64,000 bases of DNA. Source: Flavobacterium xinjiangense (GTDB lineage: Bacteria; Bacteroidota; Bacteroidia; Flavobacteriales; Flavobacteriaceae). Positions 1 to 64,000 of the stretch are shown here, piece by piece. Under the pieces are notes generated by a model. It did not search any database. It was not told the DNA's origin and worked only from the letters and a program-made list of their open reading frames with translations. Each line of letters starts with the position of its first letter. The first letter of the stretch is position 1. The position numbers were made by a program, and so were the translations under genes. The stretch lies in assembly GCF_900142885.1 (NCBI RefSeq), contig NZ_FRCL01000002.1:62001-126000 (forward strand). The letters run 5' to 3'.

Positions 1-848
1 TTGGTGCAATACCCAATGGTGTCATTGCTGCAGGACAGGGGTTTTTTGCTTCAAGCAAAGAAACGATTACAGGTCCTAATGAAATTGTCTTCAATAATGA
101 CATGCGAGTGAATGGCTCATTGGGAAATAATTCTCAGTTTTTTAAGATTGCATCAAAATCAAGTAGTTCGATCGAAAAAAATAGAATATGGCTAGGCTTT
201 TCTAATAGCCAAGGGGCCTTTAAGCAAACTTTAGTAGGCTATGTTACAGGAGCTACAAACGATTATGATGGTAGATATGACGGAGAGACTTTTGACGGAA
301 ATCAGTTTGTAGATTTTTATAGTCTTAATCAGGACAAAAAATTAGTTATTCAAGGAAGATCTTTACCATTTGAAGAAACAGATAACGTTCCTCTAGGCTA
401 TAAAACTACTATTAAAGGGACTTTTGCAATCGCTATTAATCAAAAAGATGGTCTTTTTGCCAACCAAAATATATTTATTGAAGACAAGTTGTTGAATATT
501 ATCCATAATTTAAATCAATCGTCTTATAATTTCAACACTGAATCCGGGACTTTCAATGACCGTTTTGTATTACGTTATACAAATAAAACTTTAGGAACTC
601 CGAGTTTTGAGAAATCTGAAAATGTAGTCATGGTTTCAAATAAAAATAAACAAATATCAATTAATTCCTCAGATGAGAGAATCGATAAAGTTCAGATTTA
701 TGATTTATTGGGAAAATCGATATATCAAAAGGGGAATATTCATGCTACTGATTTCGTTGCATCGAGCTTGGTAACAAATCATCAAGCTTTATTGATTAAA
801 ATTACATTGCAAAATGGAGCAATTCTTACACGTAAAATTATGAACTAA
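1..848 (+). CDS. C-terminal part of a giant secreted protein with a T9SS type C-like sorting tail (5' end outside window)
   Basis: The reading frame is open from base 3 at the window edge, so the start lies upstream; the ATG at 102 is internal. The visible residues match the end of the module shared with the three following genes: an ASGQGFF-like segment, a FNNDMR-like segment, then NRIWLGFSNSQGAFKQTLVGY, and GTFNDRFVLRY before the tail. The last ~80 residues (VQIYDLLGKSIYQKG ... ITLQNGAILTRKIMN) look like a T9SS sorting domain of the kind I recall as type C; the YPNP-type opening of type A tails is absent. Closest in the window to the product at 4781-8356, with which it shares long nearly identical stretches. 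Secretion across the outer membrane by T9SS is inferred from the tail. The missing N-terminal half cannot be judged. Confidence 0.85.
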   Translation, partial: GAIPNGVIAAGQGFFASSKETITGPNEIVFNNDMRVNGSLGNNSQFFKIASKSSSSIEKNRIWLGFSNSQGAFKQTLVGYVTGATNDYDGRYDGETFDGNQFVDFYSLNQDKKLVIQGRSLPFEETDNVPLGYKTTIKGTFAIAINQKDGLFANQNIFIEDKLLNIIHNLNQSSYNFNTESGTFNDRFVLRYTNKTLGTPSFEKSENVVMVSNKNKQISINSSDERIDKVQIYDLLGKSIYQKGNIHATDFVASSLVTNHQALLIKITLQNGAILTRKIMN

Positions 849-1078
849 CTGAGATTATCATGACAATTTTTTATTAGGCTCCGATTGACAGAAAAGCGTA
901 GATATTTAAATTTTAATTAACTTAATGTTTTATAAAATAGGTGTTTAACAGATAAATATGCTTGTTGTCGATTTTATTGTGTTTTTTGATATTGTTTTTT
1001 TTATTTTAAATTTTAATGTAAGTTTTTTCTCTTTGAAAAAACATATTAAAAGTAATTTAAGTATAAAAAACAAATAAT

Positions 1079-4000
1079 ATGATTAGAAAACTACTTTTTA
1101 CTCTTTTTATAGTCTTGATTCATACTTTTGGTTATGGTGCGACTAAAACGTACTCAGGTTCTGGCAATTGGAATGTTGCTGCAAATTGGTCAGGAGGAAC
1201 AATACCAGGTGGATCGGATGACGTAATAATTTCATCTGGACAGACAGTAACAGTTACGATGAATGATGTTGTAAATGCATTTGTGAATAATTTGAGTGTT
1301 TTAGGAACAGGAATATTGACTATAAATGATGGGAAGACATTAACAATTTATGGAAATGTTACTGTTGATAGTGGAGCAAGATTTAATGCTGGTACAGGGA
1401 ATAGTGACAGTGCAATAATCAAAGTTTATGGGGATTTTATAAATCAGGGTACTGCTAATTTTTGGAAAAGTACTGTTGTAATAGCAGGTAATTTGGTTAC
1501 TGCTAGTACAATTTTGCAAAATAATGGAAATATAATAGTTGGCGGAAATGTGTCCGGGGTTATCGGTGGTAGTGGTACTGGAATTGTTTATCCTGTTAAT
1601 CCGAATGCTACAGTCACAGTTACAGGAGATGCAACTGAGAAACCAGCGGGAACAATACCTACAGACTCTACTTTGTTGAGTTTTATGAATGAAGTTATTT
1701 ACGGAACTAATTGTTCTTTTACTATAACAGGAACAACTAATATTTCTGCCTGTATCGGTGCCACCGCAATATTTACAGTGACAACATCCGGAAGTTCACC
1801 TTCTTATCAGTGGGAGGTTAATATGGGTTCGGGTTGGAGTGATTTGTCAAATAACACTTTTTATTCAGGTGTGAATACTGCAAATCTTGCCGTTAACAAC
1901 ATTACCGCAGGAATGAATAATTATAAGTTTAGAGCTAGAATTACAGCAGCAGGTTGTACTGAAAAAGGGAATTATGGTTTCCTGACAGTTAGTACTTCGC
2001 CAACAATTATAACGCAGCCAATAAATCAATTGGATTGTGAGAAGCGTAGCGTTAATTTTAGTGTGGTTGCAACGGGTACCGGATTGACTTATTCCTGGAA
2101 ATATAAAAAACCGGCAGATCCTAGCTTTACTACTATTACTGCGGCAACATCTAATGTAAGCAATTCAGCGACAAGTACAATTAGTATTTCGAATATCGGA
2201 AGTACCCAATTCCCTAACGGCACGCAATTTCAGGTTGTTGTTTCTAATGGGACATGTGATGTTAGTTCGAGTCTTGCTACACTATCCGTTAATGAAATAT
2301 TAGACATTACTTCTGGTACAACAGTAACCATGTGCTATGGCTCAAATCATTTTTATACCGTAACAACATCGTATCCATCAAATGTAGTTTCATACAAATG
2401 GAAGAAATCAGTTAGTTCTGGCGTATGGAATGACGTTGTAGATGGCACTCATTATTCAGGGGCAACTACAGCAACGTTAAATATAATTAACGGTACGCCT
2501 GCTGAAACTGCGGAATATCGTGTTTATATCACATTTCGATCATCAGGAGCGGATTGTAATGCAAGTAGTGATTCACGAACTAGAGCATTGACTTTTCTGC
2601 CTTTATTGTTAACTCCCGCAACGGTAATTACACAGCCAAGCTGTTCAACTCCTACAGGTACAGTAAGTGTGACTGTTCAGAGCGCAACGGATACATACAG
2701 TTTTGATAATGGTTCAACTTTTCAAGCCGGTAATAGTAAATCAGGATTGGCAGCTGGAATCTACAAGGTAATCATAAAAAACAGTGGTGGATGTAATTCT
2801 CCAGCTACAAGCGCAACAGTAAAAAGCGCCACTAATATTTGGGATGGTTCTGTTTGGTCAAACGGCACATTACCAACCATATCAGAAAACATCGTTTTTA
2901 ATGGAAATTATCTTTCTTCTGGTGATGTCTCGGGTTGTTCTTGTCAGATAAATTCAGGAGCAGTTGTTATCAATTCAGGACATACCTTGTCATTAACTAA
3001 TGAACTTAAAGTCGTTGGAGGATCATTAACCTTCGAAAATAGCGCAAGTTTAATTCAAACTAATACTGGATCTGGAATTAATACGGGTACTGTAATTTAT
3101 AAAAGAAATTCAACTCCAATTATTAATGATGATTACACGTATTGGTCTTCCCCAACAAGCGGAACGCAGACTTTATTAGATTTCTCTCCGTATACTCAAG
3201 GAGACAAATTCTTTATTTTTGATAATGATTGGTCAAGTGTAAATACCTCAAGTACATTTTCACCTGGAATTGGCTATTCTATTCGTGCTCCCGAAGGAAT
3301 AAGTTCTAGTGTTGCGGCAGTTGTGTCTTTCCATTTTACGGGAATTCCTAATAATGGTACTATAGCAGTTCCAGTGACTTCGCGAAAAGATGCTTCAGGA
3401 TATGAAGAAGGGCTTCGTTTAGTGGGAAATCCATTTCCATCTGCACTTGATGCGGATGCTTTTATTGATGCAAACATTACTGTTTCCGGAACAATTAATA
3501 AAACAATAACTGGTACACTATATTTCTGGACACACAATCATACCTTAATCGGCAATGATTATTTAGCTACGGATTATGCAACGTATACTAAATTTGGAGG
3601 GACAGGAACAGGTTCTGCAATGTCAGGAACTGGCAACAGTGGTACTCCAGTAAAATATATTGCTTCAGGTCAAGGATTTTTTGTAGAAGTGGATGCTACA
3701 GGAAACGTAACATTTAATAATGCTATGAGAGGTGCTGCCAATAACGCTAACTTTTATAAAACAACAACTAAAAAAACCGCTTCATCAGAGTCTCATAGAG
3801 TTTGGCTTAATTTAACCAATAATTCAAGGAATTTTAGTCAGGCCTTAATGGGCTATTCATCTATGGCCACAAATGAGTATGACTCAGGAGTTGATGGGGT
3901 GTCTTTTGACGGTGATCAGCATTCGATTTATAGTTTGATCGGAGAACGTATGTTGGCAATTCAGGCAAAAGCACTACCATTTGATGATACCGATACTATT

Positions 4001-4468
4001 CCCCTTGGTTATGTTGTAAATGTTGCAGGTAACACTGTAATCAGTATTGATCATGTTGATGGAATGTTTGAAAAAGGGCAAGGTGTTTATCTGGAGGATT
4101 TAGTTCTAGGTGTTATTCACGATATTAAAACAGCACCTTATGTTTTTAGTTCTGAAGCAGGTACTTTTAATGATCGTTTTGTATTACGATTTAAAAGTGG
4201 TAGCAAATCTTTAGGAACCTATAGTGTTGAGAGATTGAACAGTGCAGTTGTAGTTTCTAATAAGGATAAGCATATAAAAATTAATTCGTCGGAGGAAGTA
4301 ATAAATAAAGTTCAGGTTTATGATTTATTAGGAAGATTGATTTTTCAAAAAACTAATGTAAATGCGAATGAATATCATATTTCTAATTTGGTATCGAATC
4401 ATCAAGTTTTACTTGCTAAAATTATTTTACAAAATGGACAAACGGTCACAAAAAAGATTGTTTATTGA
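1079..4468 (+). CDS. Giant secreted protein, Ig-like N-terminal part, T9SS type C-like sorting tail
   Basis: 1129 residues. A Sec signal peptide is clear (MIRKLLFTLFIVLIHTFGYGA). Next comes a module with SGNWNVAANWSGGTIPGG and DDVIISSGQTVTV, a fold often seen at the start of flavobacterial surface proteins. Residues ~210-510 hold three or more Ig/PKD-like segments with paired Cys and SYQWEV / YSWKYKK / SYKWKKS cores. A second NxxxW-type module (IWDGSVWSNGTLPT) follows at ~590. Residues ~667-1129 are the conserved module shared with the genes on either side (TYWSSPTSG, FTGIPNNG, LVGNPFPSALDAD, LYFWTHN, IASGQGFFVEV, GTFNDRFVLRF) plus the sorting tail VQVYDLLGRLIFQKT. No catalytic motif is visible. 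A cell-surface or matrix/adhesion role is inference. A perfect hairpin terminator follows. Confidence 0.87.
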   Translation: MIRKLLFTLFIVLIHTFGYGATKTYSGSGNWNVAANWSGGTIPGGSDDVIISSGQTVTVTMNDVVNAFVNNLSVLGTGILTINDGKTLTIYGNVTVDSGARFNAGTGNSDSAIIKVYGDFINQGTANFWKSTVVIAGNLVTASTILQNNGNIIVGGNVSGVIGGSGTGIVYPVNPNATVTVTGDATEKPAGTIPTDSTLLSFMNEVIYGTNCSFTITGTTNISACIGATAIFTVTTSGSSPSYQWEVNMGSGWSDLSNNTFYSGVNTANLAVNNITAGMNNYKFRARITAAGCTEKGNYGFLTVSTSPTIITQPINQLDCEKRSVNFSVVATGTGLTYSWKYKKPADPSFTTITAATSNVSNSATSTISISNIGSTQFPNGTQFQVVVSNGTCDVSSSLATLSVNEILDITSGTTVTMCYGSNHFYTVTTSYPSNVVSYKWKKSVSSGVWNDVVDGTHYSGATTATLNIINGTPAETAEYRVYITFRSSGADCNASSDSRTRALTFLPLLLTPATVITQPSCSTPTGTVSVTVQSATDTYSFDNGSTFQAGNSKSGLAAGIYKVIIKNSGGCNSPATSATVKSATNIWDGSVWSNGTLPTISENIVFNGNYLSSGDVSGCSCQINSGAVVINSGHTLSLTNELKVVGGSLTFENSASLIQTNTGSGINTGTVIYKRNSTPIINDDYTYWSSPTSGTQTLLDFSPYTQGDKFFIFDNDWSSVNTSSTFSPGIGYSIRAPEGISSSVAAVVSFHFTGIPNNGTIAVPVTSRKDASGYEEGLRLVGNPFPSALDADAFIDANITVSGTINKTITGTLYFWTHNHTLIGNDYLATDYATYTKFGGTGTGSAMSGTGNSGTPVKYIASGQGFFVEVDATGNVTFNNAMRGAANNANFYKTTTKKTASSESHRVWLNLTNNSRNFSQALMGYSSMATNEYDSGVDGVSFDGDQHSIYSLIGERMLAIQAKALPFDDTDTIPLGYVVNVAGNTVISIDHVDGMFEKGQGVYLEDLVLGVIHDIKTAPYVFSSEAGTFNDRFVLRFKSGSKSLGTYSVERLNSAVVVSNKDKHIKINSSEEVINKVQVYDLLGRLIFQKTNVNANEYHISNLVSNHQVLLAKIILQNGQTVTKKIVY

Positions 4469-4491
4469 AATTCATTAAAAAATATAAATAC

Positions 4492-4527
4492 AAAAATCCC
4501 GTCTTGCTTAAAACAGACGGGATTTTT
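4492..4527 (+). terminator. Intrinsic terminator after the gene at 1079-4468
   Basis: Perfect 13-bp stem: AAAAATCCCGTCT at 4492-4504 pairs with AGACGGGATTTTT at 4515-4527 around a 10-nt loop. The U-run is part of the 3' arm. It lies 23 bp past the stop codon. Confidence 0.9.
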
Positions 4528-4572
4528 GCATTTAACTTCTACTTCAAAAATTAAAATTCATTAAAAACTGCG

Positions 4573-4619
4573 TTTAAACGGATAAATTGGTATTTAAACG
4601 ACTAAATTTTGTTTGAATG
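4573..4619 (+). promoter_or_regulatory. Array of TTTAAACG motifs at 19-20 bp spacing upstream of the gene at 4781
   Basis: TTTAAACGGATAAA starts at 4573, TTTAAACGACTAAA at 4593, and a weaker TTTGAATGCTG at 4612, giving steps of 20 and 19 bp. This is about two helical turns, so repeats face the same side of the DNA. The same arrangement recurs upstream of the next paralog. A regulator-binding array is inference; the factor is unknown. The rest of the 312-bp gap (4469-4780) holds the terminator above and AT-rich sequence; I see no exact TAnnTTTG box in it, only TATCTTTA near 4677. Confidence 0.45.
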
Positions 4620-4780
4620 CTGTTTTATGTTGTTTTTGTAAATATATGAGCACTAATTTTTTTAAAGGGCCAAAAAATATCTTTAATTTTTTTTTCTGAT
4701 TAATTGGGATAAGATAAAAAATGAAGACGCTCCTATTTAAAGAAGATTGTAGTAAAATATCTTCAAATAAATAATACCAC

Positions 4781-7700
4781 ATGAATAAAACTTTACTTTC
4801 TTTATTTAAAGGGAAACTTTTTCTTATTTTTTTTGTTTTAATATCATCTGTTTCTTTTAGTCAAACTACCCTTTTTCAGTTTGATTTTGAGAGTAATACA
4901 GGAACAGCAATCCCGAATATTGATAATGTTATTGGAAGTCCAGCCTTCGGTTTATCTGGAGTGGCTTCACCGTCTTATACAAATGCATCTCCTTGTCAAG
5001 GAACGTATATGGTTACTGGTTCCAATTGGAATACAGGGGATTATTATCGATTTACTGCAAATACCACAGGATTTGGTGCTATGACTTTTTCATTTTGTAA
5101 TAGAACTAGTAATATTGATATTGGCACATTTTTGGTAAAAGTAAGCTCTGATGGTGGAGTGAATTGGGATACAGTATTAGGGGCTTTTACGCCAACCACA
5201 GTAAACAATACGCTTACGACCGTTACCTTTCCAATAACTTCTGATAATGCAGCTGAAGTATTAATAGAAATAACAAAGCTTGATAAAGCAAATAAAGTAG
5301 ATAGAACTTTTATTATTGATAATGCAACGTTGAAAGGATATCCAATCCCAACAATTACAAGTTTTAATCCAACTACAGTTTGCCCAGGCGAATCAATAAA
5401 TATAGCAGGTACTAATTTTGCTGGAGCAACTGGAGTTTCGATTAATAATTTGGCTGTTGCTTCATACACAGTGAATTCATCAACAAGTATTACAGCAATT
5501 CTTTTGTCAGGAAATACAAGTGGAATAGTGAAAGTTTCAAATGTGTATGGTAAAGGAACTAGTGGAAGTTCTCTGGTAGTAAATGCAGTACCAACTATTA
5601 CAGTTTCACCAACAGTAGCAAGTCTCTGTGCTAATACTGTACAAGTGCTTTCTGCCACAACTGCCGCTTCAGTTACTGCAATTATAGGGACTGGAACGTT
5701 AACCAATACTGCTAATGCTGATACAGCTACCGATTATCCTGCTCCTTATGGTGCGTGGTATGAAAACGTAAAACAACAATATTTGATTTTAGCCAGCGAA
5801 TTAACGAGCTCTGGCCTTGGGAATGGCTCTGTGATTAATAGCCTAACATTTGATGTCACTACTCTTGGAACTTCTGGAATTCATACAGCATATACAATTA
5901 GTATGGGAAATACACCCCAATCCTCTATTACTACATGGGAAAATGGTTTGACGACCGTTTTTGGACCTACCAATTACCAACCGGTAAACGGAGCTAATAC
6001 ACACAATTTCACAACATCATTTGTTTGGGATGGTATTTCTAATATTGTTATTCAAATTTGTCACACGAATGATGATAAAAACTCCGGGAATAAATACACC
6101 GTAAATGCGCAAAGTAAGTATTCAACTACCACATTTAATAGCTCTTTGACCTATAGAGTGGATAATACGGATGGATGTGGATCATCTACGATTAGCTATA
6201 CTGAAGCTCAAAGACCTAATATGAGATTTACGACAGCTGCTCCAACTGTCGCTTGGTCTCCAATAACCAATTTATTTACGGATGCTTTAGCAACTACGCC
6301 CTATCTAGGAAATAATTTAGCTACGGTTTATGCGAAGCCAACGGCTACTATTATTTACTCTGCGAAAGTAACTTCGGCAAATGCCTGCTCCAATTCAGTA
6401 ACTTCGAATTTAACTGTAACAGGTATACCAACAGTACCAATAGTAATTCTCAAAAAACAGCCTGATTGCATCACATCGACAGGAAGTGTTCAATTAACAG
6501 GGTTGCCGGCAACTGGTTCTTGGACTATTATTCCAAATCCAGCTACCGCTGGGTTAACAGGTCTTACGGGCTCAGGAATAGATAATACAATTGTAGGAGG
6601 GTTGACTGCAAATACATCTTATACCTTTACGGTTTCCAGCGGGGCATGTCCTTCGGGAACATCTACTAGTACTATGATAAACCCTGTGGTTACAACAACT
6701 TACAATGGTACATCGTGGAGCTCCGTACCCGATTTAACAAAAATTGGGATTTATACTACTTCTGGAAACCTTTCTGCTAATGTAGATTTGTGTTCATGTA
6801 CGGTTAGCACGGGTGTGAATATAAAAGTGCTTACAGGTGTTGTAGTAAAAATTCAGGATAAACTAAGTGTTAATGGATCATTAACTTTTGAAGATGGCTC
6901 TAGTCTTGTTCAAATCAATGATGCTGCTGTAAATACAGGAATTATAACGTATAAAAGAACAACAACAACGCAAATAGATAATTTTGATTATACCTATTGG
7001 AGCAGTCCTGTCTCTGCACAGAAATTAATTGATGTTTCTCCTAATACATCTTTAGATAAGTTTTACTCTTTTAATCTTGCTGCGAATGATTGGTACCAAG
7101 AAAACCCAAATAACAATATGATTAATGGGATTGGTTATATTATTCGAGGGCCTCAAACCTATGTTGCTCCGGCTCCTCCAAATTTTTATCAAGCGCCTTT
7201 TAAAGGAATTCCAAATAATGGTGCTGTTACAGTAACTATTCCTCCAACAGCTGCAGCACTGGAAGCCTCGGCTCTTTTAGGAAATCCTTACCCCTCGGCT
7301 CTTAATGCAGATTTGTTTTTAATTTCGAATATGACTACTGCTTTAGAAGGGACTTTATATTTTTGGACACACAATACAAATATTGGAGCGGGTTTAGCAA
7401 ATCTTGGGTCAGGAGCATATGCTTACACTTCAGATGATTATGCTACGTATAACTTGACAGGCGGAGCTGCTACAGGAATTGGGACGCCAGCGGCGGGTAT
7501 AAATAATAGCGTGCCAAACGGTAAAATCGCTTCAGGACAAGCTTTTTTCGCAGGGATTAAGCCTGCTGGAGGAATTGTTGCTTATAACAATAGTATGAGA
7601 TTAAGTACTGCTGGTGTAATACTGGATAATTCTCAGTTTTTTAAACTTAACAATTCAAAAGCGGAAGTAAACAGTTTCCTTGAAAAAGATAGAGTTTGGC

Positions 7701-8356
7701 TCAATTTATATAACAGTCAAGGTGCTTTCAAACAAACTTTAGTAGGTTATATTACAGGAGCTACAAATGAATATGATAATGGGTATGATGGCGAAACTTT
7801 TGATGGAAATGAATTTGTAGATTTTTATAGTGTTAACCAAGATAAAAATCTGGTAATTCAAGGCAGAGCTTTACCTTTTGATGTGGATGATGAGGTTCCT
7901 ATAGGTTATAAAACTACTATTGCCGGGGATTTTACTATTGCTATCGCTCAAACAGATGGGTTATTAGTGGGAAAAGATGTATTTCTTGAAGATAAAATTA
8001 CCAAGTCAGTGAAGAACCTTAAAGGTGCGGTTTATAATTTTAACACTGGGGCAGGGACTTTTAATGATCGTTTTGTATTAAAATATAGTAATAAAACTTT
8101 AGCAAACGAAAGTTTTGAGACGTTAAATAATACCGTTTTGGTTTCTGTAAGGAACAAAATTTTTAAAATTAATTCTTATTCAGAAAAAATAGAGAATGTT
8201 CAGGTTTACGATTTATTAGGAAAATCAATTTATAAAAACGGTAAGGTAGATGCAAATGAAGTAACAATTTCTACTATAATATCGAATCAGCAAGTTTTAT
8301 TGATTAAAATTAAGTTAATCAATGGTCAAATAGTGACAAGGAAAGTAATTTACTAA
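4781..8356 (+). CDS. Giant secreted protein, IPT/TIG-like N-terminal part, T9SS type C-like sorting tail
   Basis: 1191 residues with a signal peptide (GKLFLIFFVLISSVSFSQ). The first ~170 residues resemble a jelly-roll domain (FDFESNTGTAIPNID ... FIIDNATLKGY). An IPT/TIG-like segment follows at ~190-270 (PTITSFNPTTVCPGESINIAGTNF ... VKVSNVYGKGT). A further beta-rich region around 320-490 contains NVKQQYLILASEL and NIVIQICHTND. Residues ~718-1191 are the shared module (YTYWSSPVS, FKGIPNNGAV, LLGNPYPSALNAD, LYFWTHN, IASGQAFFAG, GTFNDRFVLKY) and tail VQVYDLLGKSIYKNG. No enzyme motif is seen. The C-terminal 250 residues are very close to those of the truncated protein at the window start. A T9SS cell-surface or released protein of unknown ligand is the best reading. 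Confidence 0.87.
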   Translation: MNKTLLSLFKGKLFLIFFVLISSVSFSQTTLFQFDFESNTGTAIPNIDNVIGSPAFGLSGVASPSYTNASPCQGTYMVTGSNWNTGDYYRFTANTTGFGAMTFSFCNRTSNIDIGTFLVKVSSDGGVNWDTVLGAFTPTTVNNTLTTVTFPITSDNAAEVLIEITKLDKANKVDRTFIIDNATLKGYPIPTITSFNPTTVCPGESINIAGTNFAGATGVSINNLAVASYTVNSSTSITAILLSGNTSGIVKVSNVYGKGTSGSSLVVNAVPTITVSPTVASLCANTVQVLSATTAASVTAIIGTGTLTNTANADTATDYPAPYGAWYENVKQQYLILASELTSSGLGNGSVINSLTFDVTTLGTSGIHTAYTISMGNTPQSSITTWENGLTTVFGPTNYQPVNGANTHNFTTSFVWDGISNIVIQICHTNDDKNSGNKYTVNAQSKYSTTTFNSSLTYRVDNTDGCGSSTISYTEAQRPNMRFTTAAPTVAWSPITNLFTDALATTPYLGNNLATVYAKPTATIIYSAKVTSANACSNSVTSNLTVTGIPTVPIVILKKQPDCITSTGSVQLTGLPATGSWTIIPNPATAGLTGLTGSGIDNTIVGGLTANTSYTFTVSSGACPSGTSTSTMINPVVTTTYNGTSWSSVPDLTKIGIYTTSGNLSANVDLCSCTVSTGVNIKVLTGVVVKIQDKLSVNGSLTFEDGSSLVQINDAAVNTGIITYKRTTTTQIDNFDYTYWSSPVSAQKLIDVSPNTSLDKFYSFNLAANDWYQENPNNNMINGIGYIIRGPQTYVAPAPPNFYQAPFKGIPNNGAVTVTIPPTAAALEASALLGNPYPSALNADLFLISNMTTALEGTLYFWTHNTNIGAGLANLGSGAYAYTSDDYATYNLTGGAATGIGTPAAGINNSVPNGKIASGQAFFAGIKPAGGIVAYNNSMRLSTAGVILDNSQFFKLNNSKAEVNSFLEKDRVWLNLYNSQGAFKQTLVGYITGATNEYDNGYDGETFDGNEFVDFYSVNQDKNLVIQGRALPFDVDDEVPIGYKTTIAGDFTIAIAQTDGLLVGKDVFLEDKITKSVKNLKGAVYNFNTGAGTFNDRFVLKYSNKTLANESFETLNNTVLVSVRNKIFKINSYSEKIENVQVYDLLGKSIYKNGKVDANEVTISTIISNQQVLLIKIKLINGQIVTRKVIY

Positions 8357-8400
8357 AAAAACAGCAAGTATTTCAAAATTCTTCTTTTGTAAATTAGGTA

Positions 8401-8447
8401 TTTAAACCGTGATTATGTATTTAAACGGATTTTTATGCACTTAAACG
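8401..8447 (+). promoter_or_regulatory. Second TTTAAACG array, upstream of the gene at 8548
   Basis: TTTAAACCGTGATTA starts at 8401, TTTAAACGGATTTTT at 8420 and CTTAAACGATTAAAT at 8440, giving steps of 19 and 20 bp. Copy number and spacing match the array at 4573-4619 although the coding starts differ. It lies just after the stop at 8356; no terminator hairpin is visible between the two genes. Confidence 0.45.
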
Positions 8448-8547
8448 ATTAAATTTTTTTTATATTCTATTTTTTTATGATTTTGTTAAGATATCTTTCA
8501 GTAAAATACCACAATATGTGAAGATATATACAAATTCAACCAAAAAT

Positions 8548-11500
8548 ATGATTAAGAAACATTTGCCCCAATTTTCTTTATTTTTGAGTAATTTTCTGAT
8601 TTTTTTTCGATCGAAAACACATTCAAGTCCTATTATACCGAAATATAATCAAGAGAATACCCAATTTCTAACTGCTTTTTGCTTTTTTGAGAATGTCTTT
8701 CGTGTAAATACAAGAAATGTCTTTTTTGTTTTAACGTTGTTTTTCTTTGTTTCATTTGCAAATGCTGGTACAATTACAAGTACAGCTGCTGGTGGAACAT
8801 GGGCAACCGGAGCTACATGGGTAGGGGGAATTGCTCCAAGTGCTGGCGATAATGTGATAATTGCTACGACAGGAGTCGGTAGTGTTTCGGTGGCGGCTAG
8901 TGCAAGTGTTGCAAACCTTACAATCAATTCTGGCGCTATCTTGAAAATTACCGGATTCACACTAACAATTACTGGAGATTTTGTTAATAGCGGAGGAACA
9001 TTTACAGGAGGTACGGGCATTGTTGCTCTCACTGGAAATTTCACCAATACGGGTGCTTTTACTTTATCGACGGGAAGCTTGACAGTTACGGTGGGAAATT
9101 TTAACAATTCAGGGAATTTTTCGTTTTCTGCAGCGGGAGGATTAAATTTAGGAGGGAACTACAGCAATACTGGGACCGTTACTCTACTCTCTGCAAAGGT
9201 TCAGTTTACTGGATCAGCTAATCAAACCATTCAAGCATTTACAACAACGGGTTCGGTTACTATGTCGAAATCTTTAGGCACAGCAACTTTCGTTGGAAAT
9301 GTTAATGGTGCAGCATTAACACTAAACGGATCTGGAGGAATATTAAATCTTGGAGCTGGATTAACACATGTTTTTACAGGTATTGTGTCCTTAACAAATG
9401 GATTGTTGAACGGAGGTTCAAGTACGCTAAATGTAAATGTAACTAGCACAACGGCATGGAATGGTTCAGGAGCTAATTTTAGTGCAGGTACAGGAACAGT
9501 AAAATTTGGGGGAGCCGGGCAAACCCTTGTAACGGCGTCTACTTTTAACAACTTGATATTGGCTGGATCCGGAACTAAGGCATTTACTGTCTCACCAACT
9601 ATAAACGGGATTCTTTCTATGGAGGGAACAGCAATAGTAGGAACTACAGCTCCTACTTATGGTCCAGCTGCAACATTAAGATACAATAGAACAGCTGCAA
9701 CAACAACAGCTACTTTAGAATGGATTACTCCGTTTATCGCAACCGGAGGGGTCAATATAATTAATACAGGAACAATAGCATTAAATTCTAATAAAATTTT
9801 TAATACCTCTATTCCGCTGGTTATTAGTCCTGTATCAACTCTAAATATTGCAACTAGAACTCTTACGCTAAATGACGCGTATACAAACAGCGCTACTATA
9901 AAAGGAACTACAGGTTTTTTGACCGTTACTGGGAATTTTACAAATTCGGGAACTCTTACTTATTCAACAACTGGATTGTTAAGCGTAGGGGGGAACTTTA
10001 ACAATACAGGAAATATTACTTTTACAGCTGCAGGAACTACAGGAGGATTGATACTGGCCGGTAACTACAGCAATTCTGGCGCTGTTGCTTTAGGTACGGC
10101 AAAGGTTCAATTTATTGGAACGGCAAGTCAAATGATTCAAGGTTTTACCACGACAGGTGTAGTTAGTATGTTAAAGACCGGTGGAATAGCTACACTTACT
10201 AGTAGTGTTGTTGCTGGTGGGTTAACCATAAATGGGAGTGGTGGGAATCTTAATCTTGGGTCAGGATTATCGCATACGTTTTCTGGAGTATGGACTAGAA
10301 CAAATGGTACACTGGATTGTGGGTCAAGCATTTTGAGAATTGGATCTAATATTTCTGGAACTGGTGGGATTTTTAGTGCTGGTACAGGGACTGTCGAGTA
10401 TTATAATAATACGGTTACGCAGGCTGGTGCGGTTGTTAATTATAATAATCTTACTCTTTCTGGGGCAGTAGGGAAAACCTTTGGTACTGCACCCACTATT
10501 AACGGTATTCTTTCTATGGAAGGAAGTGCTACAATTTCTATTGCACCAACCTATGGAACAGCTGCCACTTTAAGATATAACACAGCAGGTGCTCGTAATG
10601 CAGGATTGGAATGGAAGACTCCATTTACTGCAACTGGCGGAGTTATTATTGCTAATACAGGAACAATAACCTCTACTGGTAATAAAACATTTACATCTGC
10701 ACCATTGACAATCAATAACGGTGCAATCTTAGATAATGGTGGATTTACTATAACAGGAGGGTCAACTTTATCGATTGTGTCGGGTGGTACATTAAAACTA
10801 AGCGGAACAAGCACATTTCCTACTGGTTTTACTACATTTACGGTAGAGCCAACCAGCACCGTTGAGTATAGTGGTGCTATTCAAACGGTAACAGCGAGAA
10901 ATTACGGTAATCTGGTTCTTAGCGGGACAGTTTCATCGGTGAATAAAACTTTTTTAGCTGCAACTACCGTAGTAGGGAATTTGTCAATAAACGGTACCGC
11001 AGTTGCATTATTTCCAAATATTTCTACTTCTTCATCACAAAGTTTAACATTTGACGGTATTACCCAATCTTCTGCAGGATCCTGGGGAGGGACGGGTTCA
11101 CCAGCAGCCAATAAAAATGCTACAAGATTTGGGACGACAACTACGGGAATCTTAAATATTCTTTCATCCTGTTTAGCTGGGACGTGGCTCGGTACTATTG
11201 ATACTGATTGGAATAATGCTGGTAACTGGTGTGGGGGAGTAAAACCAACCGCTGCAACTGATATTATCATAACTAATCTAACCAATCAACCGGTAATAAA
11301 TACAGCAACAGCGTGTCGTAATGTTATAATTGGTAATGGTGCTTTTTTATCCGTAGCTGGATTAAATAGTCCCATAACAGTTGGAGGAAACTGGAATAAT
11401 AGCGGAACTTTTAATGCAGGTAGTAGTATAATGTCTATTAGCGGTAATTGGAATAATAGCGGTACTTTTAATGCCAATACATCCAATGTATTACTAGGGG

Positions 11501-13791
11501 GGAATTTTACAAATTCGGGAACCTTTAATGCTAATACCAGTACAATAAATTTTAATGGAATTGGGTCACAAGAAATTGGAGGTTCCTCCTCTATTATATT
11601 TTTTAATTTGACAAATTCAAATACGGTCGCAAGTTTGACCGCGACGGCTGGATTTACAGTCAATAATAATCTAAATATTGCCGACATGGCAGTACTGGAC
11701 ATGGCAACTTTTGCTCTAGGTGGCAGCGGTTCTTTTACTAATTCAGGTCTTGGTCAACTTAAAACAACTAGTACTTCTGCCGCTCCCTTACCTTCCGGTG
11801 AAACTTGGACTAGCTCAGTAATCTACAGTAATTTGACGGGTGGACAAACCATAGTTGGCGGAATCTACAACGCTTCGCCTTCTCTTGTTTTAGGAAATAC
11901 TTCTGGTACACAAACTGCTTCAGGAAATATTAGTATTGGAAATCAATTAGGTATTGATAACGGAGGTACGCAAACCTTTAAGATGAATGGGTTTGATTTA
12001 AATACAGCCAGTTTAGATTTAAGTGACACAGGAACCATATTAGATATGGGTGCAGGTAATTTGTCTTATACCGAATTAGCAGCAATGGAAGGGACAGTCC
12101 GTTTTTCTGGATTGTCTAATGGTAAGCCCTTTCCTTCAGGAACTGTCGAGTACAACGGAGGAGTACAAAATGTTGCGGTTGGAACCTATTATAATCTTTT
12201 ATTTTCAGGTTTAAGTGGTGATTATAGCTTTGGGAATAACACTGCTGTCAATAATTCACTCACGGTAACCAATGGGTCGGTAAAGGTGTCTGATTCCTTT
12301 TCTTTATTAGTCAGCAATGCACTGACTGTGACAGCGCCTGGCACTTTAACTCTTGAAAATAATGCGAGTTTAGTACAGACTGGTATAACAAATGCAAATA
12401 TTGGTAATATAAATGTGAAAAGGAATTCCGCTCCAATTCTTCTGGATGATTTTATTTATTGGTCTTCATCAACAAGTGGAACGCAAACATTGAAAGAGTT
12501 TTCGCCAAACACTCAAAGCGATAAGTATTTTGATTACAACAATGATTGGGCAAATGTTAATGCTGCTACTACCGTATTTGCTCCAGGAATTGGTTATGCT
12601 ATTCGTTCTCCCGAAGGTTCTGGTACCGTTACTCCTGCGGTTGACACTTCGTTTAAGTTCACAGGAATTCCTAATAATGGCACAATTACTATTCCCGTAA
12701 CTATACGAATATCAGGGCCAGATATAGGTACTGGAGAACGTCTCGTAGGGAACCCATATCCTTCTGCGATAGATGCAGACGATTTCATCGATGCTAATAT
12801 TACTACTGGAACCGGTACCAAAACCATTTCAGGAACATTGTATTTTTGGACACATAATCATAGGGTAAATGGTAACGATTATGATGACGTTGATTATGCT
12901 ACTTATACAAAAGCCGGTGGTGTTGGCACACTTCAAGCGAGCAGTGGAACAGGAAATAATAATGCACCCACGAAAAATATTGCTTCAGGACAAGGTTTTT
13001 TTGTAGAGGTAGATGCTCCGGGGAACATCGTTTTCGATAACTCCATGAGAGATGTTGCAAACACAAACACAAATTTCTATAAAAGTACTTCAGTGTTAAA
13101 AAAACAACAGGATTTAGAGTTAAAGAATAGAATCTGGCTTAATTTAACCAATTCTTCGAAAGGGAGCCAATCATTAGTGGGGTATATAGCAAACGCTACA
13201 AATAATTATGATCCTGGATATGATGGTTTGGTTTTTAATGACGCCTCTCCCTTTGCATTGTATAGTCTTCTAGGAACTGCTAAACTAGCCATCCAGGCGA
13301 GAACGGAATTTGTTGACACAGATATTGTTCCTTTAGGATATGCTATAGACCTTGCAGGAAATGCTACAATCGCCATCGATCATATGGATGGATTGTTCCT
13401 TGATGATCAAAATATCTATCTGGAAGACAAATTACTGAACATAGTTCATGACATAAAATCAAAAGCTTATGATTATACGTCGGCAGCAGGTACTTTTAAT
13501 GACCGTTTTGTATTGCGTTTTACTGACAAAACTCTTGGAAATGAAACCTTTGATTTAAATAACAAAAATGTTTTAATAACGAAAGACAGAACTGAATTAA
13601 AAATAAAATCAGCATTTGAAAATATAAAACGAGTGACTGTTTTTGATTTACTTGGTAGAAAAGTGTTCGATAAAGTGGCAATAGATAATAATGAATTCCA
13701 AACTTCAAACATTGCTTTAAATAAGCAAACGGTACTAGTTAAAGTAACGCTGGCAGACGGCAATGTCGTTACTAAAAAAGTGATTTATTAA
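8548..13791 (+). CDS. Giant secreted beta-solenoid-like repeat protein, T9SS type C-like sorting tail
   Basis: 1747 residues from the ATG at 8548. An in-frame GTG at 8518 would add ten residues; the ATG at 8516 is followed at once by TGA. The N-terminus is odd: ~55 residues, including a hydrophobic FSLFLSNFLIFF stretch, precede the real signal-like segment VFFVLTLFFFVSFANA. The body is Gly/Ser/Thr/Asn-rich with short repeats (GNFTNTGAF, GNFNNSGNF, GGNYSNTGTV) of the filamentous-haemagglutinin-like solenoid type. A block of ~260 residues is duplicated (bases ~8962-9800 and ~9915-10700). Later short repeats around 11390-11560 are built on WNNSGTFNA. Residues ~1282-1747 are the shared module (FIYWSSSTSG, LVGNPYPSAIDADDFIDANI, LYFWTHNH, IASGQGFFVEVDA) with tail VTVFDLLGRKVFDKV. 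Adhesin-like function is inference. Confidence 0.86.
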   Translation: MIKKHLPQFSLFLSNFLIFFRSKTHSSPIIPKYNQENTQFLTAFCFFENVFRVNTRNVFFVLTLFFFVSFANAGTITSTAAGGTWATGATWVGGIAPSAGDNVIIATTGVGSVSVAASASVANLTINSGAILKITGFTLTITGDFVNSGGTFTGGTGIVALTGNFTNTGAFTLSTGSLTVTVGNFNNSGNFSFSAAGGLNLGGNYSNTGTVTLLSAKVQFTGSANQTIQAFTTTGSVTMSKSLGTATFVGNVNGAALTLNGSGGILNLGAGLTHVFTGIVSLTNGLLNGGSSTLNVNVTSTTAWNGSGANFSAGTGTVKFGGAGQTLVTASTFNNLILAGSGTKAFTVSPTINGILSMEGTAIVGTTAPTYGPAATLRYNRTAATTTATLEWITPFIATGGVNIINTGTIALNSNKIFNTSIPLVISPVSTLNIATRTLTLNDAYTNSATIKGTTGFLTVTGNFTNSGTLTYSTTGLLSVGGNFNNTGNITFTAAGTTGGLILAGNYSNSGAVALGTAKVQFIGTASQMIQGFTTTGVVSMLKTGGIATLTSSVVAGGLTINGSGGNLNLGSGLSHTFSGVWTRTNGTLDCGSSILRIGSNISGTGGIFSAGTGTVEYYNNTVTQAGAVVNYNNLTLSGAVGKTFGTAPTINGILSMEGSATISIAPTYGTAATLRYNTAGARNAGLEWKTPFTATGGVIIANTGTITSTGNKTFTSAPLTINNGAILDNGGFTITGGSTLSIVSGGTLKLSGTSTFPTGFTTFTVEPTSTVEYSGAIQTVTARNYGNLVLSGTVSSVNKTFLAATTVVGNLSINGTAVALFPNISTSSSQSLTFDGITQSSAGSWGGTGSPAANKNATRFGTTTTGILNILSSCLAGTWLGTIDTDWNNAGNWCGGVKPTAATDIIITNLTNQPVINTATACRNVIIGNGAFLSVAGLNSPITVGGNWNNSGTFNAGSSIMSISGNWNNSGTFNANTSNVLLGGNFTNSGTFNANTSTINFNGIGSQEIGGSSSIIFFNLTNSNTVASLTATAGFTVNNNLNIADMAVLDMATFALGGSGSFTNSGLGQLKTTSTSAAPLPSGETWTSSVIYSNLTGGQTIVGGIYNASPSLVLGNTSGTQTASGNISIGNQLGIDNGGTQTFKMNGFDLNTASLDLSDTGTILDMGAGNLSYTELAAMEGTVRFSGLSNGKPFPSGTVEYNGGVQNVAVGTYYNLLFSGLSGDYSFGNNTAVNNSLTVTNGSVKVSDSFSLLVSNALTVTAPGTLTLENNASLVQTGITNANIGNINVKRNSAPILLDDFIYWSSSTSGTQTLKEFSPNTQSDKYFDYNNDWANVNAATTVFAPGIGYAIRSPEGSGTVTPAVDTSFKFTGIPNNGTITIPVTIRISGPDIGTGERLVGNPYPSAIDADDFIDANITTGTGTKTISGTLYFWTHNHRVNGNDYDDVDYATYTKAGGVGTLQASSGTGNNNAPTKNIASGQGFFVEVDAPGNIVFDNSMRDVANTNTNFYKSTSVLKKQQDLELKNRIWLNLTNSSKGSQSLVGYIANATNNYDPGYDGLVFNDASPFALYSLLGTAKLAIQARTEFVDTDIVPLGYAIDLAGNATIAIDHMDGLFLDDQNIYLEDKLLNIVHDIKSKAYDYTSAAGTFNDRFVLRFTDKTLGNETFDLNNKNVLITKDRTELKIKSAFENIKRVTVFDLLGRKVFDKVAIDNNEFQTSNIALNKQTVLVKVTLADGNVVTKKVIY

Positions 13792-13821
13792 ATTAAAAAA
13801 AGTAATTTAAAATATTATTAG

Positions 13822-13852
13822 ATCCCATTCTGTTAATAGGAATGGGATTTTT
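13822..13852 (+). terminator. Intrinsic terminator after the gene at 8548-13791
   Basis: ATCCCATTC (13822-13830) pairs with GAATGGGAT (13840-13848) around a 9-nt loop, followed by a T-run. It closes the surface-protein cluster before the minus-strand cupin gene. Confidence 0.85.
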
Positions 13853-13878
13853 TAGATTTTCTTAGATTAAAATAGTAC

Positions 13879-14742
13879 TCAGCTAAAATTCTTATTTGTC
13901 GTGCTTAAAGCTTTTTCATTTTTGTAATCAATCCATTTTTGGCCTTTTCTTTTTTTTATGAAATTATCAATATGTCGCATGATAAATACATTATAAGCCG
14001 CTTTTGATAATTTAATAATGCTTATGGGAAAAGCTCTTAAGCTCATAGAAAAGCCTGGCGTTTGATATTTCATATAATGCCAGTATCCTTCTGGCATATA
14101 GAGCATTTCACCGTGTTTTAATTCAGTAGCATAACCTTTGGCTTGCTTCAAAGCAGGAAATTTGTCAAAATCAGGATTGTCAAAATCAATATCTTCTCTT
14201 GAGATTAGAGAGAAAGGAACTTTGTATAAATAGGGTGTTTGATCTGGCGCAAATAAAACACATCGCTTTTTTCCATGGAAATGAAAATGTAAAATATTCG
14301 AATAGTCGATGTCATAATGCATAAAAACTCTCGAATTTTCACCTCCAAAGAATAACATAGGAAGTTGTTTGACAAGCCGTAATCCTAGGTTAGGCCAATG
14401 GAAGTCCTTTTTTAACAAAGGCACTTCTTGCATTAAATTATATAGAAAAATCCGGAAGTTAGTAGGTTTTGAATTAAGAAGATCAATATAATCAGACATC
14501 TTCATGTTTGCGTGTGCCTCATTAAATCCATCTTTGTACGAAACGGGGCGGTCGTCATATAACGGAACAATTTTATCGCCAGCGATCTCTTTGATATATT
14601 CTAAACTCCATTTTTCATAAGCAGGCCAATCAGATGTTAGCCGCTCTACTACAACAGGTTTTTGTTTTTTTACAAAATTGGTATAAAAATCTTCTTTTGA
14701 AATGGTTTTTACACGTTCAATTTCAGTCAGTTGTAATGGCAT
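13879..14742 (-). CDS. JmjC/cupin-like (Cupin_8) Fe(II)/2-oxoglutarate oxygenase family protein
   Basis: 287 residues, no signal peptide, so probably cytoplasmic. The N-terminal part (KPVVVERLTSDWPAYEKWSLEYI) is typical of the cupin-like group related to eukaryotic FIH and JmjC proteins. The iron-binding set is visible: H142-x-D144 in MHYDID and H222 in YMPEGYWHYMKY, with a HFHFHGKKR strand between. Family members hydroxylate protein side chains or other substrates using Fe(II) and 2-oxoglutarate. The substrate here is unknown, and neighbours (biotin synthase upstream, T9SS genes convergent) give no clear hint. The probable promoter at 14810-14817 lies upstream of a terminator hairpin, so the leader may contain an attenuator. 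Confidence 0.85.
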   Translation of the reverse strand: MPLQLTEIERVKTISKEDFYTNFVKKQKPVVVERLTSDWPAYEKWSLEYIKEIAGDKIVPLYDDRPVSYKDGFNEAHANMKMSDYIDLLNSKPTNFRIFLYNLMQEVPLLKKDFHWPNLGLRLVKQLPMLFFGGENSRVFMHYDIDYSNILHFHFHGKKRCVLFAPDQTPYLYKVPFSLISREDIDFDNPDFDKFPALKQAKGYATELKHGEMLYMPEGYWHYMKYQTPGFSMSLRAFPISIIKLSKAAYNVFIMRHIDNFIKKRKGQKWIDYKNEKALSTTNKNFS

Positions 14743-14760
14743 ACTAAAATATTTAAATTA

Positions 14761-14788
14761 AAAAAAAACTCCTAGTGTAAACTAGGAG
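14761..14788 (-). terminator. Intrinsic terminator for bioB, or attenuator in the leader of the cupin gene
   Basis: On the minus strand CTCCTAGT pairs with ACTAGGAG (14781-14788 with 14769-14776, loop 14777-14780), followed by a run of at least eight U (14761-14768). It lies 57 bp beyond the bioB stop and 18 bp before the cupin start codon. Confidence 0.8.
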
Positions 14789-14809
14789 CAAAATTAATAA
14801 AGCTTTATG

Positions 14810-14817
14810 CAAAGGTA
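14810..14817 (-). promoter_or_regulatory. Putative -7 box upstream of the cupin-like gene
   Basis: Plus-strand CAAAGGTA is TACCTTTG on the minus strand, a match to TAnnTTTG. Transcription would begin near 14803, 15 nt before the hairpin at 14788. No good -33 TTG is visible at the usual distance, so this is tentative. Confidence 0.4.
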
Positions 14818-14845
14818 AATGAAATATCTGTGATAATATTTTACA

Positions 14846-15931
14846 TTAACTTTCCTTTTTGGATGCTTCAAGATTTCTCTCGATTGTGTGTCCTGGTCTT
14901 GACCATTTTGGCTTTTCACCTAACGGTGTAAATTGAGAGTCTACAGCCTCAACAGTTTGAGGTTGAGAAACTTTAGTAAATGCTTTTTGCGGATTCAAAC
15001 CCAACATTTCAAACATTTTCATATCTTCATTTACATCGGGATTTGGGGTCGTCAGTAATTTATCACCTGCAAAGATCGAGTTAGCACCTGCAAAGAAACA
15101 CATAGCTTGACCTTCACGACTCATATTCATTCTTCCTGCTGACAAACGTACTTGTGTTTCCGGCATGATGATTCTAGTGGTTGCTACCATTCGTATCATT
15201 TCCCATATTTCCACTGGTTTTTCTTCTTCCATTGGAGTTCCTTCAACAGCGACTAGTGCATTTATTGGCACTGATTCTGGCTGAGGGTTCAAGGTAGATA
15301 GAGCCACTAGCATTCCGGCTCTGTCTTCAATGCTTTCTCCCATTCCAATGATACCACCACTACAAACCGTAACGTTGGTTTTACGAACATTCTCGATGGT
15401 TTGCAAGCGGTCTTCAAATCCACGGGTTGAAATTACTTCTTTGTAATATTCTTCTGAAGTGTCTAAATTATGGTTGTAAGCATATAATCCAGCTTCTGCT
15501 AAACGATGTGCTTGGTTTTCAGTGATCATTCCAAGTGTACAACAGACTTCCATGTCTAGTTTATTAATCGTGCGAACCATCTCAAGGACTTGGTCAAATT
15601 CTGGGCCATCTTTTACGTTTCTCCAGGCTGCTCCCATACATACACGTGATGAGCCGCTTGATTTTGCTCGCAAAGCTTGTGCTTTAACTTGACTAACGGA
15701 CATTAAGTCATTGCCTTCGACATCAGTGTGATATCGTGCCGCTTGTGGACAATAGCCACAGTCTTCCGGGCATCCGCCTGTTTTTATAGATAATAAAGTA
15801 GATACTTGAACGACATTAGGATCGTGATGTTCTCTATGTATAGAAGCTGCTTCAAAAAGCAAATCCATCATAGGTTTATTATATATTGCGATAATCTCGT
15901 CTTTCGTCCAGTTATGTTTTGTAATGCTCAT
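14846..15931 (-). CDS. bioB: Biotin synthase
   Basis: 361 residues from the ATG at 15931. A radical-SAM enzyme inserting sulfur into dethiobiotin to make biotin. The [4Fe-4S] motif is C54-x3-C58-x2-C61 (GGCPEDCGYCPQAARYH). Other family marks include SSGSSRVCMGAAWRNV, LDMEVCCTLGMI, YNHNLDTS, ETQVRLSAGRMN and ANSIFAGDKLLTT, with Arg in the RLSAGR segment as expected for the [2Fe-2S] site. A longer form starting at TTG 15955 is unlikely because that codon overlaps the -7 promoter box. It stands alone here; no other bio gene is adjacent. Length and motifs are normal for the family. Confidence 0.97.
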   Translation of the reverse strand: MSITKHNWTKDEIIAIYNKPMMDLLFEAASIHREHHDPNVVQVSTLLSIKTGGCPEDCGYCPQAARYHTDVEGNDLMSVSQVKAQALRAKSSGSSRVCMGAAWRNVKDGPEFDQVLEMVRTINKLDMEVCCTLGMITENQAHRLAEAGLYAYNHNLDTSEEYYKEVISTRGFEDRLQTIENVRKTNVTVCSGGIIGMGESIEDRAGMLVALSTLNPQPESVPINALVAVEGTPMEEEKPVEIWEMIRMVATTRIIMPETQVRLSAGRMNMSREGQAMCFFAGANSIFAGDKLLTTPNPDVNEDMKMFEMLGLNPQKAFTKVSQPQTVEAVDSQFTPLGEKPKWSRPGHTIERNLEASKKES

Positions 15932-15952
15932 CGATACAATTTTTTGATGCGC

Positions 15953-15983
15953 CAAAAGTAATCAAATTGTTCTAAAGAAGCAA
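15953..15983 (-). promoter_or_regulatory. Promoter of bioB
   Basis: On the minus strand TTG (15983-15981) is followed after 20 bp by TACTTTTG (15960-15953), the full Bacteroidota -33/-7 pattern. Expected transcription start is near 15946, leaving a ~15-nt leader before the ATG at 15931. Confidence 0.75.
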
Positions 15984-16031
15984 TTTAATAGTTTTTAAAT
16001 AGCCATGTGAAGGGAATCTGAAACGCAATGG

Positions 16032-16469
16032 TTAATCAGTTGAAAGACGGTTGTTCCAATATAACATTAATAACATAGTAACAATTACGGATGATGCCAT
16101 TCCTTCAAATAGAAGGCAAATGGAGTAGGTGGTTACGGACGGGTTCCCGCCAAACAAAAAGGTTTTTGATAACGATTGTACGTAAGCGTCGCCACCTTTT
16201 GAGTAACTGTATATCACTAAGCCTATTATGCTTAAGAAAATGGCAATAAGGGATGTTATCATGGCCGAGACGGCATTAGGGACAAATTCTTTCTTGCCTT
16301 CGGAGATGTTCATTTCTATAGTTCTGTTGACTCCATAAAAAATAAAGAGGACGTTCAATAATCGTAAATAGAACAAATCAGCAAGGCCTAAAACATTCAT
16401 TAATAGAAAAAAAATTCCAATTCCGATAAAAATAATACTTCCGTTTAATAGTTCTTTTGATAATTTCAT
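16032..16469 (-). CDS. Small four-helix integral membrane protein (paralog of the gene at 16553)
   Basis: 145 residues; function not recognised. Four hydrophobic segments are visible: ~10-27 (IFIGIGIFFLLMNVLGL), ~32-46 (YLRLLNVLFIFYGV), ~65-90 (NAVSAMITSLIAIFLSIIGLVIYSY) and ~112-138. The loop between helices 3 and 4 carries KGGDAYVQSLSKTFLFGGNPSV, nearly identical in the neighbour. It shares more than half its residues by eye with the 147-residue product at 16553-16996, so the two are a tandem duplication. They are 83 bp apart in the same direction. I see no enzyme or transport motif and cannot assign a role. Confidence 0.75.
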   Translation of the reverse strand: MKLSKELLNGSIIFIGIGIFFLLMNVLGLADLFYLRLLNVLFIFYGVNRTIEMNISEGKKEFVPNAVSAMITSLIAIFLSIIGLVIYSYSKGGDAYVQSLSKTFLFGGNPSVTTYSICLLFEGMASSVIVTMLLMLYWNNRLSTD

Positions 16470-16552
16470 AGTGCTGTTTTTTTTTAAATGGTTTCGAAAA
16501 TAGAAATGGTATTTTTTTTTGTAAATACAAAAAAGCGACTTCTAAATTAAAT

Positions 16553-16996
16553 TTAATGCTTGTCTGAAGCGTAACGGGTTTCCCAGATGAGCAGCAGGAT
16601 AAACGTAACTATCACAGCAGACACTATTCCTTCAAAGAGTAAAGAAATGGAATACGTCATTACTGATGGGTTTCCCCCAAATAAAAAAGTTTTTGACAAT
16701 GATTTTACAAATGCATCACCACCTTGCGCATAACTATAAGCAATAAGTCCTAAGATACTTAGAAATACACCTGTAAAGGAAGTGAGAAGGGCTGCGACAG
16801 CATTAGGAACCAAGATGACTTTCCCTTCCATGAAATTGGTTTTTAAAGTTCTATTGGTTCCGTAAAAAACGAATAAAACATTAAATAAACGTAAGTAAAT
16901 CAGATCGGCAAGGCCCAAAACTTCCATTAATAGAAAATAAGCACCGATTCCGATGAAGATAATTAATCCATTTGAAATTTCTTTTGGCAGATTCAT
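16553..16996 (-). CDS. Small four-helix integral membrane protein (paralog of the gene at 16032)
   Basis: 147 residues from the ATG at 16996 (MNLPKEISNGLIIFIGIG). The frame is open to an ATG at 17047, but the shorter start aligns exactly with the paralog's MKLSKELLNG, and a TAnnTTTG-type box (TAAATTTG, minus strand, 17062-17055) would start transcription near 17048, at the longer start itself. Four hydrophobic helices and the conserved loop QGGDAFVKSLSKTFLFGGNPSV match the neighbour. It lies just downstream of ribF, 119 bp away. Function unknown; nothing catalytic is seen. Confidence 0.75.
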   Translation of the reverse strand: MNLPKEISNGLIIFIGIGAYFLLMEVLGLADLIYLRLFNVLFVFYGTNRTLKTNFMEGKVILVPNAVAALLTSFTGVFLSILGLIAYSYAQGGDAFVKSLSKTFLFGGNPSVMTYSISLLFEGIVSAVIVTFILLLIWETRYASDKH

Positions 16997-17115
16997 ACGA
17001 TTAGTTTTTAAAGAATTAAAAAAAGATCTCATTGAGAAACAATACATTGCTTATCAAATTTACAGAAAATATGCCAATATTTTATAAAATAGTTTAAAAA
17101 GAATTGCTACGAAAA

Positions 17116-18045
17116 CTAAAGTTTGTTTAGGTAAGCTTTTGCAGTTGATGCATCTTTTTCCAGTTGCGCTTTTAAAAAGGATACTGATTCGAATTTTTGC
17201 TCAGAGCGAATTCTGTGTAAAATGGAGGTACTTATTTTTTGGTCGTATAAATCGGCGTCGAAATCAAAGTAATGGATTTCTATGGTCTGATTCTCACCGA
17301 CAACAGTGGGATTCAATCCAATATTCATCATGCCAAAAACAGTCTTTTGATTGATAATACTTTTTACAATGTAAACTCCGTTTTGTGGAATTAGTTTGTA
17401 GTTTTCTTCGATTTGTAAGTTAGCAGTAGGGAAGTTTATTGTTCTTCCCAATTGTTTTCCTTTGACTACAGTACCAGTTAGGAAATATTCGTACCCTAAA
17501 TATTTATTTGCCAAATCCATGTTACCTTCGAATAATGCCTTTCTAATTTTGGTTGAACTTACCGAAATATCATTTATTTCCTGAACGGATATTTGTTCTA
17601 CCTCAAAATCATATTCTTTTCCAAAAGCAATAAGATCATCAATGTTAGCCGTGCGATTTCTGCCAAATCGATGGTCGTGACCTATAATTATTTTTTGAAT
17701 ATGAAATCGGTCTACAAGGACGGTTTTCACAAACTCTTCAGCGGTTAATCTGGAAAAAGTCTCGTCAAAAGGATGAATAACCAGATTATCAATGCCATTT
17801 TTCTCTAGTAAAAGTATTTTTTCATCTATAGTATTCAGTAATTTTATATCAGAATGTTTCTGTAAAACCATTCTGGGATGAGGGAAAAAAGTAAGGACTA
17901 AACTTTCGTAGTCTTCGTTTTTTGTTTTTTGTATAACCCTTTCCAGAATTTTTTTGTGACCAATATGAACTCCGTCAAAGGTGCCTAAAGTAAGGATAGT
18001 CTTTTTTGCGGAACTGAAATCGTTTATAGAATGAAAAATCTTCAA
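17116..18045 (-). CDS. ribF: Bifunctional riboflavin kinase / FAD synthetase
   Basis: About 309 residues. It phosphorylates riboflavin to FMN and adenylates FMN to FAD. The N-terminal nucleotidyltransferase has TLGTFDGVHIGHKKIL, HPFDETFSRLTAEEFV and IIGHDHRFGRNR. The C-terminal flavokinase has GRTINFPTANLQ and the NQKTVFGMMNIGLNPTV segment, and ends in the usual LRxEQKFESVSFLKAQL-like region. No ATG starts the frame: TTG codons at 18045 and 18069 are the only candidates. I chose 18045 because the resulting MKIFHSINDF is how I remember flavobacterial homologs beginning. Flavin supply fits the flavoenzymes nearby (complex I NuoF) but no operon link exists. Confidence 0.93.
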   Translation of the reverse strand: MKIFHSINDFSSAKKTILTLGTFDGVHIGHKKILERVIQKTKNEDYESLVLTFFPHPRMVLQKHSDIKLLNTIDEKILLLEKNGIDNLVIHPFDETFSRLTAEEFVKTVLVDRFHIQKIIIGHDHRFGRNRTANIDDLIAFGKEYDFEVEQISVQEINDISVSSTKIRKALFEGNMDLANKYLGYEYFLTGTVVKGKQLGRTINFPTANLQIEENYKLIPQNGVYIVKSIINQKTVFGMMNIGLNPTVVGENQTIEIHYFDFDADLYDQKISTSILHRIRSEQKFESVSFLKAQLEKDASTAKAYLNKL

Positions 18046-18232
18046 AGCAAATGTTTTATAATGGTGCAAATTTATACTATCTAGATTAAATGTAACTGTT
18101 TGAGTAATTGATTTTCGACAGATTTTTGCAGATAGATTCCATTTTTCAAAGAAAATTAATAAATCAAGGCACGAAATTTATTATTTTGTTCAAAATAATG
18201 GACAATGAACTTCAACATTAACATAAATGATT

Positions 18233-18240
18233 TAATTTTG
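18233..18240 (+). promoter_or_regulatory. Putative -7 box of the metalloprotease gene
   Basis: TAATTTTG lies 20 bp before the ATG at 18261 and matches TAnnTTTG. No clear -33 TTG is present at standard distance. Confidence 0.4.
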
Positions 18241-18260
18241 AACATTAATTAATTCCACCC

Positions 18261-21014
18261 ATGAAAAAAATTATACTATTCTTTATACTTGTTGTTTGTA
18301 ATTCAACTATGAATGCGCAAAATAATTCTCCTTGGACGAGAGTTAATCTGGACAATAATACTGTTTCGGATAGAAAGAATATAGCGATGGATCCAGCGGA
18401 AGCTTTGTTTTTTAAATTTGATGACGTGGTTTTGAGGCAATCGTTGCTTTCCCTAGGAAATAAAACATCCAAATTAAATAGAGTTGAAATCTTAATTCCA
18501 AATAAAAATGGGAAATTAGAACAGTTTTCAGTTTGGGAATCTTCAAATTTCGAACCTCAATTGCAGGCTCAATATCCAGATATTAGATCTTATGCGGGGA
18601 TTGGAATTACGGATAAAAAGGCATCTATAAATTTTAGTATGTCACCAAAAGGAATTCAAACTATGATTTTAAGGGCCGATGAAGGTTCTGAGTTCATTGA
18701 GCCTTATGCTCAAGACAAGAATATTTACATCCTTTTTGATTCTAAAAATAGAGAAAAAGGGAATCTGCCTTTTAGTTGTAAAACGGAGGATTTGGCTTTA
18801 AATAAAAAATTATTGAATGCAACCGGTAAAATTGCAGCTAATAATAGAGTTTTTAAAACTTTGCGATTGGCCTTGTCTTGTACGGGCGAGTATGCTTTTT
18901 ATCACAGGACAATTAAAGGAAATTCGTTTGGTACAAAAGCGGATGCTTTGGCAGCTATGAATGCGACTATGGTTAGGGTAAATGGGATATTTAATAAAGA
19001 TTTAGCGGTGCAGTTGGTTATTATTGCAAATGATACGGATGTAATATATACGGATTCTGCCACTGATCCATATTCAGATGCGGCTACTGGATTAAAAACG
19101 ATTGCGGGTTGCACCAGTGCTAATGATGATTGTCCCGGGACTTGGAATAATGAACTACAAACTACCTTAACTAGTGTTATTGGAGGATCGAATTATGATA
19201 TTGGTCATTTATTTGGAGCGTCAGGAGGAGGAGGGAATGCAGGGTGTATAGGTTGCGTTTGTGATCCATTAAGAAATACTGATTCCACTCCAGTTTATAG
19301 TATTGGAAAAGGAAGCGCGTTTACATCACCTAGTGATGCAATACCAGAAGGAGATACGTTTGATATTGATTTTGTGGCACATGAAATGGGGCATCAATTA
19401 GGCGCTAACCACACCTTTTCATTTGACAGTGCTGAAAGAACTGGGGTAAATGTCGAGCCTGGAAGCGGTTCTACTGTTATGGGTTATGCAGGAATTACCG
19501 TTAGTTACGATGTTCAAGCTAATTCAGATGATTATTTTGCCTACGCAAGCATTAAACAAATACAAGGTAATCTTGCTTTAAAAACGTGTCCTGTTAGTAC
19601 TTTACTAAGTAACAGTCCGCCAATAATTAGCGCTGGTTTAGATTTTACAATACCTAATGGTACCGCTTTTATATTGACCGGGACTGGTTCTGATATCAAT
19701 GGTGATACTCTTTCCTATTGTTGGGAGCAAAATGATACTGCTATAGCGCAAGGCGGGGCGGATAGTTTTGCTGTTTCCACAAAAACAGAAGGGCCTCTTT
19801 TTAGATCAATTTATCCTAGTAGCTCAAAGGTTAGATACATGCCTGCATATAATTCAGTTTTATCTAATCGATTGACCTCAGCATGGGAATCTGTAGCTTC
19901 TGTTGCCAGAACACTACATTTTACTTTAACAGGCAGGGATAATGCTGCACAGGGTACAGCACAAACGAATACTGATGAGATGATAGTAAATGTAAGTGGA
20001 ACAGTTGGTCCATTTGCTGTAACATCACAAAACACAGACGATTTAAGTTGGGCTAAAGGATCTTCACAAACAATAACATGGAGTGTGAATGATTCTAATG
20101 GTTTAGCCGGATCAACAAATGTGAATATCAAACTATCTACTGATGGTGGTTTGACCTTTTCTACAATTTTAGTAAGTAATACGCCAAATGATGGTTCAGA
20201 AACCATTACTGTTCCCAATGTTGCAGCTACAAATTGTAGAATTTTAATAGAACCAACAGCAAATATATACTATGCTGTAAATAGTAAAGCTTTTGCAATA
20301 GGATATTCTGTCACTTCTTCTTGTACTACTTATGCTTTTGCAACTCCTTTTAATATACCAGACGCTTCGAGTATCTCTAAAACATTAAATGTTCCAGCTT
20401 CAACAGAAACAATAGTCGATGTGAATTTTGATGTTAGTTTTTCCCATAAATATTTATCAGATGTGCAATTAGAAGTGGTGAGTCCACAAGGTACTGTTGT
20501 AAAATTGTTCGACAGAAGTTGTGGTGCGTCTAATAGTAGTTTGGTGTTGAATTACGACGATGCAGGAGGTGCGCTTGCTTGTGGGACAACGACGGCTCAA
20601 ACAGTAGCTCCTTTTGATCCTTTATCTGTTTTTAATGGTCAAAGTAAACAAGGTTTATGGACATTTAGAGCTAGTGATGCTGATGTTAATGATACAGGGA
20701 AAGTAGATTCGGCCACTATTACGATTTGTACACAATCGTTTACACTTGCTGCACCTGAATTTGAAATTAATGATTTTGTTTTGTATCCAAATCCAAACAA
20801 AGGGAATTTTAACATCCAGTTTACAAGTAATTCATCTAATGGTGTAAAGGTATTAGTCCATGATTTGTTGGGAAGAAAACTATTTGAAAATCAATTTAAA
20901 AACAAGTCGAATTTCAATGAAAATATTCAACTGAAAAATGCCCAACCGGGGGTTTATTTATTGACGGTTATTGACGGAAATAGAAAAGATGTCAGAAAGA
21001 TTGTGATCGAATAA
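18261..21014 (+). CDS. Secreted reprolysin-like (M12B-type) zinc metalloprotease with P-domain and T9SS type A sorting signal
   Basis: 917 residues. Signal peptide MKKIILFFILVVCNSTMNAQ. A propeptide-like region is followed by the metzincin zinc site H374-E-x-x-H378-x-x-G381-x-x-H384 (HEMGHQLGANH) and a Met-turn candidate in STVMGYAGI. After an Ig/cadherin-like stretch comes a domain resembling a proprotein convertase P-domain at ~685-840 (SISKTLNVPAST, HKYLSDVQLEVVSPQGT, FNGQSKQGLWTFRASD). The C-terminus is a type A T9SS sorting domain (FVLYPNPNKGNF, VHDLLGRKLFENQ, QPGVYLLTVIDG, VRKIVIE). It should be exported by Sec and T9SS and digest extracellular protein. The gene is single, with a bidirectional terminator behind it. 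Confidence 0.92.
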   Translation: MKKIILFFILVVCNSTMNAQNNSPWTRVNLDNNTVSDRKNIAMDPAEALFFKFDDVVLRQSLLSLGNKTSKLNRVEILIPNKNGKLEQFSVWESSNFEPQLQAQYPDIRSYAGIGITDKKASINFSMSPKGIQTMILRADEGSEFIEPYAQDKNIYILFDSKNREKGNLPFSCKTEDLALNKKLLNATGKIAANNRVFKTLRLALSCTGEYAFYHRTIKGNSFGTKADALAAMNATMVRVNGIFNKDLAVQLVIIANDTDVIYTDSATDPYSDAATGLKTIAGCTSANDDCPGTWNNELQTTLTSVIGGSNYDIGHLFGASGGGGNAGCIGCVCDPLRNTDSTPVYSIGKGSAFTSPSDAIPEGDTFDIDFVAHEMGHQLGANHTFSFDSAERTGVNVEPGSGSTVMGYAGITVSYDVQANSDDYFAYASIKQIQGNLALKTCPVSTLLSNSPPIISAGLDFTIPNGTAFILTGTGSDINGDTLSYCWEQNDTAIAQGGADSFAVSTKTEGPLFRSIYPSSSKVRYMPAYNSVLSNRLTSAWESVASVARTLHFTLTGRDNAAQGTAQTNTDEMIVNVSGTVGPFAVTSQNTDDLSWAKGSSQTITWSVNDSNGLAGSTNVNIKLSTDGGLTFSTILVSNTPNDGSETITVPNVAATNCRILIEPTANIYYAVNSKAFAIGYSVTSSCTTYAFATPFNIPDASSISKTLNVPASTETIVDVNFDVSFSHKYLSDVQLEVVSPQGTVVKLFDRSCGASNSSLVLNYDDAGGALACGTTTAQTVAPFDPLSVFNGQSKQGLWTFRASDADVNDTGKVDSATITICTQSFTLAAPEFEINDFVLYPNPNKGNFNIQFTSNSSNGVKVLVHDLLGRKLFENQFKNKSNFNENIQLKNAQPGVYLLTVIDGNRKDVRKIVIE

Positions 21015-21031
21015 TCAAAATATAATTTACT

Positions 21032-21068
21032 AAAAAAGGGAAACGTTAGCAAAACGTTTCCCTTTTTT
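21032..21068. terminator. Bidirectional intrinsic terminator between the metalloprotease and pth
   Basis: A perfect 16-bp stem, arms 21032-21047 and 21053-21068, starts with A6 and ends with T6 around a 5-nt loop. It serves both convergent genes; it overlaps the pth stop codon by two bases. Confidence 0.92.
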
Positions 21069-21741
21069 ATTTTCCGTTGAATGCGGTCATGGTATTTTCC
21101 AGTCCGGCAGTTCCAAATGATTTTATGATTTCGGAAGCTACTTCCAGTCGCTCCGGAAGTGCCGTTTTTTCAGCATCATCCCAGTCTCCCAGGACATAAT
21201 CAACTTGTTTTCCTTTTTTGAATTCGTCGCTGATGCCAAAACGGAATCTTGCGTAGTTCTGCGTATTAAGTACAAGATTGATATTTTTTAATCCGTTATG
21301 TCCGCCATCGCTTCCTTTTTGTCGGATGCGAATGGTTCCGAATGAAAGGTTTAAATCATCGGTAATTACCAGAATATTTTCCAAAGGAATTTTCTCCTTA
21401 TCCATCCAATATTGCACTGCTTTCCCGCTCAAATTCATATAGGTATTGGGTTTCAAAAGTAGAAAGGTTCTTCCTTTGAATTTATATCCGGCCAATGCGC
21501 CAAGTTTTACGGTTTCGAAAGAGATTCCTTCTTTTCTGGCTAGGAAATCCACGATTTTAAATCCGATGTTGTGACGAGTGTTTACATATTCGGCGCCAAT
21601 GTTGCCTAGTCCTACTATTAAAAATTTATTACTCACGCTTTCTATATTGTTTTTTTGGTGTTCGTGAACCTCTGGTTTCGTACAATCTGTATTGTTCTCT
21701 TTTTTTGTTGACGAGAATATAGTTGAAATCCATTTTATCAT
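21067..21741 (-). CDS. pth: Peptidyl-tRNA hydrolase
   Basis: 224 residues. It releases stalled peptides from tRNA so the tRNA can be reused. Conserved marks: FLIVGLGNIGAEYVNTRHNIGF (with the catalytic His in TRHNIGF), LLKPNTYMNLSGKAV, VITDDLNLSFGTIRIRQKGSDGGHNGLKNI, and FRFGIS. Compared with the usual ~190 residues there is a ~38-residue N-terminal extension (MIKWISTIFSSTKKEN...). A -7-like box (TACTTTTG, minus strand, 21753-21746) sits so close that the ATG at 21741 would be almost at the transcript start; a GTG at 21636 (VSNKFLIVGLGN) is the alternative start. I recall similar extensions in relatives and keep the ATG. Confidence 0.93.
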   Translation of the reverse strand: MIKWISTIFSSTKKENNTDCTKPEVHEHQKNNIESVSNKFLIVGLGNIGAEYVNTRHNIGFKIVDFLARKEGISFETVKLGALAGYKFKGRTFLLLKPNTYMNLSGKAVQYWMDKEKIPLENILVITDDLNLSFGTIRIRQKGSDGGHNGLKNINLVLNTQNYARFRFGISDEFKKGKQVDYVLGDWDDAEKTALPERLEVASEIIKSFGTAGLENTMTAFNGK

Positions 21742-21820
21742 GCTGCAAAAGTAAACTTAATTAGAATATTGGACTATTAGATTTTTTAAAAATCGTTATT
21801 GAGAGCAAAATAGTTCTGAA

Positions 21821-21913
21821 TAGCCCTGATGGAAGTGGCATCCCACGCTTTTTGGCGTGGATACAACGGACAGCAGGAGTAGAGTTGTTGTGAAAATGGG
21901 TAGTTGTGCTCCT
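21821..21913 (+). repeat. Copy A of an ~80-bp structured intergenic repeat
   Basis: It begins TAGCCCTGAT and ends with ACGGACAGCAGGA and, after a ~25-bp insertion, GCTCCTAA. The core hairpin ATCCCACGC (21840-21848) / GCGTGGAT (21855-21862) has one bulged C. Outer CCTG (21825-21828) can pair with CAGG (21874-21877). Related copies are at 36123-36201 and, inverted, at 57854-57934. This copy lies in the gap between rplY and pth. Confidence 0.7.
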
Positions 21914-21971
21914 AATAATTTAAAATAGAATAATGAGATTGCTTGTTTCTCGATATAACAAAATATAAAGC

Positions 21972-22004
21972 AAAAAAAAAGCACCAGTTTTACAACTGAT
22001 GCTT
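21972..22004 (-). terminator. Intrinsic terminator of the prs-rplY operon
   Basis: On the minus strand AAGCATCAGTT pairs with AACTGGTGCTT (one G-U pair) around a short loop, followed by about nine U (21980-21972). It lies ~20 bp past the rplY stop. Confidence 0.88.
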
Positions 22005-22025
22005 TCTTGAATGATTGAAAAAATA

Positions 22026-22637
22026 TTATTTTTTCTTTCCTTTTGCAGGAGCTTTCGCTGCTTTTGCTGCTTCTTGAGCTGCTTTCATAGCTGCACGAGA
22101 GATTCTTACTTGAGCAACAACAGTGTTGTCTGGGTGGATCAATTTGTAGTTTTCGTTAACTAACTTAGTAACGTACAATTTGTTCCCCATTTCAAGTGGA
22201 GTAATATCAGCTTCAATAAAATCTGGAAGATTTTTTGGTAAAGCTTTTACTTTAAGTTTACGAGTGTTCAAACGTAAAACACCACCAGCAAGAACTCCTT
22301 TAGATGTTCCAACTACTTTTACAGGAACTTCCATAGTGATTTCTTTGTCATCAAATAATTGAAAGAAGTCAATGTGTAAAATCTTGTCAGATACCGGGTG
22401 AACCTGAATATCTTGTAAAATAGCGTTAAATGATTTTCCTTTTCCAAGATCGATCTCAACTGTGTGAGCGTTTGGAGTGTAAACCAAGTTTTTGAAAGCC
22501 ATAACTTCTGCTGAGAAATGAACTGCCTGATTTCCTCCGTATAATACGCAAGGAACCAATCCAGCATTACGTAGGGCTTTAGTCGCAACTTTACCCACGC
22601 TTTCTCTTTCTGATCCTTTAATTGTAATCGATTTCAT
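22026..22637 (-). CDS. rplY: 50S ribosomal protein L25 / CTC family
   Basis: 203 residues, the long CTC form of L25 with two domains: the 5S-rRNA-binding L25 domain (~1-90; [60 protein letters not shown]) and the TL5-type C-terminal beta domain ([41 protein letters not shown]). It ends in an Ala/Lys-rich tail ([14 protein letters not shown]), likely contacting RNA. It is 43 bp downstream of prs on the same strand, a common pairing in bacteria, and shares a terminator with it. Confidence 0.96.
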
Positions 22638-22680
22638 TGTAAAAAAAATATAGTTATTAAATAATATTACTTGTTTGGGG

Positions 22681-23622
22681 TTACATTATGAACTTTCCAC
22701 TAATGGAATTGTTATGATGTACCATGTGCATAACTTCAGCAAAAAGTGGCGCACAACTCAACACTCTTATTTTGTTTGATTCTTTCTTTAATGGAATAGA
22801 ATCGGTAACGATTAATTCTAATAATTTAGAATTCTCTATTTTTTCGTAAGCACTACCAGATAAAATGGCATGAGTACAAATCGCTCTTACGCTCAATGCT
22901 CCTTTTTCCATCATTAAATCAGCTGCTTTCGCCAAAGTGCCTCCGGTATCAATCATGTCATCTACTAAGATTACATTTTTACCTTTTACTTCACCAATCA
23001 ATTCCATGGTGTCGATAATGTTGGCTTCTTTTCTTTGTTTGTAACATATAACTACGTCAGATTCTAAAAATTTAGAATAGGCGTAAGCTCTTTTAGAACC
23101 ACCCATGTCAGGAGAAGCAATTGTTAAATTGTCTAATCCTAAACTCTTCACATATGGCAAAAATATTGTCGATGCAAAAAGGTGATCAACTGGTTTTTCA
23201 AAGAATCCTTGAATTTGATCTGCGTGCAAATCCATAGTCATTACTCTTGTTGCACCAGCACTTTCTAATAATTTAGCCACTAATTTAGCTCCTATCGGAA
23301 CTCTTGGCTTATCTTTTCTGTCTTGTCTTGCCCATCCAAAATAAGGAATTACTGCGGTGATGTGTCTTGCCGAAGCGCGCTTTGCGGCATCAATCATCAG
23401 TAATAATTCCATTAGATTATCTGCCGTTGGAAAAGTCGAACAAACGATAAAAACACGTAATCCTCTGATAGATTCTTCATAAGAAGGTTGAAATTCACCG
23501 TCGCTGTATTTTGACATGGTGATTTTCCCTAATGGGATTCCGTATTGCTCTGCTATTTTCTCAGCAAGATATACACTTTGTGAACAAGCAAAAATTTTAG
23601 CTTCTGGTTCTAGGTGTGACAT
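22681..23622 (-). CDS. prs: Ribose-phosphate pyrophosphokinase
   Basis: 313 residues, normal length. It makes PRPP from ribose 5-phosphate and ATP for nucleotide, His and Trp synthesis. Class I signatures are present: [32 protein letters not shown], the ATP flexible-loop area [41 protein letters not shown] and the PRPP loop [18 protein letters not shown]. It forms an operon with rplY. Its start is divergent from tRNA-Leu with ~290 bp between. Confidence 0.97.
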
Positions 23623-23742
23623 TTAATTTGTTGTTTTTATTCCGATGCGCTCCATACAGTTTGGCTTTGTCTTTTATTTAAAGCCTTATGTTTGTATTTG
23701 CCTCGGGTGTAGTTAGTTGTGTGTTGTGTTTTTAACGAGGTG

Positions 23743-23750
23743 CAAATTTA
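23743..23750 (-). promoter_or_regulatory. Putative -7 box of prs-rplY
   Basis: Plus-strand CAAATTTA reads TAAATTTG on the minus strand. The leader would be ~110 nt. No -33 TTG is seen at the usual distance, so confidence is low. Confidence 0.35.
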
Positions 23751-23794
23751 TAAAATTTATTCAACTCTGAAAGGAAAAAATTAAGTATTTTTAG

Positions 23795-23824
23795 TTGAAC
23801 ATTTAATATTATTTTTTACATTTG
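23795..23824 (+). promoter_or_regulatory. Promoter of tRNA-Leu
   Basis: TTG at 23795-23797 and TACATTTG at 23817-23824 are separated by 19 bp, the canonical Bacteroidota arrangement, upstream of the tRNA with no gene between. Confidence 0.7.
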
Positions 23825-23913
23825 CACCGTGTTAAAGGAATTGATGGTTGATTTAAACACAATCACATCTTTTATTGCGTTGAGATAACTTTCGTTATTT
23901 CATGTCTAGCTAA

Positions 23914-23993
23914 GCCCGGATGGCGGAATTGGTAGACGCGCTGGTCTCAAACACCTGTGGGAAACCGTGCCGGTTCGACTCCGGCTCCGGGTA
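23914..23993 (+). tRNA. tRNA-Leu (anticodon CAA)
   Basis: The acceptor stem GCCCGGA (23914-23920) pairs with TCCGGGT (23986-23992), discriminator A at 23993. The D-arm has GGTAGACGC as in tRNA-Leu, the anticodon loop reads CTCAAAC with anticodon CAA, an enlarged variable region follows, and the T-arm is GCCGG-TTCGACT-CCGGC. CCA is not encoded. The anticodon stem has one U-U mismatch by my pairing. Confidence 0.96.
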
Positions 23994-23997
23994 CATT

Positions 23998-24041
23998 AAA
24001 GTCCGTAATTTCTTGATTTATCAAGTGTTACGGGCTTTTTT
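23998..24041 (+). terminator. Terminator after tRNA-Leu
   Basis: AAAGTCCGTAA (23998-24008) pairs with TTACGGGCTTT (24028-24038, one wobble), with an inner CTTGAT/ATCAAG stem, then a T-run. Confidence 0.85.
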
Positions 24042-24149
24042 CGTTAGTGATTGCCCGACTTTTTTAAACAAGTATAAAAATTGTTTCTTTTCACCTATAT
24101 ATGATTAAGTTACAATTTCTCTACGATGGAAAATTATCTAGATATTAAT

Positions 24150-24761
24150 TTAGGTTCTAGCATTAGTTACAATACTTTTAATAATTTCATCAAGTTGCCG
24201 AGAGCTTTCTAATATCATGTCACAAATGTTACTTGTATTACTATCTAATAATGTTTTGTCTAAAATACTGGTGAGGCCAATTATATTGCTTAATGGGGCG
24301 CGAACAAGATGTGATTGTTGAAAAATTATGTTTTTCAGGGTATTACTATTTTGTTCAATCTTTTCATTTGCCTTTTGCAATTGTAATTCTTCCCCAACAT
24401 ACTTTGTTATATTATATCCTAAACAGAATATTCCAGCAGGATTTTTTTTATCATCAAGCATTGCTTTATACTCCCATTGAGTATAAACATAGCCACCCTC
24501 TCCATCGTGTTTTCTGATTGTCGCCGGAAATAATTTAGTCGGATTCTCAAAACATTTAGTAGAAACTTCGATACAAGTATTCCTATCATCAGGGTGCATT
24601 GTGATATAATAAGGCTTTCCAACTAAGGTGGTATCTACATGTGAAAATTGTTTAGCATAATGTTCATTTATAAATGAATATTTACCATCCATATCAGTGC
24701 TTATAATATAAAATAAAGAGGAATTATTAAATAATGTTTTAGTTTCTTCAAAATTTTGCAT
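24150..24761 (-). CDS. PAS-domain protein with HisKA-like segment but no ATPase domain
   Basis: 203 residues, soluble. Residues ~10-130 form a PAS sensor domain with PAC-like end (FYIISTDMDGKYSFINEHYAKQF ... GIFCLGYNITKY). A helical stretch follows, then a dimerisation/phosphoacceptor-like segment (QQSHLVRAPLSNIIGLTSIL) with the His expected in an H-box, and the protein stops ~50 residues later. The HATPase_c domain of a sensor kinase is missing, and nothing resembling it lies downstream. I recall similar short proteins in flavobacteria, so this is probably natural and not a broken gene. It may bind or heterodimerise with full kinases; that is inference. Confidence 0.8.
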   Translation of the reverse strand: MQNFEETKTLFNNSSLFYIISTDMDGKYSFINEHYAKQFSHVDTTLVGKPYYITMHPDDRNTCIEVSTKCFENPTKLFPATIRKHDGEGGYVYTQWEYKAMLDDKKNPAGIFCLGYNITKYVGEELQLQKANEKIEQNSNTLKNIIFQQSHLVRAPLSNIIGLTSILDKTLLDSNTSNICDMILESSRQLDEIIKSIVTNART

Positions 24762-25138
24762 TTTACTTAGATTAAGATTAGCTAAATTTAATTTAAAATT
24801 CTTACAATTTAAGTATCTGTAATGATTTTTTTAATTTGCTGTATTGTAAATTATTAAAGCGCAATAGAGGCTGTTTTTAATTATTCATTTAGAGGTTTTT
24901 CGTAAAGCTATGTTTACTGCTTTAAATCACAAAGAATTCCTGATAATCAAATCACAATTGTTCTCGATTTTTTTTTTTTTTGACTTCTACAATTCAAGAA
25001 GTCACTTCGTAATAAAACCACTAAGAAATTAAGTTTTTTACGTCTTAATATCTTAATGGTTCCAATTTTTTTCGAATAGTATTTATAGGTACTATTTATG
25101 TAAGGCTGTATTTTCTGCATGCGTGTAGTTGACTTCTT
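24762..25138. other. 377-bp gap without a visible gene
   Basis: AT-rich sequence between two minus-strand genes, with an 11-T run near 24970. I see no credible ORF, RNA, hairpin terminator or repeat. Confidence 0.5.
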
Positions 25139-25504
25139 TTAGTCTCTATTAACTATTGCTTCTCGTTTCCAATTTTTAACGGAAGCTATTCTGTTATTAG
25201 AATAATCAACTTCATTTAAATTTGTAAACGCATTGTCATTGTTTTGAGACCAAAAAAACCATTTTCCGGTTTTAACTCCTTTTTTATATTCGCCAGAAGA
25301 AGTTTTGTTTCCTTTCTCGTCATAAGAAACCCAAGTTCCTTCTAATTTTCCGTTTTGAAAAAAACCTTCTTGTTGTACTTGACCGTTTTCAAAAAAGTAA
25401 GTTGCTTTAAGTTTTTTTCCAAAAGGTTCCAATACAGGTTTTACTTCTTGTGCAAAAATGATCCCGGAGAACAATACTGCTGCTAAAATTATGTAATTTT
25501 TCAT
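25139..25504 (-). CDS. Secreted YwqK-like (MORN-variant repeat) protein
   Basis: 121 residues with a signal peptide (MKNYIILAAVLFSGIIFAQ). Two to three MORN-like repeats follow: YFFENGQVQQEGFFQNGKLEGTW, SYDEKGNKTSSGEYKKGVKTGKWFFW. This repeat type is usually annotated as a YwqK family antitoxin, but in flavobacteria such exported short proteins are common and no toxin partner is adjacent, so an antitoxin role is doubtful. Possible cell-envelope protein. A minus-strand -7-like box (TAATTTTG) lies ~36 bp upstream at 25547-25540. Confidence 0.8.
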   Translation of the reverse strand: MKNYIILAAVLFSGIIFAQEVKPVLEPFGKKLKATYFFENGQVQQEGFFQNGKLEGTWVSYDEKGNKTSSGEYKKGVKTGKWFFWSQNNDNAFTNLNEVDYSNNRIASVKNWKREAIVNRD

Positions 25505-25631
25505 ATCGTTAGTTTTTAATGTGTTATAAATTTGTTATTCAAAATTAAATAATATTTTACATTTAAAACACATTTACATAACAATTTAGTAACATTAGAC
25601 AAAAGCTTAACATTGGAAAATTAAAAAACAT

Positions 25632-25658
25632 AAAAAAAGCCAGTGTTTACGCACTGAC
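25632..25658 (-). terminator. Terminator of the TlpA-like gene
   Basis: On the minus strand GTCAGTG (25658-25652) pairs with CACTGGC (25645-25639, one wobble) around a 6-nt loop, followed by seven U (25638-25632). Confidence 0.85.
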
Positions 25659-25681
25659 TTTGCTGGTTTAAAATTTCTTGA

Positions 25682-26695
25682 TTAATTCAAAAGGGCATCT
25701 AATTGAACCTGTAATTCCGCAGAAGAAGGCCTTGATGCATCAGCATTTACGATTTTTCCTGTAGGATCAATCAAAATAAATCTGGGAATACTGTTTATTC
25801 CATAGTCTTTAATGAACTGAGAATTCCAGTTGTTATCTGCAAAAAGCTGTACACCGCCCAATTCTTTGTCTTTTATTAAAGTTTTCCATTTCTCTACATC
25901 TTTTTGTACATCAACGGAGATGCTTACAAACGAAATATTTTTGCCATGGTATTTTTCTTCTATTTTTTTCAAAAAAGGAATTTCGGCACGACAAGGACCA
26001 CACCAAGTTGCCCAAACATCAATATAAACATACTTCCCTTTAAAATCCTCTAATTTTGTTTTTCCTCCAGCGTAATTATCATAATTAAAAGATGGAGACA
26101 TAGTGTTTAGCAATTTGCTTTTGGCTAAATTAGATTCATAGTTCATCTTGTAATAGCTAACAACTCCTTTGTAATTTTCATCAATGCTTTTCTTCTGAAA
26201 ATCAATAAAAACAGGGTCTAACTTTGTGTTTTCTAAACGTTTTAAATCGTCTGTTTTTTTCTTGTCCAATCCTTTCAAAAAATCAACTTCAGGGGCAGCA
26301 AGTAATTTGCCCATATCGGTTTGCTCTTCAAATAAGGAATTCTTAGCTAAAAAATTATTTTCTAGAGCACCTTTTCCAGTGTATGTTATAGATTCGTCAA
26401 ACATCTTAGTGTCCATTTTTAAGGCTAAATCAAATCCGTTTTTCAAATACACTATCGTAAATTCATTGCCGTCAGATAAGCCATATCTTCCAGGAACAAC
26501 GTTCAATGTGTCTTTGAATACACCTTCACTGCTGACCTGAATTTTTTTAATCAATTTGTTTTTGCTGTCAGTAATATAAACGGCGTCTCCGTTCTTATTG
26601 GCTATTTCGCCTTGAAACGTCATATACTTGTTTTTTTGAGCCGTGCCAGTTAAAGTACTGATTAACACAAGTGCAGTAAAGAGTAATTTCTTCAT
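25682..26695 (-). CDS. TlpA-family thiol:disulfide oxidoreductase with DUF4369-like N-terminal domain
   Basis: 337 residues. Signal peptide MKKLLFTALVLISTLTGTAQ, so a periplasmic or envelope-attached protein. Residues ~25-120 resemble the DUF4369 beta domain found in Bacteroidota (MTFQGEIANKNGDAVYITDS), followed by a helical linker. Residues ~200-337 are a thioredoxin fold of the TlpA/ResA type with the redox motif W231-C232-G-P-C235 (VWATWCGPCRAEIPFL) and the cis-Pro region YGINSIPRFILIDPTGKI. Members reduce or isomerise periplasmic disulfides, for example in cytochrome c maturation. The specific partner is unknown. A -7-like box (TATATTTG, minus strand, 26731-26724) lies upstream. Confidence 0.92.
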   Translation of the reverse strand: MKKLLFTALVLISTLTGTAQKNKYMTFQGEIANKNGDAVYITDSKNKLIKKIQVSSEGVFKDTLNVVPGRYGLSDGNEFTIVYLKNGFDLALKMDTKMFDESITYTGKGALENNFLAKNSLFEEQTDMGKLLAAPEVDFLKGLDKKKTDDLKRLENTKLDPVFIDFQKKSIDENYKGVVSYYKMNYESNLAKSKLLNTMSPSFNYDNYAGGKTKLEDFKGKYVYIDVWATWCGPCRAEIPFLKKIEEKYHGKNISFVSISVDVQKDVEKWKTLIKDKELGGVQLFADNNWNSQFIKDYGINSIPRFILIDPTGKIVNADASRPSSAELQVQLDALLN

Positions 26696-26828
26696 AATTA
26701 ATTGGTTTCTAATTAAAGCCTTTCAAATATAAAGAAATTACTTATAAAAATTTTGAACATTAACATTTTTTTTCATTTTAAATTCCATCTACTTGTATAG
26801 TTTTCTGAATTAATTTGATTTTTGTGTT

Positions 26829-26836
26829 TACTTTTG
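26829..26836 (+). promoter_or_regulatory. Putative -7 box of aspS
   Basis: TACTTTTG lies 18 bp before the ATG of aspS and matches TAnnTTTG. A -33 TTG at normal spacing is not evident. Confidence 0.5.
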
Positions 26837-26854
26837 CAGTCTAAAATTTAAATC

Positions 26855-28606
26855 ATGTACAGAAGTCATAATTGTGGTGAACTAAACGCCTCACATATTA
26901 ATACAGAAGTTACGCTTGCCGGTTGGGTTCAAAAATCTCGCGATAAAGGATTTATGAATTGGGTTGATTTGCGTGACCGATATGGAATTACACAATTGAT
27001 ATTTGACGAAGGCCGTTCTGAAAAATCAGTTTTCGAATTGGCTAAAACCTTAGGGCGTGAATTTGTAATTCAGGTAAAAGGAACTGTTATTGAGCGTGAA
27101 GCCAAGAATAAAAATATGACTACGGGTGATATTGAAATTTTAGTTACTGAACTAACAATCCTCAATGCAGCTTTAACACCTCCTTTCACGATTGAAGATG
27201 AAACGGATGGTGGTGAAGATATCCGAATGAAATACCGTTACCTGGATATTCGTAGAAATCCAGTGAAGAACAACTTGTTGTTTCGTCATAAAGTAGCTAT
27301 GGAAGTTAGAAAATATCTTTCTGATTTGGATTTCTGTGAAGTGGAAACGCCATATTTAATCAAATCTACACCCGAAGGAGCCAGAGATTTTGTTGTTCCT
27401 TCTCGAATGAATGAAGGACAGTTCTATGCCTTGCCACAATCACCGCAAACTTTCAAACAATTATTGATGGTGGGGGGAATGGATAAATATTTCCAAATTG
27501 TGAAATGTTTCCGTGATGAGGATTTGCGTGCAGACAGACAACCAGAGTTTACACAAATAGATTGCGAAATGGCTTTCGTGGAACAAGAAGATATATTAAA
27601 TATTTTTGAAGGGTTGACAAGACATTTGCTAAAAGAAATAAAAGGTATTGAAGTAGAGAAATTCCCTCGAATGACCTACGAACATGCTATGAAAACATAT
27701 GGAAATGACAAACCGGATATCCGTTTCGGAATGGAATTCGGTGAGTTGAATGAAGTGGCAAAAAGCAAGGATTTCCCTGTTTTCAATGCAGCGGAATTAG
27801 TGGTGGGAATTGCTGTTCCTGGAGCTGGAAATTATACTCGTAAAGAGATTGACGGATTAATTGACTGGGTGAAGCGTCCTCAAGTAGGTGCGTCAGGAAT
27901 GGTCTATGTAAAATGTAACGATGACGGAACGTATAAATCATCAGTTGATAAATTTTATGATCAGTCTGATTTAAGCAATTGGGCAAAAACTACCGGAGCA
28001 CAATCTGGAGATATGATTTTTGTTCTTTCGGGACCGGCTGATAAAACCCGTTCTCAGTTAAGTGCGTTACGTATGGAATTGGCAACACGATTAGGTTTAA
28101 GAAAACCAACGGAATTTGCTCCGCTTTGGGTTGTTGATTTTCCTTTATTGGAATTTGATGAAGAGAGTGGGCGTTATCATGCAATGCATCATCCTTTTAC
28201 TTCTCCAAAGCCAGAGGACATGCATTTATTAGAAACTAATCCTGGGAAAGTTCGCGCCAATGCATATGATATGGTTTTGAACGGAAATGAAATTGGAGGT
28301 GGTTCAATTCGTATTCATGATAAAGCGACACAACAATTAATGTTTAAATATTTAGGTTTCACAGAAGAGGAAGCTAAAGCACAGTTCGGATTCTTAATGG
28401 ATGCATTCCAGTTTGGCGCTCCCCCTCACGGAGGATTAGCGTTTGGATTGGATCGATTGGTAGCTATTCTTGGTGGTCAGGAAACAATTCGGGATTTTAT
28501 TGCTTTCCCAAAAAACAATTCTGGAAGGGATGTTATGATTGATGCGCCATCTGTAATTGACGAATCGCAGTTAAAAGAGCTGCATATCAAATTAGATATT
28601 GTGTAG
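26855..28606 (+). CDS. aspS: Aspartyl-tRNA synthetase
   Basis: 583 residues, the normal bacterial length. It charges tRNA-Asp. N-terminal OB-fold anticodon domain ([26 protein letters not shown]), class II motifs 1-3: PTYL-like [16 protein letters not shown], motif 2 [16 protein letters not shown] at ~219-234, and motif 3 in [14 protein letters not shown] near the end. The large bacterial GAD insertion domain lies between motifs 2 and 3. [12 protein letters not shown] is also typical. Whether it charges only tRNA-Asp or also tRNA-Asn cannot be told from the window. The gene is transcribed alone. Confidence 0.97.
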
Positions 28607-28695
28607 TTTGTCGGTTAAAATTGTTAGAAAACGTTGAATATCAATATTTTTACAAAATAAAAACATAAGATAGCATTTCGTATTATATTAAATAT

Positions 28696-28703
28696 TACAT
28701 TTG
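28696..28703 (+). promoter_or_regulatory. Putative -7 box of the cold-shock gene
   Basis: TACATTTG lies 30 bp before the ATG at 28733 and matches TAnnTTTG. The leader would be ~23 nt; no long cold-shock leader is visible. Confidence 0.5.
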
Positions 28704-28732
28704 CTTCATTATAAATTATTATTACAATTACA

Positions 28733-28927
28733 ATGCGTACAGGTACAGTTAAATTTTTCAATGAGTCTAAAGGTTACGGATTCATTACAGACGAAGAAAC
28801 AGGAAAAGACATTTTTGTTCATGCATCAGGAATCAACGCGGAAGAATTGCGCGAAGGTGACAGAGTTAGCTATGAAGAAGAAGAAGGAAGAAAAGGAAAA
28901 GTTGCTGCGAAAGTAGCAGTTATCTAA
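28733..28927 (+). CDS. Cold-shock domain protein (CspA family)
   Basis: 64 residues, a single cold-shock domain. RNP1 (KGYGFI) and RNP2 (DIFVHAS) are intact, with GTVKFFNESKGYGFIT at the start. It binds single-stranded RNA/DNA and acts as an RNA chaperone; whether it is cold-induced cannot be read from sequence. The region after the domain is acidic then basic (EEEEGRKGKVAAKV). A strong hairpin terminator follows directly. An overlapping ORF in another frame (28701-28916) is a shadow. Confidence 0.96.
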   Translation: MRTGTVKFFNESKGYGFITDEETGKDIFVHASGINAEELREGDRVSYEEEEGRKGKVAAKVAVI

Positions 28928-28960
28928 GCAAAAAAATTTATTTTTTTGTTAAGAATGTTT

Positions 28961-28995
28961 AAAAACGTTTCGATTTATTTCGAAACGTTTTTTTT
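28961..28995 (+). terminator. Terminator of the cold-shock gene
   Basis: AAAAACGTTTCGA (28961-28973) pairs perfectly with TCGAAACGTTTTT (28980-28992), and the T-run continues to 28995. Confidence 0.92.
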
Positions 28996-29106
28996 GTTTG
29001 TATGGAAAAGACTTGTTGAAAAAATTGAAAAGACTTGCTCTTATTTGGAATCAATAAAAATTAGTTGGTTATAGTATTTTCGTTTAAACTAAAAATTGTT
29101 TTAAAC

Positions 29107-29137
29107 TTGTGTTTTAAATACTTGAAACCTATCTTTG
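29107..29137 (+). promoter_or_regulatory. Promoter of the nuo operon
   Basis: TTG at 29107-29109, 20 bp spacer, TATCTTTG at 29130-29137: a full match to the Bacteroidota consensus, 31 bp before the nuoA ATG. Confidence 0.8.
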
Positions 29138-29168
29138 TGGCTTATTCTCATTCATAAATACACGTTAT

Positions 29169-29534
29169 ATGCAATCCGATCAATTAAATTATATCCCAAT
29201 TTTAATGCAGTTCATTTTAGCTGTAGGATTTGTTGTTGGTACCATATTGATTTCTGGAAAATTAGGTCCTAAAAGATCGTCTGAAATCAAAGATAAAAAC
29301 TTCGAATGCGGTATCGAATCTGTAGGTAACGCAAGAATTCCCTTTTCAGTAAAATATTTTCTAGTTGCCATATTGTTTGTTTTGTTTGATGTTGAGGTGA
29401 TTTTTCTTTACCCATGGGCAATCAATTTCAAGGAATTGGGAATGGAAGGAATGGTTAAAATGGTAATTTTTATGCTTTTGCTTTTGGTAGGTTTTTTCTA
29501 CATTATCAAAAAGAAAGCTTTAGAGTGGGAATAA
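29169..29534 (+). CDS. nuoA: NADH-quinone oxidoreductase subunit A
   Basis: 121 residues, three transmembrane helices (~10-32, ~65-85, ~93-113). Membrane-arm subunit of complex I near the quinone site. The conserved loop FECGIESVGNARIPFSVKYFLVAILFVLFDVEVIFLYPWA contains the acidic FDVEVIFLYPW signature. First gene of a nuoA-N operon in standard order, directly behind a consensus promoter. Confidence 0.97.
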   Translation: MQSDQLNYIPILMQFILAVGFVVGTILISGKLGPKRSSEIKDKNFECGIESVGNARIPFSVKYFLVAILFVLFDVEVIFLYPWAINFKELGMEGMVKMVIFMLLLLVGFFYIIKKKALEWE

Positions 29535-29660
29535 AAATTAATTACGAATTAGAAATTACGAATTGTAAAAATTTCAGTTTCTAAAGTATTTAAAAGAATG
29601 TTTTTAAATTTTAAATTATGAACTTAGAGTTCATAATTCATAATTCATAATTTTACAAAG
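29535..29660 (+). repeat. AT-rich low-complexity spacer between nuoA and nuoB
   Basis: The gap is filled by reiterated AATTACGAATT- and TTCATAATTCATAATT-like words (for example near 29537-29566 and 29630-29654). Similar filler lies between other co-directional genes (32007-32090, 47662-47748, 57965-58008). No gene, terminator or promoter is visible. Confidence 0.4.
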
Positions 29661-30209
29661 ATGAGTGATTCAAATATAAAAATGGTTGAGCCGCCAGAAG
29701 GGGTTGTTGGGGAAGGTTTCTTCGCTACAAAACTGAATGATGTTGTGGGAATGGCTCGCGCTAATTCACTATGGCCATTGCCTTTTGCAACATCTTGTTG
29801 TGGAATAGAGTTTATGGCAACAATGGCTTCGCATTACGATTTGGCACGTTTTGGTTCTGAGCGTGTGAGTTTTTCTCCGCGTCAAGCTGATATGTTAATG
29901 GTAATGGGAACGATTTCAAAAAAAATGGCGCCAATTTTACGTCAAGTTTATGAGCAAATGTCTGAACCTCGTTGGGTTATTGCTGTTGGAGCTTGTGCTT
30001 GTTCAGGTGGGATTTTTGACACGTATTCCGTTTTGCAAGGGATTGATAAAGTAATTCCGGTAGATGTTTATGTTCCGGGTTGTCCTCCAAGACCAGAACA
30101 AATAGTTGATGGTGTAATGAAACTGCAAGAACTAGTAAGAAATGAATCTGTAAGAAGAAGAAGTTCTCCTGAATACCAAGAATTATTAGCTTCTTATAAT
30201 ATCAAATAA
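29661..30209 (+). CDS. nuoB: NADH-quinone oxidoreductase subunit B
   Basis: 182 residues. Peripheral-arm subunit holding cluster N2, the last Fe-S cluster before quinone. The ligands are in place: the tandem Cys pair in ATSCCGIEFMA, Cys in VGACACSGGIFD, and Cys in YVPGCPPRPEQIVDG. The N-terminal PLPFATSCCG and the ARFGSERVSFSPRQADMLMV region are typical. Three bases separate it from nuoC. Confidence 0.98.
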   Translation: MSDSNIKMVEPPEGVVGEGFFATKLNDVVGMARANSLWPLPFATSCCGIEFMATMASHYDLARFGSERVSFSPRQADMLMVMGTISKKMAPILRQVYEQMSEPRWVIAVGACACSGGIFDTYSVLQGIDKVIPVDVYVPGCPPRPEQIVDGVMKLQELVRNESVRRRSSPEYQELLASYNIK

Positions 30210-30212
30210 ATA

Positions 30213-30734
30213 ATGGCTTTAGAAACGATACAAATTCAAGATAAACTAACGGAAACATTTGGAGAGAATGTTTCTCATTACAATCAAGAAAAAGACATAT
30301 TTTCATTTGAGGTAGCAGCAGATCAAATCACTGCGGTAATCCTTTTTTTGAAAAATGATCCAGAATTACGTTTTCATTTTTTAACCGATTTATGTGGAGT
30401 TCACTATCCTGATAATGAAGTAAACAGGCAATTTGCGGTTGTTTACCATTTGCATAATTGGTATGAGAACAAGCGTATAAGAATCAAGGCGTTTATTGAT
30501 GGTGAAAACCCTAAAATTAGAACAATCTCTAATATTTTCTTAAGTTCAAACTGGATGGAAAGAGAAACATTTGATTTCTACGGTATAGATTTTATTGGAC
30601 ATCCACAATTGAAACGTATTTTGAATATGGATGAAATGATTTCATTTCCAATGCGAAAGGAATTTCCAATGGAAGATAGCGGAAGAACGGACAAAGATGA
30701 CCGTTTCTTTGGAAGAACGACAGACAATTATTAA
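30213..30734 (+). CDS. nuoC: NADH-quinone oxidoreductase subunit C
   Basis: 173 residues, a stand-alone 30-kDa-type subunit not fused to NuoD. The family signature is near the end: NWMERETFDFYGIDFIGHPQLKRILN. The last ~30 residues (FPMRKEFPMEDSGR) match the usual contact to NuoD. It is part of the hydrophilic arm. Confidence 0.96.
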   Translation: MALETIQIQDKLTETFGENVSHYNQEKDIFSFEVAADQITAVILFLKNDPELRFHFLTDLCGVHYPDNEVNRQFAVVYHLHNWYENKRIRIKAFIDGENPKIRTISNIFLSSNWMERETFDFYGIDFIGHPQLKRILNMDEMISFPMRKEFPMEDSGRTDKDDRFFGRTTDNY

Positions 30735-30767
30735 AAAAAAACTATTATAATTTTTCACATTAAATAA

Positions 30768-32006
30768 ATGTCAGAACTATTATTACCACCAGAGCATAGA
30801 TATGCTAAAAGAATAAAAGAGCAACTAAACGAAGATGGAAGCGAGCTTTCAATTCTTAATTTAGGGCCTACGCATCCAGCTACACACGGTATTTTTCAAA
30901 ATATTTTGTTGATGGATGGAGAAAGAATTCTGGAAGCGGAACCAACTATTGGTTACATTCACAGAGCTTTCGAAAAAATCGCTGAAAATCGTCCTTTTTA
31001 TCAAATCACTCCTCTTACTGATAGAATGAACTATTGTTCATCTCCTATAAATAATATGGGTTGGTGGATGACATTAGAAAAATTGTTGGATATTGAAGTT
31101 CCTAAAAGAGCACAGTATTTAAGAGTTATCGTTATGGAATTGGCGAGAATCACGGATCACATTATCTGTAATTCAATCCTTGGTGTGGATACTGGAGCCT
31201 ATACTGGATTTTTATATGTGTTCCAATTTAGAGAAAAAGTTTACGAAATCTACGAAGAAATTTGTGGTGCTCGTTTGACTACTAATATGGGAAGAATTGG
31301 TGGTTTCGAAAGAGATTGGTCACCGGAAGCTTTTAGAAAATTAGATGTGTTTTTAGCAGATTTTCCAGCTGCCTGGAAAGAATTTGAAAACTTATTCGAA
31401 AGAAATAGAATTTTTATTGACAGAACGGTAAATGTAGGAGCGATAACAGCTGAACAAGCTATGGCTTATGGGTTTACAGGTCCAAATTTACGTGCTGCAG
31501 GAGTTGATTATGATGTTCGTGTAGCGCAACCGTATTCTTCTTACGAGGATTTTGATTTTATTATTCCTGTTGGAAAATCTGGAGATACTTACGATCGTTT
31601 TTGTGTTCGTAACGCAGAAGTTTGGGAGAGTTTGAGTATTATTCGTCAAGCATTAGAAAAAATGCCGGAAGGGAATGACTTTCATGCTGATGTACCTGAT
31701 TATTATCTTCCACCAAAAGAAGATGTTTACACGAGTATGGAATCGTTGATTTACCATTTCAAAATTGTGATGGGAGAAGTTCCTGTTCCAGTTGCCGAAA
31801 TATATCATCCTGTTGAAGGTGGAAATGGAGAACTAGGCTTTTACTTGGTTACTGACGGAAGTCGAACTCCATATAGATTACATTTCCGCAGACCTTGTTT
31901 TATTTACTATCAAGCGTATCCAGAAATGATTAAAGGTTCATTACTATCGGATGCAATTGTTATTTTGTCAAGTTTAAATGTTATTGCCGGAGAATTAGAC
32001 GCTTAA
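30768..32006 (+). CDS. nuoD: NADH-quinone oxidoreductase subunit D
   Basis: 412 residues. The 49-kDa homolog that forms the quinone pocket with NuoB. Signatures: NLGPTHPATHGIFQNILLMDGE, IGYIHRAFEKIAENRPFYQ, MNYCSSPINNMGWWMTLE, and the C-terminal HFRRPCFIYYQ with DAIVILSSLNVIAGELDA. In the N-terminal motif His-Pro-Ala-Thr-His is intact. A normal, complete subunit in the operon. Confidence 0.98.
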   Translation: MSELLLPPEHRYAKRIKEQLNEDGSELSILNLGPTHPATHGIFQNILLMDGERILEAEPTIGYIHRAFEKIAENRPFYQITPLTDRMNYCSSPINNMGWWMTLEKLLDIEVPKRAQYLRVIVMELARITDHIICNSILGVDTGAYTGFLYVFQFREKVYEIYEEICGARLTTNMGRIGGFERDWSPEAFRKLDVFLADFPAAWKEFENLFERNRIFIDRTVNVGAITAEQAMAYGFTGPNLRAAGVDYDVRVAQPYSSYEDFDFIIPVGKSGDTYDRFCVRNAEVWESLSIIRQALEKMPEGNDFHADVPDYYLPPKEDVYTSMESLIYHFKIVMGEVPVPVAEIYHPVEGGNGELGFYLVTDGSRTPYRLHFRRPCFIYYQAYPEMIKGSLLSDAIVILSSLNVIAGELDA

Positions 32007-32092
32007 TAAAATTATAAATGATGAATTGTAAATTAGGAATGGAAGTCAAAAAACATTTAAAATTTAGGATTCAAAATTTGAAATAATAAAAA

Positions 32093-32623
32093 ATGGAACG
32101 TACGTATCACAAACAAGAAATAAATATGACTGAAGCATTGATGACTCGCATCAATGAACTAATCAGTCATTATCCTGAAGACAAAAGAAAATCGGCTTTA
32201 TTGCCTGTTTTACATGAAGTTCAAGATGCTCACGAGAATTGGTTGAGTATTGAATTAATGAATAAAGTAGCCGAAATCCTTTTGATTAAGCCAATTGAAG
32301 TTTATGAAGTAGTTTCGTTTTATACGATGTACAACCAAAGACCAGTTGGAAAATACATGTTTGAATTTTGTCAAACTTCTCCTTGTTGTTTGAATGGAGT
32401 AGAGGATTTAATGGATTATACTTGTGAAAAACTAGGTGTAAAAGTAGGTGAGCCTACTCCAGACGGTCTGTTTGAAGTTAGAGGAGTTGAATGTTTAGGT
32501 GCTTGTGGTTACGCTCCAATGATGCAATTAGGCGATTTTTACAAAGAACATTTGACGGCAGCAAAAATCGACCAGTTAATTGATGATTGCAAAAACGATA
32601 CAATAATATTACACGATAAATAA
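32093..32623 (+). CDS. nuoE: NADH-quinone oxidoreductase subunit E
   Basis: 176 residues, the 24-kDa subunit of the NADH dehydrogenase module. The [2Fe-2S] (N1a) ligands lie in CQTSPCCLNG and CLGACGYAP. The helical N-terminal part (YPEDKRKSALLPVLHEVQDAHENWLS) is typical. It is preceded by an AT-rich 86-bp spacer after nuoD and followed after one base by nuoF. Confidence 0.97.
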   Translation: MERTYHKQEINMTEALMTRINELISHYPEDKRKSALLPVLHEVQDAHENWLSIELMNKVAEILLIKPIEVYEVVSFYTMYNQRPVGKYMFEFCQTSPCCLNGVEDLMDYTCEKLGVKVGEPTPDGLFEVRGVECLGACGYAPMMQLGDFYKEHLTAAKIDQLIDDCKNDTIILHDK

Positions 32624-32624
32624 T

Positions 32625-33992
32625 ATGTCACAAAAAATATTATTAGACAAAATAAATATTCCAGGAATTAAAACGTACGAAGTATACCGTCAAAACGGTG
32701 GTTATGCTTCAGTAGAAAAAGCCTTAAAAACATTAACACCGGACGAAGTGGTCGAAGAAGTAAAAACTTCGGGATTGCGTGGTCGTGGTGGAGCAGGTTT
32801 CCCAGCAGGAATGAAATGGAGTTTTATTGATAAAAAATCAGGAAAACCAAGACATTTAGTTTGTAATGCGGATGAATCTGAGCCGGGAACTTTCAAAGAC
32901 CGTTATTTGATGGAATTTATTCCTCATTTATTGATCGAAGGAATGATTACTTCCAGTTATGCTTTGGGTGCAAACCTATCCTACATCTACATTCGTGGAG
33001 AATATATGTGGGTGTATAAAATATTAGAGAGAGCCATTAACGAAGCAAAAGCTGCTGGATTTTTGGGTAAAAATATATTAGGTTCAGGGTATGATTTAGA
33101 ACTTTATGTTCATTGTGGTGCCGGAGCTTACATTTGTGGTGAAGAAACTGCATTGATTGAATCATTGGAAGGAAAAAGAGGAAATCCTCGTATCAAACCA
33201 CCCTTTCCTGCTATTTCAGGACTTTGGGCAAATCCAACGGTTGTAAATAACGTAGAAACAATTGCCGCTGTGCCTTGGATTATTAATAATACAGGGGCGG
33301 AATATGCTAAAATTGGTATTGGTCGTTCTACAGGAACCAAATTAATTTCGGCTTCTGGGCATATTAAAAACCCGGGCGTTTACGAAATTGAATTGGGTTT
33401 AAGTGTTTACGAATTCATGAATTCTGATGAATACTTAGGCGGAATGAGTTCTGACAGACCTTTGAAAGCTTTTGTACCGGGAGGAAGTTCTGTTCCTGTT
33501 TTACCTGCACATTTAATTTATAAAACGGCAAACGGTGAAGATCGTTTGATGTCATACGAATCGTTAAGTGACGGTGGATTTGCAACTGGTTCTATGTTAG
33601 GATCAGGTGGATTTATCGTTTATAATGATACGTCTTGTATCGTTCGTAATACTTGGAATTTCTCTCGTTTTTACCACCATGAAAGCTGTGGACAGTGTTC
33701 ACCTTGTCGTGAAGGTACGGGATGGATGGAAAAAGTATTACACCGAATAGAAAATGGTCACGGTCGTGAAGAAGATATTGATTTGTTGTTGAGCATTCAA
33801 AGTAAAATTGAAGGAAACACAATTTGTCCATTAGGTGATGCGGCAGCTTGGCCAGTGGCAGCAGCAATTCGTCACTTTAGAGATGAATTTGAATACCATA
33901 TTCGTTTCCCGGAAAAAATAAAAAATAGAGATCATTTTGTTGCTGAGCCTTTTGAAAAGGTAAAGCATTTAGTTTCTAAAGTAATCGTATAA
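32625..33992 (+). CDS. nuoF: NADH-quinone oxidoreductase subunit F (NADH- and FMN-binding)
   Basis: 455 residues. It binds NADH and FMN and cluster N3, and is the electron entry point of complex I. NADH/FMN motifs: GLRGRGGAGFPAGMKWSF, CNADESEPGTFKDR and GAGAYICGEETALIESLEG. Cluster N3 ligands: ESCGQCSPCREGTGWM and a later Cys in GNTICPLGDAAAWP. Encoding this subunit means this complex I uses NADH, unlike the NuoEFG-less enzymes found in some Bacteroidota. Confidence 0.98.
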   Translation: MSQKILLDKINIPGIKTYEVYRQNGGYASVEKALKTLTPDEVVEEVKTSGLRGRGGAGFPAGMKWSFIDKKSGKPRHLVCNADESEPGTFKDRYLMEFIPHLLIEGMITSSYALGANLSYIYIRGEYMWVYKILERAINEAKAAGFLGKNILGSGYDLELYVHCGAGAYICGEETALIESLEGKRGNPRIKPPFPAISGLWANPTVVNNVETIAAVPWIINNTGAEYAKIGIGRSTGTKLISASGHIKNPGVYEIELGLSVYEFMNSDEYLGGMSSDRPLKAFVPGGSSVPVLPAHLIYKTANGEDRLMSYESLSDGGFATGSMLGSGGFIVYNDTSCIVRNTWNFSRFYHHESCGQCSPCREGTGWMEKVLHRIENGHGREEDIDLLLSIQSKIEGNTICPLGDAAAWPVAAAIRHFRDEFEYHIRFPEKIKNRDHFVAEPFEKVKHLVSKVIV

Positions 33993-34010
33993 AGTCAAGA
34001 ATTTCAGAAA

Positions 34011-35060
34011 ATGAAAGTAACAATAGACGGACAGTCAATAGAAGTAGAACCAGGAACAACAATCCTACAAGCAGCACGTATGATAGGTGGAGAAGTAGTT
34101 CCCCCTGCGATGTGCTATTATTCTAAACTAAAAGGAAGTGGTGGAAAATGCCGTTGTTGTTTAGTGGAAGTTGCAAAAGGAAGTGAAGCTGACCCAAGAC
34201 CAATGCCAAAATTAATGGCGTCTTGTGTAACTGGTTGTATGGACGGAATGGAAGTGAACAGTAAATCTTCTGAGAGAGTAACCGAAGCCAGAAAATCAGT
34301 AACGGAGTTTTTATTGATTAATCACCCACTAGATTGTCCTGTTTGTGACCAAGCTGGTGAATGTGATTTACAAAATTTAAGCTTTGAACACGGGAAATCA
34401 CAAACTCGTTTCATAGAAGAAAAAAGGACATTTGAGCCTGAAAATATTGGGGATAATATTCAATTACACATGAATCGTTGCATACTTTGCTACCGTTGCG
34501 TTATGGTCGCGGATCAATTGACTGACGATCGTGTTCACGGAGTAATGGACAGAGGAGATCATTCTAATATTTCTACTTGTATTTCTAAAGCTATCGATAA
34601 TGAGTTCTCTGGAAATATGATTGATGTATGTCCGGTTGGAGCTTTAACAGACAAAACGTTTAGATTTAAATCTAGAGTTTGGTTCAGCAAGCCTTATAAT
34701 GCACACAGAAATTGCCCTACTTGTTCTGGAAAAACTACAGTTTGGATGTTTGGTGACGAAATCCAACGTGTTACCGGAAGAAAAGATGAGTACCATGAAG
34801 TAGATGAATTTATTTGTAATGGATGTCGTTTTGATCACAAAGAAATTTCAGATTGGACAATTGAAGGACCGAGAGCATTCGAAAAAGATTCTGTTATCAA
34901 TCAAAATAAATACAACAGAAAATTAGAAAAAGTTGAAATCGCTACCGAAGAGCATATTCTTTTAGGTAGAGAGGAAGACCGTAAGAAAATAAGCATGGCC
35001 GAAATTCCATTGACCGAAGAAGATATTATAAATCAAAAAAGTTTGGGCAATAATGGATAG
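34011..35060 (+). CDS. nuoG: NADH-quinone oxidoreductase subunit G, short form lacking the molybdopterin-type domain
   Basis: 349 residues against the 700-900 of typical NuoG. Present are the N-terminal [2Fe-2S] domain (CYYSKLKGSGGKCRCCLVEV, ASCVTGC), the His-Cys cluster domain (HPLDCPVCDQAGECDLQ), and the two-cluster ferredoxin part (HMNRCILCYRCVMVADQ, MIDVCPVGALTDK). A further Cys set (NCPTCSGK, FICNGCRFD) begins the Fe4S4 part of the molybdopterin-like region, which then ends. No frameshift is apparent: the stop overlaps nuoH by 8 bp and the operon continues. I recall short NuoG forms in flavobacteria, so this is likely natural. Confidence 0.93.
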   Translation: MKVTIDGQSIEVEPGTTILQAARMIGGEVVPPAMCYYSKLKGSGGKCRCCLVEVAKGSEADPRPMPKLMASCVTGCMDGMEVNSKSSERVTEARKSVTEFLLINHPLDCPVCDQAGECDLQNLSFEHGKSQTRFIEEKRTFEPENIGDNIQLHMNRCILCYRCVMVADQLTDDRVHGVMDRGDHSNISTCISKAIDNEFSGNMIDVCPVGALTDKTFRFKSRVWFSKPYNAHRNCPTCSGKTTVWMFGDEIQRVTGRKDEYHEVDEFICNGCRFDHKEISDWTIEGPRAFEKDSVINQNKYNRKLEKVEIATEEHILLGREEDRKKISMAEIPLTEEDIINQKSLGNNG

Positions 35061-36105
35061 TACTATTATAATTGAAAAAAGTGTAATTATTGTTGCAGTT
35101 TTTGCTTTGACAATGTTGATGGCAATGTATTCCACTTGGGCAGAACGTAAAGTTGCCGCTTGGCTTCAAGACCGTGTTGGACCAAACAGAGCGGGTCCTT
35201 TTGGATTATTTCAACCGCTTGCCGATGGTTTGAAATTATTCTCGAAAGAAGAATTTGAACCCAATACACCAAACAGATTTTTGTTTTTTGTAGGTCCGGC
35301 AATAGCAATGAGCACTGCATTAATGACTAGTGCCGTAATTCCTTGGGGAGACAAATTGCATTTGTTTGGAAGAGATATTTTATTACAGGCTACGGATTTA
35401 AACATTGGATTGTTATACTTTTTTGGAGTTGTTTCAGTGGGTGTTTACGGAATCATGATTGGTGGTTGGGCATCTAATAATAAGTTCTCTTTGATGGGCG
35501 CCGTTCGTGCTGCTTCGCAAATGGTATCTTATGAAGTTGCGATGGGACTTTCTATGATTGCTTTGTTGATGATGACAGGCACGTTGAGTTTAAGAGAGAT
35601 TTCGGCGCAACAAGCAGGAATGAATTGGAATGTGTTTTACCAACCTTTATCGTTTATTATATTTTTAATATGTGCATTTGCAGAAACGAACAGAACTCCT
35701 TTTGACTTAGCGGAATGCGAAAGTGAATTGATCGGAGGATATCACACGGAATATTCATCAATGAAAATGGGATTCTATTTATTTGCTGAATATGCGAATA
35801 TGTTTATTTCCTCTACGATTTTAGCTGTTTTATTCTTTGGAGGATATAATTATCCTGGAATGAGTTGGGTTGTTGAAAATTGGGGCGTAAATATTGCCAA
35901 TGTTTTAGGATTTGGTGCTTTGTTTATCAAATTGTGTGGATTCATATTTTTCTATATGTGGGTTCGTTGGACTATTCCAAGATTCAGATACGATCAATTG
36001 ATGCATTTGGGTTGGAGAATATTAATTCCATTATCAATCATTAATATCATAATCACCGGAATCGTGATTTTGCGAGCAGATATTGCTGCTTATTTAGGAT
36101 TTTAA
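35053..36105 (+). CDS. nuoH: NADH-quinone oxidoreductase subunit H
   Basis: 350 residues, about eight transmembrane helices. It links the peripheral arm to the membrane arm. Conserved loops: AERKVAAWLQDRVGPNRAGPFGLFQPLADGLKLFSKEE, RAASQMVSYEVAMG and CAFAETNRTPFDLAECESELIGGYHTEYSSMKMG, the last carrying the acidic residues of the quinone-side E-channel. It starts inside the end of nuoG (8-bp overlap), so translation is probably coupled. Confidence 0.98.
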   Translation: MDSTIIIEKSVIIVAVFALTMLMAMYSTWAERKVAAWLQDRVGPNRAGPFGLFQPLADGLKLFSKEEFEPNTPNRFLFFVGPAIAMSTALMTSAVIPWGDKLHLFGRDILLQATDLNIGLLYFFGVVSVGVYGIMIGGWASNNKFSLMGAVRAASQMVSYEVAMGLSMIALLMMTGTLSLREISAQQAGMNWNVFYQPLSFIIFLICAFAETNRTPFDLAECESELIGGYHTEYSSMKMGFYLFAEYANMFISSTILAVLFFGGYNYPGMSWVVENWGVNIANVLGFGALFIKLCGFIFFYMWVRWTIPRFRYDQLMHLGWRILIPLSIINIIITGIVILRADIAAYLGF

Positions 36106-36122
36106 TTAGTACCGAAAAGCCC

Positions 36123-36201
36123 TAGCCCTGATAGCAGTAAAAATCCTTTATTGTTTTTTTTAAAACAATAAAGATTGAAACGAATAGCAGGATTAAGCTT
36201 C
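36123..36201 (+). repeat. Copy B of the structured intergenic repeat, inside the nuo operon
   Basis: It starts TAGCCCTGATAGCAGT and ends AGCAGGATTAAGCTTC. The core hairpin CTTTATTGTTTT (36146-36157) / AAAACAATAAAG (36162-36173) is perfect; with flanking AATC/GATT it keeps one bulged C as in copies A and C. Outer CCTG (36127-36130) can pair with CAGG (36188-36191). No U-run follows, so it should not terminate transcription of nuoI-N. Confidence 0.7.
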
Positions 36202-36216
36202 AAATAAAAATAAAAA

Positions 36217-36762
36217 ATGTCAATAGAAAGTATATCCTTATCGGGAAGAAAAAAGCAAGTCTCTAACAAGGAGATGACTTTTTGGGAAAGAATGTATCTT
36301 ATCGCGATTGTCAAAGGTTTGATAATTACGATTCAGCATTTGTTCACCAGAAAAGTAACGATTCAATATCCGGAGCAAGTGCGTGAAATGAGTCCGGTTT
36401 ATCGTGGTCAACACCAGTTGAAACGCGATGAACAAGGTCGTGAGAACTGTACAGCCTGTGGTTTATGTGCGTTATCTTGTCCTGCAGAAGCAATCACTAT
36501 GAAAGCGGAAGAGCGCAGAGCGGATGAAAAACATTTGTACAGAGAAGAAAAATATGCATCGATTTATGAAATCAATATGTTGCGTTGTATTTTCTGTGGT
36601 TTGTGTGAAGAAGCTTGCCCGAAAGACGCCATTTATTTGACTACTTCTAAAGTATTGGTTCCTTCCAGTTATGAAAGAGAAGATTTTATTTTTGGAAAAG
36701 ATAAATTGGTGATGCCTTTAGATATCACAATGCAAAATGCTCAACTTAAAAACGCTAACTAA
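36217..36762 (+). CDS. nuoI: NADH-quinone oxidoreductase subunit I
   Basis: 181 residues. Ferredoxin-like subunit carrying two [4Fe-4S] clusters (N6a and N6b): CTACGLCALSCPAEAITM and CIFCGLCEEACPKDAIYL. The amphipathic N-terminus (FWERMYLIAIVKGLIITIQHLF) anchors it on the membrane arm. It is separated from nuoH by 111 bp holding repeat copy B, and overlaps nuoJ by one base. Confidence 0.97.
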   Translation: MSIESISLSGRKKQVSNKEMTFWERMYLIAIVKGLIITIQHLFTRKVTIQYPEQVREMSPVYRGQHQLKRDEQGRENCTACGLCALSCPAEAITMKAEERRADEKHLYREEKYASIYEINMLRCIFCGLCEEACPKDAIYLTTSKVLVPSSYEREDFIFGKDKLVMPLDITMQNAQLKNAN

Positions 36763-37274
36763 TGTCTACAGTACTTATTCTATTTTGTGTATTATCAGCT
36801 ATAACTTTGTCAACTGCATTTTTGACGATTTTTAGTAAAAATCCAATACACAGTGCTATTTATTTAGTGATTTGTTTTTTCTCGATTGCAGGTCATTATC
36901 TGTTATTGAATGCGCAATTTTTGGCAATAGTTCACATTATTGTTTATTCTGGAGCGATTATGATTTTGTTTTTGTTCACTATCATGCTGATGAATTTAAA
37001 TGAACAAAGAGAGGTATACAGACCTAGGATTACAAGACTGGGCGCAATTGTTTCTTTCTGTTTGATCTGTTTGGTTTTAATAACCATTTTCATCAACTCA
37101 AAACCTATTGTTGGAGAATACACTTCGACTGGCGAAGATTACCAATCGATAAAAGTATTGGGTAAAATACTCCTAAATGAATATATGGTTCCTTTTGAAT
37201 TTGCTTCTATATTGCTTTTGGTTGCTATGATCGGTACTGTTTTATTGTCTAAAAAAGAAAAATTAGAAAAGTAA
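36762..37274 (+). CDS. nuoJ: NADH-quinone oxidoreductase subunit J
   Basis: 170 residues, five transmembrane helices. Membrane-arm subunit with the characteristic [53 protein letters not shown] block. Its start ATG overlaps the nuoI stop (TAATG). The hydrophilic loop ~115-135 ([12 protein letters not shown]) is short, as usual. Length and order are standard. Confidence 0.96.
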
Positions 37275-37275
37275 T

Positions 37276-37596
37276 ATGAACAATATTTTAAACCAAATTG
37301 GTATTGAAAACTATATATTCCTTAGCGTAATACTTTTTTGTATTGGCGTTTTTGGAGTGTTATATAGACGAAATGCCATTATCGTATTTATGTCAATCGA
37401 AATAATGCTGAATGCAGTAAATCTTTTGTTCGTGGCGTTTTCTACTTATCATCAGGATGCCCAAGGACAGGTTTTTGTGTTTTTCTCGATGGCTGTTGCC
37501 GCTGCAGAAGTTGCGGTGGGATTGGCAATATTAGTTTCTATATTTAGAAATTTAGGCTCAATTACTATCGATAATCTAAAAAACTTAAAAGGATAA
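37276..37596 (+). CDS. nuoK: NADH-quinone oxidoreductase subunit K
   Basis: 106 residues, three transmembrane helices. Membrane-arm proton-path subunit with the key Glu in [18 protein letters not shown] and the second acidic site in [18 protein letters not shown]. One base separates it from nuoJ. Confidence 0.97.
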
Positions 37597-37602
37597 ATTT
37601 CA

Positions 37603-39486
37603 ATGGATACCAATTTAGCTTTAGTCTTATTATTTGCACCCTTTTTAGGATTTCTAATAAATGTTTTCTTCGGAAAAACTTTAGGGAAATCGCTGTCTGA
37701 AATTATCGGAACCCTTTCTGTTGCGGTTTCTTTTGCTGTTACAATTTACTTTTTCTTACAAATAAACCAAACCAAACAAGCGATCAATATTGATTTATTT
37801 GATTGGATTCAAATTAGTAATTTCAAAGTAAGCTTCGGTTTTCTTTTAGACCAATTATCAATTTTGTGGTTGCTTTTCGTAACCGGGATTGGATCTTTGA
37901 TTCATTTGTATTCAATCAGCTATATGCATGACGATGAGAAAATGCATACCTTTTTTGCTTATTTGAATCTGTTCGTATTTTTCATGATCACATTGGTAAT
38001 AGGAAGTAACTTATTAGTAATGTTCATCGGTTGGGAAGGCGTTGGTCTTTGTTCGTATCTGTTAATTGGATTTTGGTATAAAAACCAAGAGTACAATGAT
38101 GCGGCAAAGAAAGCATTCATCATGAACCGTATTGGAGATTTAGGATTGTTAATCGGAATCTTTATTCTTGGACATTTATTCTCGACTTTAGATTATGCTA
38201 CTTTAAAAACGGCTATCGCCGGTGCAACTGATCTTAATATGTATTGGCTTTCTGCTGCAGCTTTCGCTTTATTCATTGGGGCATGTGGAAAATCAGCACA
38301 AATTCCATTATATACGTGGTTGCCTGATGCAATGGCTGGACCAACACCAGTTTCTGCGTTAATTCACGCAGCTACGATGGTAACGGCAGGTATTTTCATG
38401 ATTACAAGATTAAATTTCTTGTTTGATTTGACTCCAGATGTTCAATCTATAATCGCAGTTGTTGGAGCAGTTACTGCCTTGGTAGCCGCAACAATTGGAT
38501 TGGTTCAAAACGACATCAAAAAAGTATTGGCTTATTCTACCGTTTCTCAATTGGGATTGATGTTCTTAGCTCTAGGTTTAGGCGCTTATGAAGTTGCTGT
38601 TTTCCATGTAATCACTCATGCTTTCTTCAAAGCTTGTTTATTCTTGGGTTCGGGTTCTGTAATTCATGCTTTGCATGGAGAACAAGATATGCGCAAAATG
38701 GGCGGTTTGAAAAAAGCGATGCCAATTACTTTTATAACAATGCTTATCGCTTCATTAGCAATTTCTGGAGTTCCATTATTCTCAGGATTTTTCTCGAAAG
38801 ATGAAATATTGTTAGTGGCTTTCCATCATAATATTCCGTTATGGGTTGTGGCTTCGGTTGCTTCTATCATGACTGCTTTCTATATGTTTAGATTAATGTT
38901 TTTAACTTTCTTCCAAGAGTTCAGAGGAACAGAAGAACAAAAACATCATTTACATGAAAGTCCGTCATTAATCACATTTCCTTTAATCGTTTTAGCGATA
39001 TTGGCAACAATAGGTGGTTTGATTAGTTTACCAGGACACAGTTGGTTGAATGAATATTTGACTCCAATTTTACCAAAATTAGCTAGCGCAGAACACCATT
39101 TAGGAACTACGGAATATATGCTTATGGCTATTGCGGTTGTGGGTGGATTAGTGGGAATTGGTCTTGCTTACGCCAAATACATCAAACAAAATACAGTTCC
39201 GACTGAAGATTCTGAAATTACGGGCTTTTCAAAAGTACTTTACAACAAATATTATGTAGATGAAATCTATGATGCTATTTTTGTAAAACCAATTAATGTT
39301 TTGTCACTTTTCTTTAGAGATACTATTGAAACGGCTTTATCATCTTTGGTTTTTGGTCTCGGAAAAGTAACCAATGAAATAAGTTTTCAAGGGAAGAAAA
39401 TTCAAAACGGAAGTATCGGTCTTTATCTACTCGTTTTCGTATTGGGGCTTTGTGCCATTGTTTCTTATTTATTTTTAGCTCAATAA
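37603..39486 (+). CDS. nuoL: NADH-quinone oxidoreductase subunit L
   Basis: 627 residues, antiporter-like subunit of the distal membrane arm with ~14-16 helices and the long lateral C-terminal helix. Key segments: GWEGVGLCSYLLIGFWY (conserved Glu in TM5), GACGKSAQIPLYTWLPDAMAGPTPVSALIHAATMVTAGIFM with the channel Lys, and KKVLAYSTVSQLGLMF. It moves protons in response to quinone reduction. Complete length for the family. Confidence 0.98.
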   Translation: MDTNLALVLLFAPFLGFLINVFFGKTLGKSLSEIIGTLSVAVSFAVTIYFFLQINQTKQAINIDLFDWIQISNFKVSFGFLLDQLSILWLLFVTGIGSLIHLYSISYMHDDEKMHTFFAYLNLFVFFMITLVIGSNLLVMFIGWEGVGLCSYLLIGFWYKNQEYNDAAKKAFIMNRIGDLGLLIGIFILGHLFSTLDYATLKTAIAGATDLNMYWLSAAAFALFIGACGKSAQIPLYTWLPDAMAGPTPVSALIHAATMVTAGIFMITRLNFLFDLTPDVQSIIAVVGAVTALVAATIGLVQNDIKKVLAYSTVSQLGLMFLALGLGAYEVAVFHVITHAFFKACLFLGSGSVIHALHGEQDMRKMGGLKKAMPITFITMLIASLAISGVPLFSGFFSKDEILLVAFHHNIPLWVVASVASIMTAFYMFRLMFLTFFQEFRGTEEQKHHLHESPSLITFPLIVLAILATIGGLISLPGHSWLNEYLTPILPKLASAEHHLGTTEYMLMAIAVVGGLVGIGLAYAKYIKQNTVPTEDSEITGFSKVLYNKYYVDEIYDAIFVKPINVLSLFFRDTIETALSSLVFGLGKVTNEISFQGKKIQNGSIGLYLLVFVLGLCAIVSYLFLAQ

Positions 39487-39495
39487 TCTTATACT

Positions 39496-40938
39496 ATGAA
39501 TGTATCTCTAATATTAATTATACTTTTAGTTGGTGCGTTTGCAACTTTTCTTGCAGGCGATAAATTAGCTTCAAAAGTGGCTTTCTTCTTTGGTCTGGCT
39601 GCTGCAGGCTGTTCTATTGTATTATTAAATCACTATAATTTAGGTGAAAACATCAGTTTCATTAACCAGTGGATTACGCAACCTAATATTTCTTTTGCTC
39701 TAAAAGCAGACGGATTATCGATGGCGATGCTTTTGTTGACAACTGTATTGACACCAATTATTATTTTCTCTTCTTTTGGGAATGACTATAAAAATTCAAA
39801 ATCCTTTTATGCATTAATCTTGTTTATGTCATTTGCAATGGCAGGAACATTCTTGGCATCAGACGGTTTATTGTATTACATTTTTTGGGAATTATCTTTA
39901 ATCCCTATTTACTTCATCGCATTGATTTGGGGTAACGGAGATGCAGAAGAACGTAAAAAAGCAGTAGTTAAATTCTTTATCTACACACTTGCGGGGTCAT
40001 TATTTATGTTGGTGGCTTTTGTTTATATGTATCAAAAAGCGGGAAGTTTTTTATTGGAAGACTTATACAAATTGAATTTAACTGCAACGGAACAGTTGTG
40101 GATATTCTTAGCTTTTTTCTTGGCATATGCCATTAAAATTCCATTAATTCCTTTTCATACTTGGCAGGCGAATGTTTACCAAAAAGCACCAACTGTTGGA
40201 ACTATGCTTTTATCTGGTATCATGTTAAAAATGGGATTGTATAGCGTTATTCGTTGGCAATTGCCATTGGCGCCATTGGCAGCTAAAGAATACATGTATA
40301 TATTCATAGGTTTAGGAATAGCAGGTGTGATTTACGGATCTATCGTTGCCTTGAAACAAAAAGATTTAAAGAAATTATTAGCCTATTCTTCTTTAGCTCA
40401 CGTTGGTTTAATTGCAGCCGGAACATACACATTAACATTAGACGGATTGCGTGGAGCCGTTTTGCAAATGATCGCTCACGGTTTTGTAGTTGTTGGTTTG
40501 TTTTATGTTGCTGAGATTATTTTCAGAAGATATGAAACTAGAGCAATTGCTGAAATGGGTGGTATTCGTTCACAAACGCCAAAATTCACTTCGATGTTTT
40601 TAATCTTAGTTCTGGCTTCGGTAGCTTTGCCTTCTACTTTTAACTTTGTTGGAGAATTCACCGTTTTATACAGCCTTTCTCAAATAAATATTTGGTTTGC
40701 TATTTTAGGAGGAACAACTATTATTTTGGGAGCGTATTATATGTTGAAAATGTTTCAACATGCCATGTTAGGTGAAACCAATACAAAAATATTTGCAGAT
40801 GTAACTTTCAATGAAGGAGCAACCTTGGTGATAATAATTGCCGTTTTATTCTTTTTTGGAATGTATCCAAAACCAATTATAGATTTGATCACACCAAGTC
40901 TTCAAGAAATTTTAACTCAAATTAATAGAATTAACTAG
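39496..40938 (+). CDS. nuoM: NADH-quinone oxidoreductase subunit M
   Basis: 480 residues, antiporter-like membrane subunit with ~14 helices. Visible: FWELSLIPIYFIALIWG (the TM5 Glu), AYAIKIPLIPFHTWQANVYQKAPTVGTMLLSGIMLKMGLYS with channel Lys, and KKLLAYSSLAHVGLIAAG. It starts nine bases after nuoL. Confidence 0.98.
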   Translation: MNVSLILIILLVGAFATFLAGDKLASKVAFFFGLAAAGCSIVLLNHYNLGENISFINQWITQPNISFALKADGLSMAMLLLTTVLTPIIIFSSFGNDYKNSKSFYALILFMSFAMAGTFLASDGLLYYIFWELSLIPIYFIALIWGNGDAEERKKAVVKFFIYTLAGSLFMLVAFVYMYQKAGSFLLEDLYKLNLTATEQLWIFLAFFLAYAIKIPLIPFHTWQANVYQKAPTVGTMLLSGIMLKMGLYSVIRWQLPLAPLAAKEYMYIFIGLGIAGVIYGSIVALKQKDLKKLLAYSSLAHVGLIAAGTYTLTLDGLRGAVLQMIAHGFVVVGLFYVAEIIFRRYETRAIAEMGGIRSQTPKFTSMFLILVLASVALPSTFNFVGEFTVLYSLSQINIWFAILGGTTIILGAYYMLKMFQHAMLGETNTKIFADVTFNEGATLVIIIAVLFFFGMYPKPIIDLITPSLQEILTQINRIN

Positions 40939-40950
40939 TCAAATAAAACA

Positions 40951-42321
40951 ATGAATACATTAATAGCTATAATAGGATTAGGTGTTTTATGCCTTTTATT
41001 TGAAATTTTTAATTTAAGAAAAGCCATCGTGCCTATAACAATCATTGGATTGTTAGGTGTTCTTGGTTTAACTATATCTGAATTTAATTCAGCAGAAAGT
41101 TACTATAACAATATGATTGTTGTAAGTAAATTTTCAACTACATTTTCTAGTTTGTTTATCGTACTTACCATTTTCTTAGTGGCTTTAGGACATAATTTTT
41201 ACGAAAATCACCAATCAAAAATATCAGATTTTATTGCCATAAAAGTATTCTTATTGGCAGGAGCTGTTGCAATGGTATCTTTTGGAAACTTAGCGATGTT
41301 CTTTTTAGGAATCGAAGTATTATCAATATCACTGTACATTCTTGCGGCGAGTGACCGTATGAATTTAAAAAGTAACGAGGCGGGAATGAAGTATTTCCTT
41401 ATGGGATCTTTCGCCTCGGGAATTATTTTGTTTGGTATCTGTTTAATTTACGGAGCGATGGGAAGTTTTGATGTTTCCGAAATCAGTGCTTTATCACAAT
41501 CTGCAGAATTGCCTATTTGGTTTCCTATCGGAATTGTATTGTTGACAATAGGAATGTTGTTCAAAGTTGCAGCTGTCCCTTTCCATTTTTGGGCGCCGGA
41601 CGTTTATGAAGGTTCTCCAGCATTGACTACAGCATTGATGAGTACTTTAGCAAAAGTTGTTGCTATGGCTACTTTATACAAATTATTATCTGTTATGAAT
41701 GCTGATATTTCTGAGTCATACAAAATGGTTGTAGTTGTCATCTCGATGGCTTCGATGACTGTAGGTAACATTATGGCTTTGAGACAAACTAATGTGAAAC
41801 GTATGCTTGCTTTTTCAGGTGTTTCTCATGCGGGATTTATGTTGATGACTCTATTGAGTTTCTCTACATCAGCGGGTAGTTTGTTGTATTATGCTTCAGC
41901 CTATTCTTTATCTGGTATCGCTGCTTTTAGTGTGATTTTATACGTTTGTAAAAACAGAAATAACGAAGATATTACTAATTTCCACGGACTGGGAAAAACG
42001 AATCCATTGTTAGCAGCTATTCTTACGGCAGCATTGCTTTCTATGGCTGGTATTCCAATTTTTGCTGGTTTCTTTGCTAAGTTGGTTTTGTTTAACCAAA
42101 CGATTCAAGCGGGTTATTTGGCTTTAGTGATTGTAGCAGTTGTGAATTCTATTATAAGTGTTGGTTACTACTTCAAATTGATTTTGGCGATGTATACCAA
42201 AGAACCAAACGAAGAGCGAAAAGGGACGCCCGTTGTTATTTATGCGGTAGCAGTTGTCGCTATTGTTTTGAATTTAGTTTTAGGTTTGTTCCCTTCCTTA
42301 GTTTTGGATTTATTGGCATAA
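40951..42321 (+). CDS. nuoN: NADH-quinone oxidoreductase subunit N
   Basis: 456 residues, third antiporter-like subunit and last gene of the operon. Conserved segments: FFLGIEVLSISLYILAA, FKVAAVPFHFWAPDVYEGSPALTTALMSTLAKVVAMA and KRMLAFSGVSHAGFMLM. A strong terminator follows 24 bp past the stop, closing the operon. Confidence 0.98.
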   Translation: MNTLIAIIGLGVLCLLFEIFNLRKAIVPITIIGLLGVLGLTISEFNSAESYYNNMIVVSKFSTTFSSLFIVLTIFLVALGHNFYENHQSKISDFIAIKVFLLAGAVAMVSFGNLAMFFLGIEVLSISLYILAASDRMNLKSNEAGMKYFLMGSFASGIILFGICLIYGAMGSFDVSEISALSQSAELPIWFPIGIVLLTIGMLFKVAAVPFHFWAPDVYEGSPALTTALMSTLAKVVAMATLYKLLSVMNADISESYKMVVVVISMASMTVGNIMALRQTNVKRMLAFSGVSHAGFMLMTLLSFSTSAGSLLYYASAYSLSGIAAFSVILYVCKNRNNEDITNFHGLGKTNPLLAAILTAALLSMAGIPIFAGFFAKLVLFNQTIQAGYLALVIVAVVNSIISVGYYFKLILAMYTKEPNEERKGTPVVIYAVAVVAIVLNLVLGLFPSLVLDLLA

Positions 42322-42345
42322 GCCAAAGTTTTAAAAATTTATAGG

Positions 42346-42377
42346 AAACCATCAAGAGCAATTTTGATGGTTTTTTT
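42346..42377 (+). terminator. Terminator of the nuo operon
   Basis: AAACCATCAA (42346-42355) pairs with TTGATGGTTT (42364-42373) around an 8-nt loop, and the T-run continues to 42377. Confidence 0.92.
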
Positions 42378-42515
42378 GGTTCTAAAAGAATTTGCTGGAT
42401 TCAAATAAATATTTACTATTCGGGTATATATAATAAAATACTAAAGCCCAAAGAGCTCAAAACGGAATTGATTAATTTTGCATAATAGAATTGAATTTCA
42501 ATTAAAAGAATTAAG

Positions 42516-43232
42516 ATGGATAATAAATTAAAAGTGCAAATTTGGTCGGACATCATGTGTCCGTTTTGTTATATAGGAAAAAGAAGAATTGAAGAAGCTT
42601 TACAAAATTTCGAACATAAAGAAGCTGTCGAAATTGAATGGAAAAGTTACCAACTGGATGCCAGTTTTATCGCCTCTCCTGAGGACAATATGGTAGAACA
42701 TTTGGCAGAAAAATATAGAAAGGATAATGATTGGGCTCAAAATATGCTCGATAATATGACCCAAAATGCAAAGGCGGCAGGGCTGGACTTTCATTTTGAA
42801 AAAGCTGTTCTGGCTAATTCTTTTAACGCGCATCGCTTGTTGCATTTGGCTAAAAAGTATAATCTGGCAAATGATTTAGAAGAATTATTGTTCAAAGCCT
42901 ATTTAACCGAAGGAAAGGATATTAATAATCTCGATACTTTGAGCAAACTTGGAATTGAAGTAGGACTGGATGTAGAAAGTGTCGCTCAGGTATTAAATTC
43001 TGATGCTTATGGCACTGAAGTGCAAAAAGACCAAGAAGAGGCAAATGCTATCGGTGTTCAGGGAGTTCCATTTTTTGTTTTAGATAATAAATATGCGATT
43101 TCCGGTGCTCAGCCTGCTTCTGCATTTTTGGAAACTTTGGAAAAAGTATGGCAAGAAGGCAAATTTGAAATAAAGCCAACTTTGTTGAATACTACTGATG
43201 GAGAAAGTTGTGGAATTGATGGTTGTAACTAA
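42516..43232 (+). CDS. DsbA-family oxidoreductase, FrnE-like
   Basis: 238 residues, no signal peptide, so cytoplasmic. A thioredoxin fold with a helical insertion: C15-P-F-C18 in WSDIMCPFCYIGKRRIE, and VQGVPFFVLDNKYAISGAQ with the cis-Pro region near the end. This is the FrnE branch of the DsbA group. A second pair, C232-x4-C237 (SCGIDGC), sits at the very C-terminus; a CX4C pair of this kind is known from Deinococcus radiodurans FrnE, a disulfide oxidoreductase linked to oxidative stress. Function here is inferred from that similarity. A -7-like box (TAATTTTG, 42473-42480) precedes it. Confidence 0.92.
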   Translation: MDNKLKVQIWSDIMCPFCYIGKRRIEEALQNFEHKEAVEIEWKSYQLDASFIASPEDNMVEHLAEKYRKDNDWAQNMLDNMTQNAKAAGLDFHFEKAVLANSFNAHRLLHLAKKYNLANDLEELLFKAYLTEGKDINNLDTLSKLGIEVGLDVESVAQVLNSDAYGTEVQKDQEEANAIGVQGVPFFVLDNKYAISGAQPASAFLETLEKVWQEGKFEIKPTLLNTTDGESCGIDGCN

Positions 43233-43255
43233 AAATAGGTGTTTATCTTTATACG

Positions 43256-43289
43256 AAAAACCCGCTGATACGAATATCAACGGGTTTTT
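43256..43289. terminator. Bidirectional terminator between the FrnE-like gene and the gene at 43312
   Basis: AAAAACCCG (43256-43264) pairs with CGGGTTTTT (43281-43289); an inner TGATA/TATCA stem follows one mismatch. A- and T-runs on both sides serve both convergent genes. Confidence 0.88.
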
Positions 43290-43311
43290 CTAACAAACCA
43301 TTTAAACCTAA

Positions 43312-44025
43312 CTAACGTCTTTTATCAATTCTGATTTCTACACTTCCTACTACTTTAGTTTCTTCTTTTTGTGCTTTTGTCCCACCGTTTTTAAAATAGT
43401 ATTGATTTTGATCGTCTGAATTTTGATTATTTCCATGATCATCATCGCAGTCGTCATTATCATTGTTATTTTGGTTACCACCATAAGTAGGTTCGTAATT
43501 GCCAACATTATTTTCATAAGAGCGACGTCCTTTCACACTTCCAACCATATCAATAATTTGACCACGACGGTTGTAGATAATTTGCAATCCACCTACTTGT
43601 TCTAATGCATAGCGATTGTAACTCATGTATACGGAACCAACTCTTTTAATTCTATCATTCGCATCGTAGTTGATAAATACGTTTCCAATACGTCTCACAC
43701 GTCCAAAATTATCGTGTTCTACTTTTACGCCATAATTTTCATTTCTAAAATTCGACGGAGCACCATACGTTCTATTTACGGCACTAGTCCTTGCAGCTTT
43801 ATAATACATGTCTCGGCCTCCAGTTGATGGGCGTGTATTAAAATCAAATTGTCCGTCAGGAAACACGAAGAACTCAACTCCTCTTTCTGTGAACACAATT
43901 GGTTCAGCGTTTCTAAAATCAACAGGCGATCTTCTCTCATGAGAAAAACTATTTTTCTCTGTTGCATTCGCTACACCACCTCCAATAAGGAAGATACTAG
44001 CTACTAAAAAGGTAATTTTTTTCAT
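43312..44025 (-). CDS. Secreted hypothetical protein with Asn/Asp-rich linker
   Basis: 237 residues with a signal peptide (MKKITFLVASIFLIGGGVANA). Function not recognised. The central part holds three related short beta-like repeats: GRVRRIGNVFINYDANDRIKRVG, SVYMSYNRYALEQVG and GLQIIYNRRGQIIDMVG, rich in Arg, Tyr and Val. They are followed by a low-complexity linker (NQNNNDNDDCDDDHGNNQNSDDQ) and a short basic end (VEIRIDKRR). The acidic linker could bind divalent metal; that is a guess. No neighbour gives a clue. Confidence 0.75.
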   Translation of the reverse strand: MKKITFLVASIFLIGGGVANATEKNSFSHERRSPVDFRNAEPIVFTERGVEFFVFPDGQFDFNTRPSTGGRDMYYKAARTSAVNRTYGAPSNFRNENYGVKVEHDNFGRVRRIGNVFINYDANDRIKRVGSVYMSYNRYALEQVGGLQIIYNRRGQIIDMVGSVKGRRSYENNVGNYEPTYGGNQNNNDNDDCDDDHGNNQNSDDQNQYYFKNGGTKAQKEETKVVGSVEIRIDKRR

Positions 44026-44487
44026 AATATATGTTATTAGTGTTTTGCCTACTCTTGAGCTTTTCGGCTTTCGCTTTTTTTACTTATTTGATTAGGTATA
44101 TTCAAGTAGCATGCCAAAGTTTTGAATCAAGTTTCAGTGTTGTTGTGCGAAGAGTTGCCTTTTATTTATTAACACGCAGTAAATCATTTGTTTGTGGGTT
44201 TAAAAAAAGATGATAAAATTTTTAAGTAGCCAATATTTAAGTTTTTTTTAAGTTTAATTCCTTCTTTGTAGAATGTGTTTTTTTAATTTCTGCTAAATTA
44301 TGGACTAAGAAAAAAGTAGAAATACTAAACCAATACCTATTTTTAATTAGTTAATTTTTAGTTGTCTTTAAGTAAAGCTAAATACAGTATGCAGAAGGTC
44401 TAAAATAGTTGTTCCGGTTTAGAATAGAAACAAAAAAAACCTGTTCAAATTAATGAACAGGTTCTTGTGATTTTAATATAAATTGTT
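44026..44487. other. 462-bp intergenic region
   Basis: It contains the RND-gene terminator at 44432-44463 and presumably the promoter of the minus-strand gene at 43312. Otherwise it is AT-rich; a 60-codon plus-strand frame at 44031-44213 is not convincing. No repeat or RNA is recognised. Confidence 0.5.
44432..44463 (-). terminator. Terminator of the efflux operon
   Basis: On the minus strand AACCTGTTCA (44463-44454) pairs with TGAACAGGTT (44447-44438) around 6 nt, ending in eight U (44439-44432). It lies 25 bp past the RND gene. Confidence 0.9.
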
Positions 44488-47400
44488 TTATGAAGTATGT
44501 TTTGGATTAAATCCATCTTCACTCAATTCCTTCTGGTCGTAATCAGCTACCATTTCAGCTTCGTAATCTGTTTTTTCTCCTTTTGTAAATTTGTAAATTA
44601 ATTTCTCCATGATTTCATAAATCACAGGAACAATAATCAAGGTTAGGAATAATGAGCTGATTAATCCACCAATAATTACCCATGCCAATCCATTTTTCCA
44701 TTCGGCACCAGCTCCAGATGCTAATGCAATTGGGAACATACCAAATGCCATCGCAATAGTTGTCATCAAAATTGGACGAAGACGTGCGTGATTCGCTTGA
44801 ATTAATGCCTTTCTTATGGTTTCACCTGCAGCTCTTCGCTGATTGGTGTAATCGACTAACATAATTGCATTTTTACAAACCAGACCAATTAACATAATAA
44901 CCCCAAGAATCGTAAATATATTCAACGTATTATTAGTCAAAGCCAAGGCTAATAAGGCTCCGATAAACGAAAGCGGAATAGCAAATAATACTACAAACGG
45001 GTGAACAAAACTATCATACAATCCCACCATTACTAAGTAAACCAAGATAATAGCTGCTAGTAAAGCAAAACCTAAAGTTCCAAAACCTTCGCTTTGATTT
45101 TCCTGATCACCGCCCCAGATGTAATTTACACCTACCGGTTTTTTCATCGTAGTTAATTTTGCTTCAAGTTGGGCAACTACAGTTCCAACTGGTACTCCTA
45201 CAGTTTGTCCTTTTACGGTTACAGAGGCTGTCTTGTCTCTTCTTTCTAATTGGCTTGGACCAGAACCTTCTTTTACGGTTGCAAATTGCGACAATTTAAT
45301 TTGTTCTCCTCTTTCATTTATAAAAAGAAGATTACTCACATCATCTATGCTTTTTCTGTCGAAACTGCTGTATTTAATGTTAATGTCATACTCATATTCT
45401 CCGGCTCTGAATTTTCCGTCCGTATTTCCGCTGTAAGCCGTTTGCATCGTTAAACCTACTGTTTGTAGAGATAAACCAAGCGCAGCCATTTTATCTCTGT
45501 CAACCTGAACATTAATTTCAGGATTTCCAGATTCTACTGATAATTTCACACCGGTTGCTCCAGGAATTTTATTCAATTCTGCTTCGGCTGCTTTCGCAAA
45601 AATCATAGCGTTGTCTAAACTGGAACCTGTAACAATCAATGCTATCGGTGCATCCTCTGCGGTTCCTAAAATACCTACCGGAGTCGTTTTTACTTTGGCT
45701 CCAACCAATATTTTTTCCAACTGACGTTTCATTTTTGCGGCATAAACAGATGCATCATCCGATCGGTCTTTTTGATCAATCATTTTCACATCAATCTCGG
45801 CTTTGTATGCTGTAGCCTGAGACGAACCCATACCTTCACTGGTTTGACCAACTTTAGTAATCAAACTTTTGATATATTCTTGCGTATTCAAATAAGCTTC
45901 TGCTTTTTGAGTCATGAAGTTACTTTGTTCCAATGAAGCATCTTTAGGCAATTCTATTTGAACTAAAAACTCCCCACTATCGGAATGGGCAAAAAACTCT
46001 CCACCAATGAATCCAGCAGGAACAAGCGCAACAGATCCAAAAAACAGTACAAGTACAACTAATAGAGTTGTTTTATAATGATTCAGACACCATTCCAGTA
46101 AACCTGAAATCCAGTTGGTAAAACGTGTTAATTGTTTTTCGAATCCAAGGATTATTCTTCCGAATATATTTTTACCTTCAATATGTTCTAATTTTCCAAA
46201 ACGGGAAGACAACCAAGGGATTATGGTGAACGAAGCTAATAAAGAGAATAATGTTGAAATAATAACGGTAACACAAAACTGAGTAATGATATTGGAAACT
46301 AGTCCGGTGCTCATGGCTATTGGTAAAAACACCACAACAATTACTAAGGTAATCGAGGTTACCGTCCCACCAATTTCTGCAGTTCCTTCGTATGCGGCAC
46401 GAACACGGTTTTTACCCATTTCCATATGCCTGTAAATATTTTCCAAAACTACAATCGCATCATCCACAAGAATACCTACAACCAGGGATAGTCCTAGCAA
46501 ACTCATTAGATTCAGTGTATATCCAAGGTAGTAAAACCCAATGAAAGTTGAGATTAAAGAGGCTGGGATAGAAACCATTACAATCAATGAGTTTCTGACA
46601 CTGTGCAAGAAAAATAACATTACAAATGCCACAAGAAATACCGCAATCAATAAATCATGAATTACAGAATCAGCCGCTTCCAATGTGAAAACTGTGCTGT
46701 CATTAGCTACATTCAATTTTACACTATTGGCTTTATAATCATTTTCTAGTTTGGTAATTGTTTTTAGAACTTGCTCACTAACGGCAACTGCATTGGCATC
46801 TGATTGTTTAACAATTTGTAAAATGATGGCGCTTTTTCTATCAATACGGGCTATTTTCTCCGCTGTTTTTTGAGCATCCTGAACATCAGCAATATCAGCT
46901 AAACGAACTTGTACGCCATTTTTAGAGGAAACTATTAAGTTTTTTAATTCTTCAACATTTTTATATTTTCCGGCTAAACGAATCAGGATTTTTTGTTCCC
47001 GAGTCTGAATATTTCCTGTTGGGAAATCCAGATTCGAAGACAAGATTACCTGTTGCACTTGCGGAACAGAAAGTCCGTAACCCTGCATTTTAACGGCATC
47101 AAGACTGACTTGAATTTCTCTTTCTTGTCCGCCAATGATGTTTACCTGAGCCACACCGGTCACACGGGATAAAACAGGAGCAATTTTTTTGTCAATTAAG
47201 TCATAAAATTCTACTTCATCCATTTTACCATTGGCACCAATAGTCATTATGGGTAAATCACTCAATGAGAATTTGCTTAACGACGGTGTTTTGGCGTTAT
47301 CTGGTAAATCACTAATTATGGCATTTATTTTTCGTTGGGCATCGTTCAACGAAATATCCACTTTAGCTTTTGTATTTAAAGTAATTGATACGGTTGATAA

Positions 47401-47661
47401 ACTTTCGTAGGAACGAGAGTCGATTTTTTTTATGTTTTCCAATGATGCTACTGCATCTTCCACTTTTTTAGTCACCGTATTTTCAACCTCACTTGGCGAA
47501 GCTCCTGGATAAATGGTAGCAATTGTAATTACGTTTTGTTCAAATTTAGGAATCAATTCATAGCCCAATTGGCTATAACTGAATAGTCCACCAAGGATTA
47601 GAATCGTGAACAACACAATTACTAATGAAGGACGTTTTATGGATATTTCTGCTAATTTCAT
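44488..47661 (-). CDS. RND-family efflux pump inner-membrane transporter (HAE1/AcrB-like)
   Basis: 1057 residues, full length, about 12 transmembrane helices and two large periplasmic loops. The proton-relay Asp pair is in VVGILVDDAIVVLENIYRHMEMG (TM4), typical of drug-exporting HAE1 pumps. N-terminal KRPSLVIVLFTILILGGLFSYSQLGYELIPKFE and TIYPGASPSEVENTVTKKVEDAV are classic. The C-terminus is cytoplasmic and acidic. Together with the adaptor and TolC-like genes upstream it forms a tripartite pump; substrates cannot be read from sequence. It is the last gene of the tetR-led operon. Confidence 0.96.
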   Translation of the reverse strand: MKLAEISIKRPSLVIVLFTILILGGLFSYSQLGYELIPKFEQNVITIATIYPGASPSEVENTVTKKVEDAVASLENIKKIDSRSYESLSTVSITLNTKAKVDISLNDAQRKINAIISDLPDNAKTPSLSKFSLSDLPIMTIGANGKMDEVEFYDLIDKKIAPVLSRVTGVAQVNIIGGQEREIQVSLDAVKMQGYGLSVPQVQQVILSSNLDFPTGNIQTREQKILIRLAGKYKNVEELKNLIVSSKNGVQVRLADIADVQDAQKTAEKIARIDRKSAIILQIVKQSDANAVAVSEQVLKTITKLENDYKANSVKLNVANDSTVFTLEAADSVIHDLLIAVFLVAFVMLFFLHSVRNSLIVMVSIPASLISTFIGFYYLGYTLNLMSLLGLSLVVGILVDDAIVVLENIYRHMEMGKNRVRAAYEGTAEIGGTVTSITLVIVVVFLPIAMSTGLVSNIITQFCVTVIISTLFSLLASFTIIPWLSSRFGKLEHIEGKNIFGRIILGFEKQLTRFTNWISGLLEWCLNHYKTTLLVVLVLFFGSVALVPAGFIGGEFFAHSDSGEFLVQIELPKDASLEQSNFMTQKAEAYLNTQEYIKSLITKVGQTSEGMGSSQATAYKAEIDVKMIDQKDRSDDASVYAAKMKRQLEKILVGAKVKTTPVGILGTAEDAPIALIVTGSSLDNAMIFAKAAEAELNKIPGATGVKLSVESGNPEINVQVDRDKMAALGLSLQTVGLTMQTAYSGNTDGKFRAGEYEYDINIKYSSFDRKSIDDVSNLLFINERGEQIKLSQFATVKEGSGPSQLERRDKTASVTVKGQTVGVPVGTVVAQLEAKLTTMKKPVGVNYIWGGDQENQSEGFGTLGFALLAAIILVYLVMVGLYDSFVHPFVVLFAIPLSFIGALLALALTNNTLNIFTILGVIMLIGLVCKNAIMLVDYTNQRRAAGETIRKALIQANHARLRPILMTTIAMAFGMFPIALASGAGAEWKNGLAWVIIGGLISSLFLTLIIVPVIYEIMEKLIYKFTKGEKTDYEAEMVADYDQKELSEDGFNPKHTS

Positions 47662-47748
47662 ATATTTTGATTGTTGATTATTAATTGTTAATGGTTCATG
47701 TAGTTTTTGAGGTCAATCCTTTACAATTAACCATTAACCGTTAACCAA

Positions 47749-48810
47749 TTATTTTATAATATCCACTTTAGATCCGTCTTGAAGATTGATTTGACCTGTA
47801 ATAATTACCGTTTCTCCATCAGAAAGCCCGCTTATAATTTCTACTTTATCACCAAGGATTCTTCCTGCCGCAACAGTTTTTAGTTTAGCGACACCGTTTT
47901 CTGCAACAAAAATTTGGTTACTGCTAACGCTTCCTACAAATGCATTTCTAGGAACTACCATTAATGATTGTTTTTGTTGGTTTGATGCAAATTCAGCGGT
48001 TCCGTACATTCCAGCTTTTAAATCATTGGATGAGTTATTAGCAATTTCTATTTCTACCGGGAAGTTTAAACTTGTATCTGCTTTTGGAGCGATGAAAGTA
48101 ATTCTCCCTGAAAATTTTGTGTCAGGATAAACGCTGGCACTAACTTGTACCGTATTGCCTAATTTCAAACTCGCTACCTGACTTTCGTTTACGGTAACTT
48201 TCAGTTTTAGTTTTGAAACATTTACGATATCAAACATTTGTGTTGCAGCTCCAAGAACTGAACCTGGCTCGATGTATCTTTTATTTACAATTCCGTTAAT
48301 TGTTGCTTTGATGTTAGTGTCGCCAATATTAACCTTAGCTTGTTGTAATCTGGATTTTGAAGTAACTAGACCTAGTTTAGCTTGATCTAATTGTTGTTTT
48401 GTAACTCCACCGGTTTTGTAAGCGTTCTCAAAACGACTGTAATCCGCTTGTGCATTTTGGTACGAAGCTTGGGCAGTCTGTAAGTCAGATGAAATTTGCT
48501 CACTTCTAATAATTGCCAAAGTTTGTCCAATTCTTACATTGTCTCCTTCTTTCACAAGAACACGTACCACTCTGCCTGGTTTTTCGGCTGAAAATTTTAA
48601 TTCCTGTAAAGGTTCAAAATTACCATTCGCCGAGAAATCAAGTGAAACTTCTTCGGTTTTAACAGTTCCGACTTTAACAGAAACACTGGCATTTTTCTCC
48701 GCTACAATAGCAGTTTTTGCTTCGTTTTCCTTTTTATTATTCATTAAAGTATAAGAGATAATTGCTAAAGCGGCTACGATTAATCCTATGGTTATTATAT
48801 TTTTTTTCAT
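47749..48810 (-). CDS. RND efflux periplasmic adaptor (membrane fusion protein)
   Basis: 353 residues. An N-terminal hydrophobic anchor (IITIGLIVAALAIISYTLM) precedes the biotinyl-lipoyl-like half-motifs (AEKPGRVVRVLVKEGDNVRIGQTLAII and IKATINGIVNKRYIEPGSVLG). An alpha-hairpin coiled coil lies between (~95-165, EQISSDLQTAQASYQNAQADYSRFENAYKTG). The C-terminal beta-barrel and membrane-proximal domains end at GQINLQDGSKVDIIK. It bridges the RND pump and TolC-like channel. Only four bases separate it from the TolC gene; an 87-bp AT-rich spacer separates it from the pump gene. Confidence 0.95.
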   Translation of the reverse strand: MKKNIITIGLIVAALAIISYTLMNNKKENEAKTAIVAEKNASVSVKVGTVKTEEVSLDFSANGNFEPLQELKFSAEKPGRVVRVLVKEGDNVRIGQTLAIIRSEQISSDLQTAQASYQNAQADYSRFENAYKTGGVTKQQLDQAKLGLVTSKSRLQQAKVNIGDTNIKATINGIVNKRYIEPGSVLGAATQMFDIVNVSKLKLKVTVNESQVASLKLGNTVQVSASVYPDTKFSGRITFIAPKADTSLNFPVEIEIANNSSNDLKAGMYGTAEFASNQQKQSLMVVPRNAFVGSVSSNQIFVAENGVAKLKTVAAGRILGDKVEIISGLSDGETVIITGQINLQDGSKVDIIK

Positions 48811-48814
48811 TTTG

Positions 48815-50158
48815 TTAGTTGTTTATTAGTGTTCTTAATTCTCCTTTTGATTTGATTAATTGTATTTCTGCCAGTTTGTAATCTAATATTGCAGATGTAT
48901 AGTTATTTTGTGCCTCGGTTAATGAATTTTCAGCATCCAATAAATCAGTTAAAGAAGCTAATCCTTGGATGTAGTTATTTCTTGTGTTACTCAAAACATC
49001 CTGAGCTAATTGTGCATTTGTTTTTTGGTTTCCAATGGTAATGATGCTATTGTCAATTTGAATTTTTGCATTTTCGTAAGCTAAATCAAGTCCTAATTTA
49101 GTGTCGTTTAAATCTTCTTTAATTGATCTTAAATTAACGTCCGCCTGTCTCACTTTGGCTCGTGTTGAAAATCCGGAAAAAATAGGCACTTTTAGATTTA
49201 AACCAATCGAAGAGAAATCCGACCAGTAAACCCCATCGGATGGTTTTGCTCCCCAAGGTAGTTTAGGGCCTTGACCTATATAGTTGTAACCGGCAGATAG
49301 GTTAAGAGTAGGATAATACGCCGCTTGATCTGCCTTCTTCTGATACGTTAACAGTTGTTCTTGTTTTTTCAAAAGTAAATACTCCGTTCTATTTTCCGTA
49401 TTTGGGATTTCAGAAATAGCCTGTGGCGTTACCTGAAACTCCGTTTGAGGAATGATTATTTTTGTTTGAATTGGCATTCCAATATAAAATTTCAATGCGT
49501 TTTCCTGGAGCTGAACTGCGTTCAAAACTTGCTGACGTTGCGTATTGATGTTAGATATTTTTACTAAAATCCTGTCTAAATCTATTTTTTTAGCCAAACC
49601 ATTGTCAAATTGTCCTTTAATGATGTCTTTTACTTTGTTCGTGTTAACATAATTATTGTCCAGAACATTTAACTTTTGTCTTTGAACATAGACTTGATAG
49701 TAGTTGTTTGCTACTCTTTCAATTACTTGCTCTTCTGTTAATTGATCGTTTATTTGGTAGAATTCTCTAGTAGATTTTGCTGCTTTTAAACCGGTAAAGA
49801 CTGATTGGTCAAAAAGGGTTTGAGTCAATGATAAACCAGCTGTTGAACTCCATTTTTGTCCAAAATTAGCTTCAATTGTTTTTCCTTTCTCGCCACCGAA
49901 AGAACCGGCATCAAGAAATGTCGTTTGAAGGATAGGATTGTACGTTAATCCTCCATTAGCTGAAATTTGGGGCAATGCTCTAGAGCGAACTTCTTGGATT
50001 TGGTATTCGCTGTTTTCTACTTTTAGTTTCGCTTTTTTTGCATCTGCTTTATTTTCTAAAGCATAAGTAATCGCCTCTTTTAGTGTTAGCGATTTTGCTT
50101 CTTGTGATTTCGCAGTAATAGCAAAAATCAAGAATGTGATTAAGATTAGTTTTTTCAT
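48815..50158 (-). CDS. TolC-family outer-membrane efflux channel
   Basis: 447 residues with a signal peptide (MKKLILITFLIFAITAKSQ). Two OEP repeats of long amphipathic helices are visible (LTLKEAITYALENKADAKKAKLKVENSEYQIQEVRSRALPQISANGGLTYNP and the second from ~245). Typical marks include VANNYYQVYVQRQKL and ENSLTEAQNNYTSAILDYKLAEIQL at the end. It forms the outer-membrane exit duct of the pump encoded next to it. Its start overlaps the tetR stop by one base, so translation is likely coupled. Confidence 0.95.
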   Translation of the reverse strand: MKKLILITFLIFAITAKSQEAKSLTLKEAITYALENKADAKKAKLKVENSEYQIQEVRSRALPQISANGGLTYNPILQTTFLDAGSFGGEKGKTIEANFGQKWSSTAGLSLTQTLFDQSVFTGLKAAKSTREFYQINDQLTEEQVIERVANNYYQVYVQRQKLNVLDNNYVNTNKVKDIIKGQFDNGLAKKIDLDRILVKISNINTQRQQVLNAVQLQENALKFYIGMPIQTKIIIPQTEFQVTPQAISEIPNTENRTEYLLLKKQEQLLTYQKKADQAAYYPTLNLSAGYNYIGQGPKLPWGAKPSDGVYWSDFSSIGLNLKVPIFSGFSTRAKVRQADVNLRSIKEDLNDTKLGLDLAYENAKIQIDNSIITIGNQKTNAQLAQDVLSNTRNNYIQGLASLTDLLDAENSLTEAQNNYTSAILDYKLAEIQLIKSKGELRTLINN

Positions 50159-50754
50159 TATATAGTATAGTTTAGTAAATTTTTTTCAAGTTCAAGTAAT
50201 CCTTTTGGTGTTGCCATTGCTCGAGTGTGGTATTCTAATATTTCAAGTTCTATTTTTTGTCCTTCTTTTTCAGAAACAATATTTGCTTTAATGTTAAATA
50301 CTAGCTGGTAATAAAATTGGATATAACTATCTATATTGATGTTTTCTCGATATAGGCCTTGTTGGATTCCTTTTCTAATATTTTGTTCAAAAGCAGAATT
50401 GCATTCATTGATTTCTCTCAACATTACCTTTTCATATATTTCTGGGTAATGTTTTTTCAACTGATAGATAGGGGAGGTGTCAGATGATTTAAACATTTCT
50501 TTGAACATCTTCCTAATCTCAAAATTCTCCTCAATTGCATTGTGGTCTTTCTTAATGATGGTGTCAATAATTTCATGAATTTCTTTATGGATTGCTTCTG
50601 TACTTTCTTCAATAAGTATTTCTTTATTGCAAAAATACTTGTAAATCGTTTTTTTAGAAATGCACATTTCTCCTGCAATATCATCCATGGTAATGCTCTT
50701 AAAACCTAGTTTTAAAAACATGTCGCTTGCTTTTGATATAATTTTATCTTTCAT
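50158..50754 (-). CDS. TetR/AcrR-family transcriptional regulator of the efflux operon
   Basis: 198 residues. The N-terminal helix-turn-helix is clear (SITMDDIAGEMCISKKTIYKYFCNKEILIEES, ~20-52). The C-terminal ligand domain is all-helical without recognised specificity. It is the first gene of the operon with tolC, adaptor and pump, so autoregulation is probable. Two candidate operators lie upstream: a 9-3-9 palindrome at 50801-50821 just after the expected transcription start, and GGAAACT-N14-AGTTTCC (50849-50876) over the -33 region, which also occurs before the neighbouring yceI gene. Which of these TetR binds is not known. Confidence 0.94.
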   Translation of the reverse strand: MKDKIISKASDMFLKLGFKSITMDDIAGEMCISKKTIYKYFCNKEILIEESTEAIHKEIHEIIDTIIKKDHNAIEENFEIRKMFKEMFKSSDTSPIYQLKKHYPEIYEKVMLREINECNSAFEQNIRKGIQQGLYRENINIDSYIQFYYQLVFNIKANIVSEKEGQKIELEILEYHTRAMATPKGLLELEKNLLNYTI

Positions 50755-50800
50755 TTCTTTATGCTATCCCTTAGGGTAGGATGTTTCAGTTTTTTAATTT

Positions 50801-50821
50801 ATTCAAATACACTATTTGAAT
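50801..50821. promoter_or_regulatory. Perfect palindrome in the leader of the tetR operon, candidate TetR operator
   Basis: ATTCAAATA (50801-50809), spacer CAC, TATTTGAAT (50813-50821). It lies ~10-30 nt downstream of the transcription start predicted from the -7 box at 50844-50837. Position and symmetry suit a repressor site; not tested. Confidence 0.55.
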
Positions 50822-50836
50822 GGTTAAATTAGAGTG

Positions 50837-50876
50837 CAAATGTAATAAGGAAACTTTAGAAACTAAAATAGTTTCC
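50837..50876 (-). promoter_or_regulatory. tetR-operon promoter with inverted repeat GGAAACT-N14-AGTTTCC
   Basis: The -7 box is TACATTTG on the minus strand (50844-50837). Four bases upstream begins an inverted repeat with arms 50849-50855 and 50870-50876; with flanks it extends to TAAGGAAACT/AGTTTCCTTA. It covers the -33 region. The same box, gap and spacer length occur at 51490-51529. Confidence 0.65.
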
Positions 50877-50917
50877 TTAATGTTTACATAAAATTAACAT
50901 TTAAGTAAACTTGTTTT

Positions 50918-51439
50918 TTAAGCCGTGAATTCTAAATTGGCAATTAATTTAATGTCTTGTCCAATTGCTAAACCTCCAGTTTGGGTAAAAGAATTATACT
51001 TTAAGCCAAAATCTTTACGATTTATTTTTCCTATAATTTCAAAAGCTGCCTTTTCGATGCCATTGGTAGTATTAATTCCAATGAATTCTGCGTCTAGTTC
51101 AATTACTTTAGTAATATTTTTAATCGTTAGGTTTCCTTTCAAAAAGTTAATATTCTTGTTTACTTTTTGAAATGACGTCGATTTAAAGCTGATCACAGGA
51201 TATTCATTGGTGTCAAAAAAATCATTCAGTCGTAAGTGCGTATCTATTTGTTCTAGTTTTGTATCTGTATTGTTTATATCTAAAGCAAATTCGATCGAAG
51301 CATCTTCAAGTTCGTTATCTTGAATATCGACGTGACCTTCGAATTTATTGATTGTACCATCCAAATAGGCAATTATGGAGTGTCTGTTTTTGATCATAAC
51401 ATCTGATTGGCTTGAATCAATTGTCCATTTTGTTTTCAT
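50918..51439 (-). CDS. YceI-family protein (lipid-binding lipocalin-like fold)
   Basis: 173 residues from the ATG at 51439. The frame is open further upstream to 51628 but the promoter-like element at 51490-51529 and the family's normal length point to 51439. Features: WTIDSSQSDVMIKNRH at the start, INKFEGHVDIQ, ASIEFALDINNTDTKLEQIDTHLRLNDFFDTNEYPVISFKST, FLKGNLTIKNITKVIELDAEF and KINRKDFGLKYN. This is the classic YceI set. No signal peptide is present, so it is a cytoplasmic type. YceI proteins bind polyisoprenoid or other lipids. It shares promoter architecture with the adjacent tetR-efflux operon. Confidence 0.92.
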   Translation of the reverse strand: MKTKWTIDSSQSDVMIKNRHSIIAYLDGTINKFEGHVDIQDNELEDASIEFALDINNTDTKLEQIDTHLRLNDFFDTNEYPVISFKSTSFQKVNKNINFLKGNLTIKNITKVIELDAEFIGINTTNGIEKAAFEIIGKINRKDFGLKYNSFTQTGGLAIGQDIKLIANLEFTA

Positions 51440-51489
51440 AATAATTGGAGAGGTTATTTTGTGTAATTGAAATGTTAAAATTTCGTGTG

Positions 51490-51529
51490 CAAATGTAATA
51501 CGGAAACTTTGAATACCAAAGAAGTTTCC
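51490..51529 (-). promoter_or_regulatory. yceI promoter with inverted repeat GGAAACT-N14-AGTTTCC
   Basis: -7 box TACATTTG (minus strand, 51497-51490), four-base gap, then arms 51502-51508 and 51523-51529 with a 14-base spacer. The geometry is identical to the tetR promoter; the -7 region and one arm share GCAAATGTAATA then GGAAACTTT. Leader to the ATG at 51439 would be ~43 nt. Confidence 0.65.
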
Positions 51530-51617
51530 ATTGTATTTCTGTTTATTTAACATTTCCTTAAGGAACGCAGTTTGTAATCTCTTGTGAATACTGTAAATTA
51601 GCCAAAAATTAATTTTT

Positions 51618-52592
51618 ATGCATAGCATTCATCAGTATCAGGAATTCATTTCAGATTATTTGCAATCACAATATGAAATCAAAGAACCAAAAAATCTATA
51701 TGAACCCATTCATTATATATTAGATTTAGGGGGGAAAAGAATACGTCCTGTACTTACGTTGATGACGGCTGAAATTTTTGATGCTGACTACAAAAAAGCA
51801 TTACCTGCAGCATTAGCTGTTGAAGTTTTCCATAATTTCTCATTGGTTCATGACGATATTATGGATGATGCTCCCTTGCGAAGAGGACAGGCAACGGTTC
51901 ATGAAAAATGGAATATAAATACCGGGATTTTATCAGGTGATGCCATGCTTATTCTGGCCTATCAGTATTTCGAAAAATACCAACCTAAAATATTCCGGAA
52001 ACTAGCCAAATTGTTCAGTAAAACAGCGCTTCAGGTTTGCGAAGGACAACAATGGGATGTGGATTTTGAAGTTAGGAATGATGTTACAATTCCAGATTAT
52101 CTGAAAATGATTGAATACAAAACAGCAGTTCTAGTGGCCGCAGCGATGAAAATGGGGGCTATTATTGCTGAAACCTCCAAAGAAAATGCGAATTTAATTT
52201 ATGATTTTGGATTAAATTTAGGTTTGGCTTTTCAGTTGCAAGATGATTATCTGGACGCTTTTGGTGATCCTGAAACCTTTGGAAAACAAGTCGGTGGTGA
52301 TATTATTGAAAACAAGAAAACCTATTTGTATTTAAAAGCTTTAGCGTTTTCGGAAAAAAAAGAAGCGCAGCAATTAACAAGTTTATTTGCTGAGCAACTG
52401 TATGACAATTCAGATAAAATTAGTTCCGTAAAAGAAATATTTAATAGTTCAGGTGCTTCAAAAGCTACTCAGGATGCTATTCAGGAATTTACGTTTAAGG
52501 CATTTGAAATAATAGAGAAAATGAATATTGACGATGATAAAAAATCAATATTGAGAACTTTTGGGGAAAATTTAATGGGACGAAAAGTTTAG
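51618..52592 (+). CDS. Polyprenyl synthetase (trans-isoprenyl diphosphate synthase)
   Basis: 324 residues. It condenses isopentenyl diphosphate units into a long prenyl diphosphate, probably for menaquinone side chains; chain length cannot be set from sequence. The first Asp-rich motif D79-D-I-M-D83-D is in LVHDDIMDDAPLRRG; the second is in AFQLQDDYLDAFGD; GGKRIRPVLTL is near the start. Length fits hexa- to octaprenyl synthases rather than farnesyl synthase. Menaquinone would be the acceptor for the complex I encoded in this window. A small gene follows 129 bp downstream. Confidence 0.94.
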   Translation: MHSIHQYQEFISDYLQSQYEIKEPKNLYEPIHYILDLGGKRIRPVLTLMTAEIFDADYKKALPAALAVEVFHNFSLVHDDIMDDAPLRRGQATVHEKWNINTGILSGDAMLILAYQYFEKYQPKIFRKLAKLFSKTALQVCEGQQWDVDFEVRNDVTIPDYLKMIEYKTAVLVAAAMKMGAIIAETSKENANLIYDFGLNLGLAFQLQDDYLDAFGDPETFGKQVGGDIIENKKTYLYLKALAFSEKKEAQQLTSLFAEQLYDNSDKISSVKEIFNSSGASKATQDAIQEFTFKAFEIIEKMNIDDDKKSILRTFGENLMGRKV

Positions 52593-52721
52593 ATTTTAGA
52601 GTGACAATTTTTAATTTCTGAAGTTTTACTTCGAGTTCTATAAAAAATATGATCCTAAAATATAATTTAAATTGTTGCCAAATCTAAAATCTGAATTCGT
52701 TAATCTAAAATTTAAAATAAA

Positions 52722-53072
52722 ATGTTCGTAGCGCCACAAAACATTGATTTGCTTATTTCGGAAGCTGAAAAAGAAGCCTTGTACCTAAAGTTAATTGAAC
52801 AAATGAATAAGGATTTTAATCTCGCTAATGAAGCAATTGATTTTCCCATGAGCATTTCTCCTGCTGAATTGAAACTGCAATTACACGAAAAGATCTACAG
52901 ACTCATACAGTATAAATTTGCCGAATATCTTAATCTGCTATACATTATTGATGTTTCTGAAGAGCAAATAAAACAACTGGACGGATCAGATTTAGTAGTC
53001 CTTTCTGAACAAGTTTCTTTTTTAATTCTAAAAAGGGAATGGCAAAAAGTTTGGTTTAGAAATAAATACTAA
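52722..53072 (+). CDS. Conserved hypothetical protein, 116 residues
   Basis: Not recognised as a named family. It is soluble and probably all-helical: LISEAEKEALYLKLIEQMNKDFNLANEAIDF, then LKLQLHEKIYRLIQYKFAEYLNLLYIIDVSEEQIKQL and a closing REWQKVWFRNKY. It lies downstream of the polyprenyl synthetase in the same direction and may be co-transcribed. Its stop codon abuts directly on the stop codon of the convergent phosphatase gene with no base between. Codon use looks native, so I consider it a real gene. Confidence 0.75.
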   Translation: MFVAPQNIDLLISEAEKEALYLKLIEQMNKDFNLANEAIDFPMSISPAELKLQLHEKIYRLIQYKFAEYLNLLYIIDVSEEQIKQLDGSDLVVLSEQVSFLILKREWQKVWFRNKY

Positions 53073-54404
53073 TTACTGCAGCTCTTTTTTCAATATTATT
53101 TTATTCCATAATTCGTTTCCGTTTATATCAAATAAAGTAAGCTTGATCTGTCTGTTTTCTTTGGAGCCGGAAAAAGAAATTGTTCCAAAATTATTCTGTA
53201 CAAACGCACTTCCCGCAACTTTGTATTTATTGTCTTCCGTTAATACTTTTTTGGAAACAATTCCTGCAGTCAATGGCGAAACCGTCCAATCGTAAATAGG
53301 ATAAGTATTTTCACGGAGAAGCATTGACATTTCGGCAAAATGTCTGTCGCCAGTTAGAAAAAAGACTCCTTTTATTTTATTGTCCGTGATTTCCTTCAGC
53401 AGTTTTTCTTTTTCTAAAGGAAAGCGGCCATAATTTTCGGTGTCCGGAACGGCATTTATAACTTGGCTACCAATTACTATTATTTTAAAACTCGCGACTG
53501 ATGAACTTAAAGCATCAATAAGCCATTCGAATTGTGTCGTTCCAATCATTGTTCTTTCGCCGGTAATTCTATTGTCCGGAGATCTGAAAAAGCGATCGTC
53601 AATTAGAAAAAACTGTGCATCCCCCCAATTGAAAGTTGAAAAAACACCTTCATTTTGATCAGGACTTATTCCGTAACTTTTATTTCCCCAAAAATCCTTA
53701 AATGCTTTTTGAGTAATATGTTTGTTGTAAAAACTGCGGTCACTGTCATCAGGACCAAAATCATGATCATCCCAAATTGCAAAATTTTGAGTTTTTGCTA
53801 ACAAAGGCTGAATTTCCTTGATTGATCTCGAATGGGTATTTCTATGATAAATACCAGTTTTACTGTCCCAATCGGCTTCTCTTAAATAGGAATTATCTCC
53901 GCCCCAAATCATGATGTCCGGATTTTTTTTAGCAATGGTTTCAAAAATTGAATAGCCGCTTCCATAAGGCTTTCCGGGTCTGTCAAATTCAGTTTCATTG
54001 ATGTACATGCAACTGCCAAATGCTATCGTGAAATCAGGTGCGTCCTCTCGCCATTGCCATAATTTTTTTGAGGAAAATGAAGTTTCATAGGGCAAGTTGA
54101 TTTTTTTATTATTTATAAAAATGTTGTACAAGTATTTTTTGCCAGGTTGTAATTGGTCTAAAATAATATGGTACGTATATCCGACATCTCGTGAAGACGT
54201 GTAATTATCGGAGTAGAATATCTTAGAGGGGTTATCAACTGTGAAATATGCTACTTGGACTGTTGCTTCTTTATTGGTTTGTAACCAAATAACTGCTTCT
54301 TTCATTTCGCAATAACCAACCATAGGACCGGATTGTAAAATGTTATTTTGTGCAAAACAGGAACTTATAAATAAAATACAGAATAATTGTAGGGTCTTTT
54401 TCAT
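53073..54404 (-). CDS. PhoD-like (alkaline phosphatase D family) metallophosphoesterase
   Basis: 443 residues with a signal peptide (MKKTLQLFCILFISSCFAQ). An N-terminal fibronectin-like domain (ILQSGPMVGYCEMKEAVIWLQTNKEATVQVAYF) is followed by the PhoD-type metallophosphatase: FTIAFGSCMY, PDIMIWGGDNSYLREADW, QNFAIWDDHDFGPDDSDRSF, and FFLTGDRHFAEMS. The DDHD and GDRH motifs hold metal-ligand residues. The product should be periplasmic or surface-bound and hydrolyse phosphate esters or diesters. It begins 9 bp after the beta-barrel gene at 54414, so the two are probably one transcript. Confidence 0.9.
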   Translation of the reverse strand: MKKTLQLFCILFISSCFAQNNILQSGPMVGYCEMKEAVIWLQTNKEATVQVAYFTVDNPSKIFYSDNYTSSRDVGYTYHIILDQLQPGKKYLYNIFINNKKINLPYETSFSSKKLWQWREDAPDFTIAFGSCMYINETEFDRPGKPYGSGYSIFETIAKKNPDIMIWGGDNSYLREADWDSKTGIYHRNTHSRSIKEIQPLLAKTQNFAIWDDHDFGPDDSDRSFYNKHITQKAFKDFWGNKSYGISPDQNEGVFSTFNWGDAQFFLIDDRFFRSPDNRITGERTMIGTTQFEWLIDALSSSVASFKIIVIGSQVINAVPDTENYGRFPLEKEKLLKEITDNKIKGVFFLTGDRHFAEMSMLLRENTYPIYDWTVSPLTAGIVSKKVLTEDNKYKVAGSAFVQNNFGTISFSGSKENRQIKLTLFDINGNELWNKIILKKELQ

Positions 54405-54413
54405 GATGCTAAA

Positions 54414-54956
54414 TTAAAAGTACACCCTTACAAATGGCATAAAGGCATTACCGTAAACATTGTTATTATCGTTTAGAACATTATAACGAGCGCCAATAGT
54501 CACATTGCCGGTTCTGTAACCGGCACCAAGAAATAAACCGGTGTTCCAATAGTCTTGAGAACTACTATTAGAACCAATCAAATTAACGTTAACTCTCAAT
54601 TCTTCTATTTCTGCCGAAAGTTGGATTTCGTCGATTGGATTAAACAAAGCAATGATACTTGCGCCATATAAGTTTGATGCGTAATAATCTTTTTGCTTGA
54701 CATAGGTGTACTGAGCGCCAATTCCTAGGGCTAAATACTGGTTGAAATTGTAAATAGCACTTGGTGCTATTGAAATATCCGTATATCCAGAACCAAAACT
54801 TAACCCAATGCCTCCGCCAAATTGTACTTTTCTCCAGAAATCACTTTGAGTTTTAAGCGATGTCGTTTGTTGTTGCGCCAATAAAAATCCGGAAGACAAG
54901 AGTAGCGAAAAAATCAGAATTGGTTTTAAAATGGGTAAAAGGCATGTTTTTTTCAT
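54414..54956 (-). CDS. Small outer-membrane beta-barrel-like protein
   Basis: 180 residues with a long signal peptide ending LLSSGFLLAQQ. The mature part has alternating hydrophobic/aromatic strands (FGGGIGLSFGSGYTDISIAPSAIYNFNQYLALGIGAQYTYV, WNTGLFLGAGYRTGNVTIGARYNVL) and ends in Phe (FVRVYF), both typical of outer-membrane barrels. About eight strands could be drawn. Function unknown; no motif beyond the barrel. It is first in a two-gene unit with the PhoD-like phosphatase. Confidence 0.82.
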   Translation of the reverse strand: MKKTCLLPILKPILIFSLLLSSGFLLAQQQTTSLKTQSDFWRKVQFGGGIGLSFGSGYTDISIAPSAIYNFNQYLALGIGAQYTYVKQKDYYASNLYGASIIALFNPIDEIQLSAEIEELRVNVNLIGSNSSSQDYWNTGLFLGAGYRTGNVTIGARYNVLNDNNNVYGNAFMPFVRVYF

Positions 54957-55029
54957 ATTTCGTTGGTTATTTTAACAAATCTTTACGTAAAAGTAGGTAA
55001 AAAATAGATTTAGATATACTGGATTATTG

Positions 55030-55037
55030 TACTTTTG
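55030..55037 (+). promoter_or_regulatory. Putative -7 box of sucA
   Basis: TACTTTTG lies 38 bp before the sucA ATG and matches TAnnTTTG; no -33 TTG at normal spacing is visible. Confidence 0.45.
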
Positions 55038-55074
55038 TCAAACTATTTAACAAAAAAGTACAGACACTAACAAT

Positions 55075-57849
55075 ATGGATAGGTTTTCATTTTTAAACGC
55101 AGCACACACCGAGTTTTTTGCACAATTATACGATCAATATTTAGAGAATCCAGATAGCGTAGAGCCAAGTTGGAGAAGTTTTTTTCAAGGTTTCGACTTT
55201 GGGATGACAACTTATAATGATGAGAATCCTGTAACCTACATAGCAAATGTTGCTTCAGGGAATATGGAAAGTGTTCATGTGTCCGAAAAACTTCAAAAAG
55301 AATTTAACGTACTTAAATTGATTGATGGTTATCGATCTCGCGGACATTTGTTTACTAAAACAAACCCCGTAAGAGACAGAAGAACATCATCACCTACATT
55401 AGATATAGTTAACTTTAATCTTTCTACAGCCGATTTAAACACGGTTTTTGATGCGGCTAAAGTTATCGGTATTCAACCTTGTACGCTTCAGGAAATTATA
55501 GTGCACCTTGACACTATTTATTGTCAGCATATTGGGGTGGAGTATATGTACATTCGTAAACCGGAAGTGGTGGAATGGATCCAGAAAAAATTAGGGAAAA
55601 ATGATAACCAACCCAGTTTTTCTGTTGATGAAAAGAAAAATATTCTTGAAAAATTAAATGAAGCAGTCTCTTTTGAGAACTTCTTGCATACTAAATATGT
55701 AGGACAAAAACGATTTTCACTGGAAGGTGGAGAAACTATTATTCCCGCACTGGATGCTTTAATTGAAAAAGCAGCAGACCAAGGAGTAGAGCAATTTGTG
55801 ATGGGAATGGCACACCGTGGTCGTTTGAATGTGTTAGCCAATATTTTTGGTAAATCTACTCAAGACATTTTTGGAGAATTTGACGGAAAAGACTATGATA
55901 AGGAATATTTTGATGGTGACGTAAAGTACCACTTAGGGCTAACGGCTGAAAAAGTAACCCGATCAGGTAAAAATATAAATATTAATTTGGCTCCAAATCC
56001 TTCGCATCTTGAAACAGTAGGTGCCGTAATTGAAGGAATTACCAGAGCGAAACAAGATAAATATTTCCCTAACGATTTCTCTAAAGTATTGCCAATCGCC
56101 GTTCACGGAGATGCAGCAATCGCTGGTCAGGGAATTCTTTATGAAATTGTGCAAATGGCGCAATTGGATGGGTACAAAACGGGGGGTACAATTCACATTG
56201 TAATCAACAATCAGGTTGGTTTTACCACTAATTATTTGGATGCTCGTTCATCAACCTATTGTACTGATGTTGCCAAAGTAACGCTTTCGCCGGTATTACA
56301 CGTTAATGCGGATGATGCTGAAGCGGTAGTACATGCTATGTCGTTTGCTTTAGATTTCAGAATGCAATTTGGTCGTGATGTATTCATCGATTTATTAGGA
56401 TATAGAAAATACGGACACAATGAAGGTGATGAACCTCGTTTCACGCAACCGGTATTGTATAAAATTATTGCAAAACATCAAAATCCTAGGGATATTTATG
56501 CAGAGAAACTCTTGTCAGAAGGAGTGATCGATGCAACGTATGTCAATGGATTAGAAAAAGAATACAAGTCAAATCTTGAAGTAAATCTTGAAGCATCCCG
56601 TAAAAAGAACTTGACGATTATCACGCCATTTATGAAAAATGAATGGAAAGGTTTCGAACAAGTTACAGATGTTCAAATGCTTTTAAAAGTGGATACTTCT
56701 TATCCTGAAGAAAGACTTACAGAAGTAGCAAATGCAGTCAGTAATTTGCCTTCAGACAAGAAATTCATCAGTAAAATCCAAAAATTAATAAACGATAGAA
56801 AAACAATGTTTTTCGAAATCAATAAGTTGGATTGGGCTATGGCCGAACATTTAGCTTATGGATCGTTGTTGCAGGAAGGATATGATATACGTATTTCTGG
56901 GCAAGACGTAGAAAGAGGTACTTTTTCTCATCGTCATGCCGTGGTAAAGGTCGAAGATTCTGAAGAAGAAGTAATTTTGATCAATAATTTGGAAGGTAAA
57001 AAAGGAAATTTCAATATTTTCAATTCCCTTTTATCGGAATACGGTGTTTTAGGTTTTGATTATGGCTATGCCTTAACAAACCCAAATACATTGACTATTT
57101 GGGAAGCACAATTTGGAGATTTCAGCAATGGAGCCCAAATTATGATTGACCAATACATTTCTTGTGGAGAGGATAAATGGAACAATCAAAATGGAATCGT
57201 CTTATTATTACCTCATGGATATGAAGGACAGGGAGCGGAGCATTCATCTGCAAGAATGGAGCGTTATTTACAACTTTGCGCCAGACAAAATATGTTTGTT
57301 GCTGATTGTACCACGCCAGCCAACTTCTTCCACTTGTTGAGAAGACAGATGAAGACAACTTTCCGTAAACCACTTATTGTGTTTACCCCAAAGAGTTTGT
57401 TGCGTGATCCAAGAGTAGTTTCTACTATTGAAGAATTTGCAAACGGTAGTTTTCAGGAAACATTCGATGATGAAACGGTCAATAAAGCGGAGGTTAAAAC
57501 ATTGGTTTTCTGTACCGGTAAATTCTATTACGACATTACTGCCGAAAGAGAAATCAATGGTCGTACAGATGTTGCTGTAGTTAGAATCGAACAACTATTC
57601 CCGTTGCCAGTTGAACAATTAAAAGACATTATTGCTAAATATCCAAACGCCGATGATTATGTTTGGGCACAGGAAGAGCCAAAAAACATGGGAGCTTACA
57701 GTTTTATGTTGATGAATTTCAATTTAGTAAAATGGAGATTGGCTTCGCTAAAAGCCTATGCAGCACCAGCGGCAGGAAGTTACACTCGTGCAAAACGCCG
57801 TCAGGCCGATGCGATACGAATGGTTTTTGATAAAAATTTATTTAATTAA
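55075..57849 (+). CDS. sucA: 2-oxoglutarate dehydrogenase E1 component
   Basis: 924 residues, normal for E1o. It uses thiamine diphosphate to decarboxylate 2-oxoglutarate and pass the succinyl group to the E2 lipoyl arm (TCA cycle). The N-terminal FLNAAHTEFFAQLYDQYLENPDSVEPSWRSFFQGF is the conserved E1o start. Further marks: KRFSLEGGETIIPALDALIE, GMAHRGRLNVLANI, LGLTAEK, the ThDP segment HGDAAIAGQGILYE, INNQVGFTTN, YRKYGHNEGDEPRFTQP, and QDVERGTFSHRHAV. It is followed by sucB, with repeat copy C between. The E3 lipoamide dehydrogenase gene is not in the window. Confidence 0.98.
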   Translation: MDRFSFLNAAHTEFFAQLYDQYLENPDSVEPSWRSFFQGFDFGMTTYNDENPVTYIANVASGNMESVHVSEKLQKEFNVLKLIDGYRSRGHLFTKTNPVRDRRTSSPTLDIVNFNLSTADLNTVFDAAKVIGIQPCTLQEIIVHLDTIYCQHIGVEYMYIRKPEVVEWIQKKLGKNDNQPSFSVDEKKNILEKLNEAVSFENFLHTKYVGQKRFSLEGGETIIPALDALIEKAADQGVEQFVMGMAHRGRLNVLANIFGKSTQDIFGEFDGKDYDKEYFDGDVKYHLGLTAEKVTRSGKNININLAPNPSHLETVGAVIEGITRAKQDKYFPNDFSKVLPIAVHGDAAIAGQGILYEIVQMAQLDGYKTGGTIHIVINNQVGFTTNYLDARSSTYCTDVAKVTLSPVLHVNADDAEAVVHAMSFALDFRMQFGRDVFIDLLGYRKYGHNEGDEPRFTQPVLYKIIAKHQNPRDIYAEKLLSEGVIDATYVNGLEKEYKSNLEVNLEASRKKNLTIITPFMKNEWKGFEQVTDVQMLLKVDTSYPEERLTEVANAVSNLPSDKKFISKIQKLINDRKTMFFEINKLDWAMAEHLAYGSLLQEGYDIRISGQDVERGTFSHRHAVVKVEDSEEEVILINNLEGKKGNFNIFNSLLSEYGVLGFDYGYALTNPNTLTIWEAQFGDFSNGAQIMIDQYISCGEDKWNNQNGIVLLLPHGYEGQGAEHSSARMERYLQLCARQNMFVADCTTPANFFHLLRRQMKTTFRKPLIVFTPKSLLRDPRVVSTIEEFANGSFQETFDDETVNKAEVKTLVFCTGKFYYDITAEREINGRTDVAVVRIEQLFPLPVEQLKDIIAKYPNADDYVWAQEEPKNMGAYSFMLMNFNLVKWRLASLKAYAAPAAGSYTRAKRRQADAIRMVFDKNLFN

Positions 57850-57853
57850 TTTT

Positions 57854-57934
57854 CAGGAGCTGTTTCCCGCTTTCCGTTACAATCTTTTTGTCTCAAAAAA
57901 GAGACAAAAAGGATTTTCACTGCAATCGGGGCTA
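57854..57934 (-). repeat. Copy C of the structured intergenic repeat, inverted, inside the sucAB operon
   Basis: Read on the minus strand it starts TAGCCCCGATTGCAGT and ends AAGCGGGAAACAGCTCCTG. The hairpin CTTTTTGTCTC (57884-57894) / GAGACAAAAAG (57901-57911) is perfect, again with a bulged C beyond it. The outer pair has changed together: CCCG with CGGG here, CCTG with CAGG in copies A and B. No U-run follows on the plus strand, so it should not stop sucB transcription. Confidence 0.7.
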
Positions 57935-58014
57935 AAATGAATAAGTATATAATAAACATAGGTTGTTGTCAAAACAATTTAAAATTTAAAATTCATAATT
58001 TAAAATAGTAGAAC

Positions 58015-59265
58015 ATGATTTTAGAAATGAAAGTCCCATCACCGGGGGAATCAATCAAAGAAGTTGAAATTGCAACATGGTTAGTGAAAGACGGAGATTA
58101 TGTAGAGAAAGACCAAGCAATTGCTGAGGTTGATTCTGATAAAGCAACACTAGAATTGCCTGCAGAAGCAAGCGGAATTATTACATTAAAAGCAGAAGAA
58201 GGTGACGCAGTTGCAGTTGGTGCAGTTGTATGTCTTATTGATACAGATGCAGCTAAACCATCAGGAGATGCGGCAGCGGCTGAAGTTGCAAAAACAGTTG
58301 ATCCCGAAACTTCGGGACCAAAAGCAGAAGTTAAAGCGGAAGCACCAAAAGCGGCTCCAGTAGCAGCAGCTCCAACAGCGACTTATGCTTCAGGAACTCC
58401 ATCTCCAGCAGCAAGAAAAATATTAGACGAAAAAAATATAGCTCCTGCTTCAGTTACAGGAACAGGAAAAGACGGAAGAATCACTAAAGATGATGCCGTA
58501 AATGCTGTCCCATCTATGGGAACTCCTACTGGAGGATCTCGTGGAACAGAAAGAACTAAATTATCGATGTTACGTCGTAAAGTAGCAGAAAGATTGGTTG
58601 CTGCTAAAAATGAAACAGCGATGTTGACTACTTTCAATGAAGTAAACATGACGCCTATCAATACTTTGCGTAATGAATATAAAGATGCATTCAAAGCGAA
58701 ACATGGTGGCATTGGTTTGGGTTATATGTCTTTCTTTACTAAAGCAGTAACTAGAGCATTAAAATTATTCCCAGATGTTAACTCAATGATGGATGGTGAT
58801 CATAAGATTGCTTTCGATTTTTGTGATATCTCTATTGCAGTTTCAGGACCAAAAGGACTAATGGTTCCTGTTGTTCGTAATGCAGAGAACTTGACTTTCC
58901 GCGGTGTTGAATCTGATATCAAGAGATTAGCTATCAAAGCACGTGATGGACAAATCACAGTTGATGATATGACTGGTGGAACGTTCACGATTACTAACGG
59001 TGGTGTTTTTGGAAGTATGTTATCTACTCCAATTATCAATCCTCCACAATCTGGAATTCTAGGAATGCACAACATTATTGAGCGCCCAATTGCTGTAAAT
59101 GGTAAAGTGGAAATTCACCCAATGATGTATGTGGCTTTATCATATGACCACAGAATTATTGATGGGCGTGAGTCTGTTGGTTTCTTGGTAGCGGTGAAAG
59201 AAGCTTTAGAAAATCCATTGGAATTATTGATGGATAACAATCCTAAAAAAGCATTAGAATTGTAA
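58015..59265 (+). CDS. sucB: Dihydrolipoyllysine-residue succinyltransferase (E2 of 2-oxoglutarate dehydrogenase)
   Basis: 416 residues. The N-terminal lipoyl domain carries the lipoylated Lys K43 ([17 protein letters not shown]). An Ala/Pro/Lys-rich linker (~85-125) follows, then the E1/E3-binding domain ([35 protein letters not shown]), and the catalytic acyltransferase with [11 protein letters not shown] and [18 protein letters not shown], including the catalytic His. One lipoyl domain only. It transfers succinyl groups to CoA. It lies 165 bp downstream of sucA; a short AT-rich filler (57965-58008) precedes the start. Confidence 0.98.
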
Positions 59266-59301
59266 TACTATAACTTTGTCACATGACAAATAAAGAATGC
59301 C

Positions 59302-59336
59302 AATCCCGCCTTGTTTTACAAGTCGGGATTTTTTAT
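59302..59336 (+). terminator. Terminator of the sucAB operon
   Basis: AATCCCG-C-CTTGT (59302-59314) pairs with ACAAG-T-CGGGATT (59318-59330) with one mismatch and a 3-nt loop, then a T-run. Confidence 0.88.
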
Positions 59337-59641
59337 TATATCTTAAAAAAACCAGGTTACAAATGTGTAATATATTTGTATTTTTTTTACGGGTACGTCT
59401 TTTTATTATAAAAAAAATTATGATTAGTGTAAAAAATAATAATTTAAAATAAGAATATACCAATACATCACCACAACATTCAGAAAACAAAAAGATTCAA
59501 ATGCATTTTTTAAACTTTAGGGAAATAAAGTTAAGTGTCAGTGATACTAGTGTTTACAACTGCTTGTGAATAAATAATTTCTTTTTAAACCTGTATAGTT
59601 TTTACACACTGCTGATTTAAAGGTGTAATGCAATACATTCA

Positions 59642-59649
59642 TAAATTTG
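59642..59649 (+). promoter_or_regulatory. Putative -7 box of the repeat protein gene at 59673
   Basis: TAAATTTG, 23 bp before the ATG. No -33 TTG at normal spacing. The remainder of the 407-bp gap (59266-59672) contains the sucAB terminator and AT-rich sequence; I see no other gene or repeat in it. Confidence 0.45.
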
Positions 59650-59672
59650 AGAACAACCAATAACTCAAAATC

Positions 59673-62600
59673 ATGAAAAAAATTACTTTATTCATTTTGC
59701 TACTAATCTCGATTGTAGGATATTCGCAAAATGCACCTATAACGTTCGAAACAGGACAGTTTGGTTCTACGTGGACACTTGCCACTTTTGAAAATGGAAG
59801 TGGTGCTGGATATTCAAAAGTTTCAAATCCATTTCCGGGCGGAATTAACACCTCAGCCACAGTAGGTAAATTTATCGCAGGAACAACCGCATCGGGTGCT
59901 GCTCCATATGCCGGATTTGAGACCGCCCACACTTCGGGCGCAAATGGTATTGGAACTTTTACATTAAGTGCTTCCAACAGTATTATAAAAATAATGGTTT
60001 ACAAGACTGTTATAAGTGATGTAGCTATCAAATTTGCAATAGCGAATGGTGGTGCTCAGCCTGAAATCAAAGTGCCAAACACTAAAATTAACGAATGGGA
60101 GGAATTAACTTTTGATTTTTCAGGAAAGATTGGATTAAATGAGACCATCAACATTGATCAAATGATATTCTTTTTAGATTTCAATGCAAGAACAACTGAA
60201 ACTACCAGTTATTTTGATAATGTTACTTTTTCAGCTAAACCAGCAGCTACTGTCCCAACGGTCGCCGCATCAACTCCTACCAAACCGGCAGCAGATGTTA
60301 TTTCGTTATTTAGCAATGCATATACTAATGTCACTGTAGATAGTTGGAGAGCAGATTGGGGACAATCAGGCAATGTTTTATCTGATATTCAAGTTGCCGG
60401 CAATGACACTAAAAAATATACAGATCTAAGTTACTTTGGAGTAATTACTGAAGCCAGTAAAATAGACGCATCTACAATGCTTAATTTTCATGTTGATGTT
60501 TGGACACCAAACGTCACTACGTTCAAAATCAAAATAGTAGATTTTGGTGCCGATGGTGCTTACTTGGGGGGAGACGATAAAGAATTTGAAGTGACTCGTA
60601 CATTAGCATTAAGTGGTTGGAATAGCTTAGAAATTCCCCTTTCAGAATTTACAGGATTAACTACAAAAGCGCATATTGCACAGTTTGTTTTTTCTGGAAC
60701 TTCTGGAACGATATATATAGACAATGTTTATTTTAACAAAACGGCGGTAGTTATTCCTCCTCCAGCGGCTCCTTATGCACCAGTTACGTTTGAATCAGGT
60801 GAGTATGGTTCTTCATGGACCTTGACTTCTTTTGATAATCCATCGGGAGGTTCAACGGCTTCATTATTAGCTCCAAATCCTAATAAAACAGGGATTAACG
60901 CCTCAAATGTAGCTGCTAAATTTACGGCTTTGGTTGCGGGTGCTTGGTATACAGGTTTTGAAACAGCGCACGCTTCAGGTGTGAACGGTATTGGGACTTT
61001 TACCTTAGATGCTACGAATAGCACTGTTAAAATGATGGTGTATAAGGATGTTATTAGTAAAGTGGGAATCAAGTTCGCGCGTCCTGACGGAGGTTCAACA
61101 GGAGAGATAACAGTTACTAATACTAAAATAAACGAATGGGAAGAGTTGACGTTCAATTTTGCCGGAAAAATAGGGGAAGGAGTCTCAACAGGGATTGATC
61201 AAATAATTGTATTTCCAGATTTTATCCCAGAAGGAACAACAAGAACGGCTGATCATGTATGTTATGTTGATAATATTAGATTTTCTGCAAAAGTCGATGC
61301 TCCTGTAGTAGCAAGTGTCCCAACGGTTGCTGCGCCAACTCCTACGAAACCAGTAGCAGATGTTATATCTTTGTTTAGTAATGCTTATACTAATGTTCCT
61401 ATTACAACTTGGAGAACAGATTGGTCAGCGGGCAGTAATTTAACGGAGTTGCAAGTTGCAGGGAATGACACTAAAAAATATGATAATTTGAATTATTTTG
61501 GAGTGGATGTTAATGGTACAATAGACGCGACGCCAATGTTGTATTTTCATATTGATGTTTGGACGCCAGATTTAACAGCTTTCAGAATTAAACTAGTTGA
61601 TTTTGGTGCAAATGGAGTTTATAAAGGGGGTGATGATAAGGAATTTGAGGTTACGCGTACGCCGACATTATCAGGTTGGAATAGTTACGACATTCCATTG
61701 TCTGAGTTTACAGGTTTGACTACTAGAGGACATATTGCCCAATTAGTGTTTTCAGGAGCACCAGCAGGAACTGTCTATATTGACAATGTTTATTTTAATA
61801 AAACTGCTGCAGTTGTTGTTGCGACTGTCCCAACGGTTGCTGCTCCAACGCCTACGAAACCAGTAGCAGATGTTATATCTTTGTTTAGTAATGCGTATAC
61901 TAATGTTCCTATTACAACTTGGAGAACGGATTGGTCAGCTGGCAGTAATTTAACGGAGTTGCAAGTTGCAGGGAATGATACTAAAAAATATGACAATTTG
62001 AATTATTTTGGAGTGGATGTTACCGGTACAATAGACGCGACGCCAATGTTGTATTTTCATATTGATGTATGGACACCAGATTTAACTGCTTTCAGAATTA
62101 AACTAGTTGATTTTGGTGCAAATGGAGTTTATCAAGGGGGTGATGATACGGAATTTGAAGTTACACGTACGCCGACATTATCAGGTTGGAATAGTTACGA
62201 CATTCCATTGTCTGAGTTTACAGGATTGACGACTAGAGGACATATTGCTCAATTAGTGTTTTCAGGAGCACCAGCAGGAACTGTCTATATTGACAATGTC
62301 TATTTTAATAAAACTGCTGCAGTTGTTGTTGCGACTGCTCCTACAGTGGCTGCTCCTACACCACCAACGGCTCAATCAAATGTTATTTCGTTATTTAGTA
62401 ATGCGTATACCAATGTTCCTATTACAACTTGGAGAACGGATTGGTCAGCAGGTAGTAATTTAACTGAGTTGCAAGTTGCAGGGAATGATACTAAAAAATA
62501 TGATAATTTGAATTATTTTGGAGTGGATGTTACTGGTACAATAGACGCGACGCCAATGTTGTATTTTCATATTGATGTATGGACACCAGATTTAACAACT

Positions 62601-63086
62601 TTTAGAATTAAACTAGTTGATTTTGGTGCAAATGGAGTTTATCAAGGAGGTGATGACGTAGAATTTGAAGTTACACGTACGCCAACATTATCAGGTTGGA
62701 ATAGTTACGACATTCCATTGTCTGAGTTTACAGGTTTGACCACTAGAGGACATATTGCTCAATTAGTATTTTCGGGAGCGCCGGCAGGAACCGTTTATAT
62801 TGACAATGTCTTTTTCAGCAAAGTGGCTACAAATTTAAGTGTTGCCAATTTTGAAACAGCAAAAGTTAGAATGTATCCTAATCCGGTTACTAATTATTTA
62901 ACAATTGAGGCAAATAGTACAATTGAAAAAGTATCTGTTTATAATCTTTTGGGTCAAGAGGTTTTGGTAAAAAGCCCAAAAAGCAATTCAACTATTTTGC
63001 AAACGAATGAACTTCAAAAAGGAGTGTATATCGTAAAAACAAATATTGATGGAAAAGTAAATAGTAGTAAAATTATCAAAGAATAA
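59673..63086 (+). CDS. Repeat-rich secreted protein with carbohydrate-binding-like domains and T9SS type A sorting signal
   Basis: 1137 residues. Signal peptide MKKITLFILLLISIVGYSQ. Two domain types alternate as A-B-A-B-B-B. Domain A (~22-190 and ~368-540; FETGQFGSTWTLATFENGSG, NEWEELTFDFSGKIG, YFDNVTFSAK) resembles jelly-roll binding modules. Domain B (~195-360 and three more; DVISLFSNAYTN, TTWRTDWSAGSNL, LYFHIDVWTPDLT, WNSYDIPLSEFTGLTT, TVYIDNVYFNK) is like the accessory modules I recall attached to flavobacterial glycoside hydrolases. No catalytic domain is present. The tail (VRMYPNPVTNYLTIEAN, VSVYNLLGQEVLVKS, LQKGVYIVKTNIDG, SKIIKE) is a type A sorting signal. Polysaccharide binding outside the cell is inference. 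Confidence 0.88.
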   Translation: MKKITLFILLLISIVGYSQNAPITFETGQFGSTWTLATFENGSGAGYSKVSNPFPGGINTSATVGKFIAGTTASGAAPYAGFETAHTSGANGIGTFTLSASNSIIKIMVYKTVISDVAIKFAIANGGAQPEIKVPNTKINEWEELTFDFSGKIGLNETINIDQMIFFLDFNARTTETTSYFDNVTFSAKPAATVPTVAASTPTKPAADVISLFSNAYTNVTVDSWRADWGQSGNVLSDIQVAGNDTKKYTDLSYFGVITEASKIDASTMLNFHVDVWTPNVTTFKIKIVDFGADGAYLGGDDKEFEVTRTLALSGWNSLEIPLSEFTGLTTKAHIAQFVFSGTSGTIYIDNVYFNKTAVVIPPPAAPYAPVTFESGEYGSSWTLTSFDNPSGGSTASLLAPNPNKTGINASNVAAKFTALVAGAWYTGFETAHASGVNGIGTFTLDATNSTVKMMVYKDVISKVGIKFARPDGGSTGEITVTNTKINEWEELTFNFAGKIGEGVSTGIDQIIVFPDFIPEGTTRTADHVCYVDNIRFSAKVDAPVVASVPTVAAPTPTKPVADVISLFSNAYTNVPITTWRTDWSAGSNLTELQVAGNDTKKYDNLNYFGVDVNGTIDATPMLYFHIDVWTPDLTAFRIKLVDFGANGVYKGGDDKEFEVTRTPTLSGWNSYDIPLSEFTGLTTRGHIAQLVFSGAPAGTVYIDNVYFNKTAAVVVATVPTVAAPTPTKPVADVISLFSNAYTNVPITTWRTDWSAGSNLTELQVAGNDTKKYDNLNYFGVDVTGTIDATPMLYFHIDVWTPDLTAFRIKLVDFGANGVYQGGDDTEFEVTRTPTLSGWNSYDIPLSEFTGLTTRGHIAQLVFSGAPAGTVYIDNVYFNKTAAVVVATAPTVAAPTPPTAQSNVISLFSNAYTNVPITTWRTDWSAGSNLTELQVAGNDTKKYDNLNYFGVDVTGTIDATPMLYFHIDVWTPDLTTFRIKLVDFGANGVYQGGDDVEFEVTRTPTLSGWNSYDIPLSEFTGLTTRGHIAQLVFSGAPAGTVYIDNVFFSKVATNLSVANFETAKVRMYPNPVTNYLTIEANSTIEKVSVYNLLGQEVLVKSPKSNSTILQTNELQKGVYIVKTNIDGKVNSSKIIKE
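61317..62820 (+). repeat. Three near-identical 510-bp tandem repeats within the gene at 59673
   Basis: Units start at 61317, 61827 and 62337, each exactly 510 bp (170 codons). Units differ by scattered single bases, with the third diverging at its Pro/Thr-rich linker (61827 has ACGCCTACGAAACC, 62337 has ACACCACCAACGGC). A fourth, more distant unit lies at 60255-60755. Confidence 0.9.
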
Positions 63087-63111
63087 GTTAGTTGGGTTTG
63101 TAGTAGAATTG

Positions 63112-63145
63112 GAGAGTATTAGATATCTAATGCTCTCTTTTTTTT
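63112..63145 (+). terminator. Terminator after the repeat protein gene
   Basis: GAGAGTATTAGAT (63112-63124) pairs with ATCTAATGCTCTC (63125-63137, one wobble), followed by eight T. Confidence 0.88.
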
Positions 63146-63156
63146 GTACTTATTTT

Positions 63157-63597
63157 TCATTTCATTAAATACAAATAATGATTAAAGTAATCTACAATCG
63201 CTCTTCCTTTCATTAACACATCGGCACCAATGATTCCGTGTACAGGTTTTGATTTGTGCTGTATTAATGCTTCGTTTACGTGAGATAAATCAAAAATAAT
63301 GAGATTAAAATCCAAATTTTTCCACGAGCCAAGTTGCAGTTGATTTCTTGTAGCAAGTTGCGTAAACATTCCGTTTGCTCCGGCACCGGAAGCTTTCGTC
63401 TTTGATTTTTTTGCTTCCAATAAAAACAGGTCAACACTTTCAAATCCTACACAACTGTTTGAAGCTCCCGTGTCGAGGATAAAGTTCCCCATGACTCCAT
63501 TGATTTTAGCTTTTATTAGAAGATGTTGTGTTTTGGTAATTTTGAATTTTACTTTTTTATAATTTTCTTTTTTAAGAATATCGTGGAGGTTTTTCAT
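63157..63597 (-). CDS. Retropepsin-like (clan AA) aspartic protease family protein
   Basis: 146 residues, no signal peptide. The active-site motif D42-T-G44 sits in GNFILDTGASNSCVG, and the matching hydrophobic-Gly segment VHGIIGADVLMKGRAIVDY follows at ~118-137. A single-domain protein of this size would act as a homodimer, like retroviral protease. It is not part of a mobile element: no reverse transcriptase or integrase is nearby. The substrate is unknown. Divergently arranged with the TatD gene. Confidence 0.88.
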   Translation of the reverse strand: MKNLHDILKKENYKKVKFKITKTQHLLIKAKINGVMGNFILDTGASNSCVGFESVDLFLLEAKKSKTKASGAGANGMFTQLATRNQLQLGSWKNLDFNLIIFDLSHVNEALIQHKSKPVHGIIGADVLMKGRAIVDYFNHYLYLMK

Positions 63598-63636
63598 TTA
63601 TGCTGAATTTATTTCAGAATTTTAATTTGTGTTGCA

Positions 63637-63644
63637 CAAAGATA
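63637..63644 (-). promoter_or_regulatory. Putative -7 box of the retropepsin-like gene
   Basis: Plus-strand CAAAGATA reads TATCTTTG on the minus strand, 40 bp upstream of the start at 63597. Confidence 0.45.
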
Positions 63645-63739
63645 CATGGAGTTTTTATGAATTTTTGAAGGAAGTTTGAGAATCCTATTTTTCTTTGAGA
63701 ATCTTTATGAAACAACTTTTTCGACTAGTTTTAATCTTG

Positions 63740-63747
63740 TAAATTTG
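63740..63747 (+). promoter_or_regulatory. Putative -7 box of the TatD-family gene
   Basis: TAAATTTG, 18 bp before the TTG start at 63766; no -33 TTG at standard spacing. Confidence 0.4.
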
Positions 63748-63765
63748 TATCCTTAAACTTTACAC

Positions 63766-64000
63766 TTGGAAACAACCATAATAATTACCGACACGCATAC
63801 GCACCTTTACAGCGAGGAATTCGATCAAGACCGTAGCGAAATGATACAACGTGCTATAAATGTTGGAGTTTCACGGTTCTTTATTCCCGCTATAGATTCA
63901 ACATGTACGAAAGCGATGTACGAATTAGAGGAAAATTATCCTGACAATGTTTTCTTGATGATGGGTTTACACCCAACCTACGTAAAAGAGAATTATCTGG
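63766..64000 (+). CDS. TatD-family metal-dependent deoxyribonuclease (3' end outside window)
   Basis: 78 residues visible from a TTG start (METTIIITDTHTHLYSEEFDQDR). The frame has a stop 12 bases upstream of the TTG and no ATG before residue 26, so TTG is the likely start. The metal-binding DTHTHL motif and the MMGLHPTYVKENYL segment (GLHP) are diagnostic of TatD-type hydrolases, two-metal TIM-barrel nucleases. The frame runs off the window edge without a stop. Confidence 0.92.
   Translation, partial: METTIIITDTHTHLYSEEFDQDRSEMIQRAINVGVSRFFIPAIDSTCTKAMYELEENYPDNVFLMMGLHPTYVKENYL

What the first reader, a model, noticed from the sequence alone, without database searches (positions are those of the whole stretch)
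21821..21913. Structured intergenic repeat with compensatory base changes (three copies in the window)
Seen: copies at 21821-21913, 36123-36201 and 57854-57934 (inverted) share TAGCCC[TC]GAT at one end, GC[AG]GGA and usually GCTCCT at the other. Their central hairpins have unrelated sequences yet pair almost perfectly, and each keeps an extra C at the same place (ATC-C). The outer CCTG/CAGG of copies A and B is CCCG/CGGG in C, a double change that keeps pairing. Inference: folding is selected, as in REP/MITE-type elements or a structured RNA. I recall similar strings in other Flavobacterium spacers but cannot check.
Basis: partly seen in the sequence, partly recalled or inferred. Interest (0 to 1): 0.7.

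Follow-up and report, generated by a model that had tools for sequence, protein, structure and literature searches.

The report
Flavo-1: folded, scattered bacterial DNA repeat
The three look-alike spacer sequences belong to a catalogued but unexplained RNA family, Flavo-1, and the evidence here suggests that it may be less a regular RNA gene than a small folding element that spread through these bacterial genomes and keeps its fold where it stays.

Summary
All three copies hit Rfam RF01705 (Flavo-1) at 52.8, 76.8 and 84.7 bits against a cut-off of 42. The window's genome holds at least 93 matches. Covariation is strong: one core pair is Watson-Crick in 51 of 51 own copies, in four pair types. 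So the family is known, and listed as abundant; its function is not.

New here. (1) Stem mismatches are G·T, rarely A·C (24:2 distinct contexts; 9:0 in copies antisense to both neighbours), so the element's own strand folds whatever the gene direction. (2) Orientation to genes is neutral. (3) In a distant relative (G142), copies 96-98% alike over about 95 nt end abruptly in unrelated flanks, which indicates spread. (4) At three housekeeping loci copies persist in place in many, not all, Flavobacterium genomes, still pairing, while hairpin tips change. (5) Y1_Tnp, the REP transposase, is not the evident partner.

Best reading: a non-autonomous, REP/MITE-like element recognised as a folded single strand and moved by an unknown enzyme. 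A structured RNA made from that strand is the main rival.

The parts
21821..21913 (+). Flavo-1 copy A, long form: TAGCCC 5' end to GCTCCT 3' end; between rplY (L25) and pth, antisense to both
   Evidence: (52.8 bits; orthologs; neighbours)
21844..21859 (+). variable central hairpin of copy A, after the conserved extra C
   Evidence: tip differs in orthologs
36123..36201 (+). Flavo-1 copy B, short form, between nuoH and nuoI, sense to both; 3' tail is GCTTC
   Evidence: (76.8 bits; orthologs)
36147..36172 (+). variable central hairpin of copy B
   Evidence: turnover among orthologs
57854..57934 (-). Flavo-1 copy C, short form, between sucA and sucB, antisense to both
   Evidence: (84.7 bits; orthologs)

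Best explanation
The three copies are members of Flavo-1, a small (about 80 to 110 nt) non-autonomous dispersed element that spreads through intergenic spacers and is recognised as one folded single strand, in the manner of REP/MITE repeats. An enzyme supplied from elsewhere would bind the conserved core (outer 4-bp stem, two purine-rich internal loops, bulged C) and the ends (5' TAG, 3' GCYCC plus A-run) and move the unit. The hairpin tip only has to pair, so its sequence is free and turns over. Shown: family membership, copy number, covariation, one-strand folding, orientation neutrality, dispersal of near-identical copies in a relative, long retention with continued pairing. Inferred: the single-strand intermediate, the enzyme in trans, and that the fold persists because it is recognised. 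Not identified: the enzyme.
For: Dispersed copies: at least 93 matches in the own genome and 59 and 86 in two complete genomes. Near-identical units with abrupt ends in unrelated flanks in G142; similar sets in G164 and G269/G133. Gene-orientation neutrality: of 59 own copies recognised, 13 sense, 21 antisense, 14 divergent, 6 convergent and 5 overlapping an ORF; in 80 of the 120 loci of the ends-only scan, 21, 22, 12, 6 and 14. One-strand folding: G·T 24 vs A·C 2 contexts over 277 elements, antisense copies 9 vs 0; in the sample chosen by its ends only, 15 vs 2 contexts, 31 vs 2 raw. Insertion-like polymorphism: locus B is occupied in 38 of 70 loci read and not in 32, in 17 of which the genes abut. 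Patchy presence across Bacteroidia: 56 of 198 genomes at E 1e-6.
Against: No transposase was found; Y1_Tnp does not track it. No target-site duplication was seen by eye at G142 copies. Copies at loci A, B and C stay for long and keep compensating base changes (n:n' and x:x' 33 of 33 at locus B and 16 of 16 at locus C), which looks like host-level selection rather than decaying transposon relics. No replichore strand bias in two complete genomes, which a lagging-strand ssDNA element would be expected to show. No match in viral contigs with two strict patterns. Clean dispersal was seen in relatives, not in the window's own genome, and five of the ten G142 copies share some 45 nt more on the left, so the unit's left end is not the same in all.
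Confidence: 0.5

Rival explanations
1. Flavo-1 is a true structured RNA, as Rfam files it ('Gene; sRNA'): many dispersed copies are transcribed from their own strand, fold and do a job for the host (for example bind a protein or a partner RNA), and are kept by selection on the cell.
For: Own-strand folding in every gene orientation; pairing kept at orthologous loci over the genus; the element strand folds better than its complement as RNA in all four cases tested.
Against: Orientation neutral to genes and, in Guerin 2021 (PMC9723704, passages read), hits lie indistinctly in sense or antisense of transcribed regions and many in none. No promoter-like conservation visible in the 30 nt upstream (judged by eye). 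Presence changes often at one site, and 8 of 101 genomes of the genus gave no match.
Confidence: 0.28
2. It is a recombination site like integron attC: a tyrosine recombinase uses one folded strand, reads structure and extra-helical bases, and leaves the terminal hairpin free to vary.
For: One-strand folding, conserved bulged C, free hairpin tip, absence by much the same short deletion in several lines. The likeness to attC is recalled, from no call.
Against: No dense arrays of cassettes: copies are scattered over the genome. Recombinase association was not tested. In the empties the 3' tail is left behind, as simple hairpin deletion would do.
Confidence: 0.08
3. It is a RAYT-mobilised REP sequence.
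For: Size class, extragenic place, palindrome and copy number fit; Bacteroidetes have a TnpA_Y1 subclass (2.6) flanked by atypical structures (PMC6006769, passages). Both Y1_Tnp genes of the own genome have a Flavo-1 within about 1 kb.
Against: Those two genes have different palindromes of their own beside them. The GTAG head is not met: G stands before TAG in 1 of 174. Presence does not track Y1_Tnp; 1 of 40 other Y1 loci scanned has a Flavo-1.
Confidence: 0.07
4. It is a double-stranded protein-binding or chromosome-structuring site, or a terminator.
For: Often directly after a T-run (35 of 174 left flanks end in TTTT) and mostly in spacers.
Against: A double-stranded site would not favour G·T over A·C on one strand; the hairpin mostly has T on its 5' arm and A on its 3' arm, the reverse of an intrinsic terminator; no replichore pattern.
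Confidence: 0.04

Closest known systems
Flavo-1 RNA (Rfam RF01705; Weinberg et al. 2010, PMC2864571, table row seen; PMC9029176, passages seen, lists it among the most abundant sRNAs with no function)
   Same: Same family: all three window copies pass its gathering score; same core structure; abundance is already noted in print.
   Different: Rfam files it as an sRNA gene. Here: orientation-neutral, one strand folds in every gene orientation, a long form with about 26 extra nt before the 3' end, and near-identical dispersed units in relatives.
REP sequences with RAYT (Nunvar 2010 PMC2817692 and Di Nocera 2013 PMC3733652, passages seen)
   Same: Short extragenic palindromes in high copy, in which G·T pairs are often seen.
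   Different: No GTAG head, 80-110 nt with a conserved internal-loop core, no RAYT partner found.
CGTC-tagged REPs (PMC3733652, passages seen)
   Same: High-copy palindromic repeats, also reported from Bacteroidetes, with no dedicated transposase known.
   Different: Flavo-1 has other ends (TAG... and ...GCYCC) and is longer than the 20-40 bp given for REPs.
Integron attC sites (recalled, from no call)
   Same: One folded strand, extra-helical base, variable terminal hairpin.
   Different: No cassette arrays, other end sequences, recombinase untested.

Membership tests
Flavo-1 (RF01705) | score above the curated gathering threshold of the covariance model | tested here: met
   52.8, 76.8 and 84.7 bits against 42
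Flavo-1 (RF01705) | covarying core stem | tested here: met
   x:x', n:n', pairs a and b, own copies n = 51, loci B n = 33 and C n = 16 (pair b at locus B: 30 Watson-Crick, 1 G·T, 2 A·A)
Flavo-1 (RF01705) | acts as a small RNA gene (Rfam type) | not testable with these tools
   no expression data; passages of PMC9723704 report hits in sense and antisense of transcribed regions and many outside them
REP / RAYT system | GTAG (or GTRG) unpaired head | tested here: not met
   base before TAG is G in 1 of 174
REP / RAYT system | RAYT gene flanked by the repeat, presence tracking the repeat | tested here: not met
   own Y1 genes have other palindromes beside them, with a Flavo-1 about 1 kb off
MITE / non-autonomous mobile element | near-identical copies with defined ends in unrelated flanks | tested here: met
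   G142 copies, (in a relative, not in the window's genome)
MITE / non-autonomous mobile element | terminal inverted repeats and target-site duplication | tested here: not met
   ends TAG... and ...GCYCC are not inverted repeats; no duplication seen by eye
MITE / non-autonomous mobile element | an autonomous partner with the same ends | tested here: inconclusive
   isolated half-elements sought in 2.03 Mb of fetched DNA; no half-pair framing a gene was recognised
Integron attC | R and L boxes bound by an integron integrase; cassette arrays | not tested
   no integrase search was made; copies are scattered rather than arrayed

The most novel reading that the evidence does not exclude
Flavo-1 is the visible part of an unrecognised Bacteroidota system in which an unknown single-strand nuclease or recombinase, not a RAYT, reads a folded strand with a fixed core and a free hairpin tip, moves it between spacers, and lets retained copies keep their fold over a genus by a continuing role; an 'sRNA family' of Rfam would then be a folded-strand mobile element.
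Probability: 0.3. Interest if true: 0.7.

Novelty: new member of a known kind. Interest (0 to 1): 0.5.

Why it matters
Flavo-1 has been catalogued since 2010 without a function, and by Rfam's model tens of spacers in most Flavobacterium genomes would be annotated as sRNA genes. If it is a folded-strand mobile element, those annotations mislead transcriptome studies, and the partner enzyme is a discoverable new single-strand DNA processing system. If it is an RNA after all, its orientation-blind, one-strand selection is a puzzle that strand-specific sequencing can settle at once.

Tried and rejected
Rejected or weakened: (1) RAYT partner. (2) Replication-strand placement: in G010 198 of 300 and in G045 36 of 300 shuffles reach the best two-arc score. 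(3) Phage carriage: 0 matches with two exact patterns; the patterns are strict, so diverged copies would be missed. (4) An extra hairpin in the long form's added domain: mean stem score 9.63 against 9.14 in shuffles with a maximum of 10.16, and no convincing pairing in 2853 column tests. (5) An autonomous version with a gene between the two halves: none recognised. (6) A search for an empty allele of a G142 copy found no other genome of that family in the collection. (7) That hairpin tips are dispersed palindromes of the genome: a first test gave 20 of 48 tips with a 13-mer elsewhere against 4.6 expected, but its masking of Flavo-1 copies was too narrow; with wide masking it is 7 of 48 against 3.5. 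Only two copies (L029, L131) clearly carry a palindrome repeated elsewhere, so I dropped the idea as a general rule. (8) That tip palindromes are the repeats beside Y1_Tnp genes: 0 of 62 Y1 loci hold any of the first four tip motifs tried, and 1 of 62 the fifth.

Results against my reading: A·C-type mismatches are not absent in the core pairs (own copies: G·T 9, A·C 4). With hairpins clustered loosely the asymmetry is only 10 to 2 clusters, p 0.02. 16 raw mismatches of other kinds exist among the 277 elements. Hairpins with a poor ungapped stem were left out of the mismatch counts (4 of 118). The gene-orientation counts rest on a simple ORF caller; 5 own and 14 sample copies overlapping a called ORF were set aside. 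Copies found by the covariance model are biased towards good pairing; therefore one search uses a sample chosen by its ends only. The search that gave 93 matches scored 150 of 1194 candidates, so 93 is a lower bound; I fetched 90 of the 93 places. The genus search scored 41 candidates a genome with stricter filters, the class search 22. At locus B one 'spacer without element' (L202) holds a remnant of the 3' half, and at locus C one (L378) a decayed copy.

Full report
What was checked. The three places carry the strings described. A scan of the window against Rfam 15 returns Flavo-1 (RF01705) at exactly these three places, at 52.8, 76.8 and 84.7 bits against a curated cut-off of 42. So the finding is a correct, tool-free rediscovery of a known family. 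Weinberg et al. 2010 (PMC2864571; table row seen) list Flavo-1 with 'y' for RNA and 'n' for cis-regulatory, in Bacteroidetes. Guerin et al. 2021 (PMC9723704; passages seen) report that Flavo-1 hits lie indistinctly in sense or antisense of transcribed regions, and many in none. A 2022 review (PMC9029176; passages seen) lists it among the most abundant sRNA families with no function given. Two searches for its names returned five papers; passages were read in all five and none gives a function. One search for a mobile-element reading returned nothing. Most subscription journals are not held.

How many and where. The own genome has at least 93 matches, 87 over the cut-off (150 of 1194 candidates scored). 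In a genus sample, 93 of 101 genomes have a match. In a class sample (Bacteroidia), 56 of 198 genomes match at E 1e-6 under 24 family codes, patchily, and 0 of 14 control genomes. The same pattern found nothing in viral contigs. In the window, copy A lies between rplY (L25) and pth, copy B between nuoH and nuoI, copy C between sucA and sucB.

Anatomy. 5' TAGCCC x G AT n G m A G Y G ... ATC-C, variable hairpin, GAT ... R C G n A n' AGC x' GGA, then a spacer and GCTCC followed by A. Of 174 elements 125 have an exact GCTCC: 86 after 3-4 nt (short form) and 26 after 29-30 nt (long form), the rest between or beyond. Copy A is a long form. In own-genome copies that fit the frame (n = 51), n:n' is Watson-Crick in 51, in four types; x:x' in 47 plus 3 G·T, in four types; pair a in 42 plus 5 G·T; pair b in 44 plus 1 G·T. 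Shuffles reach at most 33, 28, 37 and 33.

Which strand folds. In the central hairpin, mismatches inside otherwise paired stems should be symmetrical between G·T and A·C if either strand, or double-stranded DNA, were what counts. Over 277 elements there are 24 distinct G·T contexts and 2 of A·C; in copies antisense to both neighbours 9 and 0, divergent 10 and 0, sense 6 and 1, convergent 6 and 1. In the sample chosen by its ends alone (120 loci, 118 elements, 114 used) it is 15 and 2 contexts, 31 and 2 raw. With hairpins clustered loosely it falls to 10 and 2 clusters. The core pairs of the own copies show 9 G·T and 4 A·C. So the element's own strand folds, whatever the direction of the genes. 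Orientation relative to genes is neutral, and there is no replichore pattern in two complete genomes.

Mobility. In G142 (another family of the class) ten copies, the query included, match at 87-100%. Of the four compared by pairs, three pairs share 96-98% over 94-96 nt, one pair 97% over 175 nt, and two pairs 85.5% over 145 nt. L452, L455, L457 and L461 have left flanks unlike each other and the rest, and the shared part stops at about TAG on the left and CCCCAA on the right, without a duplication that I could see; L453, L454, L456, L458 and L459 share some 45 nt more on the left; L460 is cut by a contig end, and L459 and L460 lack the usual 3' end. G164 (139-258 nt at 86-96%) and G269/G133 (about 310-330 nt at 86-94%; one pair between these genomes also shares neighbouring DNA) show similar sets. 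In Flavobacterium, locus B was read in 70 loci: 35 intact, 3 degraded, 15 with a spacer but no element, 17 with abutting genes. On a tree of the flanking genes, presence or absence needs at least 9 changes. Two occupied loci (L179, L190) sit in a well-supported clade whose ten other rows are empty, and their hairpin tips match those of occupied loci outside that clade. The empties of that clade keep the 3' tail at much the same junction. Recurrent loss is therefore likelier than re-insertion (inference).

Retention. Locus C, antisense to both genes, is intact in 17 of 30 loci read, degraded in 1, not recognised in 12. Locus A, also antisense, carries the long form in at least 17 of the 30 loci fetched, and 7 of the 27 spacers resolved have none. 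At loci B and C the core pairs stay Watson-Crick through changes: n:n' 33 of 33 and 16 of 16, x:x' 33 of 33 and 16 of 16; pair b 30 of 33 (plus 1 G·T, 2 A·A) and 16 of 16. The tip changes meanwhile. I could not show where new tips come from: a first sign that they are dispersed palindromes did not survive wider masking (7 of 48 against 3.5 expected). One copy, in L232, is an almost perfect palindrome, as if one arm had been copied from the other.

Partner. Y1_Tnp was the natural candidate. At least 18 genus genomes with Flavo-1 have no detectable Y1_Tnp, and 4 with Y1_Tnp have no Flavo-1 match (13 genomes without Y1 were not listed by name). G273 and G109 have 20 and 21 matches and no Y1_Tnp. 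Of 40 Y1 loci scanned, of 62 fetched, 1 holds a Flavo-1 over the cut-off. The two Y1 genes of the own genome do have a Flavo-1 within about 1 kb, but have different palindromes beside them. The four genomes with near-identical copies do have Y1_Tnp genes, but these do not bear the local element beside them. I therefore do not file Flavo-1 as a REP.

Verdict. A confirmed observation of a known family. The best-supported mechanism is a non-autonomous element recognised as a folded single strand and moved by an unidentified enzyme (0.5). A structured RNA made from that strand is the main rival (0.28); continued pairing at retained loci is its best argument, and lack of orientation and of an evident promoter its weakness.

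Noticed in passing
window 44046-44077 (-): Rfam match to DUF805b RNA (RF02914), 40.2 bits against a cut-off of 35.6.
   Followed up: no
L031 and L032 (own genome, Y1_Tnp loci): Two Y1_Tnp genes, each beside its own palindromes, unlike Flavo-1 and unlike each other.
   Followed up: partly
L120, L143, L147, L148, L150: Five own Flavo-1 copies carry an extra segment of about 45 nt (TTACTTCAC ... GTTCAGTGAA) next to a GAT of the core, on the 5' side in three and the 3' side in two.
   Followed up: no
L029 and L131: The hairpin tip of these two copies is a palindrome (around GGAACGAAGC) that recurs elsewhere near own-genome copies outside recognised Flavo-1.
   Followed up: partly
L232, about 5425: A Flavo-1 copy turned into an almost perfect palindrome, as if its 5' arm had been rewritten from its 3' arm.
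   Followed up: no
G045 (complete genome): Flavo-1 copies lie 58 on the plus and 28 on the minus strand of the record, with no arc pattern; unexplained.
   Followed up: no
L414-L417 (G269, G133): A shared unit of about 310 nt holds a Flavo-1 next to an intrinsic-terminator-like hairpin whose stem also varies between copies.
   Followed up: no
L234 (Pedobacter), about 7430-7850: Two direct Flavo-1 copies about 360 nt apart with similar left flanks, a local duplication.
   Followed up: no
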